From: a virus
IMG/VR virus record: IMGVR_UViG_3300021478_000084
Coordinates: 1 to 34,203 of that record
DNA length: 34,203 nucleotides
Direction: 5' to 3' (one strand)
The notes under the pieces were generated by a model that searched no databases, was not told the DNA's origin, and was given only the letters and a program-made list of their open reading frames with translations. Made by a program: the position numbers and the translations under genes. Positions 1 through 34,203 of the stretch are shown here, piece by piece; within the stretch, counting starts at the first letter, position 1, and each line of letters starts with the position of its first letter.

Positions 1-3000
1 GGCACTGTCATGCCGCAGGCCGGCGATTACACGGTCGCTCAAGTCACCAACGCGGTGGCCAACACGAGGCGGGTCATTGCCGGGAGCGGCCTCTCCGGGG
101 GCGGCCCCTTGACGGCTGATGTGACGCTCTCGGTGGCGACGGGCGGCTTCGTGCCATCGACCACGCGGATCATCGCGGGCGCTGGCCTTGCTGGCGGCGG
201 CCCGCTGACGGGGGATGTCACGATCTCGGTCGCGTCGGCGTACGTGCCGCAGACCACGCAGATCCTCGCCGGGAGCGGCCTGACCGGCGGCGGGCCGCTC
301 ACCGGCAACGTGACGCTCTCGGTCCTGCCGGGCGCGTTCGTGCCCCAGACCACGCAGGTCATCGCGGGCGCGGGCCTGACCGGCGGCGGCCCGCTCACCG
401 GCAATGTCACGCTCTCGGTGGCGGCGGGCGGCTTCGTGCCGCAGACGACGCAGATTATCGCTGGCACTGGCCTCTCTGGCGGCGGCCCGCTGACGGGCAA
501 CGTGACGCTCTCGGTGGTGGCCGATACGACCGTGCAGCGGTTGCGCGTTTCGACGGGCGGGACGCTGGTGGCTACCCGGCCCCAAATCAATTTCCTGGTC
601 GGCAACAACATTCAGCTCACTGCGACCGATGATGCAGCCAATAACCGCGTCAATGTCACCATCGGCTTCACCGGGATGAGCATGTTCACCAACGGCACGC
701 TCACGGGTGTGTCGTCCAATCTCGACCTGGAAGCGGGAGCCAATATCACGATCACCGGCACGCTGAACGGCTCCGTCATGCAGTACGTGATCGCTTCGAC
801 CGGCCCCTCTGGTGGCATGAGCGATCCGACCACGACCAAGGGCGATTTGATTGTGCGTGGTTCGATCACCACCAATCGCCTGGGTGTAGGCGTGGATGGT
901 CAGACGCTGATCGCGGACTCCACGCAGCCGCTCGGCATGCGTTGGGGCGCAGGCGGAGGTGGCGGCGCGCAGACGCCATGGACCAGCAACATTGACGGCG
1001 CTGGGTTTGCGCTAAACAACGCGCGGAACATCGGGATCAATCAGGCATCGCTCGCGGCGGTTCCTTTGGTGATGACTTCCTTCGCGGGTTCTGGCGATGC
1101 GACCATCGTGATCAACCCGGTGAGTTCCAGTTCGCTGATCGGCACGGCGTTGCGCGGCATCGGCATCGAAGGTGGTCTGGTCCTTGCGGGCTCGACTTAT
1201 AGCACTGCATCCTGGCGTAGCATCACCTCGCTCTATTCCCAGGTTGATTTTGTGGTGTTGACCGCCGCTTATCCCGGCGACCCTTCCGCGCTCGAGCGGC
1301 TGCGCGTGCTGGCCTCCAACGGCAACGTGGGCATCGCCCAGTCCGTCCCCGCGTTTAAGCTCGATGTGACCGGCGATGTGAATGTGACCGGCGGTGTCTA
1401 TCGGGTGAATGGCGCGCCGCTGGTCACGAGCAACCAGACGCCATGGACCAGCACCATCGACGCGGCGGCGTTTAACCTGAACAACGCGGGCGGGATTGGC
1501 GTCGGCACCGCAGCGACGGGGTCGCGCGCGCTGACCGTGCAGAGCGCGGCGGTGGTGAGCTTTGACGTCTACTCCCAGAACACCAACCCGGGCTCGACTC
1601 CCGGCATGGCGCTGCTCAACGATTCGAACGATCAGGTTCAGTTTGGGCTGGGCGGTTCGACTGCTGGCGGCGGGCCGCTGCGCCGGGTCGCGTTCTGGAT
1701 CACCACGAGGGACATTGCCTTCGGCACGGGATCGAGCTTTACGGAGCGCATGCGGATCACAGCGGCGGGTCTGGTGGGCATCGGGCGCACGCCGACCACT
1801 TACCTGCTTGAAGTCGCTGGCGATGTGAATCTCGTCGGCGGCGTCTACCGCGTGAATGGCGTTCCCCTTGCCACCGGCGGTGGAGCGCAAACGCCCTGGA
1901 CGAGCGACATCAATGCGGCGGGGTTCAAGCTGAATAGTGCGGGTGCCATCGGTATCGGTGTTGTGGCGAACGCGGCCTATCCGCTCTGGGTCAGGGGCGC
2001 AAGCGGCGCGAGCGGCCTCTCTCCGCAAAGCTACACCACAGTGTTCTTTGAGAATGGCTCCACGACGTATCTGGAACTGGCGGGCAATGCGAGTCCTGGC
2101 CCGCCGAATTGCGGGATCGTCTGGAGTTCCGGGTCCTCGCAAACGAGTTACATCATCGATTACAACGGCGCAGTGAACTGGGTGGCGGTGGGAGCATCTC
2201 GCCCGATAGCGATCTACACCAATAGTCTTGAGCGAATGCGGATCACCCCGGCGGGTCTGGTGGGAATAGGAACGACGGTGCCCTCTGAAAGGTTGACCGT
2301 TACGGGAGTCCGTACGACTGCTTTTAATGCGGGCGATGTAACCACCTGGGGAGATGTCCTGGTTGAGAATCCAACGCAGGTAGCTAACCCTGCCACTGGC
2401 ATCGGCTTTAGCATAACGAGCACATATCAAGGGAATTCGACTGTGGCCGCTGGCATTGCGGCGGTGAGGATGAGTACCGCACCGGATACTCAACTGGATC
2501 TTGTGTTCATCACTCGCGCGCCGAGTGTGGTTTCCGCCGAGCGCATGCGGATCACGGCGGCGGGTCTGGTGGGTATAGGTACTTCAACGCCAGCCCGCTT
2601 GATCGACTGCCAAGCAGCTTCCACCAACACCATTGTAACCAACGCATCGACAACGACAATCCGGTTGATCAATTCTGACCTCACCGTCAATAACACTGCG
2701 GATCTGACTTTTGCCACTAACGATGCAGGAGGGACAGTAACTACGGCTGCGAAGGTCACTGCTGTGTTCTCCTCGCATACCACAAGTGCAGTCTCTGCCA
2801 GCCTCGCCTTTGTGACCATGAATGCTGCTGTGGCTGGTGAACGGATGAGGATTGATCCAACTGGCAATGTGGGGATAGGCACCGCGAGCCCTGATGGTCA
2901 CTTGACCGTGATAGGTGGTTCTCCGACACACTTACAGGCCGCAGCCCAATTCACGCTTCAACTTCAGGCAGGATCAACAGGGATTCCGTTTTCTTCGGTG

Positions 3001-4461
3001 ATCCAATTCTACAAGCAGGACGGTACTCAGTTGTGGCAGATCGGATCGGGAGCGATCACGGGAACGAATCAGGAGTTTGCGATCTATGATGTGCTGGCGG
3101 CAACGTCGCGTATGTACATCAACGCAGCTGGAAATACTGGTTTTGGAACGAATACGCCAGGAACGATCCTGCATATCAAACAACAGGTTAATTCGTTGAG
3201 TGGCTTGCGCATCGAACGTGCGGGGGGAACAAATTCTTGGGATGAGTATGTGGGTGGCGACAACGCTCTTTATATCCAAACCGGAGGTTTATATTCGCAA
3301 TTTGCTAGCAACGGGAGCGTGTATCTGTGCGTAACTGGGGGCTCTTGTGGCATCGGGACGACGTCACCCGCAAGGCTTTTAGATGTCGAGACTACGGCGG
3401 CGGGAGGGTGGGCGGCGCGATTTGGAAACTCAAGCGTAAATATGGACCTTGGCGGTTTTGTTGATGGTACGAGCGTAGCCATCAACTCTTCCGCTTGGCC
3501 GCTGGCTCTGCAAACTGGCGGCACTACACGGGTGACTATTACGACGGGCGGTCTGGTGGGCATCGGCACTGTATCTCCGGCGCAATTGCTTTCGGTGATA
3601 CCTTCTACCACCATATCTACGGTTGCGAGTGCTAATCAAATCACGATTGGTGAGGCAGGCAATAATGGTGCTTATAGGCTATGTCTGGGTTATGCCCTGC
3701 TCAACGGAGCCTGGGCGAGTGTAATTCAGTCTACGGTTGGAGGGGCAAGCGGCCTCCTCCTGGTCAATCCTAGCGGCGGCGGCGTTGTCATTGGATCGAC
3801 CGCTGCTTCAGGGTATACGCTGGATGTTACCGGGACCATCCATTGCACGGCTGGCTTTGCCACCACTGCAAAGGGCAATACCTTCGGGCAAGCCACCGGG
3901 AACAACACCGCCATCCAGCCAACCGATGCCAATATTCAGTTTTATAACCAAGGCTCTGGAAACTGGGCGGGGATCGGCTCGGATTCCGCAGGAGGTGTGT
4001 GGATCAGAACTGGAGGGAGCGGCACGCCGGATGCGCGTTTGCTGATCACTTCTGTAGGCAATATCGGCATCGCTCAGACGGTCCCGAATTTTCTGTTACA
4101 GATCGGTCAGGATTCCGCCGCCAAGCCTGGGACCAATACCTGGACTGTGATTTCTGATGTGCGTACCAAGCGCAACGTTCGCCCATTTACCGAAGGCCTG
4201 GACACACTGCTGAAGCTGCGGCCCACCGCATTCACCTACAACGGCGAGGCCAGCATGCCGGATGGCATGGAGGGTGTCGGGCTGGTTGCGCAGGAAGCGG
4301 CGGAAGTGATCCCGTCCTGCGTGCGGCACTCGCGCGGCGTGATCGCTGGCGAGGAGACCGAGGTCCTTGCTCTAAACACGGGCGACCTGACCTGGATGAT
4401 TCTGAATGCGCTGCGTCAGATCAACGAGCGATTACTTAGATTGGAGAATAACGCCATATGA
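1..4461 (+). CDS. Tail fibre / receptor-binding protein with C-terminal S74 intramolecular chaperone (5'-truncated by window edge)
   Basis: The frame is open to the first base. The first ATG (position 10) has no ribosome-binding site, so the gene probably begins upstream. The N-terminal part carries five 31-32-residue Gly-rich repeats of the form AGxGLxGGGPLTGxVTLSV. The middle has three QTPWTSxIDxAGFxLNNA units and many ERMRITxxGLVGIGT units, a pattern typical of long beta-structured phage fibres. The last ~100 residues are a peptidase S74 (endosialidase-type) chaperone. It starts near SDVRTKRNV (Ser about residue 1382 counting from position 10), followed by the RPTAFTYNG and VGLVAQEAAEVIP motifs, and ends in a coiled coil (LNALRQINERLLRLEN). 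In this family the chaperone trimerises the fibre and cuts itself off before the conserved Ser, using a Ser-Lys pair. The protein should be the host-recognition fibre. Base composition is visibly less GC-rich from about 2,300 to 4,100. Its ATGA end overlaps the next gene. Confidence 0.9.
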   Translation, partial: GTVMPQAGDYTVAQVTNAVANTRRVIAGSGLSGGGPLTADVTLSVATGGFVPSTTRIIAGAGLAGGGPLTGDVTISVASAYVPQTTQILAGSGLTGGGPLTGNVTLSVLPGAFVPQTTQVIAGAGLTGGGPLTGNVTLSVAAGGFVPQTTQIIAGTGLSGGGPLTGNVTLSVVADTTVQRLRVSTGGTLVATRPQINFLVGNNIQLTATDDAANNRVNVTIGFTGMSMFTNGTLTGVSSNLDLEAGANITITGTLNGSVMQYVIASTGPSGGMSDPTTTKGDLIVRGSITTNRLGVGVDGQTLIADSTQPLGMRWGAGGGGGAQTPWTSNIDGAGFALNNARNIGINQASLAAVPLVMTSFAGSGDATIVINPVSSSSLIGTALRGIGIEGGLVLAGSTYSTASWRSITSLYSQVDFVVLTAAYPGDPSALERLRVLASNGNVGIAQSVPAFKLDVTGDVNVTGGVYRVNGAPLVTSNQTPWTSTIDAAAFNLNNAGGIGVGTAATGSRALTVQSAAVVSFDVYSQNTNPGSTPGMALLNDSNDQVQFGLGGSTAGGGPLRRVAFWITTRDIAFGTGSSFTERMRITAAGLVGIGRTPTTYLLEVAGDVNLVGGVYRVNGVPLATGGGAQTPWTSDINAAGFKLNSAGAIGIGVVANAAYPLWVRGASGASGLSPQSYTTVFFENGSTTYLELAGNASPGPPNCGIVWSSGSSQTSYIIDYNGAVNWVAVGASRPIAIYTNSLERMRITPAGLVGIGTTVPSERLTVTGVRTTAFNAGDVTTWGDVLVENPTQVANPATGIGFSITSTYQGNSTVAAGIAAVRMSTAPDTQLDLVFITRAPSVVSAERMRITAAGLVGIGTSTPARLIDCQAASTNTIVTNASTTTIRLINSDLTVNNTADLTFATNDAGGTVTTAAKVTAVFSSHTTSAVSASLAFVTMNAAVAGERMRIDPTGNVGIGTASPDGHLTVIGGSPTHLQAAAQFTLQLQAGSTGIPFSSVIQFYKQDGTQLWQIGSGAITGTNQEFAIYDVLAATSRMYINAAGNTGFGTNTPGTILHIKQQVNSLSGLRIERAGGTNSWDEYVGGDNALYIQTGGLYSQFASNGSVYLCVTGGSCGIGTTSPARLLDVETTAAGGWAARFGNSSVNMDLGGFVDGTSVAINSSAWPLALQTGGTTRVTITTGGLVGIGTVSPAQLLSVIPSTTISTVASANQITIGEAGNNGAYRLCLGYALLNGAWASVIQSTVGGASGLLLVNPSGGGVVIGSTAASGYTLDVTGTIHCTAGFATTAKGNTFGQATGNNTAIQPTDANIQFYNQGSGNWAGIGSDSAGGVWIRTGGSGTPDARLLITSVGNIGIAQTVPNFLLQIGQDSAAKPGTNTWTVISDVRTKRNVRPFTEGLDTLLKLRPTAFTYNGEASMPDGMEGVGLVAQEAAEVIPSCVRHSRGVIAGEETEVLALNTGDLTWMILNALRQINERLLRLENNAI
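70..519 (+). repeat. Five in-frame 93-96 bp repeats in the tail fibre gene
   Basis: Copies start at 70, 166, 259, 355 and 451, with periods of 96, 93, 96 and 96 bp; the second copy lacks one codon. Each encodes a version of (R/Q)xIAGxGLxGGGPLTGxVTLSV followed by a linker ending FVPQTT. The last copy is partial, running into a different sequence. Such units could expand or contract by recombination and change fibre length. GGG-rich GLTGGGxLxxxxTLSV units are common in phage fibres. Confidence 0.9.
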
Positions 4462-4745
4462 CTTACGATGAATCCGCAGCCTTGATGGTGGACCAGGAGT
4501 TCCGGGGGCGCGTCAAAGTCGCGTGCTTGAAATACGCGGACTCGATCATTGGCGAGCCGACGGGCACTGCGGCTCACAACACTCGCCTGCGCTGGGCGGC
4601 GAACTGCTTGCAGAACCCTGACATGGTCGCGGCCCAGACGCAGCCGCCCACCGTGATGGACGCGGAGGTGCAGGCCGATGGTCCCGCGATCACCGATACG
4701 GCTCTGCAGGCCAGCGTGGAAGTAACGATCAACAAAATGATGTGA
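4458..4745 (+). CDS. Small virion-module protein of unknown function (95 aa)
   Basis: The start codon overlaps the fibre stop (ATGA), so translation is probably coupled. The protein is soluble. It has an Arg/Trp-rich middle (HNTRLRWAANCLQNPDMV) and a C-terminus rich in Ala/Thr that ends in VEVTINKMM. No catalytic motif or membrane segment is visible. The layout (charged helix, then a terminal beta-like segment) resembles small head-tail or fibre-assembly proteins found next to fibre genes, but I do not recognise the family. Its location suggests a chaperone or accessory role in virion assembly, which is inference only. Confidence 0.75.
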   Translation: MTYDESAALMVDQEFRGRVKVACLKYADSIIGEPTGTAAHNTRLRWAANCLQNPDMVAAQTQPPTVMDAEVQADGPAITDTALQASVEVTINKMM

Positions 4746-4756
4746 GGAGATTACAT

Positions 4757-5173
4757 ATGAAGCTAAGTCTGGATCATACACAGCGGTTGAATCTGCATTC
4801 GCTGATGGGCGCGCAGCGCGCCAGCCTGGACGACCTGCGGATGTTTTGGAAGCTGCAGGACCGCATCGAACTCTCGGCGCGGGAGAAGGCGGCGATCAAC
4901 TACAAGGTGACGCTGGTGAACGGCCTGCAGCAGGTGCAGTGGGATGTGTCAAAAGACCTCCCCCTCGGAGAGTATGAATTTAACGAGCAGGAGTCGGCGC
5001 GCCTGACCAAGATGCTCAAGGAGTGGCAGCCGGGTTATCTGATCGGGGCCGACCGGCAATGGCTCGAGCCCTTGCTGGCCCAGATCGACGGCCTGCTGAC
5101 GGAAGGCAAGGTGGATGGCAAGGCGTCGGGCGCGGGCCTCGGCCAGCTCGCCCGTCCTCCTCTGGCCCAATAG
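4757..5173 (+). CDS. Virion-module hypothetical protein (138 aa)
   Basis: I chose the ATG at 4757 because GAGGAG at 4744-4749 sits seven bases upstream. An in-frame GTG at 4742 lies before that site and is unlikely. The protein is largely helical. It opens with LDHTQRLNLHSLMGAQRASLDDLRMFWKLQDRIELSAREKAAINYK and continues with a WDVSKDLPLGEYEFNEQESARL segment. Phage proteins of this style, with an initial helical pair then an aspartate/glutamate-rich strand region, are common in short-tailed-phage structural operons and are of unknown function. The gene ends two bases before the next start. Confidence 0.75.
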   Translation: MKLSLDHTQRLNLHSLMGAQRASLDDLRMFWKLQDRIELSAREKAAINYKVTLVNGLQQVQWDVSKDLPLGEYEFNEQESARLTKMLKEWQPGYLIGADRQWLEPLLAQIDGLLTEGKVDGKASGAGLGQLARPPLAQ

Positions 5174-5175
5174 CT

Positions 5176-7098
5176 ATGTCGCTTGCGAAGATCCAGTTTC
5201 AGCCGGGCATTGTCAAGGAGACGACCAGCTACACGCAGGCCGGTGGCTGGTACGACTGCGACAAGGTGAGGTTCCGCGCCGGGATGCCGGAGAAGATCGG
5301 CGGCTGGACTCCGATTGTGAGCACGCCGTTCATCGGGACCTGCCGCTACATTCACCAGTGGTCGAACCAGGAGGGCAATCAACAGTACCTGGGGCTGGGC
5401 ACGAGCGACAAGCTGTATATCCTGTGGTCGAACTCGTATTACGACCTCACGCCGGTGCGGCTGACCCAGACGCTCGGGACGAACCCGCTCACTGCCTTGG
5501 GCGCAACCAGCCCGTACATGTACGTTCATGCGCCTTCGAACGGGGCCGCTATCGGTGACTACTTCACGCTGAGCGGCGCGACCGGCTTCGACGTCTTCAC
5601 GCCCGCGATGCTCAACGGCCAGCAGTTCCAGGTGACCGGCTATTACGGCGACAATCCGGACTACCTGCTCTTCCTGGCTCCGGCGCAGACGGCCTCGGCC
5701 ACGCCGGTCTCGGGCGGCGGCACGCCGACGGCCACCTTCTACATCTCGAGCGGCCTGCAGGATGCGGTGGTCGGCCAGGGTTGGGGCGTTCCGCCCTGGG
5801 GTGGCTGGTACGTGACCATGGGTCCGAGGCCAGCGCCTTCGCCTCCGGCGACCGGCTGGGGTGTCGCCTTTAATCCCAAGACGCTCAACCCGGTCGATCC
5901 CACGATCAATCAGATCCGCCTGTGGAGTCTGGATAATTTCGGCGAGGACTTGGTGGCCAACGTGCGCGGCGGCCCGATCTATTACTGGCACGCGTCGATG
6001 GGCCTGTTGTGGACCGCCCTGCCGTTGACCCAGGAGGTCAATATCGACGGCGTCGATTACGTGCCCTCCGATGTGCCCGCGACTGCGATGCAGATCTTGA
6101 CCTCGCCCAACGACCGGCACCTGATCGCCTACGGCTGCCCGGACTTTGGCGAGACGAAGGCCGACCCGCTGCTCGTGCGCTGGTCCTCCCAGGAGAACGC
6201 GTATGACTGGACGCCGCTGAGAACCAACGACGCCGGTTCGCAGCCGCTCTCCGCCGGGAGCTACATCATCTGCGCCTTGCGCACCGCTGGCGGCCAGATC
6301 CTGATCTGGACCGACCTCGGCCTGTGGCTGCAGCAATACATCGGGATGCCCTACGTGTTCGGCTTCCAGCCGGTCGCGCAGAACCTGTCGATCATCGGGC
6401 CTAACGCCATGATCAACGCGGCCAGCGTCGTCATGTGGATGGACAGAGGGCTTTTCTACAGCTACACCGGGACCGTTCAGGAGCTGCCGTGCAGCGTCAA
6501 AGATTTCGTCTTCAGCAACCTGAATTACACGCAGGCCTACAAGGTCTATGCCGGGCACAACCACGCGATGAGCGAGGTCTGGTGGTTCTACCCCTCGGCC
6601 AATTCGCAAGAGAACGACTCGTACGTGATCTACAACTATGGCGAGCAGCTGTGGAGCGTGGGAACGATTGACCGCACCGCGTGGCTCGACATGGGCCGCG
6701 CCAATCACCCGGTGGCGACGGATCGCACCAACAGCCTGATCTACTATCACGAGTACGGCGACGACGCCAACGGCCAGCCCCTGGTTTCTTGGATCGATTC
6801 CGCCGACATCGACGCCGACGGCGGCGACCACTACCTGTACCTGCAGCGCTTCATTCCCGACGTGGTCTTTCGCGGCGACGGCTCGCAGCAGGCGCTCGGC
6901 GTCACTATTTTCGGGCGCAGCGAGCCGTTGAAGCCCAAGGCCACGCTGGCCGTGTTGACGGTGACGACGATGACGGGCCAGCAGTATCTCCGCCTGCGGG
7001 AGCGGCAGATCAGTTTCCGGTTTCAGTCCGACGCCTTGGGAGTGGGCTGGCGGCTGGGCACGATCCGCGCCGACTGGCAGCAGGATGGAAGGCGGTAG
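5176..7098 (+). CDS. Large virion structural protein (head-tail stabilisation/tail-tube-like, 640 aa)
   Basis: The open frame extends back to 5023, but the ATG at 5176 follows the upstream stop by two bases and gives MSLAKIQFQPGIVKET. The KVRFRAGMPEKIGGW motif follows at about residues 29-43. That opening is typical of a family of structural proteins in environmental and proteobacterial podoviruses, often placed near tail-tube or head-completion functions. The body is rich in Trp, Tyr and Gly and looks all-beta, with propeller-like segments (LWSLDNFGEDLVAN, LLVRWSSQENAYDWTP, MWMDRGLFYSYTGTVQELP). The start lacks a good Shine-Dalgarno sequence, so it is probably coupled to the upstream gene. 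A long antisense open frame over it is a composition shadow. The exact virion position is inference. Confidence 0.8.
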   Translation: MSLAKIQFQPGIVKETTSYTQAGGWYDCDKVRFRAGMPEKIGGWTPIVSTPFIGTCRYIHQWSNQEGNQQYLGLGTSDKLYILWSNSYYDLTPVRLTQTLGTNPLTALGATSPYMYVHAPSNGAAIGDYFTLSGATGFDVFTPAMLNGQQFQVTGYYGDNPDYLLFLAPAQTASATPVSGGGTPTATFYISSGLQDAVVGQGWGVPPWGGWYVTMGPRPAPSPPATGWGVAFNPKTLNPVDPTINQIRLWSLDNFGEDLVANVRGGPIYYWHASMGLLWTALPLTQEVNIDGVDYVPSDVPATAMQILTSPNDRHLIAYGCPDFGETKADPLLVRWSSQENAYDWTPLRTNDAGSQPLSAGSYIICALRTAGGQILIWTDLGLWLQQYIGMPYVFGFQPVAQNLSIIGPNAMINAASVVMWMDRGLFYSYTGTVQELPCSVKDFVFSNLNYTQAYKVYAGHNHAMSEVWWFYPSANSQENDSYVIYNYGEQLWSVGTIDRTAWLDMGRANHPVATDRTNSLIYYHEYGDDANGQPLVSWIDSADIDADGGDHYLYLQRFIPDVVFRGDGSQQALGVTIFGRSEPLKPKATLAVLTVTTMTGQQYLRLRERQISFRFQSDALGVGWRLGTIRADWQQDGRR

Positions 7099-7101
7099 CG
7101 C

Positions 7102-7404
7102 ATGGCACGTATCATCCGACAGCCCTTGCCCGATCCGCCCGCGACCTACGATCCGTCGTATATCGCCAAGCTGGTCAACGCGGTGAATCAGTTTATGCTG
7201 CAGAGCACGGCGGAAGCCGAGGTGGTTGCGGCCAACTACATCGCGACGGCCCCGGTGGTCGTCGATCCCACTGGCACGGTTCCCGGTTCGCAGGCCAGCA
7301 CGGTCGGTCTGCCGACGGGCACTTTCTATCTCTACCGGGCCGCGCCGCCGCTCGGTTCACCCGGAGCCTTTTACGTGAGCGTCGTGACGGAGCAAGACAA
7401 ATGA
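7102..7404 (+). CDS. Small virion-module protein (100 aa)
   Basis: It starts three bases after the preceding stop, with a GGAAGG/GGCGG stretch upstream as ribosome-binding site, and its stop overlaps the next ATG (ATGA). It opens with basic, Pro-rich residues (MARIIRQPLPDPPATYDPSY). A short helix follows (IAKLVNAVNQFMLQSTAEAEVVAANY), and a beta-rich C-terminus contains GLPTGTFYLYRAAPPLGSPGAFYVSVV. I do not recognise the family. Its position between a structural protein and a putative internal protein suggests a minor virion component. Confidence 0.7.
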   Translation: MARIIRQPLPDPPATYDPSYIAKLVNAVNQFMLQSTAEAEVVAANYIATAPVVVDPTGTVPGSQASTVGLPTGTFYLYRAAPPLGSPGAFYVSVVTEQDK

Positions 7405-8351
7405 ACACAACGGCTGGCTACACCAATCCGATCCGCAGCATGGAGCGCAAGCTCGCGCCCGACTATGCTTCGCGTGAGTTCAGAGATCCCGGCCTGCGCA
7501 CGACCCGCCAGTCGGCGGGGCTGGGCTCGCTGAAGCACACCATGCCGCATCTCCAGCGCAGCCTGCACCTGCAGGGCGGCGGCGGCCTGAGCAACCCGGT
7601 GGGGGAGATCGCTGCCGCCTCCCATCCCACCCCCTACAACCCCGATCCGCAGTTCCGCCAGTTCCTGCAGCTGGCCACGCGGGCTCCCTTCAGTGGCCGG
7701 GATCTGGTGCGCGCCCCGACCGCCGAGTCGCAGTTCGTCTACCAGGGCGGCGGCGAGGTGGACGGCCCGGACGACGAGAACGAGGGCCAGCCACCGGACC
7801 TGGGCGAGGTGCAGTCGCCCGACGACCAGATGTCGTCCAATGAGCAGCAGGAGCGCGAGATCGTGCTCAACGCGATGGCGGCGCTCGACGGGCAGAGCCC
7901 GGACCCGGAGGGCGACATCAAGGCCTTTGTCCAGGCCTTCGGGCCGCGCGCGCTGGCCGACCTCCAGCAGCTGCTCGAGCAGCACCACCAGCAGGCGCAG
8001 GGCGAGGAAGGCGAGGAAGGCGGCCCGCCCGCTGGCGGCCAGGAGGACCAGGAGGCCGAGCAGAACCCACTGCTGCAGCAGGCGGGCGGAGGCCTGCTCC
8101 ATGGCCAGGGCACCGGGCAGAGCGACGAGATCGAGGGCACCACGCCTTCGGGCCGCCCGGTGCTGCTCAGTGACGGCGAGTATGTGATCGACGCGCCGAC
8201 GGTGGCGGCGCTGGGCGACGGCTCGACCAAGGCCGGGGCGCGGCGGCTGGACGATCTGCGCAAGCAGATCCGCACCAACGCCTACGGCCACGACAAGCAG
8301 GCGAAGCCGATGAAGAAGGACAAGGGCGGCGTGACCGTCGTGCTGAAATGA
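7401..8351 (+). CDS. Virion-associated acidic Gln-rich protein (316 aa)
   Basis: The open frame begins far upstream, but ATG 7401 overlaps the preceding stop (ATGA). The N-terminal third is basic (MERKLAPDYASREFRDPGLRTTRQS). The middle is very acidic and Gln/Gly-rich (GPDDENEGQPPDLGEVQSPDDQ and LLEQHHQQAQGEEGEEGGPP), so probably disordered. Near the C-terminus lies GTTPSGRPVLLSDGEYVIDAPTVAALGDGSTKAGARRLDDL. The LSDGEYVI...ALGDGS..AGAR motif is seen in many phage virion proteins, including tape-measure and internal proteins of podoviruses. The tail is Lys-rich (KQAKPMKKDKG). A structural or ejection-associated role is likely; no enzyme motif is visible. Confidence 0.75.
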   Translation: MNTTAGYTNPIRSMERKLAPDYASREFRDPGLRTTRQSAGLGSLKHTMPHLQRSLHLQGGGGLSNPVGEIAAASHPTPYNPDPQFRQFLQLATRAPFSGRDLVRAPTAESQFVYQGGGEVDGPDDENEGQPPDLGEVQSPDDQMSSNEQQEREIVLNAMAALDGQSPDPEGDIKAFVQAFGPRALADLQQLLEQHHQQAQGEEGEEGGPPAGGQEDQEAEQNPLLQQAGGGLLHGQGTGQSDEIEGTTPSGRPVLLSDGEYVIDAPTVAALGDGSTKAGARRLDDLRKQIRTNAYGHDKQAKPMKKDKGGVTVVLK

Positions 8352-8563
8352 GGCAACTGGTCGGTTCCCGGGGCTGGGAATATGCTTACGAGAAGGCTCT
8401 TGTGGAGCAACTTGAAAGGCTGCGCGACCAGCTCGAATCGGGGACCAAGGCCAACTACCAGTACCTGTGCGGCCAAATTCATGGTATACGTGTAGCCATT
8501 AAGGAATTGTCGGAAATCCGCCACAGATTCAATCTGGACGAGGATTCGGATGTGCGGGAGTGA
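8348..8563 (+). CDS. Small helical protein (71 aa)
   Basis: The ATGA overlap with the upstream stop supports this start. The protein is almost wholly alpha-helical with a coiled-coil-like middle (WEYAYEKALVEQLERLRDQLES, then LCGQIHGIRVAIKELSEIRHRF) and an acidic end (LDEDSDVRE). Helical proteins of about this length, opening with a (L/V)xSRGW-like motif, recur in phage structural operons between scaffold and portal functions, but I know of no assigned role. It overlaps the start region of the GroES-like gene. Confidence 0.65.
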   Translation: MRQLVGSRGWEYAYEKALVEQLERLRDQLESGTKANYQYLCGQIHGIRVAIKELSEIRHRFNLDEDSDVRE

Positions 8564-8567
8564 TGGG

Positions 8568-8999
8568 ATGGAATCGATGACGCCGGTCGCGTTGCCGTTA
8601 GCGGAGCCATTGCGGCTTGATCCGATTGTGAAACCCGCAATCAGCGAGGACGACCGGATCGACCAGACCTTGCACCCCACCGGGTTTCGCGTCCTGGTGC
8701 AGATCCTGCCGCCCGAGGAGTATCTGAAGCGCTGGCAGAATTCCAATCTGGTGATGCCGGATGAGGTGCGCGACCGGGAATGGCAGGCCCAGCTCTGGGC
8801 GCTCGTGATCGAGCTGGGGCCGGAGGCCTACAAGGATGAGAAGCGGTTTCAGAAGCCCTGGTGCCAGCCGGGCGACTGCATCATCATGCGGCCCTACTCG
8901 GGCACGCGTTTCATGGTGCGCAACCATCTCTACGCGCTGATCAACGACGACACGGTGCTCGCCGTCGTCACCGATCCCGGGGAGATCGAGAGGGCCTGA
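8568..8999 (+). CDS. GroES-like (Cpn10-fold) co-chaperonin protein
   Basis: The frame opens at ATG 8550, but ATG 8568 has GGGAG (8555-8559) eight bases upstream, so I prefer it (143 aa). ATG 8577 is also possible. After an extended N-terminus the sequence follows the Cpn10 pattern. It has a first strand HPTGFRVLVQI, a mobile-loop-like stretch with a hydrophobic tripeptide (NSNLVMPDEVRDREW), then ALVIELGPEAY, a KPWCQPGDCIIMRPYSGTRF strand pair (GroES has GDIVIF at this place) and a final VLAVV strand. In phages such proteins can work with host GroEL to fold capsid protein, as T4 gp31 does. The gene lies two genes before the capsid gene and next to the scaffold gene, which fits that role. GroEL interaction is inference. 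Confidence 0.75.
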   Translation: MESMTPVALPLAEPLRLDPIVKPAISEDDRIDQTLHPTGFRVLVQILPPEEYLKRWQNSNLVMPDEVRDREWQAQLWALVIELGPEAYKDEKRFQKPWCQPGDCIIMRPYSGTRFMVRNHLYALINDDTVLAVVTDPGEIERA

Positions 9000-10009
9000 T
9001 GGCTGACGAACCCAAAGCGCCGCCGGAAGTGGACGTGGACGTAGCCGAAGGTGGCGTCACCGTCGAGGTGCAGCCTTACGACGAGAAACCCGGCAAGCCG
9101 CAGCTGACCGACGAGGAAGTCGAGAAGCTCGACTCGCTGCCGCCGGACGATGAAATCGGCAAGTACGCCAAGGACGCCCAGAAGCGCATCAAGAGCCTGC
9201 ACATCGCCAATCAGGAATGGCGGCGGCGGGTGGTGCAGTCCACCCGGGACGTGGCCACCGCCACCAATCTGGCGCAGCAGCTCTACCAGGAAAACCAGCA
9301 GCTGAGGACCTCGACGCAGCGCAGCGAGCATGCGCTGATCGAGCAGGCCCTGCAGCGCGCCGACGCGCAGCTGGCGCAGGCCAAGAGCCGCTTCCTACAG
9401 GCGCGCAACAATAACGACACGGCGCAGGAGCTGGCGGCGCAGGAGGAGATCGCGCAGGCCGTCAGCGAGCGCGACCGGCTGCGCCTTCTGCGGCCCGCGC
9501 AGCCGCCGGTCAAGGACGGTGAGCCGGGTCCTCCGGCGCAACCGGCTACACCCGTTCCGCAGCAGCCGCCGCAAAACAGCGAGGCCACAGACGCTTGGCT
9601 GCGGCGCAATCCCTGGTTCAACCAGCCGGGCGAAGAAAAGATGCGCGGCTTCGCCCTGGGCGTGCACGATGCGCTCGTGAAGCAGGGCATCACCGAACTC
9701 AACAATCCCAAGGAATATTGGGGCACGATTGATCGCGAGCTGCGCGCCACCTTCCCCAGCCGGTTTGGCGAGAAGGAAAAGCCGGAAAAGCCGGAGGGCG
9801 GGAGCCGCCCGGTGGCGGTGGCGGGGGCCACGCGCACCAACGGAACGGCGGAGCCCAAGCGCGGGCCGCGCCACGTCGTGCTCACCGAAAGCCAAGTTAC
9901 GCTCGCGCGTTCGCTCGGTCTTACTAACGAGCAATACGCGATGCAGTTAGTCCGAGACGAAGGAAAGCAGGAGGGGAGCTACCATGACATCTCTACCAAA
10001 CGACAGTAG
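8999..10009 (+). CDS. Scaffold-like protein (head assembly, 336 aa)
   Basis: The start codon overlaps the preceding stop (TGATG). The protein has an acidic N-terminus (EVDVDVAEGGVTVEVQPYDE), a DDEIGKYAKDAQKRIKSLHIANQEWRRR segment and a long coiled coil rich in Gln/Ala (about residues 85-160). A Pro-rich linker follows, then a folded C-terminal part (ATDAWLRRNPWFNQPGEEKMRGFALGVHDALVKQG) and a basic tail. A long coiled coil, an acidic N-terminus and a place two genes upstream of the major capsid gene are the usual signs of a podovirus scaffolding protein, which fills the procapsid and then leaves it. The assignment rests on architecture and position, not on a catalytic motif. Confidence 0.75.
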   Translation: MADEPKAPPEVDVDVAEGGVTVEVQPYDEKPGKPQLTDEEVEKLDSLPPDDEIGKYAKDAQKRIKSLHIANQEWRRRVVQSTRDVATATNLAQQLYQENQQLRTSTQRSEHALIEQALQRADAQLAQAKSRFLQARNNNDTAQELAAQEEIAQAVSERDRLRLLRPAQPPVKDGEPGPPAQPATPVPQQPPQNSEATDAWLRRNPWFNQPGEEKMRGFALGVHDALVKQGITELNNPKEYWGTIDRELRATFPSRFGEKEKPEKPEGGSRPVAVAGATRTNGTAEPKRGPRHVVLTESQVTLARSLGLTNEQYAMQLVRDEGKQEGSYHDISTKRQ

Positions 10010-10499
10010 GCTGCCGAGGGACGAACAGAGCCGTGAGGCAGAGTCGAGGGAGAAAACGTGGTTGCCTCCGAATGCGCTGCCGGACCCGCATCAACGCCCG
10101 TCGATGGTCCATCGCTGGATTAGAACGTCGGCCATGGGTCAGAGCGATCCGGTGAATGTCTCTACCGCCTTCAGGGAGGGATGGGTTGCCGTCATGGCCA
10201 CCGAGTACCCCGAGCTGAAGATCCTCTCCGACCAAGGGTCGCGCTGGCCGGAGAGCGTCGAGGTAGGAGGCCTGTTGTTGTGCAGCGCACCCGCGAGTTC
10301 GATCACGAGGCGCAAGGAACACTACGAACGCATGGCACGAGCCCAGATGAAATCGGTGAACGACCAGCTCGAATCCGAAGAGGACCCGCGCATGCGTACC
10401 ATGTTCCGCGAACACTACTCGACGGTCTCTCGCGGCTTTGGGCCGGAGGGCGAGCGCCGCAACAACAAGCGCGCCAACGGTCCCAACCAGCAGCCGTAA
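9984..10499 (+). CDS. Capsid-module hypothetical protein (171 aa)
   Basis: It overlaps the scaffold gene by 26 bases and has a strong AGGAGGGG site at about 9968-9975. The N-terminus is polar and charged. The core contains MVHRWIRTSAMGQSDPVNVSTAFREGW, then PVEV-like strands (SVEVGGLLLCSAPASS), then a helical charged C-terminus (RRKEHYERMARAQMKSVNDQLESEEDPRM). The DPxNVSxxxREGW motif recurs in proteins encoded beside podovirus capsid genes. A head-associated role is likely from position; the molecular job is unknown. Confidence 0.75.
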   Translation: MTSLPNDSRLPRDEQSREAESREKTWLPPNALPDPHQRPSMVHRWIRTSAMGQSDPVNVSTAFREGWVAVMATEYPELKILSDQGSRWPESVEVGGLLLCSAPASSITRRKEHYERMARAQMKSVNDQLESEEDPRMRTMFREHYSTVSRGFGPEGERRNNKRANGPNQQP

Positions 10500-10536
10500 C
10501 CAACCAAGGCCGCTCTGCGGCAGACAAGGATCATGT

Positions 10537-11157
10537 ATGGGCCAGATCTCAGGTCCGTATGGTCTTCGGGGCGTAAAGATTCTGGGCGAGCAGTATTTCA
10601 GCGGGGGGATGCACACGTATCCGATTCAGAATCCCTCGGCGATTGCCACTCAGGGCTGTTACTTTGGCGACCCCGTCGGCCTACAGGGCGGTAGTGTAGT
10701 TCCCCTCGCGGCAAGTCCAACAGCCGGTGTGCCGGGGGTGATTGGTATTTTCCAGGGTTGCAGTTGGCAGGACCCGATACGCGGGTTCGTCAATTCGCAG
10801 TATCTGCCCGCCGGGCTTTTCTCCAGCGGCGTGAGCGACGTGAAGGTCAAGATTCTGGACAACCCGCATGTCGTGATGCGTGTCCAGGCCGACGGGCCGG
10901 TGACGCCGGATAAGATCGGTTTCAACGGGGCGCTGGGGCAGCTCGGGCAGAACAATCCTCAGACCGGCAACAGCAAGGTCAACCTGCTGTCGGCCTCCAT
11001 CGCCGCCGGTGCCGCGCTGGCCGTGCGGATCTACGGCTTCGTGCTGGACGCCGCCCCTTCGCCGGGCGCGGGCTCGATGCCGGGCGATGCGTTCACGGAC
11101 GTCCTCGTGGTCTGGAACTTCGGTATCGACCGATACCTGAATGCGACGGGAGGATAA
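10537..11157 (+). CDS. Capsid-associated (decoration/head protein-like) protein (206 aa)
   Basis: The frame opens at 10438, but ATG 10537 follows AAGGA (10526-10530) with a six-base spacer. A small hairpin GCCGC-TCT-GCGGC (10509-10521) lies just before that site. The protein is Gly-rich and beta-like (GPYGLRGVKILGEQYFSGGMHTYPI, NPHVVMRVQADGPVTPDKIG, IYGFVLDAAPSPGAGSMPGD). Its gene is placed three bases before the major capsid gene, where many podoviruses encode a small head or decoration protein. It has no membrane segment or enzyme motif. The structural role is inferred from position and composition. Confidence 0.7.
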   Translation: MGQISGPYGLRGVKILGEQYFSGGMHTYPIQNPSAIATQGCYFGDPVGLQGGSVVPLAASPTAGVPGVIGIFQGCSWQDPIRGFVNSQYLPAGLFSSGVSDVKVKILDNPHVVMRVQADGPVTPDKIGFNGALGQLGQNNPQTGNSKVNLLSASIAAGAALAVRIYGFVLDAAPSPGAGSMPGDAFTDVLVVWNFGIDRYLNATGG

Positions 11158-11160
11158 GCC

Positions 11161-12069
11161 ATGCCAGCCATATCCAGAGCACAACTGATGAAAGAGCTGG
11201 TCCCCGGCTTGAATGCGCTTTTCGGGCTCGAGTACAACCGCTACGACGACGAGACCAAAGACATCTTCGTGTCGGAGAACTCCGAGCGGTCGTTCGAAGA
11301 GGAGACGAAAGTCACCGGCTTCGGCCCTGCCCCGGTAAAACCCGAGGGCGAGGCTATCCAGTACGACGATGCGCAGGAGACCTACACCGCGCGATACACG
11401 CACGAAACCATTGCGATGGGTTTCGCGGTGACTGAGGAGGCCTTCGAGGACAACCTGTACGACAGTCTCTCGAAGCGCTACACCAAGGCGCTGGCGCGCT
11501 CGATGGCGCACACCAAGCAAGTCAAGGGTGCCGCCATCCTGAACAACGCTTTCAACCCTGCCTTCCCCGGCGGTGATGGAGTAAGTCTCTGTAACTTGCA
11601 ACATCCGCTGGTCATGGGCGGGGCCTACAACGCCAACATGCCGTCCACCCCGAGCGATCTCAACGAGACCTCGCTCGAAGCGGCGGCCACCACGATCTCG
11701 CTCTGGCTGGATGATCGCGGCCTGTTGATCGCGGCCAAGCCGCGCAGGATGGTCATCCCGGCGGCGCAGATCTTCACCGCCACGCGCGTCCTGCGCAGCC
11801 AGTACCGGCCCGGAACCGCCGACAACGATGTGAATGCGTTGTGGACCAACGGGACGATCCCCGAAGGCTGGAAGGTCAACCATTGGCTGGTCGATCCCAA
11901 GAGCTGGTACATCATGACGGACATCCCGAACGGTCTGAAACATTTCGTCAGGGTTCCGTTACAGACCAAGGACGATCCAGACTTTGATACGGGGAACCTT
12001 CGTTACAAGGCGAGGGAGCGGTACTCGTTCGGCTGGAGCGATCCGCTGGGGGTCTACGGCTCACCGTAG
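11161..12069 (+). CDS. Major capsid protein (302 aa)
   Basis: The protein forms the icosahedral shell. Recognisable family features are SRAQLMKELVPGLNALFGLEYNRY at the N-terminus, then ERSFEEETKVTGFGPAP. The next segment is YTARYTHETIAMGFAVTEEAFEDNLYDSLSKRYTKALARSMAHTKQVKGA, a long spine-helix-like region. Further on is LLIAAKPRRMVIPAAQIFTATRVL and a DPKSWYIMTD strand. This matches the capsid proteins of podoviruses with Mu gpT-like/HK97-type folds, and the length is normal. No N-terminal delta domain is visible, in keeping with a separate scaffold gene. The gene ends the first plus-strand operon and is followed at once by an intrinsic terminator. Confidence 0.92.
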   Translation: MPAISRAQLMKELVPGLNALFGLEYNRYDDETKDIFVSENSERSFEEETKVTGFGPAPVKPEGEAIQYDDAQETYTARYTHETIAMGFAVTEEAFEDNLYDSLSKRYTKALARSMAHTKQVKGAAILNNAFNPAFPGGDGVSLCNLQHPLVMGGAYNANMPSTPSDLNETSLEAAATTISLWLDDRGLLIAAKPRRMVIPAAQIFTATRVLRSQYRPGTADNDVNALWTNGTIPEGWKVNHWLVDPKSWYIMTDIPNGLKHFVRVPLQTKDDPDFDTGNLRYKARERYSFGWSDPLGVYGSP

Positions 12070-12079
12070 ACGATGCCGC

Positions 12080-12113
12080 GCGGGCCGGTGATCGCAACCG
12101 GCCCGCACTTTTC
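12080..12113 (+). terminator. Rho-independent terminator after the capsid gene
   Basis: A perfect 10-bp stem GCGGGCCGGT (12080-12089) / ACCGGCCCGC (12097-12106) with a seven-base loop is followed by ACTTTTC. It lies 11 bases after the capsid stop and just before the end of the convergent minus-strand gene. It should end plus-strand transcription. The opposite strand has no T-run, so it does not obviously serve the minus-strand operon. Confidence 0.8.
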
Positions 12114-12114
12114 A

Positions 12115-14928
12115 TCAGGGCTGAGGTGGGGTTAGCTTCGCGGCTCGGGCTTGTGCGGCTTGTGTCCACTCGGCGAACTCGGCGTCTCGGTTTTGGGCGA
12201 TTCGCTGGATGGCTTGCCGGATACGCTTGAGATTACGGACGTTGTACGTGGGATTCCCAGCGCGTCCGCTTCTTCCGGGCTTATTAATCTTGTTTTGGGC
12301 ATCAATTTTCTCCTGGTAATTACTATTATGTACAAAGTCGCTGTCGTAGGCGCGCGGGACTACTGCTAGATCATGGACGTTGCCGTCGCGGCCAAAGGTT
12401 GCGTCGGAGGCGTTACTCACCGCCTCGAGAGTGGGGCCGACCCCCTTGTCAGCGATATTGACATCCACCAGGACGCCATTGGGAGTGCGCGAGACGTTGA
12501 CGGGATAGCCGAGCTGGCGGCTGAATTCCTGAATCGCGTTCTGGTCCACCTGATTGTCGTAGCGCCGCATGAACACCGAGAAGGTGCGATCCGCTGAGGG
12601 CGGGCCTTCGGCGTGGGGCACGGTGGTGAAGTGCGATGCGGCCATGCCGTCCTGGTTCAGATCCTGGCCCAGGATGGAGAGAAAGGCCTCGCGCTGGGGC
12701 TTATCCATCTGCACGAAACCCTTGCCGCCGGTGCCGCCCATGGGGATGCGCAGGTTGGGATTGATGTCGCCCTCGTAGGTGCCGTAGCCGTTCCACTCCA
12801 GGCGTGAGGTGTCGAGTTTCTGGCCGGTGAGGTGGCTCATCAGCTGACTGACCAGACTGGGATCGTCGCCATGCCGCATGGCGAAGTCGGTCATGGCGTT
12901 GCGCTGGATCTGTTCGTACTTCGCCTTGGCGTCCCGCACCCAGGGGATATTGGGGTCGTACTGCTCGAGCTGCGAGCGCATCTGGGTTGCCGCCGCGCCT
13001 GCCGGTGTCTTCGTCGTGGCGAACTCCACCGTGCCTACCGGAGTCCCCATGAAGTTCTCGCGCGTGCCGCTCATGACGTTGGGGAAGCGCGGGTCCATCA
13101 TCGTCTCGAGGCTGATCTTGCCGCCCGGCGTCTCGATCCCGGCGTCGTTCAGCTCCTTGGTGATTCTGGGGAGCACCATGGCGTAGTCGTCGTAGGTGGA
13201 TTTCGGGTCTTTGTCGAGGCGGTTCTGCACCCAGGTGGGGGCCTGGACCTGCCACGTCTCCCAGGGCTGCCCGCCTTCCGGCATGAGCGCGTTCTGCGCG
13301 TCCCGCACCTTGTTGGTGTACCGGCTCAGCACCTCGTACAGCGCCGGGTTCTTGCCGATGTCGGAGCCCTTGATGCCGAATATGTCGGCCATCTGGACGT
13401 CGTTCACGCTCAAGGGGGGCCGGTTGTCCAGGCCGCTCGTGTATTGCATGGTGCCACTGAAGTTCTGGTACTTGTGCGTCCCCAGGCGGTCCAGTTCCGG
13501 GTTGAGCGCGTTGCGCACGCTGGCCGGGTCGCGCAGGTCGGTGTAGATCGGGACGTTCTGCAGGTTCTCCGCGTAGGTGCCAAGCGCGCGCTTCATGTTG
13601 GTGTAGGGCTTTGCGCCGCCCGAGGTGGCGGCCACGTTGTCGATGAAGCCGGGCTGCATCTCGCGCGGTATGTCAATGTGATCGCCGGTGAATGAATTGC
13701 CCGACAGTTCATACCAGTAGCGCGCGCGCTGCGGCAGTTGCATGGAGCGGTGGAGGAACTCCGCCGTCGGCGGGCGCGCGCCGGTCCTGCGGACCGCCTC
13801 CATCGCCGCCGATCCGCCGGGCAGCTCGCTCTCCTTGATGGAGTCCAGCCACATCCGGTCGTTGAGGTGGTTCGCCTCCTCGGCCCCCAGGTGAACGAAC
13901 GGCAGGTAGCCTTCGCTGGGCGCGTTCATGTCGAGAGAGGAGAACGGCTGGCCGTTGATCAGCTTGGTCGGATCGGTGGAGACCACACGCTGCTCGTTTG
14001 GAATGCGCCGCTCGAGATCCTCGACCGAGCGGGCCAGCACGTCGCGTACCGGCGCTTCGGCGGCGGCCTCTACCGGGGCTGGCCGCCGGATCAGCTCCTG
14101 AATCTGGCGGGACATGGCGGCGGCCCGTTCAGCGGCGCTGTACACGCCACTGCCGAGCGAGGAGGCGCTCGTGATCGCCATATCGCGAATCGTGGCCGGG
14201 TCGAGGAACTTGCCCATGGGAGCGGTGGCTCCGCTATACATACCGCTCTGCTGGAGCCGGGCGTTGGCGGCCTCGCCAGCGGCCTGGAGTTCCTCCCGGG
14301 TGGGTAGCATGCTGATGGCGTCCTTGGCCAGTCGCGGCCCGTACTCGGCGAGGGCCTCCGGCACATTGTGCATCAGCCCGGTCATGGCGGCGCTGGCCAA
14401 GCCGCTGGTGACGGCCTGCCCGGGCGTGTCGGCCTTCAGGGCGTCGGCGGCGGCTGCACCCAGAATGGGGTCGCCCGCCGTAGCTGCGGTGGCAAGGCCG
14501 TAGCGGGCGACGTCGGGGAGCGTGCGCCCGGCGAACTGCATGGCATGCTGGAAGGGCTGGGTGCGGCCCGCCAGCTGATTCGGATCGGGGCCAACCTCTT
14601 CGCTGACTGCCTGGGAAAGCGGCTTGTCGCCCGCCACCCTGCCGCCGTAGAGACCCTCGGCTGGCTTGTAGAGCATGTTGGTCAGGTCGCCCATGCCCGA
14701 CTGGAAGCCCAGCTGGAGGTCCAGGTTGGGATTGAAGCTGGTGTCCGGCTGGACCGGCTTCGGTTGCGCTGGTTGCACCGGCGCAGGGGGCTGCCACTTG
14801 TGCGCGGCCTCCGGGTCGATAGCGAGCGGCACGTCGGGGTTCCAGTCGCTCGCGGCGTTGGGGTTGACGTGGAGACTGGCGAGTGTCCGGCGGCGCAACC
14901 CCTGGGTAAAGGGGTCGTCGGGAAACAT
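12115..14928 (-). CDS. Large virion-associated protein of unknown function (937 aa)
   Basis: The start codon lies one base after the portal stop, with GGGAG as ribosome-binding site, so the two genes form one operon. The first ~70 residues are Pro/Gln-rich and include AIDPEAAHKW. An Ala-rich segment that may be membrane-active follows (ARYGLATAATAGDPILGAAAADAL and TSGLASAAMTGLM, about 130-190). The middle holds QRARYWYELSGNSF, YTNMKRALGTYAENLQNVPIYTDLRDP and NRPPLSVNDVQMADIFGI. Similar segments occur in very large polyvalent phage proteins delivered with the genome. The C-terminus is basic and helical. It may be an internal or ejected protein. No firm enzymatic motif is seen, and the function remains open. 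Confidence 0.75.
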   Translation of the reverse strand: MFPDDPFTQGLRRRTLASLHVNPNAASDWNPDVPLAIDPEAAHKWQPPAPVQPAQPKPVQPDTSFNPNLDLQLGFQSGMGDLTNMLYKPAEGLYGGRVAGDKPLSQAVSEEVGPDPNQLAGRTQPFQHAMQFAGRTLPDVARYGLATAATAGDPILGAAAADALKADTPGQAVTSGLASAAMTGLMHNVPEALAEYGPRLAKDAISMLPTREELQAAGEAANARLQQSGMYSGATAPMGKFLDPATIRDMAITSASSLGSGVYSAAERAAAMSRQIQELIRRPAPVEAAAEAPVRDVLARSVEDLERRIPNEQRVVSTDPTKLINGQPFSSLDMNAPSEGYLPFVHLGAEEANHLNDRMWLDSIKESELPGGSAAMEAVRRTGARPPTAEFLHRSMQLPQRARYWYELSGNSFTGDHIDIPREMQPGFIDNVAATSGGAKPYTNMKRALGTYAENLQNVPIYTDLRDPASVRNALNPELDRLGTHKYQNFSGTMQYTSGLDNRPPLSVNDVQMADIFGIKGSDIGKNPALYEVLSRYTNKVRDAQNALMPEGGQPWETWQVQAPTWVQNRLDKDPKSTYDDYAMVLPRITKELNDAGIETPGGKISLETMMDPRFPNVMSGTRENFMGTPVGTVEFATTKTPAGAAATQMRSQLEQYDPNIPWVRDAKAKYEQIQRNAMTDFAMRHGDDPSLVSQLMSHLTGQKLDTSRLEWNGYGTYEGDINPNLRIPMGGTGGKGFVQMDKPQREAFLSILGQDLNQDGMAASHFTTVPHAEGPPSADRTFSVFMRRYDNQVDQNAIQEFSRQLGYPVNVSRTPNGVLVDVNIADKGVGPTLEAVSNASDATFGRDGNVHDLAVVPRAYDSDFVHNSNYQEKIDAQNKINKPGRSGRAGNPTYNVRNLKRIRQAIQRIAQNRDAEFAEWTQAAQARAAKLTPPQP

Positions 14929-14929
14929 C

Positions 14930-17506
14930 CTACACTCCCTCGGGCGGCAGCGGCGGCGCTTCGTTGGGCGCGGGAGCCGTCTCCGGCCCCTCGCTCGGCA
15001 GGTTGCGCAGGACGGAATCGATCCCGGCCTGATCCGCGTTGCGCTGGTGCTTCTCGCGCTCGACGCGCTGGGTCATGATATGCCGCAGGGTGTCGGCGTG
15101 CTCGCTCGCGTGGTGGCGGTGACTGTCGGCGATCTCGCTTGCGTGGTGGCGGGTGTTTTCGGCGGTGACCTTGAGCATGGTCTGCCGCTCCTGGCTCTCG
15201 ATCTTGGCGGCTTCGAGCTGGCCCTTCTGGGTGACGGCCTGCTGCTCGACCTGGAGCTTCGCCGTGTCGATCTGGTGCTTCGACTGCTGCGCCTGCTGTT
15301 TCAGTTGCAGCTCGGCCTTCTGCTGCTCGAGGATCGGGTCCTGCTGTTGCTGCTGTTGTTGCTGCTGCTGGTCCTCGGCCTGATTCTGCTGGAGCAGCTT
15401 GCTGCTCGCCTCCTGCACGAGGCCCGATAGCTCGTTCTCCGCATCCGCCGGTAGGCGCGCGCCCAAAGGCGGCAGCTGCGTGCCCAGCTTCTGCTGGATC
15501 TGGCTTCTGTACTCGTAGGCCATGTGCTCGTTGAGGTGCGCCCACATGGCCTGGGTGATGGACGGCCCGAGCGGGTTCTGGCCGAGCGCGGATTTGGTCG
15601 AGGGGTCGTTGAGGAAATTCTGATGCACCTGGATGTGCGCCATGTGGTTCTGCCACTCGAAGGCCTTGACCGGCTTCGAAGTGACCAGCGCCATGTTCTC
15701 GGCCACCGGGTCCATCGGCTCGGCGGCGGTCTTGTCGGGCACGATCTGCGCCGAGTTGTCGATGCCAAGGACCTCGAGGCAGCTGCGGTGCAGGAGCGGC
15801 AGGTCGTAGAGCTGCGGGGCTTGCGAGCTGAGCTGGATCGCGGCCTGATACTGCATGACTCTTTGGGCCATGGTCGAGGCTGCCGGATCAGAGACCGGCG
15901 TGACCGTGATCAGCTCGTTGTAGTCGGCCACCTTGATGTCGCGGCCCAGGCCGCCCGGCGGGTCGTACTCGTACTCGGGCGGGGTGTGGTCGCGGATGAT
16001 CTCGGCGATCAGGCTCAGCTCCCGGGCGAGCGCGATATGCATGCGGGCCTGCACCGCCGTGATCACTTCGGTGGCGCGCTCGATGAGCGCGAGGATGGTG
16101 CCGACGGGCGCGTTCTGCGCGCTGGTGGTGATGTCCAGCTCGGCAATCGAGGCGAAGCTCTTGCCCTCTTCCACCAGCATCTGGAGCAGCTGGAACAAAA
16201 CCGCCGACGGCTCCTTGTAGGGCAGGAATGCAATCGAGTCGAGGATCTTTCCGGCGGGCACGTCGACGTCCCGAAATTCTCCGGGCTGGATCGGGTCGTT
16301 GTCGCCCTTGATGCGCAGCTGGCGCGACTTGAGGCCGCCCGGCAGGTTGCTCAACGTGCCCGCGTCTACCAGCTGCCGCAGAATGCTGGTCGTGGAGTGG
16401 CCGATGCCGCCGATCAAATGGATTAAGCCCAAGCCGTAGGCCCCCTTCCAGGGGACGTAGCGGTAATGCACCCAGCTCAGCACCTTGGCGTGGCTCTCGT
16501 CGCCTTCGCGCCAGTTGCGGTAGATCGAGAGCACCGCGCTACTGGCCTCGTCGATGGTGACGACGTAGGGCTTCGAGCTGCCGTCGATGGCGAGGTTGGT
16601 GGTGCATTCCCACAGGGTCAGCAGCTCGTTGCGCGAGTAGCTCGGGCCGATGCCGCTCAGCCGCTGGACCTTCTCCTCGATGCGGTCGGTGGTGAGGGTT
16701 GCGTTGCGGAACAGGGTCACGTCGCGGTAGAAGCCGATCTGCTGCAGCTCGATGATGTCGCCGTAGGCCTTCTTCATGACGTGCGTGTAGCGCGGGCACG
16801 TCTCGAGGTTGGGGAAGCCGTAGGGCATCAGGAAATCGTTGGCGGGCACGTACTGCGCGACAGGCCGCTTCAAGAGCGGATCGTAGTAGACCTTCTTGAA
16901 GGCCGAGCCGTCCACCGGGATGGCGAACAGGAGCTGCTCGGTCTCGTCGCGATACTCCAGCATCTTTTCGGTGAGCCAGAAGTTGATGTCGTCGCTGACC
17001 CTTTTGGCTTGCGCGATTTTGGCCTGATTGGATTCGCCGACCACCTTGGCGGTGGCGGGGCCGGTGGGCGGAAACAGGCGCGTGATGCATTTGCTCTGAA
17101 ACCGGACGCTGGCTTCCATGATCATCGGATGCACGACGCCGCAGGCCCCGGGCCAGGGCGTGGTGCGCAGCTCGTCCTTGATGCCGAGCAGGTCCATGCC
17201 CTTGGTGAGCGCGTCTTCCCAGTCGCGGCGGCCCTGCTTGTCCTCGTCGATGGCGTAGCGGATGTCGCTTGAGATCTGCGCGAGCAGGTTATCGGGGATC
17301 ACCTCGGCGAGGTTCGTATCGAAAGGCGCACTGGCGACGGATTCTTCCACCGACGGCGGTTCGCCTGCACCTTCGAGGTAGACGTCCACACTGCCATCGG
17401 AATTTTCGATAGAGAAGGCGTTGGGATCAACCGGCACTGAGGCCTGGGCAAGGCCGGTCGATCCCAGGCCATTGGAAAGTGGCGAAACCAATGGCCGGTC
17501 AATCAT
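14930..17506 (-). CDS. Portal protein (858 aa)
   Basis: The portal is the dodecameric DNA channel at one capsid vertex. Supporting features are the N-terminal ISSDIRYAIDEDKQGRRDWEDALTKGMDLLG and PWPGACGVVHPMIMEASVRFQSK. They are followed by VDGSAFKKVYYDPLLKRPVAQYVPANDFLMPYG and CPRYTHVMKK, then HYRYVPWKGAYGLGLIHLIGGIGHSTTSILRQLVDAGTLSN, and GTILALIERATEVITAVQARMH. These are typical of large podovirus portals. The C-terminus is a long Gln-rich coiled coil with a ten-Gln run (residues 713-722, bases 15341-15370) and RHHASE repeats; it may form the long portal barrel inside the head. The start is ATG 17506. GAGGGG lies 12 bases upstream, an unusually long spacing produced by an 11-bp tandem duplication. 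The gene is on the strand opposite to terL and the capsid gene. Confidence 0.93.
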   Translation of the reverse strand: MIDRPLVSPLSNGLGSTGLAQASVPVDPNAFSIENSDGSVDVYLEGAGEPPSVEESVASAPFDTNLAEVIPDNLLAQISSDIRYAIDEDKQGRRDWEDALTKGMDLLGIKDELRTTPWPGACGVVHPMIMEASVRFQSKCITRLFPPTGPATAKVVGESNQAKIAQAKRVSDDINFWLTEKMLEYRDETEQLLFAIPVDGSAFKKVYYDPLLKRPVAQYVPANDFLMPYGFPNLETCPRYTHVMKKAYGDIIELQQIGFYRDVTLFRNATLTTDRIEEKVQRLSGIGPSYSRNELLTLWECTTNLAIDGSSKPYVVTIDEASSAVLSIYRNWREGDESHAKVLSWVHYRYVPWKGAYGLGLIHLIGGIGHSTTSILRQLVDAGTLSNLPGGLKSRQLRIKGDNDPIQPGEFRDVDVPAGKILDSIAFLPYKEPSAVLFQLLQMLVEEGKSFASIAELDITTSAQNAPVGTILALIERATEVITAVQARMHIALARELSLIAEIIRDHTPPEYEYDPPGGLGRDIKVADYNELITVTPVSDPAASTMAQRVMQYQAAIQLSSQAPQLYDLPLLHRSCLEVLGIDNSAQIVPDKTAAEPMDPVAENMALVTSKPVKAFEWQNHMAHIQVHQNFLNDPSTKSALGQNPLGPSITQAMWAHLNEHMAYEYRSQIQQKLGTQLPPLGARLPADAENELSGLVQEASSKLLQQNQAEDQQQQQQQQQQDPILEQQKAELQLKQQAQQSKHQIDTAKLQVEQQAVTQKGQLEAAKIESQERQTMLKVTAENTRHHASEIADSHRHHASEHADTLRHIMTQRVEREKHQRNADQAGIDSVLRNLPSEGPETAPAPNEAPPLPPEGV

Positions 17507-17524
17507 GGGTCAATCATACCCCTC
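17503..17524 (-). promoter_or_regulatory. Portal translation start region with duplicated ATGATTGACC and a four-codon mini-ORF
   Basis: Read on the minus strand, GAGGGG (17524-17519) is followed by T and then two copies of ATGATTGACC with an 11-base period. The first ATG (17517) opens Met-Ile-Asp-Pro-stop, and its TGA overlaps the portal ATG (17506) in the ATGA style used between genes elsewhere in this phage. The portal could therefore be coupled to the mini-ORF, or simply be initiated with a 12-base spacer. Confidence 0.6.
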
Positions 17525-17561
17525 AAAAAAAGGCGGCGGAAGCACAATAGGCTCCGCCGCC
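17525..17561 (-). terminator. Minus-strand intrinsic terminator/attenuator immediately before the portal gene
   Basis: On the minus strand a perfect nine-bp stem GGCGGCGGA / TCCGCCGCC (17561-17553 with 17540-17532) is followed by seven T (17531-17525). The portal Shine-Dalgarno begins at the next base. The plus strand has no T-run after the stem, so the terminator is directional. Any transcript from the divergent region must read through it to make portal. Confidence 0.8.
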
Positions 17562-17586
17562 TGCTAAAACAGTGTCATCGCACTTA

Positions 17587-17645
17587 CAGGTTCGATTCTA
17601 CACCAAACCTGCAATCGGACTGCGTAAATTGGCTTGCATTGCCAA
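17587..17645. promoter_or_regulatory. Divergent control region: dyad CAGGTT-N13-AACCTG plus TTGGC-N7-GCCAA
   Basis: The 171-base region between the portal and the first small plus-strand gene holds CAGGTT (17587-17592) and AACCTGCAAT (17606-17615). These form a dyad with centres 19 bp apart. A second dyad, TTGGC/GCCAA, is at 17629-17645. The first is one of a family found at other divergent junctions (31470, 32724). TTGCAT-N17-TAGACT (17634-17662) is a weak plus-strand promoter candidate only. The binding protein is unknown. Confidence 0.6.
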
Positions 17646-17677
17646 CAGGCCAGATCTAGACTTCCGATAGTCGGCAT

Positions 17678-18082
17678 ATGGGACTAACCAGCCAGAAAGT
17701 TCAAGCCCACGTGATTACGGAAGACGTCAAGTACGCGCCTTCCAAGAAATGTGTCGTCTGCGGCCTGCCGACTCGCATGGCCGCGCTGAAGTGTCTCCAC
17801 TGCATCGAGGCGGCCTATCTGGCCGAGGAACGGGCCTATACGCGCCAGTGGCTTCTCGAGCATCCGGCGCTAGAGGTGGAGGTGGGGCACGACAAGCACG
17901 GGCTGCTGCATCTGTCGTTCCTGCGGGAGCGCCTGCGCAATGTGGGCTGGTGCGGAGAGCGGGTGACCCAGAAGCGGGACAAGCGCAAGCTGGTGGCGCG
18001 CCATGCGTTTCCGGCGACGGTGCCGGAGAAGATCTGCGTGCCGTGTCTGGCGGCCTGGGATGAGATGGGGCTGGGGTCATGA
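17678..18082 (+). CDS. Zinc-finger-like small protein (134 aa)
   Basis: This is the first gene of a tightly packed plus-strand cluster; its stop overlaps the next start (ATGA). Two CxxC pairs (C25-C28 and C39-C42, ten residues apart, CVVC...KCLHC) look like a zinc ribbon. A third CxxC (KICVPC) lies near the C-terminus. The centre is basic and helical (LSFLRERLRNVGW, TQKRDKRKLVARHAF). It could bind nucleic acid or a host protein. I do not recognise a named family. No good Shine-Dalgarno is seen before the ATG. Confidence 0.75.
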   Translation: MGLTSQKVQAHVITEDVKYAPSKKCVVCGLPTRMAALKCLHCIEAAYLAEERAYTRQWLLEHPALEVEVGHDKHGLLHLSFLRERLRNVGWCGERVTQKRDKRKLVARHAFPATVPEKICVPCLAAWDEMGLGS

Positions 18083-18252
18083 AGAAGACCAGCGTCGACG
18101 AGCTAGCGAGTTACCTCACCAAGCTGATCCTGGGAGGCGCGACCGAGGTGGGCCTCGAATTCATGGCTGGCTTCACGGTCCTTCGTTGGAAGTTTCCCGA
18201 CCAGCCGGGCGGCGTCCTGCCGCTCGAGATGGATATGGAGGAGAGCATATGA
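18079..18252 (+). CDS. Small hypothetical protein (57 aa)
   Basis: Both ends use ATGA overlaps, which is good evidence that this short frame is translated. The product begins MKKTSVDELASYLTKLILGG and continues EVGLEFMAGFTVLRWKFPDQ, a short helix followed by a strand pair, and ends with an acidic PLEMDMEESI tail. No motif is recognised. It lies between a zinc-finger-like gene and a membrane protein gene. Confidence 0.65.
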   Translation: MKKTSVDELASYLTKLILGGATEVGLEFMAGFTVLRWKFPDQPGGVLPLEMDMEESI

Positions 18253-18422
18253 CGCTTGCCGTATGGTTTTGGATCTTGATGGTCATCTGGCTGGTGTTTG
18301 GCTTTTGGAGCGGGTATACGCCCGGCCAGCCTTATCCGGTTCGCAGCTGGGGCGGAAACATTCTGCTGTTCGTATTATTCGCGCTGCTGGGGCTGGCGGC
18401 GTTCGGCGGCCCCATCAAGTAA
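18249..18422 (+). CDS. Two-helix small membrane protein (57 aa), holin-like by shape
   Basis: The ATGA overlap sets the start. There are two clear hydrophobic spans, about residues 2-21 (LAVWFWILMVIWLVFGFW) and 38-54 (ILLFVLFALLGLAAFGG). They are joined by a polar turn containing GYTPGQPYPVRSWGG. Small two-span proteins are candidates for holins or for membrane-acting early proteins. No endolysin lies beside it, and the last residues are not the highly charged tail usual for holins, so the role is undecided. Confidence 0.7.
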   Translation: MTLAVWFWILMVIWLVFGFWSGYTPGQPYPVRSWGGNILLFVLFALLGLAAFGGPIK

Positions 18423-18429
18423 GGCGCAC

Positions 18430-18591
18430 GTGATTCTGCTTCCCCCAGAACCGAACTTGGCTCGCGAGCTGGAGCTGGAGTACGGCTGCGAGCGCTGCCA
18501 CAAAGTACCGGCGACGGAGATGTTCGACTCCCAGTTCGTCTGCTCTCCCTGCCGCCGGGAGCTAGAGGAGAAGTTGACCAAAAATGGATGA
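18430..18591 (+). CDS. Zinc-ribbon-like mini-protein (53 aa, GTG start)
   Basis: The frame opens within the preceding gene. GTG 18430, with TAAGG upstream, fits best and avoids a large overlap. Residues C20-C23 (CERC) and C38-C41 (CSPC) form a compact treble-clef or zinc-ribbon pattern, and a Glu/Lys-rich helix follows. Its end overlaps the next ATG by eight bases. Such mini zinc fingers are frequent among phage early proteins; the target is unknown. Confidence 0.6.
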   Translation: MILLPPEPNLARELELEYGCERCHKVPATEMFDSQFVCSPCRRELEEKLTKNG

Positions 18592-18955
18592 ACAGAGCGA
18601 GTTTAATTTCACGCAGCGTGACGAGATTCCGCTGGCGCGCAAGGGCGACCCGGTCACCTCCCACATCGCCGCCGAGAAACTGGTCGAGAGCGGCAAGTGG
18701 CGCGGCCAGAAGGGCGTCGTATTGACCTGGATGCGGGAGCACAAGATCGACAAGGACCACAGTCTGACGGCGAGCGAGATGGCGCGGGAGAGTAACATCC
18801 GCCATCCGGTCTGTCACAAGCGGCTGCCCGATCTGGAGGCGGCGGGCTGGGTGCGGAAGTGCGTCAAGCGCATTTGCAAAGTCACCGGCGAGCTGTGTTG
18901 GACATGGTGTCTGACCACCGCCGAGGAGCGCGCGGCGCTATCGAGGGTGGCATGA
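18584..18955 (+). CDS. Winged-helix-type phage protein (123 aa)
   Basis: The pattern ARKGDPVTSHIAAEKLVESGKWRGQKGVVLTWM, then SLTASEMARESN and HKRLPDLEAAGWVRKC, is that of a widespread phage family. In it, a DPxTSHxAA motif precedes a helix-turn-helix and a wing with an RLPDLExxGW segment. It probably binds DNA. The C-terminal part contains three Cys (CVKRICKVTGELCW). It lies in the small-gene cluster, so a regulatory role on phage promoters is possible. Its operator is unknown. Confidence 0.7.
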   Translation: MDEQSEFNFTQRDEIPLARKGDPVTSHIAAEKLVESGKWRGQKGVVLTWMREHKIDKDHSLTASEMARESNIRHPVCHKRLPDLEAAGWVRKCVKRICKVTGELCWTWCLTTAEERAALSRVA

Positions 18956-19110
18956 AGAATTGGGATCGCAACGAATACGTAAAGCAGTGCAACCTGCTCG
19001 GGAGCGCGCTGCGCCAGCTGGCCGACGTCCACAACCAGTGGGCCGAGGAGTGCCGCGAGCGGTACGGTGAGGGACCTGAGGAAGTGCTTTTGACGGGGTA
19101 CGAGGAATGA
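18952..19110 (+). CDS. Small hypothetical protein (52 aa)
   Basis: The ATGA overlap with the winged-helix gene defines the start. The open frame itself begins further upstream at 18859. The product (MKNWDRNEYVKQCNLLGSALRQLADVHNQWAEECRERYG) is a single long amphipathic helix with an acidic tail. No family is recognised. Confidence 0.6.
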   Translation: MKNWDRNEYVKQCNLLGSALRQLADVHNQWAEECRERYGEGPEEVLLTGYEE

Positions 19111-19111
19111 T

Positions 19112-19264
19112 ATGGGGGCCGTGAAGCAGTACGAGCTTGAGGAATTCTTCAAGGAAGAGGAGCGGCTGGATCGGGAGTGGGCGGAGGCAAACCCGGATCT
19201 GGTCCGGCAGGGCTTCGACCGCGAACTGGATGAAGCGTGGGAAGAAGCGCTCGAAAAGGATTGA
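19112..19264 (+). CDS. Small acidic helical protein (50 aa)
   Basis: ATG 19112 follows GAGGA (19102-19106) at a suitable distance; the upstream stop ends two bases before. The product MGAVKQYELEEFFKEEERLD continues to WEEALEKD. It is very rich in Glu/Asp, and is mostly helix with five aromatic residues. It could be a nucleic-acid mimic or a protein-binding helix, but this rests on composition only. The next gene starts four bases after its stop. Confidence 0.6.
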   Translation: MGAVKQYELEEFFKEEERLDREWAEANPDLVRQGFDRELDEAWEEALEKD

Positions 19265-19268
19265 CTGA

Positions 19269-19925
19269 ATGACACCAACGCCAACAACTATGCGGCCCGA
19301 GCTGACTCCGCTGCCGCCGCGCATGCTGCACCTGAAGGTGGACGCGAGAGGCTACGTCGTGCCCTGGTTCGTCGCCTGGGTGGACGGGGTGCCGGAGTTC
19401 CGCGCGATGGACGGGCGCAAATGGGTGGAGGCCGTGCGCTACAAGCTCTGCTGGGTGTGCGGCACGCGCCTGGGCGCGCACTTCGCCTTCGTGGTCGGGC
19501 CGATGTGTCTGGTCAGCCTGACGGCGAGCGAGCCGCCGAGCCACCTGCAGTGCGCCACCTGGAGCGCGATCAACTGCCCGTTCCTGAGCCGCCCGCGCAT
19601 GGTGCGCCGCGAGAACGACCTGCCCCAGGGCATGGTTGATCCGGCGGGCCTGCCGATCCTGCGCAACCCCGGGGTCACGGCGGTCTATGTGACCAAGGGC
19701 TTCCGCACGTTCAAGGACGACGCGGGCAAGCCGCTCATCAAAATGCCGGAGGAGCACACCGAGATCCACTGGTACGCCGAGGGCCGCAGGGCCACGCGCG
19801 ATGAGATTCAGGAGTCCATCGACACCGGCCTGCCGATCCTGATGGAGATGGCGGAGAGGGAGGGGCTGGAAGCGGTGAAGGAGCTGAATGGGATGGTGCG
19901 GAGGCTGGACCGATGGCTGGAATGA
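19269..19925 (+). CDS. Conserved phage protein with Cys-rich (zinc-binding-like) core (218 aa)
   Basis: This belongs to a conserved but functionally unassigned family of phage and bacterial proteins. It is recognised by RPELTPLPPRMLHLKVDARGYVVPWFVAWVDGVPEFRAMDG, LCWVCGTRLGAHFAFVVGPMCLVS and SEPPSHLQCATWSAINCPFL. Cys61, Cys64, Cys80, Cys95 and Cys103, with nearby His92, could hold zinc. The C-terminus is helical. It sits in the small-gene cluster upstream of the excisionase-like gene. The function is unknown. Confidence 0.8.
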   Translation: MTPTPTTMRPELTPLPPRMLHLKVDARGYVVPWFVAWVDGVPEFRAMDGRKWVEAVRYKLCWVCGTRLGAHFAFVVGPMCLVSLTASEPPSHLQCATWSAINCPFLSRPRMVRRENDLPQGMVDPAGLPILRNPGVTAVYVTKGFRTFKDDAGKPLIKMPEEHTEIHWYAEGRRATRDEIQESIDTGLPILMEMAEREGLEAVKELNGMVRRLDRWLE

Positions 19926-20215
19926 CCTTCCCGCCGATGCGCCCGCAGCTCGAGATCCAGCTCAAGCACGACATGCTGATGTGCCTGATGGGCGACTCGA
20001 GGCTGCTCCAGGCCATCGTTCCCCGGCAGTATCACGCGGCGCTCGCCATGGCGACGGACGCATTGTGCTGGGTGCTCCATCACGACGTGGAGAGCCACCC
20101 GCACTCGCATGCCGGGGATTTCGCGCAGTGCCTGAAAGATATTCAGGAAGGGCTGGAAAGCATCGGTGGTCCGTTTGAGCCGCCGCCCGATACCGAGTAC
20201 GTCGTGGAGGAATGA
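19913..20215 (+). CDS. Hypothetical protein (100 aa)
   Basis: ATG 19913 has GGAGG eight bases upstream. ATG 19922, giving an ATGA overlap with the preceding stop, is an equally good start and removes three residues. The product is helical (LEIQLKHDMLMCLMGDSRLLQAIVPRQYHAALAMATDALCWVL) with a His-rich turn (HHDVESHPHSH), then an acidic C-terminus. The next gene overlaps its stop. No family is recognised. Confidence 0.65.
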   Translation: MAGMTFPPMRPQLEIQLKHDMLMCLMGDSRLLQAIVPRQYHAALAMATDALCWVLHHDVESHPHSHAGDFAQCLKDIQEGLESIGGPFEPPPDTEYVVEE

Positions 20216-20610
20216 TGCCCCGCTACCCCAAGCAGCCGCTCGAGGACAAGCTCGCCTGGATGCGCGACCGGCAGAACCAGAAGAAGGCCGAGGAGGATCT
20301 GCGCGCCAGGGAGGAGACCCGGCGCGCGCAGGTAGCCAGCGGGGCATCCTCCCCGGCGGAGGCCATACTGCGCGATCTGCTCCAGACCCTGGCGGCGCAG
20401 CGCCAGCCGGTGCGACCGGCACCGGCGGTGACGCGGCAGATGCTGCGCGTCGGTCAGGTGGCGGAGATCCTGTCGGTCTCGGCCCGGACGGTGCAGCGCT
20501 GGTTCGCCGACCGGGCCGTCATCGTCCAAGGGCCTACCAAGACCACCATGCTGATCCCCCAGCAGGCCCTGGACGACTGGTTGCGCGAGCATGCGCCGAA
20601 GGTCAGTTGA
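20212..20610 (+). CDS. Excisionase-like / MerR-type HTH protein (132 aa)
   Basis: The N-terminal half is charged and helical (about residues 10-40). Residues 77-127 form a compact HTH of the excisionase/MerR (HTH_17) type: MLRVGQVAEILSVSARTVQRWFADRAV, a short wing with TTMLIP, then QQALDDWLREHAPK. The gene is convergent with and overlaps the integrase gene by eight bases. A recombination directionality factor (Xis) for that integrase is the natural reading. A lysogeny regulator is the alternative. ATG 20212 and 20215 are both possible starts. Confidence 0.75.
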   Translation: MMPRYPKQPLEDKLAWMRDRQNQKKAEEDLRAREETRRAQVASGASSPAEAILRDLLQTLAAQRQPVRPAPAVTRQMLRVGQVAEILSVSARTVQRWFADRAVIVQGPTKTTMLIPQQALDDWLREHAPKVS

Positions 20611-21880
20611 CGCTCGCGGCTTCCGCCGAGGCGCAGGCTTCGGCGAAGTTCGCGGCCTGCTTGGCGGCGGCCTGCCGGTTCTCGACGGCTTCCTGCATGC
20701 CGAGCACGTAGGGCGCGTAATACTTCTGGGTGGTGGCGATGGTGCGGTGGCCGAGCATGCGCCGCACGTCCTCGAGCGAGAGGCCCAGGTTGAGCATGTT
20801 GACCGCGAAGGAGTCGCGGAAGCGGTGCGGGCGCAGCGAGCCCTCGATCCCGAGCAGCACGCCCAGCTCGCGCAGCGGCGTGTCGAGCGCGATCTTCAGG
20901 TAGTTGTTGTGATCCTTGCGGGAGCCGTCGAAGAACGGATACATGCCCGCGCCGGGCTGGCTCGGATCGCCGCGCCACTTGAGGCAAGGCAGGGCGCGCA
21001 GCCGGTCAACCAGCGCCTGGGGCAGGAAGCAGACCACCTCATCGCTGGTCTTGACCTGCGCGGTGATGTATCTGCCGCCATGCCGCGTGTTCACGATCCA
21101 GTCGGGGCGGAAGATGAGGGCGTCACTGCGGCGCAGCCCGGTCTCGTACATCAGCCACAGCATGGTGAGGAAGGTGTCGGGGTGGCGGAGGAGCGGGTTC
21201 CCCCGGCGGATCTTCTGGCGGGGCAGCTGGCCGCGCACGAAGGCCGGAACGGCTTCCTGAATGCGCAGCCAGTTGGCGTTGCCCTTGCGGTCGAGCGGCA
21301 GGGTGGCAATGCCTTTGTCCTGCTTCTTGCCCGCCATGATGTCTTCCTTGGTCAATTTCTTTTCGGTGATCGCCTCGACCGGCTTCCAGGGGTTCTTGAC
21401 GAGGTCGTGAAAATTCACGCAGTAGTTGAAGAGGCACGAGGTGTACTTGCGCCAGTTATGGATCGTGTTCAGGCTCTTCTTCCGCCAGCCCTCCTGCAGC
21501 TCGTTGAGGTGCTGGCTGGTGACGTCCTTGACGAAGACCACGCCCTTGGCGGTGAGCGGTTCGATCAGCACGTGCTTGACCGAGGAGTAGGCCTGCCATG
21601 TGGGCGAGTCCTCGACATACCTCCCTTGCCCCAGCCAGAGGTTGTAGGCGTCGATCAGCTTCAGAGCCTCGGGCTCCTCGGGGGCCTCCTTCCTGGGCGG
21701 CCACTCGGTGACCTTCTCGAGTTCGATTACCCTGGCTTCGGCGGCCTGCCGGGTGAGCTTGTCGACCTTACCATAGCGGTCGTAGACGGCGATGTTGATC
21801 GTGTGGCGCTTGATCTTCACGCCCATGTTATTCTTTCCCTCGACGTGATACCAGGGGCCTCGGATCTTCAGTTTCAGCAT
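20603..21880 (-). CDS. int: Tyrosine recombinase (phage integrase, 425 aa)
   Basis: The open frame starts at 21925, but ATG 21880 has GGGAG six to seven bases upstream. The N-terminus has an arm-type DNA-binding look (WYHVEGKNNMGVKIKRHTINIAVYDRYG). A SAM-like core-binding domain follows (LIDAYNLWLGQGRYVEDSP...). The catalytic domain has all expected residues: Arg250 (ETGLRRSD), Lys277 (VKTSD), His352-x-x-Arg355 (RPHRFRDSF), His378 (GHRTIATTQKYY) and the nucleophile Tyr387. The length is normal. It catalyses site-specific integration and, with an Xis, excision. The upstream leader contains two interleaved inverted repeats that could control translation. Confidence 0.93.
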   Translation of the reverse strand: MLKLKIRGPWYHVEGKNNMGVKIKRHTINIAVYDRYGKVDKLTRQAAEARVIELEKVTEWPPRKEAPEEPEALKLIDAYNLWLGQGRYVEDSPTWQAYSSVKHVLIEPLTAKGVVFVKDVTSQHLNELQEGWRKKSLNTIHNWRKYTSCLFNYCVNFHDLVKNPWKPVEAITEKKLTKEDIMAGKKQDKGIATLPLDRKGNANWLRIQEAVPAFVRGQLPRQKIRRGNPLLRHPDTFLTMLWLMYETGLRRSDALIFRPDWIVNTRHGGRYITAQVKTSDEVVCFLPQALVDRLRALPCLKWRGDPSQPGAGMYPFFDGSRKDHNNYLKIALDTPLRELGVLLGIEGSLRPHRFRDSFAVNMLNLGLSLEDVRRMLGHRTIATTQKYYAPYVLGMQEAVENRQAAAKQAANFAEACASAEAASVN

Positions 21881-21976
21881 CAAAATCTCCCTTGCTTGCC
21901 GGACGTTTCTCGTCCAACGAGCCAATCCTACCAGGATCTGATGCTGAAAACAAGCTACTTATTGCTAGCAAGCAAG
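21872..21976 (-). promoter_or_regulatory. Integrase leader with interleaved complementary segments (possible pseudoknot) or integrase arm sites
   Basis: In minus-strand order: CTTGCTTGC (21976-21968), TTTCAGCATC (21949-21940), GCAAGCAAG (21899-21891, abutting the GGGAG ribosome-binding site) and GATGCTGAAA (21881-21872, containing the ATG). The first pairs with the third (9 bp) and the second with the fourth (10 bp). A GGACG-N5-CGTCC hairpin (21915-21901) lies between. The topology a-b-a'-b' would be a pseudoknot in RNA. In DNA the same repeats could be arm-type recombinase or Xis sites. Confidence 0.6.
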
Positions 21977-22145
21977 AACGTCTTGTTCTGGAACCTGCAA
22001 TTAAGCGCCTATGCCTTATTGATTCTACGGCTTAAGGCGTATCTTACATCACACGCAAAAACTACAAGAGTGACTGGTTCTTCAAACTTGCTGGACAAAT
22101 TTTAGCCAAAAGGGAGAGACGTGTCTTATTTGGGTAGGGCTGGGT
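21950..22145. other. AT-rich non-coding region upstream of int: candidate attP/regulatory region
   Basis: This stretch is clearly less GC-rich than its surroundings. It contains the palindrome TTGCTAGCAA (21962-21971), AGAAC-N5-GTTCT (21975-21989) and the shared box AACCTGCAAT (21992-22001). It also has TTAAGC/GCTTAA (22001-22006, 22030-22035) and GCCTTA/TAAGGC (22013-22018, 22033-22038). Dense short repeats next to an integrase are what an attP with arm sites looks like. The crossover core cannot be chosen without a host sequence. Confidence 0.45.
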
Positions 22146-22394
22146 CTAGTCGAAGTCCTTCGACTCCTGGCGCGCGATCCCGGCGTTGGCCCACATCACG
22201 CACTCCTCGAGCTTGGTCAAAGCGAGCGACCGCTCGCGCCGGTCGGGGCACAGCTCGACGATGAGGAGGGCGAGCGCCTTCGCCTGATCGCGGAGCTTCT
22301 GATAGCGCGCAGGCTGATCGCCCTTCGGTGCGTGGAACGTGAAGTCGCCCTCGATCCGCTCCACGAGCATCTTGTCGGTGGCGCTGAGTGGCAT
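22146..22394 (-). CDS. acb2: Acb2-type anti-CBASS cyclic-nucleotide sponge (Acb2/Tad1 hook domain, 82 aa)
   Basis: The sequence matches the Acb2/Tad1-hook family pattern: VERIEGDFTFHAPKGDQPARYQKLRDQAKALALLIVELCP, then RRERSLALTKLEECVMWANAGIAR. Characterised Acb2 proteins are small helical proteins that assemble into hexamers. They bind and sequester cyclic di- and trinucleotides, which blocks CBASS effectors; Tad1 relatives sequester Thoeris signals. The length and the RERSLALTKLEE...MWANAGIAR signature are normal. GGAG lies five bases upstream of the ATG, which follows the partner gene stop by one base. The usual FxYHxPK here reads FTFHAPK, with Phe for Tyr, which could affect ligand choice. 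The function is inferred from the family. Confidence 0.85.
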   Translation of the reverse strand: MPLSATDKMLVERIEGDFTFHAPKGDQPARYQKLRDQAKALALLIVELCPDRRERSLALTKLEECVMWANAGIARQESKDFD

Positions 22395-22395
22395 G

Positions 22396-23004
22396 CTAGC
22401 TCCACTTCTGGGGCAGCCGGAAATAGAACAGCACGATGAGGCCCTGGCCTGCCGTTCCGCCCGCCATCCCGGCTACGTTGAGCCAGCCCTGAAACGGGAC
22501 GACGGGAGCGACCGCGTTCCAGAGCGGCAAGCTGGTCGTGATGTTCTGATCGAGTTCGCCCCCTGCGGCTCCGAAGCTGCCGTTGGCAAAAATGTCCGTC
22601 AGGCCCGACTGCGATCCCATGGTGAACGCCACCGGGCCGGGCGAGGCGTTGAACGGCGTGAAGCAAACCGACATCCACGAATAGAGGAAGCTGGCGGCTG
22701 GGAACGGAATCGCCAGCGAGAAGTTTCCCATCGTGTAGTCGAGCATCATCGCGAGCGCCAGCGGGGTGACACCGGCAACTTGCGGCCCGCCGGTCGGCCC
22801 GCTTACCACCGGACCCGCGAATTGCGTGGCCATTCCCCCGGGCAGGTTGGACATCATCTGCCGGTAGCTGGTGGGCGTGCGCCCGAGCAGGGGCGGCAGG
22901 CTGGCAGACAGCGTTACCGACGGGGATTCCGGCGGTCGCTGGATGGGCAGCTGCGGCTGGTTGGGGTCAATGATGGTCGGTTCAATGGTGATGTCAGGTG
23001 CCAT
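22396..23004 (-). CDS. Unknown 202-aa protein co-transcribed with acb2
   Basis: The open frame reaches 23091, but ATG 23004 lies seven bases after a perfect TATAAT, which fits a leaderless or nearly leaderless start. No Shine-Dalgarno is visible. The first ~50 residues are Pro-rich and disordered (TIEPTIIDPNQPQLPIQRPPES). The rest is Gly/Pro/Phe-rich and beta-like (NFSLAIPFPAASFLYSWMSVCFTPF, TAGQGLIVLFYFRLPQKW), resembling minor virion proteins rather than an enzyme. It is the first gene of a two-gene minus-strand operon with acb2. It could be a virion component or a partner in defence evasion. The family is not recognised. Confidence 0.7.
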   Translation of the reverse strand: MAPDITIEPTIIDPNQPQLPIQRPPESPSVTLSASLPPLLGRTPTSYRQMMSNLPGGMATQFAGPVVSGPTGGPQVAGVTPLALAMMLDYTMGNFSLAIPFPAASFLYSWMSVCFTPFNASPGPVAFTMGSQSGLTDIFANGSFGAAGGELDQNITTSLPLWNAVAPVVPFQGWLNVAGMAGGTAGQGLIVLFYFRLPQKWS

Positions 23005-23019
23005 GTCGAGGATTATACT
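22991..23019 (+). promoter_or_regulatory. Candidate plus-strand promoter ATGTCA-N17-TATACT
   Basis: ATGTCA (22991-22996, four of six to TTGACA) and TATACT (23014-23019, five of six to TATAAT) are 17 bases apart. They lie 19 bases before ATG 23039, which heads the internal-virion operon. The -10 overlaps the oppositely directed TATAAT, and the AACCTGCAAT box lies just downstream, near the expected start of transcription. Confidence 0.5.
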
Positions 23020-23031
23020 TGATTGCAGGTT
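23012..23031 (-). promoter_or_regulatory. Candidate minus-strand -10 (TATAAT) with adjoining AACCTGCAAT box
   Basis: On the minus strand AACCTGCAAT (23031-23022) is followed by four bases and TATAAT (23017-23012), then seven bases and the ATG at 23004. No -35 hexamer sits at the usual distance; the box occupies that side. Activator-dependent or phage-specific promoter use is possible. The mRNA would be leaderless. Confidence 0.5.
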
Positions 23032-23038
23032 TCGAGGA

Positions 23039-23647
23039 ATGGTCAAAGTCGAAATGCTTCCGGTCCCCCCGGAGTACGTGGATAAGTTCATGAAAGGGGT
23101 CTATCTGACCACGCTCCGCAAGATCCCCGGCTACGACCTGAAGCGCACGCACCAGCGCCTGCTGGTCGGACTCGACCAGCTCTGGGTCGCCTGCTCGCCG
23201 CAGGCCTGCTCGAGCATCTGGGGCGTTGTCATCACCACGATCAGCGACCGGCCACCGAGCAAACGGAAATGCTTCGAGCGCCAGGACCCCGCGCTGATGC
23301 GCTCTCTCACCGTCCACATCGCCGGTGAGTATTACCTGGGCACGTGGCTGGAGAGCGCGATAGAGCGCATCATCCACTACGCGCGCCAGCAGGGCTGCCG
23401 CCAGCTGTTCCTCCTGTTCCGCAAGAACTGGCAGAGGCGCATCCTCAGGCCTTTCTTTTCGGCTGGGTGGGAGGCCGTCGCCATCAGCCGCGACCGGCCC
23501 ACCAAGTCCACCTGCAAGGTGTACCGCCACCGCAACACGCCCGGCCATTTTCGAATCGTCATCCCGATCCCGGCCAAACGTTTTACCCGGCACATGTATC
23601 ACATGACGGGCCGGTTCTACCTGAAGGAGGAGGAGGCAGCAGCATGA
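23039..23647 (+). CDS. GNAT-like acyltransferase-fold protein (202 aa)
   Basis: The middle shows GNAT-type order. It has a strand IWGVVITTI, then a helix region GTWLESAIERIIHYARQQGCRQLFLLF. The NWQRRILRPFFSAGWEAVAI segment corresponds to the N...A...Y...GF end of GNAT enzymes. The acetyl-CoA loop is not a clean Q/RxxGxG/A, so activity is uncertain. GNAT-like proteins are known in phage structural operons. GAGGA directly abuts ATG 23039, which is too close for good initiation. ATG 23054 (15 bases away) is an alternative start. Its stop overlaps the next start (ATGA), linking it to the internal virion genes. Confidence 0.65.
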   Translation: MVKVEMLPVPPEYVDKFMKGVYLTTLRKIPGYDLKRTHQRLLVGLDQLWVACSPQACSSIWGVVITTISDRPPSKRKCFERQDPALMRSLTVHIAGEYYLGTWLESAIERIIHYARQQGCRQLFLLFRKNWQRRILRPFFSAGWEAVAISRDRPTKSTCKVYRHRNTPGHFRIVIPIPAKRFTRHMYHMTGRFYLKEEEAAA

Positions 23648-25161
23648 CCCCAACGCCTCGCAAAGTGCGCTCCGGGCGCAGGCAGTTCGGCCCGAGCCCC
23701 GGCACCGACCAGGAATGGGCGAAGGTGATGGCGAGCCCGCACGTGCAGCGCGCCTTCAGCGATCCAGCGATCCAGCAGGCCCTCATGCAGCACATGCAGC
23801 AGCAGGCCGCCGCCGCGCCTCCAGCCGCGCCAGCGCCGGGCATGGCGCAAGGCGGCGCGCTCCACTTCGACACCGGCGGCGCGAACAACGCCACCGAGAT
23901 CCACGACCTCGAGCGGCAGATCGCCGATCTACCCGAGGGGGAGAAGAAGAACAGCCTGCGCATGCGCCTCGCCACGCTCCAGTCGCAGCAGTCGGCGAGC
24001 CCGTTCTCAATACCCGGCGGGGGCACCGTCTCCGGCAGCACCATGAGCGGCATCAACCAGATGGTCAAGCCGCCCACCATGGGGAATACCGCCCTCGCAG
24101 CGGGCATGGGCGCGCTGATGGGTGCGGGAACCACCAGCCACCAGGGCCTGAGTGCGCTCGTGGGCGCGGGCCTCTCGGGCGCGCTCAGCTACCTGATCCG
24201 CAAATACGGCAAGAACGCGCAGGCCCAGAAAGACCAGCAGCAGAGCGGCGGCGGTGGCGGCTACACTGGCGGCTACACCCCGATGCAAGCACCGCAGGGC
24301 GGCGCAACGGGCAGCAGCACACCGGCGCAGCCTTCGGTGACGCTCCCGACCTCCGGCCCCACCGGCGGGCCGCAGAGCGTGCCGGGCCTGGACAACGTCG
24401 GCGCGCTTCCCTCCGCGCCTCCCGGCGAGGGCCGCCTGATGATGGGCACGGCCAACTCGGATTCCGGCAACGTGATCTCCCGCGACGGCGGCAAGACCTG
24501 GGTGGACAGTCAAACCCAGAAGCCGTACCACGACGTGGTCGTCAACCAGACGCAGATCGATCCGGGGAGCAGCCTGACCAGCGCCGCCCCGGCCACCACG
24601 CCACCGGCGCAGACCGGCCTGGGCTCGGCGCTCGCAGGCAGCGCCGACACGAACACGACCACGCCGAATTTGATGGGGCCGACCTTCGCCGCAGGCCAGG
24701 AGAAGCGCCTCCAGCAGGGCCTGATCCCCCGGGGACCGGCGGGCGCGTTTGCGCCGGGCTGGGACGAGAAGCTCGGAAAGAACACCTTGCAGGGCACCAC
24801 ACCAACCGCCGCGCCAACCGACTCCTGGTTCGCGGGAGCCCCCGGCGACTTCGGCGGCGAGTTTGGTGAGGCCACCACGCCGTTTCAGAAGGGCGGCCCG
24901 GTCGCGAGCCCTGAGCCGCTGGCGCACAAGATGCCGATCCCGGTCCTGCACACCACCATCGTGATCGCGGGCAAGCCCAAGCAGGACGACAAGAAGCCCA
25001 CCAAGAAGGCGGGCGGCGGGGTCTATCCCAAGACGCAGCTGCTTCCGCCCAAACGCGGCCCCCAGGACCACGAGGACCGGCCTCGCGCCCATGGCCGAGT
25101 GCAGGTTCCGCGCGGCAGCGGAGTCGCAATTAAAGGCAAACGATTCGGCGGCATCTACTGA
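23644..25161 (+). CDS. Internal virion/ejection-type protein, Gly/Gln/Pro-rich (505 aa)
   Basis: The ATGA overlap sets the start; the frame itself runs back to 23344. The N-terminus is basic. A Gln/Ala-rich helix (about residues 45-65) and a Gly/Ala-rich hydrophobic stretch follow (ALAAGMGALMGAGTTSHQGLSALVGAGLSGALSYLI, about 150-185), which could insert into a membrane. A long Pro/Thr/Ser low-complexity region leads to a basic tail ending VPRGSGVAIKGKRFGGIY. An RGSGxAIxGxxFxGxx ending is typical of small podovirus virion proteins. Delivery into the cell with the genome is likely but inferred. Confidence 0.75.
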   Translation: MTPTPRKVRSGRRQFGPSPGTDQEWAKVMASPHVQRAFSDPAIQQALMQHMQQQAAAAPPAAPAPGMAQGGALHFDTGGANNATEIHDLERQIADLPEGEKKNSLRMRLATLQSQQSASPFSIPGGGTVSGSTMSGINQMVKPPTMGNTALAAGMGALMGAGTTSHQGLSALVGAGLSGALSYLIRKYGKNAQAQKDQQQSGGGGGYTGGYTPMQAPQGGATGSSTPAQPSVTLPTSGPTGGPQSVPGLDNVGALPSAPPGEGRLMMGTANSDSGNVISRDGGKTWVDSQTQKPYHDVVVNQTQIDPGSSLTSAAPATTPPAQTGLGSALAGSADTNTTTPNLMGPTFAAGQEKRLQQGLIPRGPAGAFAPGWDEKLGKNTLQGTTPTAAPTDSWFAGAPGDFGGEFGEATTPFQKGGPVASPEPLAHKMPIPVLHTTIVIAGKPKQDDKKPTKKAGGGVYPKTQLLPPKRGPQDHEDRPRAHGRVQVPRGSGVAIKGKRFGGIY

Positions 25162-25228
25162 TAAACTGTAGTGCGATGGATCGTTTCGTTTCCGTTGTCG
25201 TTGTCAGTAACCCGGTTTGATAGGGTGA

Positions 25229-25273
25229 GCGCCGGGCTCGTTCTCCCTTGCTCGGGTCCGGCGCGTTTTCTTT
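25229..25273 (+). terminator. Intrinsic terminator-like hairpin between internal virion genes
   Basis: GCGCCGGGC (25229-25237) pairs with GTCCGGCGC (25256-25264), nine bp with one G-U, and an 18-base loop. GTTTTCTTT follows. It lies in the 125-base gap between two co-directional genes, so it probably lowers rather than stops expression of the downstream 718-aa gene. Otherwise that gene needs its own promoter, which I cannot see clearly. Confidence 0.55.
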
Positions 25274-25286
25274 GAGGGCGCGTTAG

Positions 25287-27443
25287 ATGGGCTTCTTCTC
25301 TCCGTCTCCGGCGACCAGCACCAGCACCTCCAGCAGTACGACCAACTACACCCCTTCACCGGCGATCCAGGGCCAGTGGAACGATATCACCGGCACCGCC
25401 TCGGGCCTCGTCACCGGCCCCGGCGGCATCGTCAACAACTACCAATACCCGGGCCAGATGGTCGCCAACCCGAGCGACCTGATGAATCAGTACTGGAATC
25501 AGGCGGGCTCGATGGGAGCCAACGCTCCCAACATGCAGCCGTACCAGCAGCAGATGACCGGGTACGGCTCGCAGCTCGCGGGCACGCAGGTCGATCCCAA
25601 TTCGATCAACCTGCCCGGCTATAACCCGCAATCGTTCCAGCCCGGCCAGCTGAACCTGCCGCAGTTCGGCGCTACGCCCAACGTCACCGGCACCACCGGG
25701 CCGAGCGGCCTCGCCTCTTCCTATCTGGTCAACCCGGGGCAGGTGCAGGCACCGGCGGCCTATACGCCGCAACAGGTGCAGGCCATGAATGTCTCGGCAC
25801 CCGGCTCGGTCAATCCGATCACCGGCGTGCCCAATGTCAGTGCGCCCCAGCTCCAGCAGTATCAGATGAACCCGAACGCGTACCAGCCGGTGAGCGCGCA
25901 GGGCCTGCAGAACTTCACCATGCAGGCGGCGGGCAACGTGGCACCGACGGGCCTTGCGAGCACGCAGAGCTTTACCGACCCGGGCGTGGCGCAGCAGTAC
26001 ATGAGCCCGTACACGCAGCAGGTCGTCAACAGCCAGCTCGCCCAGGCTCAGGTGCAGGAGCAGCAGCAGCTCCAGCAGCAGGGCGCGCAGGCGGCGCAGG
26101 CCGGGGCCTTCGGCGGATCGCGCTCGGCGGTGGAAGCCGCCAACACGTCCATCGGGTATCAGCAGCTGGCCTCGCAGATCCAGGCGCAGGGTCTGCAGAG
26201 CGCGTATCAGCAGGCCCAGCAGCAGTTCAACACGCAACAGCAGGCGGGCCTGCAGGCGCAGCAGTTCAACATCGGCACCGGCCTCCAGGCGCAACTCGCG
26301 AACCAGCAGGCGCAGCAGCAGGCCAACGTGCAGAACCTGTCGGCCTATCTGCAAACGCAGGGCCTCGGCGCGCAGACCGGCCTCCAGGCCCAGCTCGCCA
26401 ATCAGCAAGCCGGTCTCTCGGTCGGACAGCAGAACCTGCAGGCCAACCTCGCCACGCAGCAGCTGGGCGCAACCACCGGCCTGCAGGCGGCGCTCGCCAA
26501 CCAGTCGATGTCGTACCAGCAGCAGCTGGCCAACCAGCAGGCGCAGGAGTTCGGCTACGGCCAGCAGCTGCAGGCGGGCCTCGCCAATCAGCAGGCGGGC
26601 CTGCAGGCGCAGGGCATGAATCAGTCGGCGGGCCTGCAGAGCGCGCTCGCCAGCATGGGCTATCAGTACGGCGCTTCGCAGGCCAACGCGGCCAACCAGC
26701 TGCAGGCCGGGCTTGCCGCGCAGCAGCTCGGCTACCAGGGCTCGCAGTTTAATGCCCAGCAGATGCAGCAGGCGGCGCTGGCCAATCAGGCCGCGCAGAT
26801 GCAGGCGCAGGGCATGACCTACCAGGGCGGCCTCTCGGGCGCATTGCAGACCCAGAACCTGGGCATGCAGGGCCAGATCCAGGGCGGCCAGATGGGCCTG
26901 CAGAGCGCGGCCCAGCAGAACCAGCTCCGGCAGTCGCAGCAAAACCTGAACATGGGCGCGATCCAGGGCGCGGCGGGCCTCCAGCAGCAGGCGGGAATGC
27001 TCGGCATGCAGGGCTACCAGACCGGCCTGCAGGGCCTCAATGCGCTGCAGCAGGGCGCGACCTCGAACCAGGGCTACAACCAGCAGGTGGCCGACGCGGG
27101 CTATCAGCAGTGGATGAATTCCCTGACACTGCCGCTGCAGGGCCTGGGCGCGCTCGCGCAGCTGACCGCCATGCAGCCGCTCCCCTACACCATGAACCAG
27201 AGCGGCACCTCGACCGGCACGCAGATGCCCGCCCAGGCCTCGCCCTTCAGTCAGATCCTGGGCGGCGCGTTCGGCGGCCTGGGCGCGGTGGGCAGCCTGT
27301 TCGGACGCGAGGGCGGCCTCGCCGAGAACCTGCCCGAGCTGAAGGCGAAGAAGCCCCGGAGCAAGCGCACCGGCCTCGCCGCCGTCGTCGCCATGCCCCA
27401 GGCTCCGGCCTTCCAGCGGCACGGCCTCGAGCGGGCGGCCTGA
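25287..27443 (+). CDS. Gln/Ala-rich internal virion (ejection) protein (718 aa)
   Basis: GAGGG lies eight bases before the ATG. The N-terminus is Ser/Thr-rich, followed by Pro/Asn/Gln-rich sequence. Near residues 228-290 is SFTDPGVAQQYMSPYTQQVVNSQLAQAQ then GAQAAQAGAFGGSRSAVEAAN, a motif set seen in internal or ejection proteins of environmental podoviruses. Residues about 290-600 are irregular repeats of LQAQLANQQA-type units predicted to form one long helical rod. The C-terminus has a hydrophobic Gly-rich patch (ILGGAFGGLGAVGSLFG) and a basic tail. Such proteins line the portal or form an ejection channel. A 2.1-kb antisense open frame over it is a CAG-codon shadow. Confidence 0.8.
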   Translation: MGFFSPSPATSTSTSSSTTNYTPSPAIQGQWNDITGTASGLVTGPGGIVNNYQYPGQMVANPSDLMNQYWNQAGSMGANAPNMQPYQQQMTGYGSQLAGTQVDPNSINLPGYNPQSFQPGQLNLPQFGATPNVTGTTGPSGLASSYLVNPGQVQAPAAYTPQQVQAMNVSAPGSVNPITGVPNVSAPQLQQYQMNPNAYQPVSAQGLQNFTMQAAGNVAPTGLASTQSFTDPGVAQQYMSPYTQQVVNSQLAQAQVQEQQQLQQQGAQAAQAGAFGGSRSAVEAANTSIGYQQLASQIQAQGLQSAYQQAQQQFNTQQQAGLQAQQFNIGTGLQAQLANQQAQQQANVQNLSAYLQTQGLGAQTGLQAQLANQQAGLSVGQQNLQANLATQQLGATTGLQAALANQSMSYQQQLANQQAQEFGYGQQLQAGLANQQAGLQAQGMNQSAGLQSALASMGYQYGASQANAANQLQAGLAAQQLGYQGSQFNAQQMQQAALANQAAQMQAQGMTYQGGLSGALQTQNLGMQGQIQGGQMGLQSAAQQNQLRQSQQNLNMGAIQGAAGLQQQAGMLGMQGYQTGLQGLNALQQGATSNQGYNQQVADAGYQQWMNSLTLPLQGLGALAQLTAMQPLPYTMNQSGTSTGTQMPAQASPFSQILGGAFGGLGAVGSLFGREGGLAENLPELKAKKPRSKRTGLAAVVAMPQAPAFQRHGLERAA

Positions 27444-27444
27444 T

Positions 27445-29976
27445 ATGCCGGACATCAGCCAGATGACGAGCGACCTGCGCGGTCTGCCCGATCAGGTCCT
27501 GCAGCACGAGCTGATGCAGCCGAGCGGCGTCGTGCCCAGCTACCTCGTGCTCGCCGAGGCGCAGCGCCGCCAGCTCATGCGGCAGGCCGCGCAGAAGCAG
27601 CAGAGCCAGGGCCAGAGCGGCACGGTGATGGACGACGTGGTGCGCAACATGATGGCGGGCCAGCCGTCGCAGGACGGGCCGCCGCCACCGGCGGGCATGA
27701 CGCCGCCCAAAGCAGGGCAAGGTCCTCCGCAGCAAGGTCCTCCCGGCATGCCGGGCGCGGCACCGCCGCAGCAGATGGGCTTCGCGCGCGGCGGCGTGAT
27801 CCAGATGGCGGATGGCGACCTCTACGAGGATGACGGTGAGGGTGAGGATCAACCTGATCAGCCGCAGGTGCAGGCGCAGGGCTCCGCCGACCGCGCCATG
27901 CAGCCGGTGAACGTCGACGATCTGGCCGAGGCCATGATCCAGTTCGAAGGCTCGCGCAAGCCCGACTCTCCCGGCTACCACGCCAATAACCCGGGCCACC
28001 TGAAGTACGTCGGGCAGAAGGGTTCCATCGGCAAGGACGCGCTCGGCTTTGCGCGCTTCAACGACTGGAACACCGGCCTCACGGCGATGAAGGATCAGAT
28101 CCGCACCAACCTCAAACGCGGCCTGACCTTGAGCGAAATGATCGGCGGCAAAGAAGGCGTGTATCCGGGCTGGGCTCCGGCGAGCGACAACAACAACCCG
28201 GCGAACTACATCAACTACCTCAAAAAGCAGACCGGCTACGATCCCGACGCGCTCATGCAAGAGGGCGGCGCGCAGGCCGCGCCGAAGCCGCCGGTGCTCG
28301 CGGCCTCGCAGGCAGACCAGGGACCGGCCACCGGGCCGGTGCAGGGCTCCGCCGACACGCCGACCGAGAAGCCGGTGCCTAAGCTGCCGCCTGCGGTGGA
28401 AGAAGAAACCGACGGAGAAGACGGAGATGGAGAGGCAGCGGCTCCGCCCGCGCCGCCCGCCAAGCCAGCGGCCCCGTCCTATGTCATGCCGTCGGCCCGG
28501 GAATTCGATCCCTACAATCCCGCCAACATCGACAAGCAGCGCCAGCTGTACTACACCATCTTCGGCGGCTCGCCCGAGCGCCAGCAGCAGCTCGAGGCGC
28601 AGCGCGCGGCCACCGTCGCGCAGCTCCAGGGCCTGCAGCAGGACACCATCAACCGCTACCGCAACCCGAGCCCTTGGGAGTTCCTGGCCAACATCGGCGC
28701 AGGCATGGGAGCCTCGCATCAACTGTCCCTGCCGCTCATGTTCGCGCAAGGCGTCGGGCAGGCGTGGCAGGCGCGCGATCAGCAGCAGGACCGGGCGCTG
28801 ACGCAGGCAGAGGCGCTGCAGCAGCACATCGATGCGATCCAGAACATCGGCGGGACGGAGCGCGAGCGCATGGGCCGCGATCTGGTTACGCTGCTCGGGC
28901 AGCAGAGCAAGACTCCTGGTGGCGCGGCCAAGTTCGAAGACTTCGTGAAGATGCCCGGTGCCACCTACGGATCAATCGACCCGAGTCAGGCTCCGGGGCC
29001 GGGCATGATCGGCGTGCCCGATCCGGGCCACCCCGGCTTCGGCGTATGGATCAGCCAGAATCAGGCTACCCAGGCCCCCAAGGGGCAGCAGCTGACCGGG
29101 ATGTTCGAGAAAGACTTCCTGCCCGGCTGGGCGGAGGAGAACGGCACCTCCGTCGATAAAATGACCGGCACGCAGCGTCAGCAGGCCTTCAAGGATTACC
29201 GCGCCTCGCTGGTCGATCCCAGCATCAAGGAGGCCGCGCAGGAAATCGCCAAGGGCATCATGGAGGGCACCTCGCCGCCCGACATGAAGGGCCTGTACCG
29301 CTACGGCGGTCAGGTGCGCGCCATCCTGAACAAGAACGGCTACGACCTCACGACTGCGATGCGCGACTGGCAGAACCTGCAGAAGTATTACACCACGCTC
29401 AACGGTGCAAAACAGATCCAGATGCGTCAGTCCACTCAGTTTGTCGCCGAGAGCATCCCTTACATGCGCCAGCTGTACAAGGACTGGCAGGCCACCGGAC
29501 TGCCGACGGGATTCAAAGAGTACAACAAAGCGGCTCTGGTGGCTGCTACCAACCTGCCCGGCGAACAAGGGGTCAAGGCGCGGCTGTTGCTCTCGCAGCT
29601 TTCCCACATGACTTCCGAGGTTGGCACGATGTACAAGGGCGGCAACAACTCCACCGACGATAGCCTGCGGCTGGCGGGAGAGAGCCTGCAGGCCGACTGG
29701 AACCCGGAGCAGTTCATGGGTGCCCTCGGCCAGCTTGAAAAAAACGTCCAGCTCCGCAGAAACTCGTGGAACTCCATCGCGCCTGCGGGCGTCAGCCCCG
29801 ACTCGCAGTATCTGGTGAAGCCGGGCGGAGGAGCAGGGGGCGCGGGACCAACCGCCGGTAATGCGCCGCCGCGACCTGCCGGGATTCCGGCGGGTGCCGC
29901 CGCGCAGTGGAACCCAACGCGGCAGCAATGGCGCTATAAGAAGCCGGGAAGCGACACATGGCAGATCCTGCAGTAA
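27445..29976 (+). CDS. Large internal virion protein with lysozyme/transglycosylase-like domain (843 aa)
   Basis: The gene starts one base after the upstream stop. Residues 1-150 are Pro/Gln-rich with an RGGVIQMADGD stretch. Residues about 155-271 form a compact domain: LAEAMIQFEGS (candidate catalytic Glu168), YHANNPGHLKYVGQKGSIGKDALGFARFNDWNTGLTAMKDQI, then NPANYINYLKKQTGY. This pattern is found in phage virion muralytic domains that open peptidoglycan during entry, comparable in role to T7 gp16. Pro/Ala-rich linker and long helical regions follow, to a basic C-terminus. It overlaps the next gene by 19 bases. The muralytic activity is inferred from the pattern. Confidence 0.78.
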   Translation: MPDISQMTSDLRGLPDQVLQHELMQPSGVVPSYLVLAEAQRRQLMRQAAQKQQSQGQSGTVMDDVVRNMMAGQPSQDGPPPPAGMTPPKAGQGPPQQGPPGMPGAAPPQQMGFARGGVIQMADGDLYEDDGEGEDQPDQPQVQAQGSADRAMQPVNVDDLAEAMIQFEGSRKPDSPGYHANNPGHLKYVGQKGSIGKDALGFARFNDWNTGLTAMKDQIRTNLKRGLTLSEMIGGKEGVYPGWAPASDNNNPANYINYLKKQTGYDPDALMQEGGAQAAPKPPVLAASQADQGPATGPVQGSADTPTEKPVPKLPPAVEEETDGEDGDGEAAAPPAPPAKPAAPSYVMPSAREFDPYNPANIDKQRQLYYTIFGGSPERQQQLEAQRAATVAQLQGLQQDTINRYRNPSPWEFLANIGAGMGASHQLSLPLMFAQGVGQAWQARDQQQDRALTQAEALQQHIDAIQNIGGTERERMGRDLVTLLGQQSKTPGGAAKFEDFVKMPGATYGSIDPSQAPGPGMIGVPDPGHPGFGVWISQNQATQAPKGQQLTGMFEKDFLPGWAEENGTSVDKMTGTQRQQAFKDYRASLVDPSIKEAAQEIAKGIMEGTSPPDMKGLYRYGGQVRAILNKNGYDLTTAMRDWQNLQKYYTTLNGAKQIQMRQSTQFVAESIPYMRQLYKDWQATGLPTGFKEYNKAALVAATNLPGEQGVKARLLLSQLSHMTSEVGTMYKGGNNSTDDSLRLAGESLQADWNPEQFMGALGQLEKNVQLRRNSWNSIAPAGVSPDSQYLVKPGGGAGGAGPTAGNAPPRPAGIPAGAAAQWNPTRQQWRYKKPGSDTWQILQ

Positions 29977-31280
29977 CCGATCCGAACGAGGGCTGGATCG
30001 ACGTCCCTGCGACCGCGCCAGCGGCGGCAGCTCCGGCGGCAGCTCCAGCGAGTGCGGACACCGGCTGGGTCGATGTGCCGGAGGACAAACCCCAGGGACC
30101 TCCGCCGCCATCGGCCACCGACTTCCTGCTCAATCAGGCACCGCACTCGATCTACCGCGCGGCTTCGAGTCTCACGCACGCGGTGATCCATCCCATCGAC
30201 ACCGCCTGGAACGCGGGCAAGCTGGTCGCGGGCACGCTCCGGGCGGCGGCGCGCGGCGCAGGCATGGACATGCCGGACAACGAGGCGGATCAGGTTGCGC
30301 GCCACTTCGTGGACTACGCGAAGAACCGCTGGGGCGGCGTGGATGAAATCAAGAACGCGCTGTATCACGATCCGGCGGGGATGCTGATGGACTTCTCGGC
30401 GGCCTTGAGCGGCGCGGGCGGCGTACTGCGCGGCGCGGGCGCGCTCTCCGGTGTCGAAGCAGCCAGCACGCTGGGCCGGGAACTGACTACGGCAGGCGAG
30501 GTAACCAACCCGCTGTACGTTCCGAGCAGGATCGCCTCGGGTACGATCAACCGCCTGATCACCAAACCCCCTCCGGCTCCGCCTGAGCCGCCAGCTTTCG
30601 ATCCCAAGACGGTCACCTTCGCGAATGAGGAGGTCCCCTTCGATCCATCGACGGGGACGTTCCACGAGCAGCCGGGCGGCTACAAGTCGCCGCAGCCGCC
30701 GCAGGCCAAAACGGCGGCGCAGCAGCTGCGGGAGGAGTGGGGGGTCAAGGAGCCAGGGGTTGAGGCGTCTACCCCACCGCCGCCGCCCAAGCCCAAGCCG
30801 CAGCCCAAGCCCGCAGCAGCGCCACCGCCGCCACCCGCACCGCCTGCTGCAGCACCGCCGCCAGCTGGCAGCAAGCTCGCGCAGAACATTCGCACGGTCC
30901 TACAGAACCCGCTTAGCGGTGGTGCACTCACTTATGAAGCGATCAATCTGTTGACTCACCACCTTGCGGGAAGCATAGGCGGGGGACTGGTGGCTACTGC
31001 CGCCATCAAATATCTCCCACAGCTCTTGAAAAGCGAGGCGGGTCAGCAGATGCTCGCCAGGATCGGCCCGGAGAGTAACGCGGCTGCGGTGGCTGGTGTC
31101 GCCAGGGACCTCGTACCCGCGCTGAACACGCTGTATCAGTCGCAGCTCAAGCAGCAGTCGATGGGGGAGCGCTCGGCTTTCGACCGGGCCAAGGGCGGCA
31201 TGGTGAATCCCGAGCTGGCGCGCATCCAGCGCGAGCGCCTACACCTGCCCGGCATCCTTGGAATGCTTGAGCACAAATAG
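29958..31280 (+). CDS. Internal virion protein, Pro/Ala-rich with hydrophobic segments (440 aa)
   Basis: The N-terminus has two short repeats, EGWIDVPATA and TGWVDVPEDK, separated by an Ala-rich stretch. The middle has amphipathic/hydrophobic helices (LVAGTLRAAARGAGM, SAALSGAGGVLRGAGALSG) and a very Pro-rich segment (about residues 275-305). The C-terminus contains LAGSIGGGLVATAAIKYLPQLL, a likely membrane-active helix, then AFDRAKGGMVNPELARIQRERLHLPGI. This fits a genome-ejection protein acting with the three preceding gene products. The last 42 bases overlap a minus-strand membrane-protein gene. Confidence 0.75.
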   Translation: MADPAVTDPNEGWIDVPATAPAAAAPAAAPASADTGWVDVPEDKPQGPPPPSATDFLLNQAPHSIYRAASSLTHAVIHPIDTAWNAGKLVAGTLRAAARGAGMDMPDNEADQVARHFVDYAKNRWGGVDEIKNALYHDPAGMLMDFSAALSGAGGVLRGAGALSGVEAASTLGRELTTAGEVTNPLYVPSRIASGTINRLITKPPPAPPEPPAFDPKTVTFANEEVPFDPSTGTFHEQPGGYKSPQPPQAKTAAQQLREEWGVKEPGVEASTPPPPPKPKPQPKPAAAPPPPPAPPAAAPPPAGSKLAQNIRTVLQNPLSGGALTYEAINLLTHHLAGSIGGGLVATAAIKYLPQLLKSEAGQQMLARIGPESNAAAVAGVARDLVPALNTLYQSQLKQQSMGERSAFDRAKGGMVNPELARIQRERLHLPGILGMLEHK

Positions 31281-31394
31281 CACGATGGCCACAAAGAAGA
31301 GCAGCCAGCCCAGGAAGCCGAAATAATGCCCGACAATCGCCGAGCCCACCACCCCGACGATGATGCCCAGCCAGCTGTTACTGAAATCCTTCAT
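31239..31394 (-). CDS. Small two-helix membrane protein (51 aa)
   Basis: The frame opens at 31460, but ATG 31394 (MKDFSNSWLGIIVGVVGSAI) gives a normal small membrane protein. There are two spans, about residues 8-22 and 26-43 (FGFLGWLLFFVAIVLFVL), and a charged KHSKDAGQV tail. A perfect ACCGTC-N4-GACGGT hairpin directly precedes the start codon and no Shine-Dalgarno is evident, so expression may be controlled or low. It overlaps the 3' end of the plus-strand ejection-protein gene by 42 bases. It could be a holin or a membrane-modifying protein. Hydrophobic pattern and the adjacent divergent control region are the support. Confidence 0.5.
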   Translation of the reverse strand: MKDFSNSWLGIIVGVVGSAIVGHYFGFLGWLLFFVAIVLFVLKHSKDAGQV

Positions 31395-31452
31395 ACCGTC
31401 AACAGACGGTCTTACCCTGGCCCCGGATGCCCGCCTGGGGTGAAACCGGAAG

Positions 31453-31468
31453 TGTTTCACGTGAAACA
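31453..31468. other. parS: Perfect parS (chromosomal ParB/Spo0J) site
   Basis: TGTTTCACGTGAAACA is a perfect 16-bp palindrome and agrees at every position with the chromosomal parS consensus TGTTNCACGTGAAACA bound by ParB/Spo0J. It lies in a non-coding divergent region. A degenerate copy (13 of 16 matches) follows at 31472-31487. No parA or parB is encoded in the window, so the likely ligand is the host ParB. Confidence 0.85.
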
Positions 31469-31469
31469 G

Positions 31470-31499
31470 CAGGTTTCACGAAAAACACAAACCTGCAAT
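31470..31499. promoter_or_regulatory. Dyad CAGGTT-N14-AACCTG with AACCTGCAAT box, abutting parS
   Basis: CAGGTT (31470-31475) and AACCTG (31490-31495) have centres 20 bp apart, extended to GCAGGTTT/AAACCTGC by flanking bases. The spacer contains the degenerate second parS. The site starts two bases after the perfect parS, and lies between the minus-strand membrane gene and the plus-strand Pro-rich gene. The binding protein is unknown. Confidence 0.6.
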
Positions 31500-31585
31500 G
31501 GAAATGCGCTACCATGAACCGCGAAAGGCCGTGCACCCCTGATGGGATACGCGCAACCTGAAACATTAGAAAGGATTTACGTAAA

Positions 31586-32191
31586 ATGAACGGACAACTT
31601 TGCTACATCACGCCGGTTGGTTCCGGCCACCCGGATCAGGGTCTGCCGCCGGGTGTCCCCGGTGCGCCCGACCAGGGCTTGCCCACGCCCCCTGGCATCT
31701 GGCCGCCAGACTCGCTGCCGCCGCTGCCGCCTGGATTTGAGCCCCCGGTAGGCACTTGGCCACCGCAACGGCCCACCGTCCCCTCACATCCCATCGTGAT
31801 TCATCCGCCGCATCCCGGCCATCGCCCGCCCCTGTCGCCGGGCGGAGGACATCCCAGCCAGGGGCTTCCGGGTGCGCCTGGACACCCCAGCCAGGGCCTG
31901 CCGGTAGCGCCTGGGCTGCCCAGCCAGGGCCTGCCTGGGACGCCGCCTGCGCCCGATCAGGGGCTGCCGGGTGCGCCGCCGGAAGTGGACAACACATTGC
32001 CCATGCCGCCAGCCACCGTCTGGCCGCCCTTGCCCCCGGGCACCGGAATCGCGGGCAAGTGCCTCATCCTGGTTTGGATCGTGGGCGTGGGCTATCGCTG
32101 GCTGGTGGTTCAGGGCACGGATACGTGGCCTCCGCAGCTTCCGCCGGGACGCCCCGACCAGGGCCTGCCGCCGGTCCCTCAACCCAAGTAA
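31586..32191 (+). CDS. Pro-rich virion-type protein with P(D/S)QGLP repeats (201 aa)
   Basis: Seven copies of a P-(D/S)-Q-G-L-P unit are spread along the protein (for example GHPDQGLPPG, HPSQGLPGAPG and RPDQGLPPVP), separated by Pro/Trp-rich linkers (GIWPPDSLPPLPPG). Near the C-terminus GKCLILVWIVGVGYRWLVVQ forms the only folded-looking segment. Proteins with Pro-rich linkers and a conserved GVGYRW strand pair are common beside podovirus structural genes. AAAGGA lies 11 bases before ATG. A virion-surface or decoration role is possible; the family function is unknown. Confidence 0.75.
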   Translation: MNGQLCYITPVGSGHPDQGLPPGVPGAPDQGLPTPPGIWPPDSLPPLPPGFEPPVGTWPPQRPTVPSHPIVIHPPHPGHRPPLSPGGGHPSQGLPGAPGHPSQGLPVAPGLPSQGLPGTPPAPDQGLPGAPPEVDNTLPMPPATVWPPLPPGTGIAGKCLILVWIVGVGYRWLVVQGTDTWPPQLPPGRPDQGLPPVPQPK

Positions 32192-32231
32192 AAAAAAAAT
32201 AGGGGGTGGCTCACCCGGTGAGCTACCCCCT
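32190..32231 (-). terminator. Strong minus-strand intrinsic terminator after the RHH gene
   Basis: On the minus strand a 14-bp stem (AGGGGGTAGCTCAC with its partner, one G-U pair; 32231-32218 with 32214-32201, three-base loop) is followed by A and ten T (32199-32190). It would end the transcript of the ribbon-helix-helix gene after crossing the small 43-aa gene in antisense. The plus strand has no T-run after the stem. Confidence 0.85.
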
Positions 32232-32248
32232 GACAAGGAGAACGAACA

Positions 32249-32380
32249 ATGCCTCCTCTGGGCAATTACGCACAGCAACAACAACAGCCCGGCCAGCAGA
32301 CGCAAGGTGCCCCCAGCGCACCGCCTCCGCAGCCGCTTCCACAGAATGGCCCCGTCCCGCGCGGTCCCCAGCCGCGCTAG
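32249..32380 (+). CDS. Tiny Gln/Pro-rich protein (43 aa)
   Basis: A strong AGGAG (32236-32240) lies eight bases before ATG. The product begins MPPLGNYAQQQQQPGQQTQG and ends PVPRGPQPR. It is disordered, with no hydrophobic segment. Its TAG stop overlaps the TAG stop of the convergent ribbon-helix-helix gene by two bases. The excellent ribosome-binding site and the exact interlocking of stops argue that it is translated. It may be a small virion peptide like its Pro-rich neighbour; the function is unknown. Confidence 0.6.
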   Translation: MPPLGNYAQQQQQPGQQTQGAPSAPPPQPLPQNGPVPRGPQPR

Positions 32381-32685
32381 GCGGCCTGCCCCTTCTGCTT
32401 GTCGAGTTCATGGGCGAGGCGCACCGCCGAACGCGCAATGGCGTGCAGCCGCCGGATGCGGTCCTGCATGGGGCTGAGCTTGCGCACGGGCTTCAGGTCT
32501 TCCTCCTGATCGAGGCGCTGCCGGATGAAGGCGCGCAACAGATCGCCGTAAGAGTAGCCGGGACGTTCCACTCGCGCCCTCTCGAGAAGCACGGTCAATG
32601 CCCGATAATCGTCCCCCGACACCAGCACACTGATCTGCTTGGAGGAACGGAACAGCTGTGGACGTCCCTGCATGATGGCTTTCAT
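32377..32685 (-). CDS. Ribbon-helix-helix-like DNA-binding protein (102 aa)
   Basis: The frame opens at 32766, but ATG 32685 removes an unlikely N-terminus and places the start after the TATAAA-containing non-coding region. Residues 16-22 (KQISVLV) would be the beta-ribbon, 24-38 the first helix (GDDYRALTVLLERAR) and 45-59 the second (SYGDLLRAFIRQRLD), as in CopG/Arc proteins. A basic helical tail follows (RRLHAIARSAVRLAHELDKQ). RHH proteins usually repress their own promoter through inverted repeats. A TTTTCCC/GGGAAAA dyad lies 10 bases upstream. It could control the divergent genes leading to terL. No toxin partner is seen. Confidence 0.65.
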   Translation of the reverse strand: MKAIMQGRPQLFRSSKQISVLVSGDDYRALTVLLERARVERPGYSYGDLLRAFIRQRLDQEEDLKPVRKLSPMQDRIRRLHAIARSAVRLAHELDKQKGQAA

Positions 32686-32695
32686 TTTATATTTG

Positions 32696-32712
32696 TTTTC
32701 CCGCTGGGAAAA
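32696..32712. promoter_or_regulatory. Dyad TTTTCCC-N3-GGGAAAA, candidate RHH operator
   Basis: A perfect seven-bp inverted repeat with a three-base centre lies between the divergent RHH and BppU-like genes, 10 bases from the RHH start. It is a natural autoregulatory operator. It resembles a Noc-type site in sequence but has an extra three-base centre, so I do not call it one. Confidence 0.5.
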
Positions 32713-32723
32713 GACTTTTCTTC

Positions 32724-32751
32724 CAGGTACTGTATTTTGCGATAACCTGCA
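32724..32751. promoter_or_regulatory. Dyad CAGGTA-N14-AACCTG(CA) before the BppU-like gene
   Basis: CAGGTA (32724-32729) and AACCTGCA (32744-32751) have half-site centres 20 bp apart, as at 31470. The right half lies three bases before ATG 32755, where a Shine-Dalgarno would be expected and none is seen. Binding here would block translation-initiation-proximal transcription of the terL-ward operon. Confidence 0.5.
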
Positions 32752-32754
32752 TGC

Positions 32755-33162
32755 ATGGCGAAGCAACAGGACATCACCGTCTTCCAGGGCGACAACTGGG
32801 CCGCCATGGTCACGGTCTCTAACCCCGACCGCACCCCAGCCGATTTGACCGGCTACACGGCCAAGGCGCAGATGCGCGAGGGGATCGCGGACCAGTCGTG
32901 GTTCGTCGCGGCGGAGTTCACCTGCGCCGTCGTCCTGCCCAACCTGATCTCGCTCTCGCTCACCAGCGACCAGACCACGCTCCTGAGGCAGAGCGCCTAC
33001 CTGTGGGACTTGCAGGTCGTCTCACCCGCTGGCATCGTCAGCACGCTGCTCGGCGGTGCGGTGCAGATCCTCTTCGAGGTGACGCGCATCGTGCAAACCC
33101 CCATATCGCCGGTCGATGCGCGGCAGCTGGCCGAGGCCGACGCGCTGAGGAGGAATCGATGA
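32755..33162 (+). CDS. Ig-like/BppU-N-like virion protein (135 aa)
   Basis: The sequence [39 protein letters not shown], then [14 protein letters not shown] and [26 protein letters not shown], follows the beta-sandwich pattern of the N-terminal domain of BppU-type baseplate proteins and similar phage fibre-attachment domains (DLTGYxxxxxxR ... LTxxQT ... YxWDL). It is immediately followed, with an ATGA overlap, by a collagen-like gene. The two may make a composite fibre or decoration. There is no clear ribosome-binding site. Confidence 0.7.
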
Positions 33163-33461
33163 GCCAAGCGAGCTTCACCGCCAGCCTGCCGGGCGTCTCC
33201 GGCTTTACCGCCGCGCTCGCGCCGGGCATCCCGATCCCCGGCCCCGTAGGGCCACAGGGACCGCAGGGCGTCCCCGGGCCGACCGGGCCGATAGGACCGC
33301 TGGGCGTCGGCCCGATGGGGCCTGCCGGGCCGCAGGGCATCCCCGGCAATCAGGGCGTCCCCGGCCCGCAAGGGCCGCCCGGACCACCCGGGCCGAGCTA
33401 CCTCGCGGTGCTCCAGCAGCTCGAGCAGCGCATCGCGGCCCTCGAGAGCAAGATGGGCTAG
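33159..33461 (+). CDS. Collagen-like fibre protein (100 aa)
   Basis: The frame opens far upstream, but ATG 33159 has AGGAGGAA just before it and an ATGA overlap with the previous stop. After a short N-terminus ([22 protein letters not shown]) there are about 18 Gly-X-Y triplets rich in Pro and Gln ([20 protein letters not shown] and onward). The C-terminus is a short heptad coiled coil ([19 protein letters not shown]), a likely trimerisation clamp. It should form a trimeric collagen-like stalk on the virion. It is encoded between a BppU-like protein and terL. Confidence 0.85.
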
Positions 33462-33465
33462 CCCC

Positions 33466-34203
33466 ATGGCCGCGCCCGACCTCGATTACTTCGAAAAGAA
33501 TTTCGCGTTCCTCCCGGCGAACGTGCAGAACGCCGTGCGCGAGCAGCTGGTGCGGCTGCGGGGCGGCGATCCGGTGGTCGAGTCGCGCGAGAACTTCCTC
33601 TCCTTCGTGCGCCGCGTCTGGCCGCAGTACGTCCATGGCCGCCACCACGACGTCATGGCGGAGGCCTTCGAGCGCATCGAGCGCGGCGAGCTGAAGCGCT
33701 GCATCATCAACATGCCGCCGCGCTCGACCAAGAGCCGCTTCACGAGCATCCTGTTTCCGGCATGGTATCTGGGCCGCCACCCGGAACGGAAGATCTTCGA
33801 GGCCTCTCACTCGGCCTCGCTCAGTGGCGACTTCGGGCGCGACCTGCGCAACCTCGTGCGCACCGAGGAGTACCAGGAGATCTTCCCCGGCGTGATCCTG
33901 CGCCAGGACTCGCGCGCGGCCCACCGCTGGAGCACCAAGCAGGGCGGCGAGTACTTCGCGATTGGGAAGACCGGCGGCGCTGCCGGTAAGGGCGGCGATC
34001 TGGTCGTGATCGACGATCCCCATTCGGAGCAGGACGTCCTCAAGAACGCGCGCCATGAGTTCGCCAAGACCTGGAGCTGGTATCTGGCCGGGCCGCGCCA
34101 GCGCCTCCAGCCGGGCGCGGCAATTCTGGTCGTGATGACGCGCTGGGGGCCGGAGGATCTCACCGGCCAGCTGATCCGGCAGTACACCGAGACCGACGAG
34201 GAG
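33466..34203 (+). CDS. terL: Terminase large subunit (3'-truncated by window edge; 246 residues present)
   Basis: The frame runs off the window with no stop. ATG 33466 lies four bases after the collagen gene stop. The protein is the packaging motor. The adenine-binding/N-terminal region is FLSFVRRVWPQYVHGRHHDVMAEAFERI. The Walker A-like motif MPPRSTKS (residues 83-90) has Thr in place of the usual Gly before Lys, as in several PPRxxKS terminases. Walker B is LVVIDDP (179-185). A conserved AILVVMTRW segment, corresponding to the coupling motif, lies near 218-226. The nuclease domain lies beyond the window. The encoded N-terminal part is intact. Confidence 0.93.
   Translation, partial: MAAPDLDYFEKNFAFLPANVQNAVREQLVRLRGGDPVVESRENFLSFVRRVWPQYVHGRHHDVMAEAFERIERGELKRCIINMPPRSTKSRFTSILFPAWYLGRHPERKIFEASHSASLSGDFGRDLRNLVRTEEYQEIFPGVILRQDSRAAHRWSTKQGGEYFAIGKTGGAAGKGGDLVVIDDPHSEQDVLKNARHEFAKTWSWYLAGPRQRLQPGAAILVVMTRWGPEDLTGQLIRQYTETDEE

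Follow-up and report, generated by a model that had tools for sequence, protein, structure and literature searches.

The integrase gene and its surroundings

The window, by which we mean the whole stretch of 34,203 nucleotides analyzed, carries on its minus strand a gene, int (20603..21880, with its ATG at 21880), whose 425-aa product is, to judge from its sequence, a tyrosine (phage) integrase. This product matches PF00589 in Pfam (E 8e-17) and PHROG 1 (E 7e-25), and its residues R250, H352, R355, H378, and Y388, which make up the R...HxxR...H...Y signature, are invariant between it and two relatives. In the structural model of the integrase (overall pLDDT 65), residues 3-55 form an N-terminal beta-beta-beta-alpha fold with pLDDT values of 72-84; the alignment of the model with lambda Int (1z1g) covers 405 columns, yet the TM-score is low (0.36-0.42). 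We predict, with moderate confidence, that the N-terminal unit resembles arm-binding domains. A Shine-Dalgarno sequence, GGGAG (21891-21887, minus strand), stands 6 nt ahead of the int ATG.

Directly upstream of int, on the same strand, lies a gene for an Acb2/Tad1 hairpin-domain protein (22146-22394; PF24729, E 1e-20; PHROG 1454). Members of the Acb2/Tad1 family are cyclic-nucleotide sponges that counter CBASS/Thoeris defence, and DNA 70% similar to this gene is also found upstream of int in a related contig, L002. On the other side, a plus-strand gene encoding an HTH_17 protein (20212..20610; PF12728, E 1.7e-7) is convergent with int, and the 3' ends of the two genes overlap on opposite strands, an arrangement that L002 shares; this protein could be an excisionase or recombination directionality factor. 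Further along the minus strand, the portal gene (14930-17506) encodes a protein with 30-40% identity to the portals of the Pelagibacter phages HTVC023P and HTVC027P, Planktothrix phage Pag-Yong1, and Caulobacter RW phages. An AT-rich intergenic leader of 265 bp (21881..22145) separates the Acb2/Tad1-like gene from int, its GC content being 0.41-0.5 compared with about 0.65 in its surroundings, and it is this leader that our study concerns.

Repeats and sites in the integrase leader

The earlier note on this DNA had described two perfect complementary pairs of 9 and 10 bp, interleaved in a-b-a'-b' order between 21872 and 21976. Our analysis reproduces the pairs, their order, and their place, with the correction that b/b' is 11 bp long instead of 10. 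Read along the minus strand, the segments are a, CTTGCTTGC (21976-21968), b, TTTCAGCATCA (21949-21939), a', GCAAGCAAG (21899-21891), and b', TGATGCTGAAA (21882-21872). It had also been said that a' abuts the Shine-Dalgarno sequence and that b' contains the start codon; both statements are correct, as the last base of a' is the first of GGGAG and the int ATG (21880-21878) falls inside b'.

The commonest 8-mer of the leader is CCAGCAAG, with five copies when up to one mismatch is allowed, a number reached by 3.5% of shuffles. One of these copies lies on the upstream side (22087..22094, minus strand), where the motif count marks it as a further arm-like sequence; two overlapping copies lie in a, where they are probably arm-type, and two more overlap in a', where they are probably arm-type copies of the P' side. 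The final copy stops 10 nt short of the int ATG. The density of CTTGC in the leader equals the highest value reached in the window. It is important to note that the enrichment of the arm motif is modest (p ~0.035) and is in part the same information as the a/a' complementarity. Between a and b there is an IHF-like site, AATAAGTAGCTTG (21951..21963, minus strand), with one mismatch to WATCARNNNNTTR; 13 IHF-like sites of such quality occur in the 34 kb, so this one is weak when taken alone. We found neither a tRNA fragment nor a core of another kind in the leader of the window, and comparison by DNA similarity with the collections of plasmids and phages identified no attB.

A promoter candidate for int, TTGTTT-N17-TAGGAT with an extended -10 element (TGG), is located at 21925..21953 on the minus strand, with its predicted start at about 21918. 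This candidate was picked after the fact by a simple pattern, and the combination TTGNNN-N17 plus TGnTAnnnT has a single occurrence in the window when both strands are counted. It spans b, which lies within its spacer, and it falls between a and a', so an RNA made from it would lack both a and b. A transcription start downstream of 21940 had been named by the earlier note as a result that would count against its proposal, and the predicted, unmapped start at about 21918 is of that kind. Two other weak promoter-like sites are present further upstream, and for that reason a longer RNA could also be produced.

attP anatomy in related phages

Relatives were chosen by their portal protein, and those used share 59-79% identity. 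In these portal-related phages, differing tyrosine integrases occupy the same slot, upstream of the portal gene; at least three of the portal relatives carry tyrosine integrases, although many such records are about 60 kb long. A search for close relatives of int itself in IMG/VR together with 85k genomes gave only those of L002 and L007 (36-38% identity), L002 having the closest full-length relative of the integrase (37%). No close relative of the window leader was present in the collections searched, and the int leaders do not align.

Two of these leaders have a well-defined organization. That of L003 consists of two copies of TGGGGCAAT, the 3' end of a tRNA-Ser, AATCAACAACTTA, and two more copies of TGGGGCAAT, with the int start 17 nt later; the corresponding sequence blocks are TGGGGCAATTTGGGGCAAT, GTTCGAATCCCACCCTCACCGCCA, AATCAACAACTTA, and TTGGGGCAATTTGGGGCAATG, followed by int, and GTTCGAATCCCACCCTCACCGCCA matches the end of tRNA-Ser genes, including one that ARAGORN calls as a tRNA gene. 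The leader of L010 contains copies of GGGCAGAT, a tRNA 3' half, AATCAATAACTTA, and two copies of GGGCAGAT, with the int start about 20 nt later; its tRNA half is recognized by the Rfam tRNA model (E 0.0011) and resembles a Methylobacterium tRNA-Asn in its T arm and at its 3' end. Both AATCAACAACTTA and AATCAATAACTTA are exact IHF consensus sequences, and L008 has an exact IHF site as well. On the strength of this sequence anatomy, the L003 and L010 leaders are attP sites whose second arm group stands 17-20 nt before the int start. Their cores, derived from tRNA 3' ends, are L003:6254-6277 (tRNA-Ser) and L010:6490-6556 (tRNA-Asn-like), and the exact IHF sites come directly after them.

Repeats upstream of int and shortly before it are also present in L002 (CTTGCA, similar to the motif of the window) and in L007 (TGTAC). 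The integrase relatives in L008 and L016 show no clear arms, and their starts are uncertain. Since the arm copies of the relatives are mostly direct repeats, the conserved property is the repetition of a DNA motif and not the pairing of RNA. We also searched IMG/VR for the exact b...b' pattern; it gave two matches, both in unrelated genes, at least one of them tape-measure-like, and was discarded.

Interpretation of the leader

The interleaved pairs, given their length, had been judged unlikely to have arisen by chance in so short a region, and for the 105-nt stretch by itself this is right: interleaved pairs of at least 9 bp appear in 1 of 20,000 dinucleotide shuffles, and an arm of at least 11 bp in 20 of 20,000. 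The judgment does not extend to the window, which holds 33 perfect inverted repeats of at least 9 bp within 130 nt, enough for an interleaved pair to be expected in about half of all cases, and three of at least 11 bp compared with 2.2 expected. An interleaved pair of at least 9 bp is present in 40% of block-shuffled windows, and in 6.7% of them there is a pair in which an arm measures at least 11 bp, while 0.9 Mb of related phage contigs yields 0.50 interleaved pairs per 34.2 kb. Consequently, a claim of rarity needs backing from position or conservation. An interleaved pair that merely happens to fall at int, with b/b' in particular having no function, would agree with these frequencies and with the lack of a counterpart in the int leaders of the relatives; we nevertheless consider it unlikely, given the local rarity of the pair, its position in a non-coding control region, and the coincidence of a/a' with the most repeated motif of the leader.

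The earlier note had further proposed that a/a' and b/b' form a pseudoknot over the int start, which a ligand, a protein, or temperature would open to switch translation. The order of the segments and the lengths of the loops between them (18, 39, and 8 nt) would allow such a structure, and G-U pairs extend a/a' onto the Shine-Dalgarno sequence. However, in the best nested fold of this RNA b is paired to b', UCCU is paired to the Shine-Dalgarno sequence, and a' is left in an inner hairpin. This fold has a minimum free energy of -41.9 kcal/mol (z -2.7, equaled by 0 of 200 shuffles), whereas the energy of the pseudoknot, roughly estimated in the manner of Dirks and Pierce, is -28 to -34 kcal/mol. 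The nested fold is thus better by about 8-14 kcal/mol, a difference that is a computed estimate only, and in the computed fold a/a' and b/b' therefore compete and do not cooperate. Rfam gives no match in the int leader at gathering or permissive thresholds, no int leader of a relative contains a perfect pairing of at least 7 bp reaching the int start, and an interleaved pair is not unusual across the window as a whole. These results speak against the proposed switch, and we regard the pseudoknot as very improbable. An ordinary nested hairpin, needing neither pseudoknot nor ligand, would be compatible with the computed energies: on RNA begun upstream of about 21950, the b-b' and UCCU-Shine-Dalgarno pairings would lower int translation, and transcripts begun near the promoter candidate would escape it, so that translation of int would depend on transcripts from its own promoter. 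With the Shine-Dalgarno sequence and the AUG paired, opening the int start costs 12.5-14.5 kcal/mol for an RNA whose first base is 21960 or lies farther upstream, compared with 4.6 kcal/mol for one begun near 21918-21920. Yet the higher cost ranks just fifth among the 23 gene starts examined in this GC-rich phage, and the int starts of the relatives range from 2.6 to 14.8 kcal/mol without a common fold, which makes this hairpin quite doubtful as an explanation. We give very little credence to a lock sensitive to integration, in which a and b of a read-through RNA would fold over the int start, until recombination at a core within the leader, or upstream of it, took them out of the transcript; if it were true, int translation would differ between phage and prophage, on a sequence that also bears arm sites.

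The reading that we favor, with a probability of roughly 0.6, is that the leader of the window belongs to the lambda/KplE1 type of attP and int control regions and that a and a' are inverted copies of an arm-type site. The paired repeats are better understood as protein-binding DNA sites, or partly as chance, because the leaders of the relatives, by their anatomy, are places where phages recombine into their hosts and bind integrase. Of what had been proposed for this DNA, the possibility of arm sites is accordingly the better-supported half: the same leader in relatives combines arm repeats with the 3' end of a tRNA and with an IHF site, although no core was found in the window and its IHF-like site deviates by one mismatch. 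According to this attP reading, the 265-bp AT-rich leader would serve both purposes together, and the CTTGC/AGCAAG repeats, including a and a', would be arm-type sites for the N-terminal domain of the integrase. The putative arm sites flank the promoter candidate (21953-21925) and the IHF-like site, and hence integrase bound to the arms could repress its own gene; expression and recombination would then share one sequence. The RNA complementarity of a and a' would exist because the two arm groups stand inverted. The arm sites leave b/b' unexplained, and this pair may be a further protein site, may be due to chance, or may form a modest hairpin when read-through RNA is made.

A region with this double role has been described for intS of prophage KplE1, where attL overlaps the int promoter and the integrase represses its own gene, and such an overlap between attL and an integrase promoter has been reported as widespread (PMC2951348). 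Like that region, the window has arm and IHF-type sites, putative in our case, in the approximately 200 bp directly before a tyrosine integrase gene, a promoter candidate among the putative arm sites, and a gene for a candidate directionality factor nearby; it differs in that this candidate is an HTH_17 protein and not TorI, and in that the core of the window was not located. The likeness to lambda attP lies in the arm-like motifs on two sides, the IHF-like site, and an integrase with a catalytic domain and a predicted N-terminal unit similar to arm-binding domains. In lambda, it is the 3' end of int that faces attP; in the window, by contrast, the 5' end of int faces the leader, and no core was identified. 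Compared with the attP sites of L003 and L010, the window leader occupies the same slot before int, and its arm-like repeats, as theirs do, end 10-20 nt ahead of the int start; those sites, in contrast, have tRNA 3' ends, exact IHF sites, and evenly spaced direct repeats, whereas no tRNA was found in the window leader and its arm-like copies lack the spacing of about 10 bp seen in both relatives.

These observations indicate that, when RNA segments ahead of an integrase gene are strikingly complementary, the cause can be DNA arm sites in inverted orientation. They also give an attP layout, in the order arms, tRNA core, IHF site, arms, and int, for environmental phages of about 60 kb that are related by their portal proteins to Pelagibacter and Caulobacter phages, and this layout, together with the tRNA cores of the relatives, aids the prediction of their hosts and integration sites.

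Follow-up and report, generated by a model that had tools for sequence, protein, structure and literature searches.

Clamps formed by ParB and CTP are known on chromosomes and also on plasmids and phages that encode their own ParB. The partition loci of P1 and N15 encode their own ParA and ParB and use a different centromere of their own. Like these phage-plasmid loci and mycobacteriophage parABS, the locus described here places a ParB-type centromere sequence on a phage, but it is a host-type site without the proteins. It shares with the parS sites of chromosomal ParABS systems (Spo0J/ParB class) an identical 16-bp palindrome, a clustering of half-sites, and, in related phages, tandem TGTTTC/TGTTCC variants. 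It differs from them in being located on a phage, usually as one site, where neither parA nor parB was found on the same element, and in related phages the sites are linked to the terminase gene instead of a replication origin. The available text of PMC5521831 describes promoter repression at parS3/parS4 of Pseudomonas aeruginosa, which resembles the present case in that parS adjoins promoters and local silencing by a ParB nucleoprotein is possible; the genes there are chromosomal, whereas here a phage late/packaging region is concerned. In imaging with lambda-parS and CFP-ParB (PMC13190303), parS on a phage genome likewise recruits ParB after injection, but the site was engineered, ParB was supplied, and the use was for labeling only. 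No report of phages using a host-type parS was found in the open-licence literature.

The parS site and its surroundings in the window

The window analyzed here is an entire IMG/VR virus record of 34,203 bp, which corresponds to only about 55% of a genome of about 62 kb. It is a genome fragment, since terL extends beyond its 3′ end and larger relatives are about 49 to 64 kb. The phage is probably tailed and, because its gene set includes a tyrosine integrase, probably temperate; in addition to the genes listed in Table 1, tail fibres are encoded. Candidate DNA-binding proteins in the window include the HTH_17 protein and one or more weakly MarR-like proteins. A 105-aa protein adjoining terL (32377-32694, minus strand) is ribbon-helix-helix-like by eye, has no Pfam/PHROG match, and is kept in several relatives at 43 to 49%. 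A collagen-like Gly-X-Y protein is encoded immediately 5′ of terL (33159-33461, plus strand).

Table 1. Coordinates of the parS cluster and of selected genes in the window
Feature	Position	Strand	Evidence or remark
parS	31453..31468	.	TGTTTCACGTGAAACA; exact match to the chromosomal parS consensus
Imperfect second parS-like site	31472..31487	+	GGTTTCACGAAAAACA; 3 mismatches; 3 bp after first parS
Extra parS half-site GTGAAAC	31440..31446	-	6 bp before parS
Inverted repeat GCAGGTTT-12-AAACCTGC	31469..31496	.	Overlaps second parS-like site; read from sequence
Divergent intergenic region with parS cluster, 191 bp	31395..31585	.	ORF map
Small hydrophobic, membrane-like 51-aa ORF	31239..31394	-	Left neighbor; reads away from parS
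Pro/Gly-rich 201-aa ORF	31586..32191	+	Right neighbor; reads away from parS
terL, terminase large subunit, cut by window end	33466..34203	+	phrog_4758, E 1e-55
Tyrosine integrase	20603..21925	-	PF00589, E 9e-17
HTH_17 excisionase/regulator-like protein	20212..20610	+	PF12728, phrog_66
Portal	14930-17506	-	Pfam/PHROG scans
Capsid protein	11161-12069		Pfam/PHROG scans

The portal of the window has relatives among uncultured records reaching 60 to 64 kb. Cultured relatives include the pelagiphages HTVC027P and HTVC023P, podophages of cyanobacteria, Roseobacter, and Caulobacter, DSL-LC04, and a few others. Alignment of terL to GTDB returned 47 loci at 45 to 53% identity, mostly on short phage-like contigs in bins. 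These 47 terL contigs of the window's phage family (L408-L454) were in bins from many phyla, as binned phages, and one of them (L447) is located on a contig labeled as a Dehalococcoidia chromosome. Window-type prophages in GTDB genomes were sought by capsid alignment, and none was found.

The initial annotation had described a perfectly palindromic, exact parS in a noncoding region, and this description was borne out. The window scan gave 0 mismatches to the chromosomal parS consensus, for which the 16-bp palindrome TGTTYCACGTGRAACA was taken in the form given in the available text of PMC10197239, after Livny et al. 2007. The site is noncoding in the ORF map, barring a doubtful overlapping 63-aa ORF being real. 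The second parS-like site contains an intact GTTTCAC half-site (31473-31479), and several ParBs bind GTTTCAC half-sites (PMC7022226). Half-sites of this kind (GTTTCAC/GTGAAAC) occurred five times in the window, with four of the five at 31440-31479 and an expectation of 2.2 for all 34 kb. The claim that a chance expectation would be far below one was likewise upheld: two sites at ≤3 mismatches were present in the window, versus 0.07 per shuffled window, and two were reached in 0 of 100 shuffles.

RNA folding across 31395-31600 gave a z score of -2.85. A structured RNA or riboswitch at the parS region was rejected, as an Rfam match was absent, and a tRNA/att site was rejected, as the window contains no tRNA. 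By blastn with 31240-31640, the intergenic region had no match in cultured phages or plasmids, and recent import from either source was rejected.

Seven relatives (G002, G006, G007, G009, G011, G016, and G019) with records of 49 to 63 kb were compared with the window; where terL was found, it was 63 to 78% identical to that of the window. In all seven, parS was absent within 3 mismatches. The ORFs flanking parS had little or no counterpart among these relatives: the left neighbor, which had a weak match to phrog_31976 (a family of unknown function), had no homolog in any of them, and the right neighbor had a partial homolog in G007 only. Judged from these alignments, parS is located in a variable segment of the genome.

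Occurrence of exact parS and its position relative to terL

The exact parS 16-mer was found in at least 120 IMG/VR contigs, whereas two composition-matched control palindromes gave 1 and 5 over the whole collection. About 140 exact carriers were estimated in total, given that 12 of the 14 carriers of one clade were among the matches listed; in absolute terms, exact parS is rare across IMG/VR. The excess over chance that marks a chromosome-type parS within its sequence class was present in both the IMG/VR and the terL counts. Chance was rejected as the origin of parS, with shuffles and control palindromes far below the observed counts. Most carriers, the window included, have a single parS, and some (L017, L044, L053, and L063) have arrays of three to five exact copies.

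Among the sites listed, 33% were outside ORFs of ≥60 aa, versus 6.8% of random positions. Coding copies were read mostly in the VSRET frame, in unrelated proteins and often in Pro/Ala/Gln-rich stretches. For one pair of contigs (L055 and L084), a coding parS was identical at 16 of 16 positions and the neighboring coding DNA was clearly diverged. This identity, together with the VSRET reading in unrelated stretches, points to selection on parS at the DNA level.

A homolog of the HTVC027P terL was present in 34 of the 120 listed loci, and in 14 of these 34, parS was 33 to 148 bp upstream of it. A further set was assembled by terL similarity, with all contigs of the parS scan removed to avoid circularity (185 contigs, 158 of them with ≥150 bp upstream; parS-like defined as ≤2 mismatches). 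In this terL-fetched set, for which terL starts were extrapolated from alignments, many comparison contigs were short, counts per clade were low, and some queries still included seeds chosen for parS (the GTDB query did not), 7 parS-like sites, in 6 contigs, were found in a total of 32.7 kb upstream of terL and 8 in 1,413 kb elsewhere, 5 of the latter in one lineage. The control palindromes were found 0 times upstream of terL in the same set. An independent scan of GTDB bins located exact parS at -37, -77, and -90 before terL in 3 of 47 cases, and in a motif-free count of perfect palindromes upstream of terL, parS was the commonest 12-, 14-, and 16-mer. A one-mismatch site in L127-L133 lies within a 1,360-aa ORF of one lineage and was not counted as independent.

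Within the terL family, the site was sporadic, in 6 of 158 terL-fetched contigs and in 4 of 80 contigs close to HTVC027P. Conservation in related phages, which the initial annotation had put forward as a check, was mixed: absence from the seven relatives counts in part against the proposal, and across the wider family, sites were present sporadically, yet exactly, with one copy kept at 16 of 16 positions in the pair L055/L084. In L097/L332, L333, and L453, parS formed a tandem with the other classical variant, TGTTCCACGTGGAACA, and single variants in L356, L318, and L365 fell at the position of known variability in parS. Such tracking of parS degeneracy would not be expected for a phage-specific operator or terminase site.

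Several further observations were made in the same region. Five exact parS copies each were found in L017 (2657-3444) and L044 (10535-11462), in the roughly 1.5 kb before terL; these contigs, which have no ParB, carry a divergent terL with about 28% identity to its HTVC027P counterpart. Palindromes resembling GGGGNCCCC recurred at the terL start codon (L097, L120, L083, L101, L119, and others) in the intergenic region that also holds parS and are perhaps cos/pac candidates. In L394, a related yet different palindrome, CTTTTCACGTGAAAAG, is upstream of terL where others have parS.

The cultured pelagiphage HTVC027P has a near-exact parS in a coding frame (FHVKH codons). The ORF that holds it is unannotated, about 123 aa in length, and nuclease-like by eye (GTPDLLGYNNFGHFFTLELKV; L246 approximately 15,727-16,095, equal to HTVC027P approximately 16,218-16,586). 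As a clean cultured example, HTVC027P was downgraded to weak support, given the location of the copy inside this ORF, and the copy might be a coincidence.

Candidate readers and uses of the site

The initial annotation had stated that no parA or parB gene was visible in the phage genome. For the window, this was confirmed: ParB_N (PF02195), HTH_ParB (PF17762), and ParA (PF13614) had no match, and a hidden ParB or ParA was rejected after these and the Pfam/PHROG scans of the main ORFs were negative; for the genome as a whole, the statement extends to the 55% or so that the window covers. The genes of a self-contained ParABS system were not found on the elements searched, with parB absent from the window (a fragment) and from complete HTVC027P and parA (ParA-type AAA_31 ATPase) absent from the window, HTVC027P, and the tested virus records. 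Among the 120 exact-parS carriers listed, 4 had a ParB_N match (3 of the 4 above the cut-off), and HTH_ParB was found in 0 of 42 carriers and relatives checked. The phages in which exact parS is over-represented and linked in position mostly lack a ParB gene in the available sequence.

In the relative G007, a gene located between portal and integrase-like genes (L222:7238-8257, equal to G007 47,238-48,257) specifies a ParB-like protein of 339 aa that has ParB_N and an FGERR motif. Despite this gene, a chromosomal-type parS is absent from the G007 genome, and the protein is possibly an orphan phage ParB with a different specificity.

The site is likely a genuine parS with host ParB as its reader, and to this extent the proposal of the initial annotation gained support: exact parS is enriched collection-wide relative to control palindromes, carriers almost never encode ParB, sites recur before terL, and a second parS variant occurs in tandem. 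We assign a probability of roughly 0.55 to the reading that the palindrome works as a chromosome-type parS and would load the host ParB clamp onto phage DNA. Its components differ in strength: binding of the window parS by host ParB is likely, and service to the phage, rather than neutrality, is probable to a lesser degree. As a mechanism, local silencing or organizing of the late/packaging module by ParB is preferred, tentatively and at odds clearly below even. Host ParB would nucleate at the phage parS and then slide, as a CTP-dependent clamp, across the adjoining kilobases, and its spread would silence or organize terL and its neighbors for as long as the host chromosome machinery is intact. 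According to the available text of PMC8367383, the ParB clamp travels over kilobases; a site may therefore coincide with the terL promoter, fall within a late gene close by, or lie 1 to 4 kb off. The window parS, 2.0 kb before the start of terL, is compatible with this reading for the same reason, and direct control of the terL promoter is unlikely in the window because that distance and a minus-strand ORF intervene. In Pseudomonas, ParB represses promoters adjoining parS, as described in the available text of PMC5521831 and PMC7022226. The absence of parS from the seven relatives and its sporadic occurrence even in the terL family count against the preferred reading.

Host ParB and ParA might instead segregate or position the phage DNA, as for a plasmid-like or integrating temperate phage, or hold it near the host origin. 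One high-affinity parS can suffice for segregation (available text of PMC4368675), and the phage looks temperate with no parA or parB of its own found in the window. A prophage with an integrase, however, has no need of partition; a centromere can be anywhere, so the recurrent terL position is unexpected, and the near-exact copy of cultured HTVC027P is in a coding frame. This use is considered unlikely. Tethering, partition of a circular prophage, and a decoy role, which the initial annotation had offered, are not favored because the window has a tyrosine integrase and the site is linked to terL across the family.

Somewhat less likely still is a packaging or genome-end mark, by which ParB or ParB-loaded SMC would resolve or orient replicated DNA for terminase, or a pac/cos-type element would be read by the small terminase. 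The clustering of parS at terL, the five-copy arrays of L017 and L044, and the GGGGNCCCC-like palindromes adjoining terL starts would suit such a mark. A phage-specific terminase site should not, however, match the host parS consensus across multiple lineages, nor is a second classical parS variant alongside it expected; some sites are also inside late genes away from terL, and most family members have no site.

The palindrome would be an operator if a phage-encoded DNA-binding protein, either a repressor or a ParB-like protein from the missing half of the genome, had parS specificity. The site occupies a promoter-like region between divergent genes, the window covers only part of the genome, and G007 does encode a ParB-like protein; but parS is absent from G007, the slot syntenic to the G007 gene falls inside the window and holds no such gene, and complete HTVC027P and the 61.5-kb L055 have sites with no match to ParB_N, HTH_ParB, or ParA. 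An operator is considered improbable. Equally improbable is a neutral origin, either as a palindrome that arose by chance or as an unused piece of host DNA gained by recombination: the absence from the seven relatives and the low family frequency would fit, but the observed counts were almost never reached by controls, the pattern is one of exact presence or absence with enrichment between genes and before terL, and blastn of the flanks matched neither plasmids nor cultured phages. A decoy that titrates or misdirects host ParB/SMC and so disturbs host chromosome segregation is very improbable: the multicopy arrays and the multiplication of sites by phage replication would serve it, but most carriers have one site and the terL position is left unexplained.

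Implications for the phage family

Taken across the family, it is possible, at somewhat less than even odds, that a large and mostly uncultured group of podophages (relatives of HTVC023P and HTVC027P) has repeatedly evolved docking of host ParB by terL for control or organization of late functions and packaging, perhaps with SMC. The recurrence of exact parS just upstream of terL makes this a compact, testable prediction. If true, a phage would borrow a bacterial centromere protein without encoding ParB, infection would target or make use of host ParB/SMC, and chromosome segregation would be linked to late gene control or packaging.
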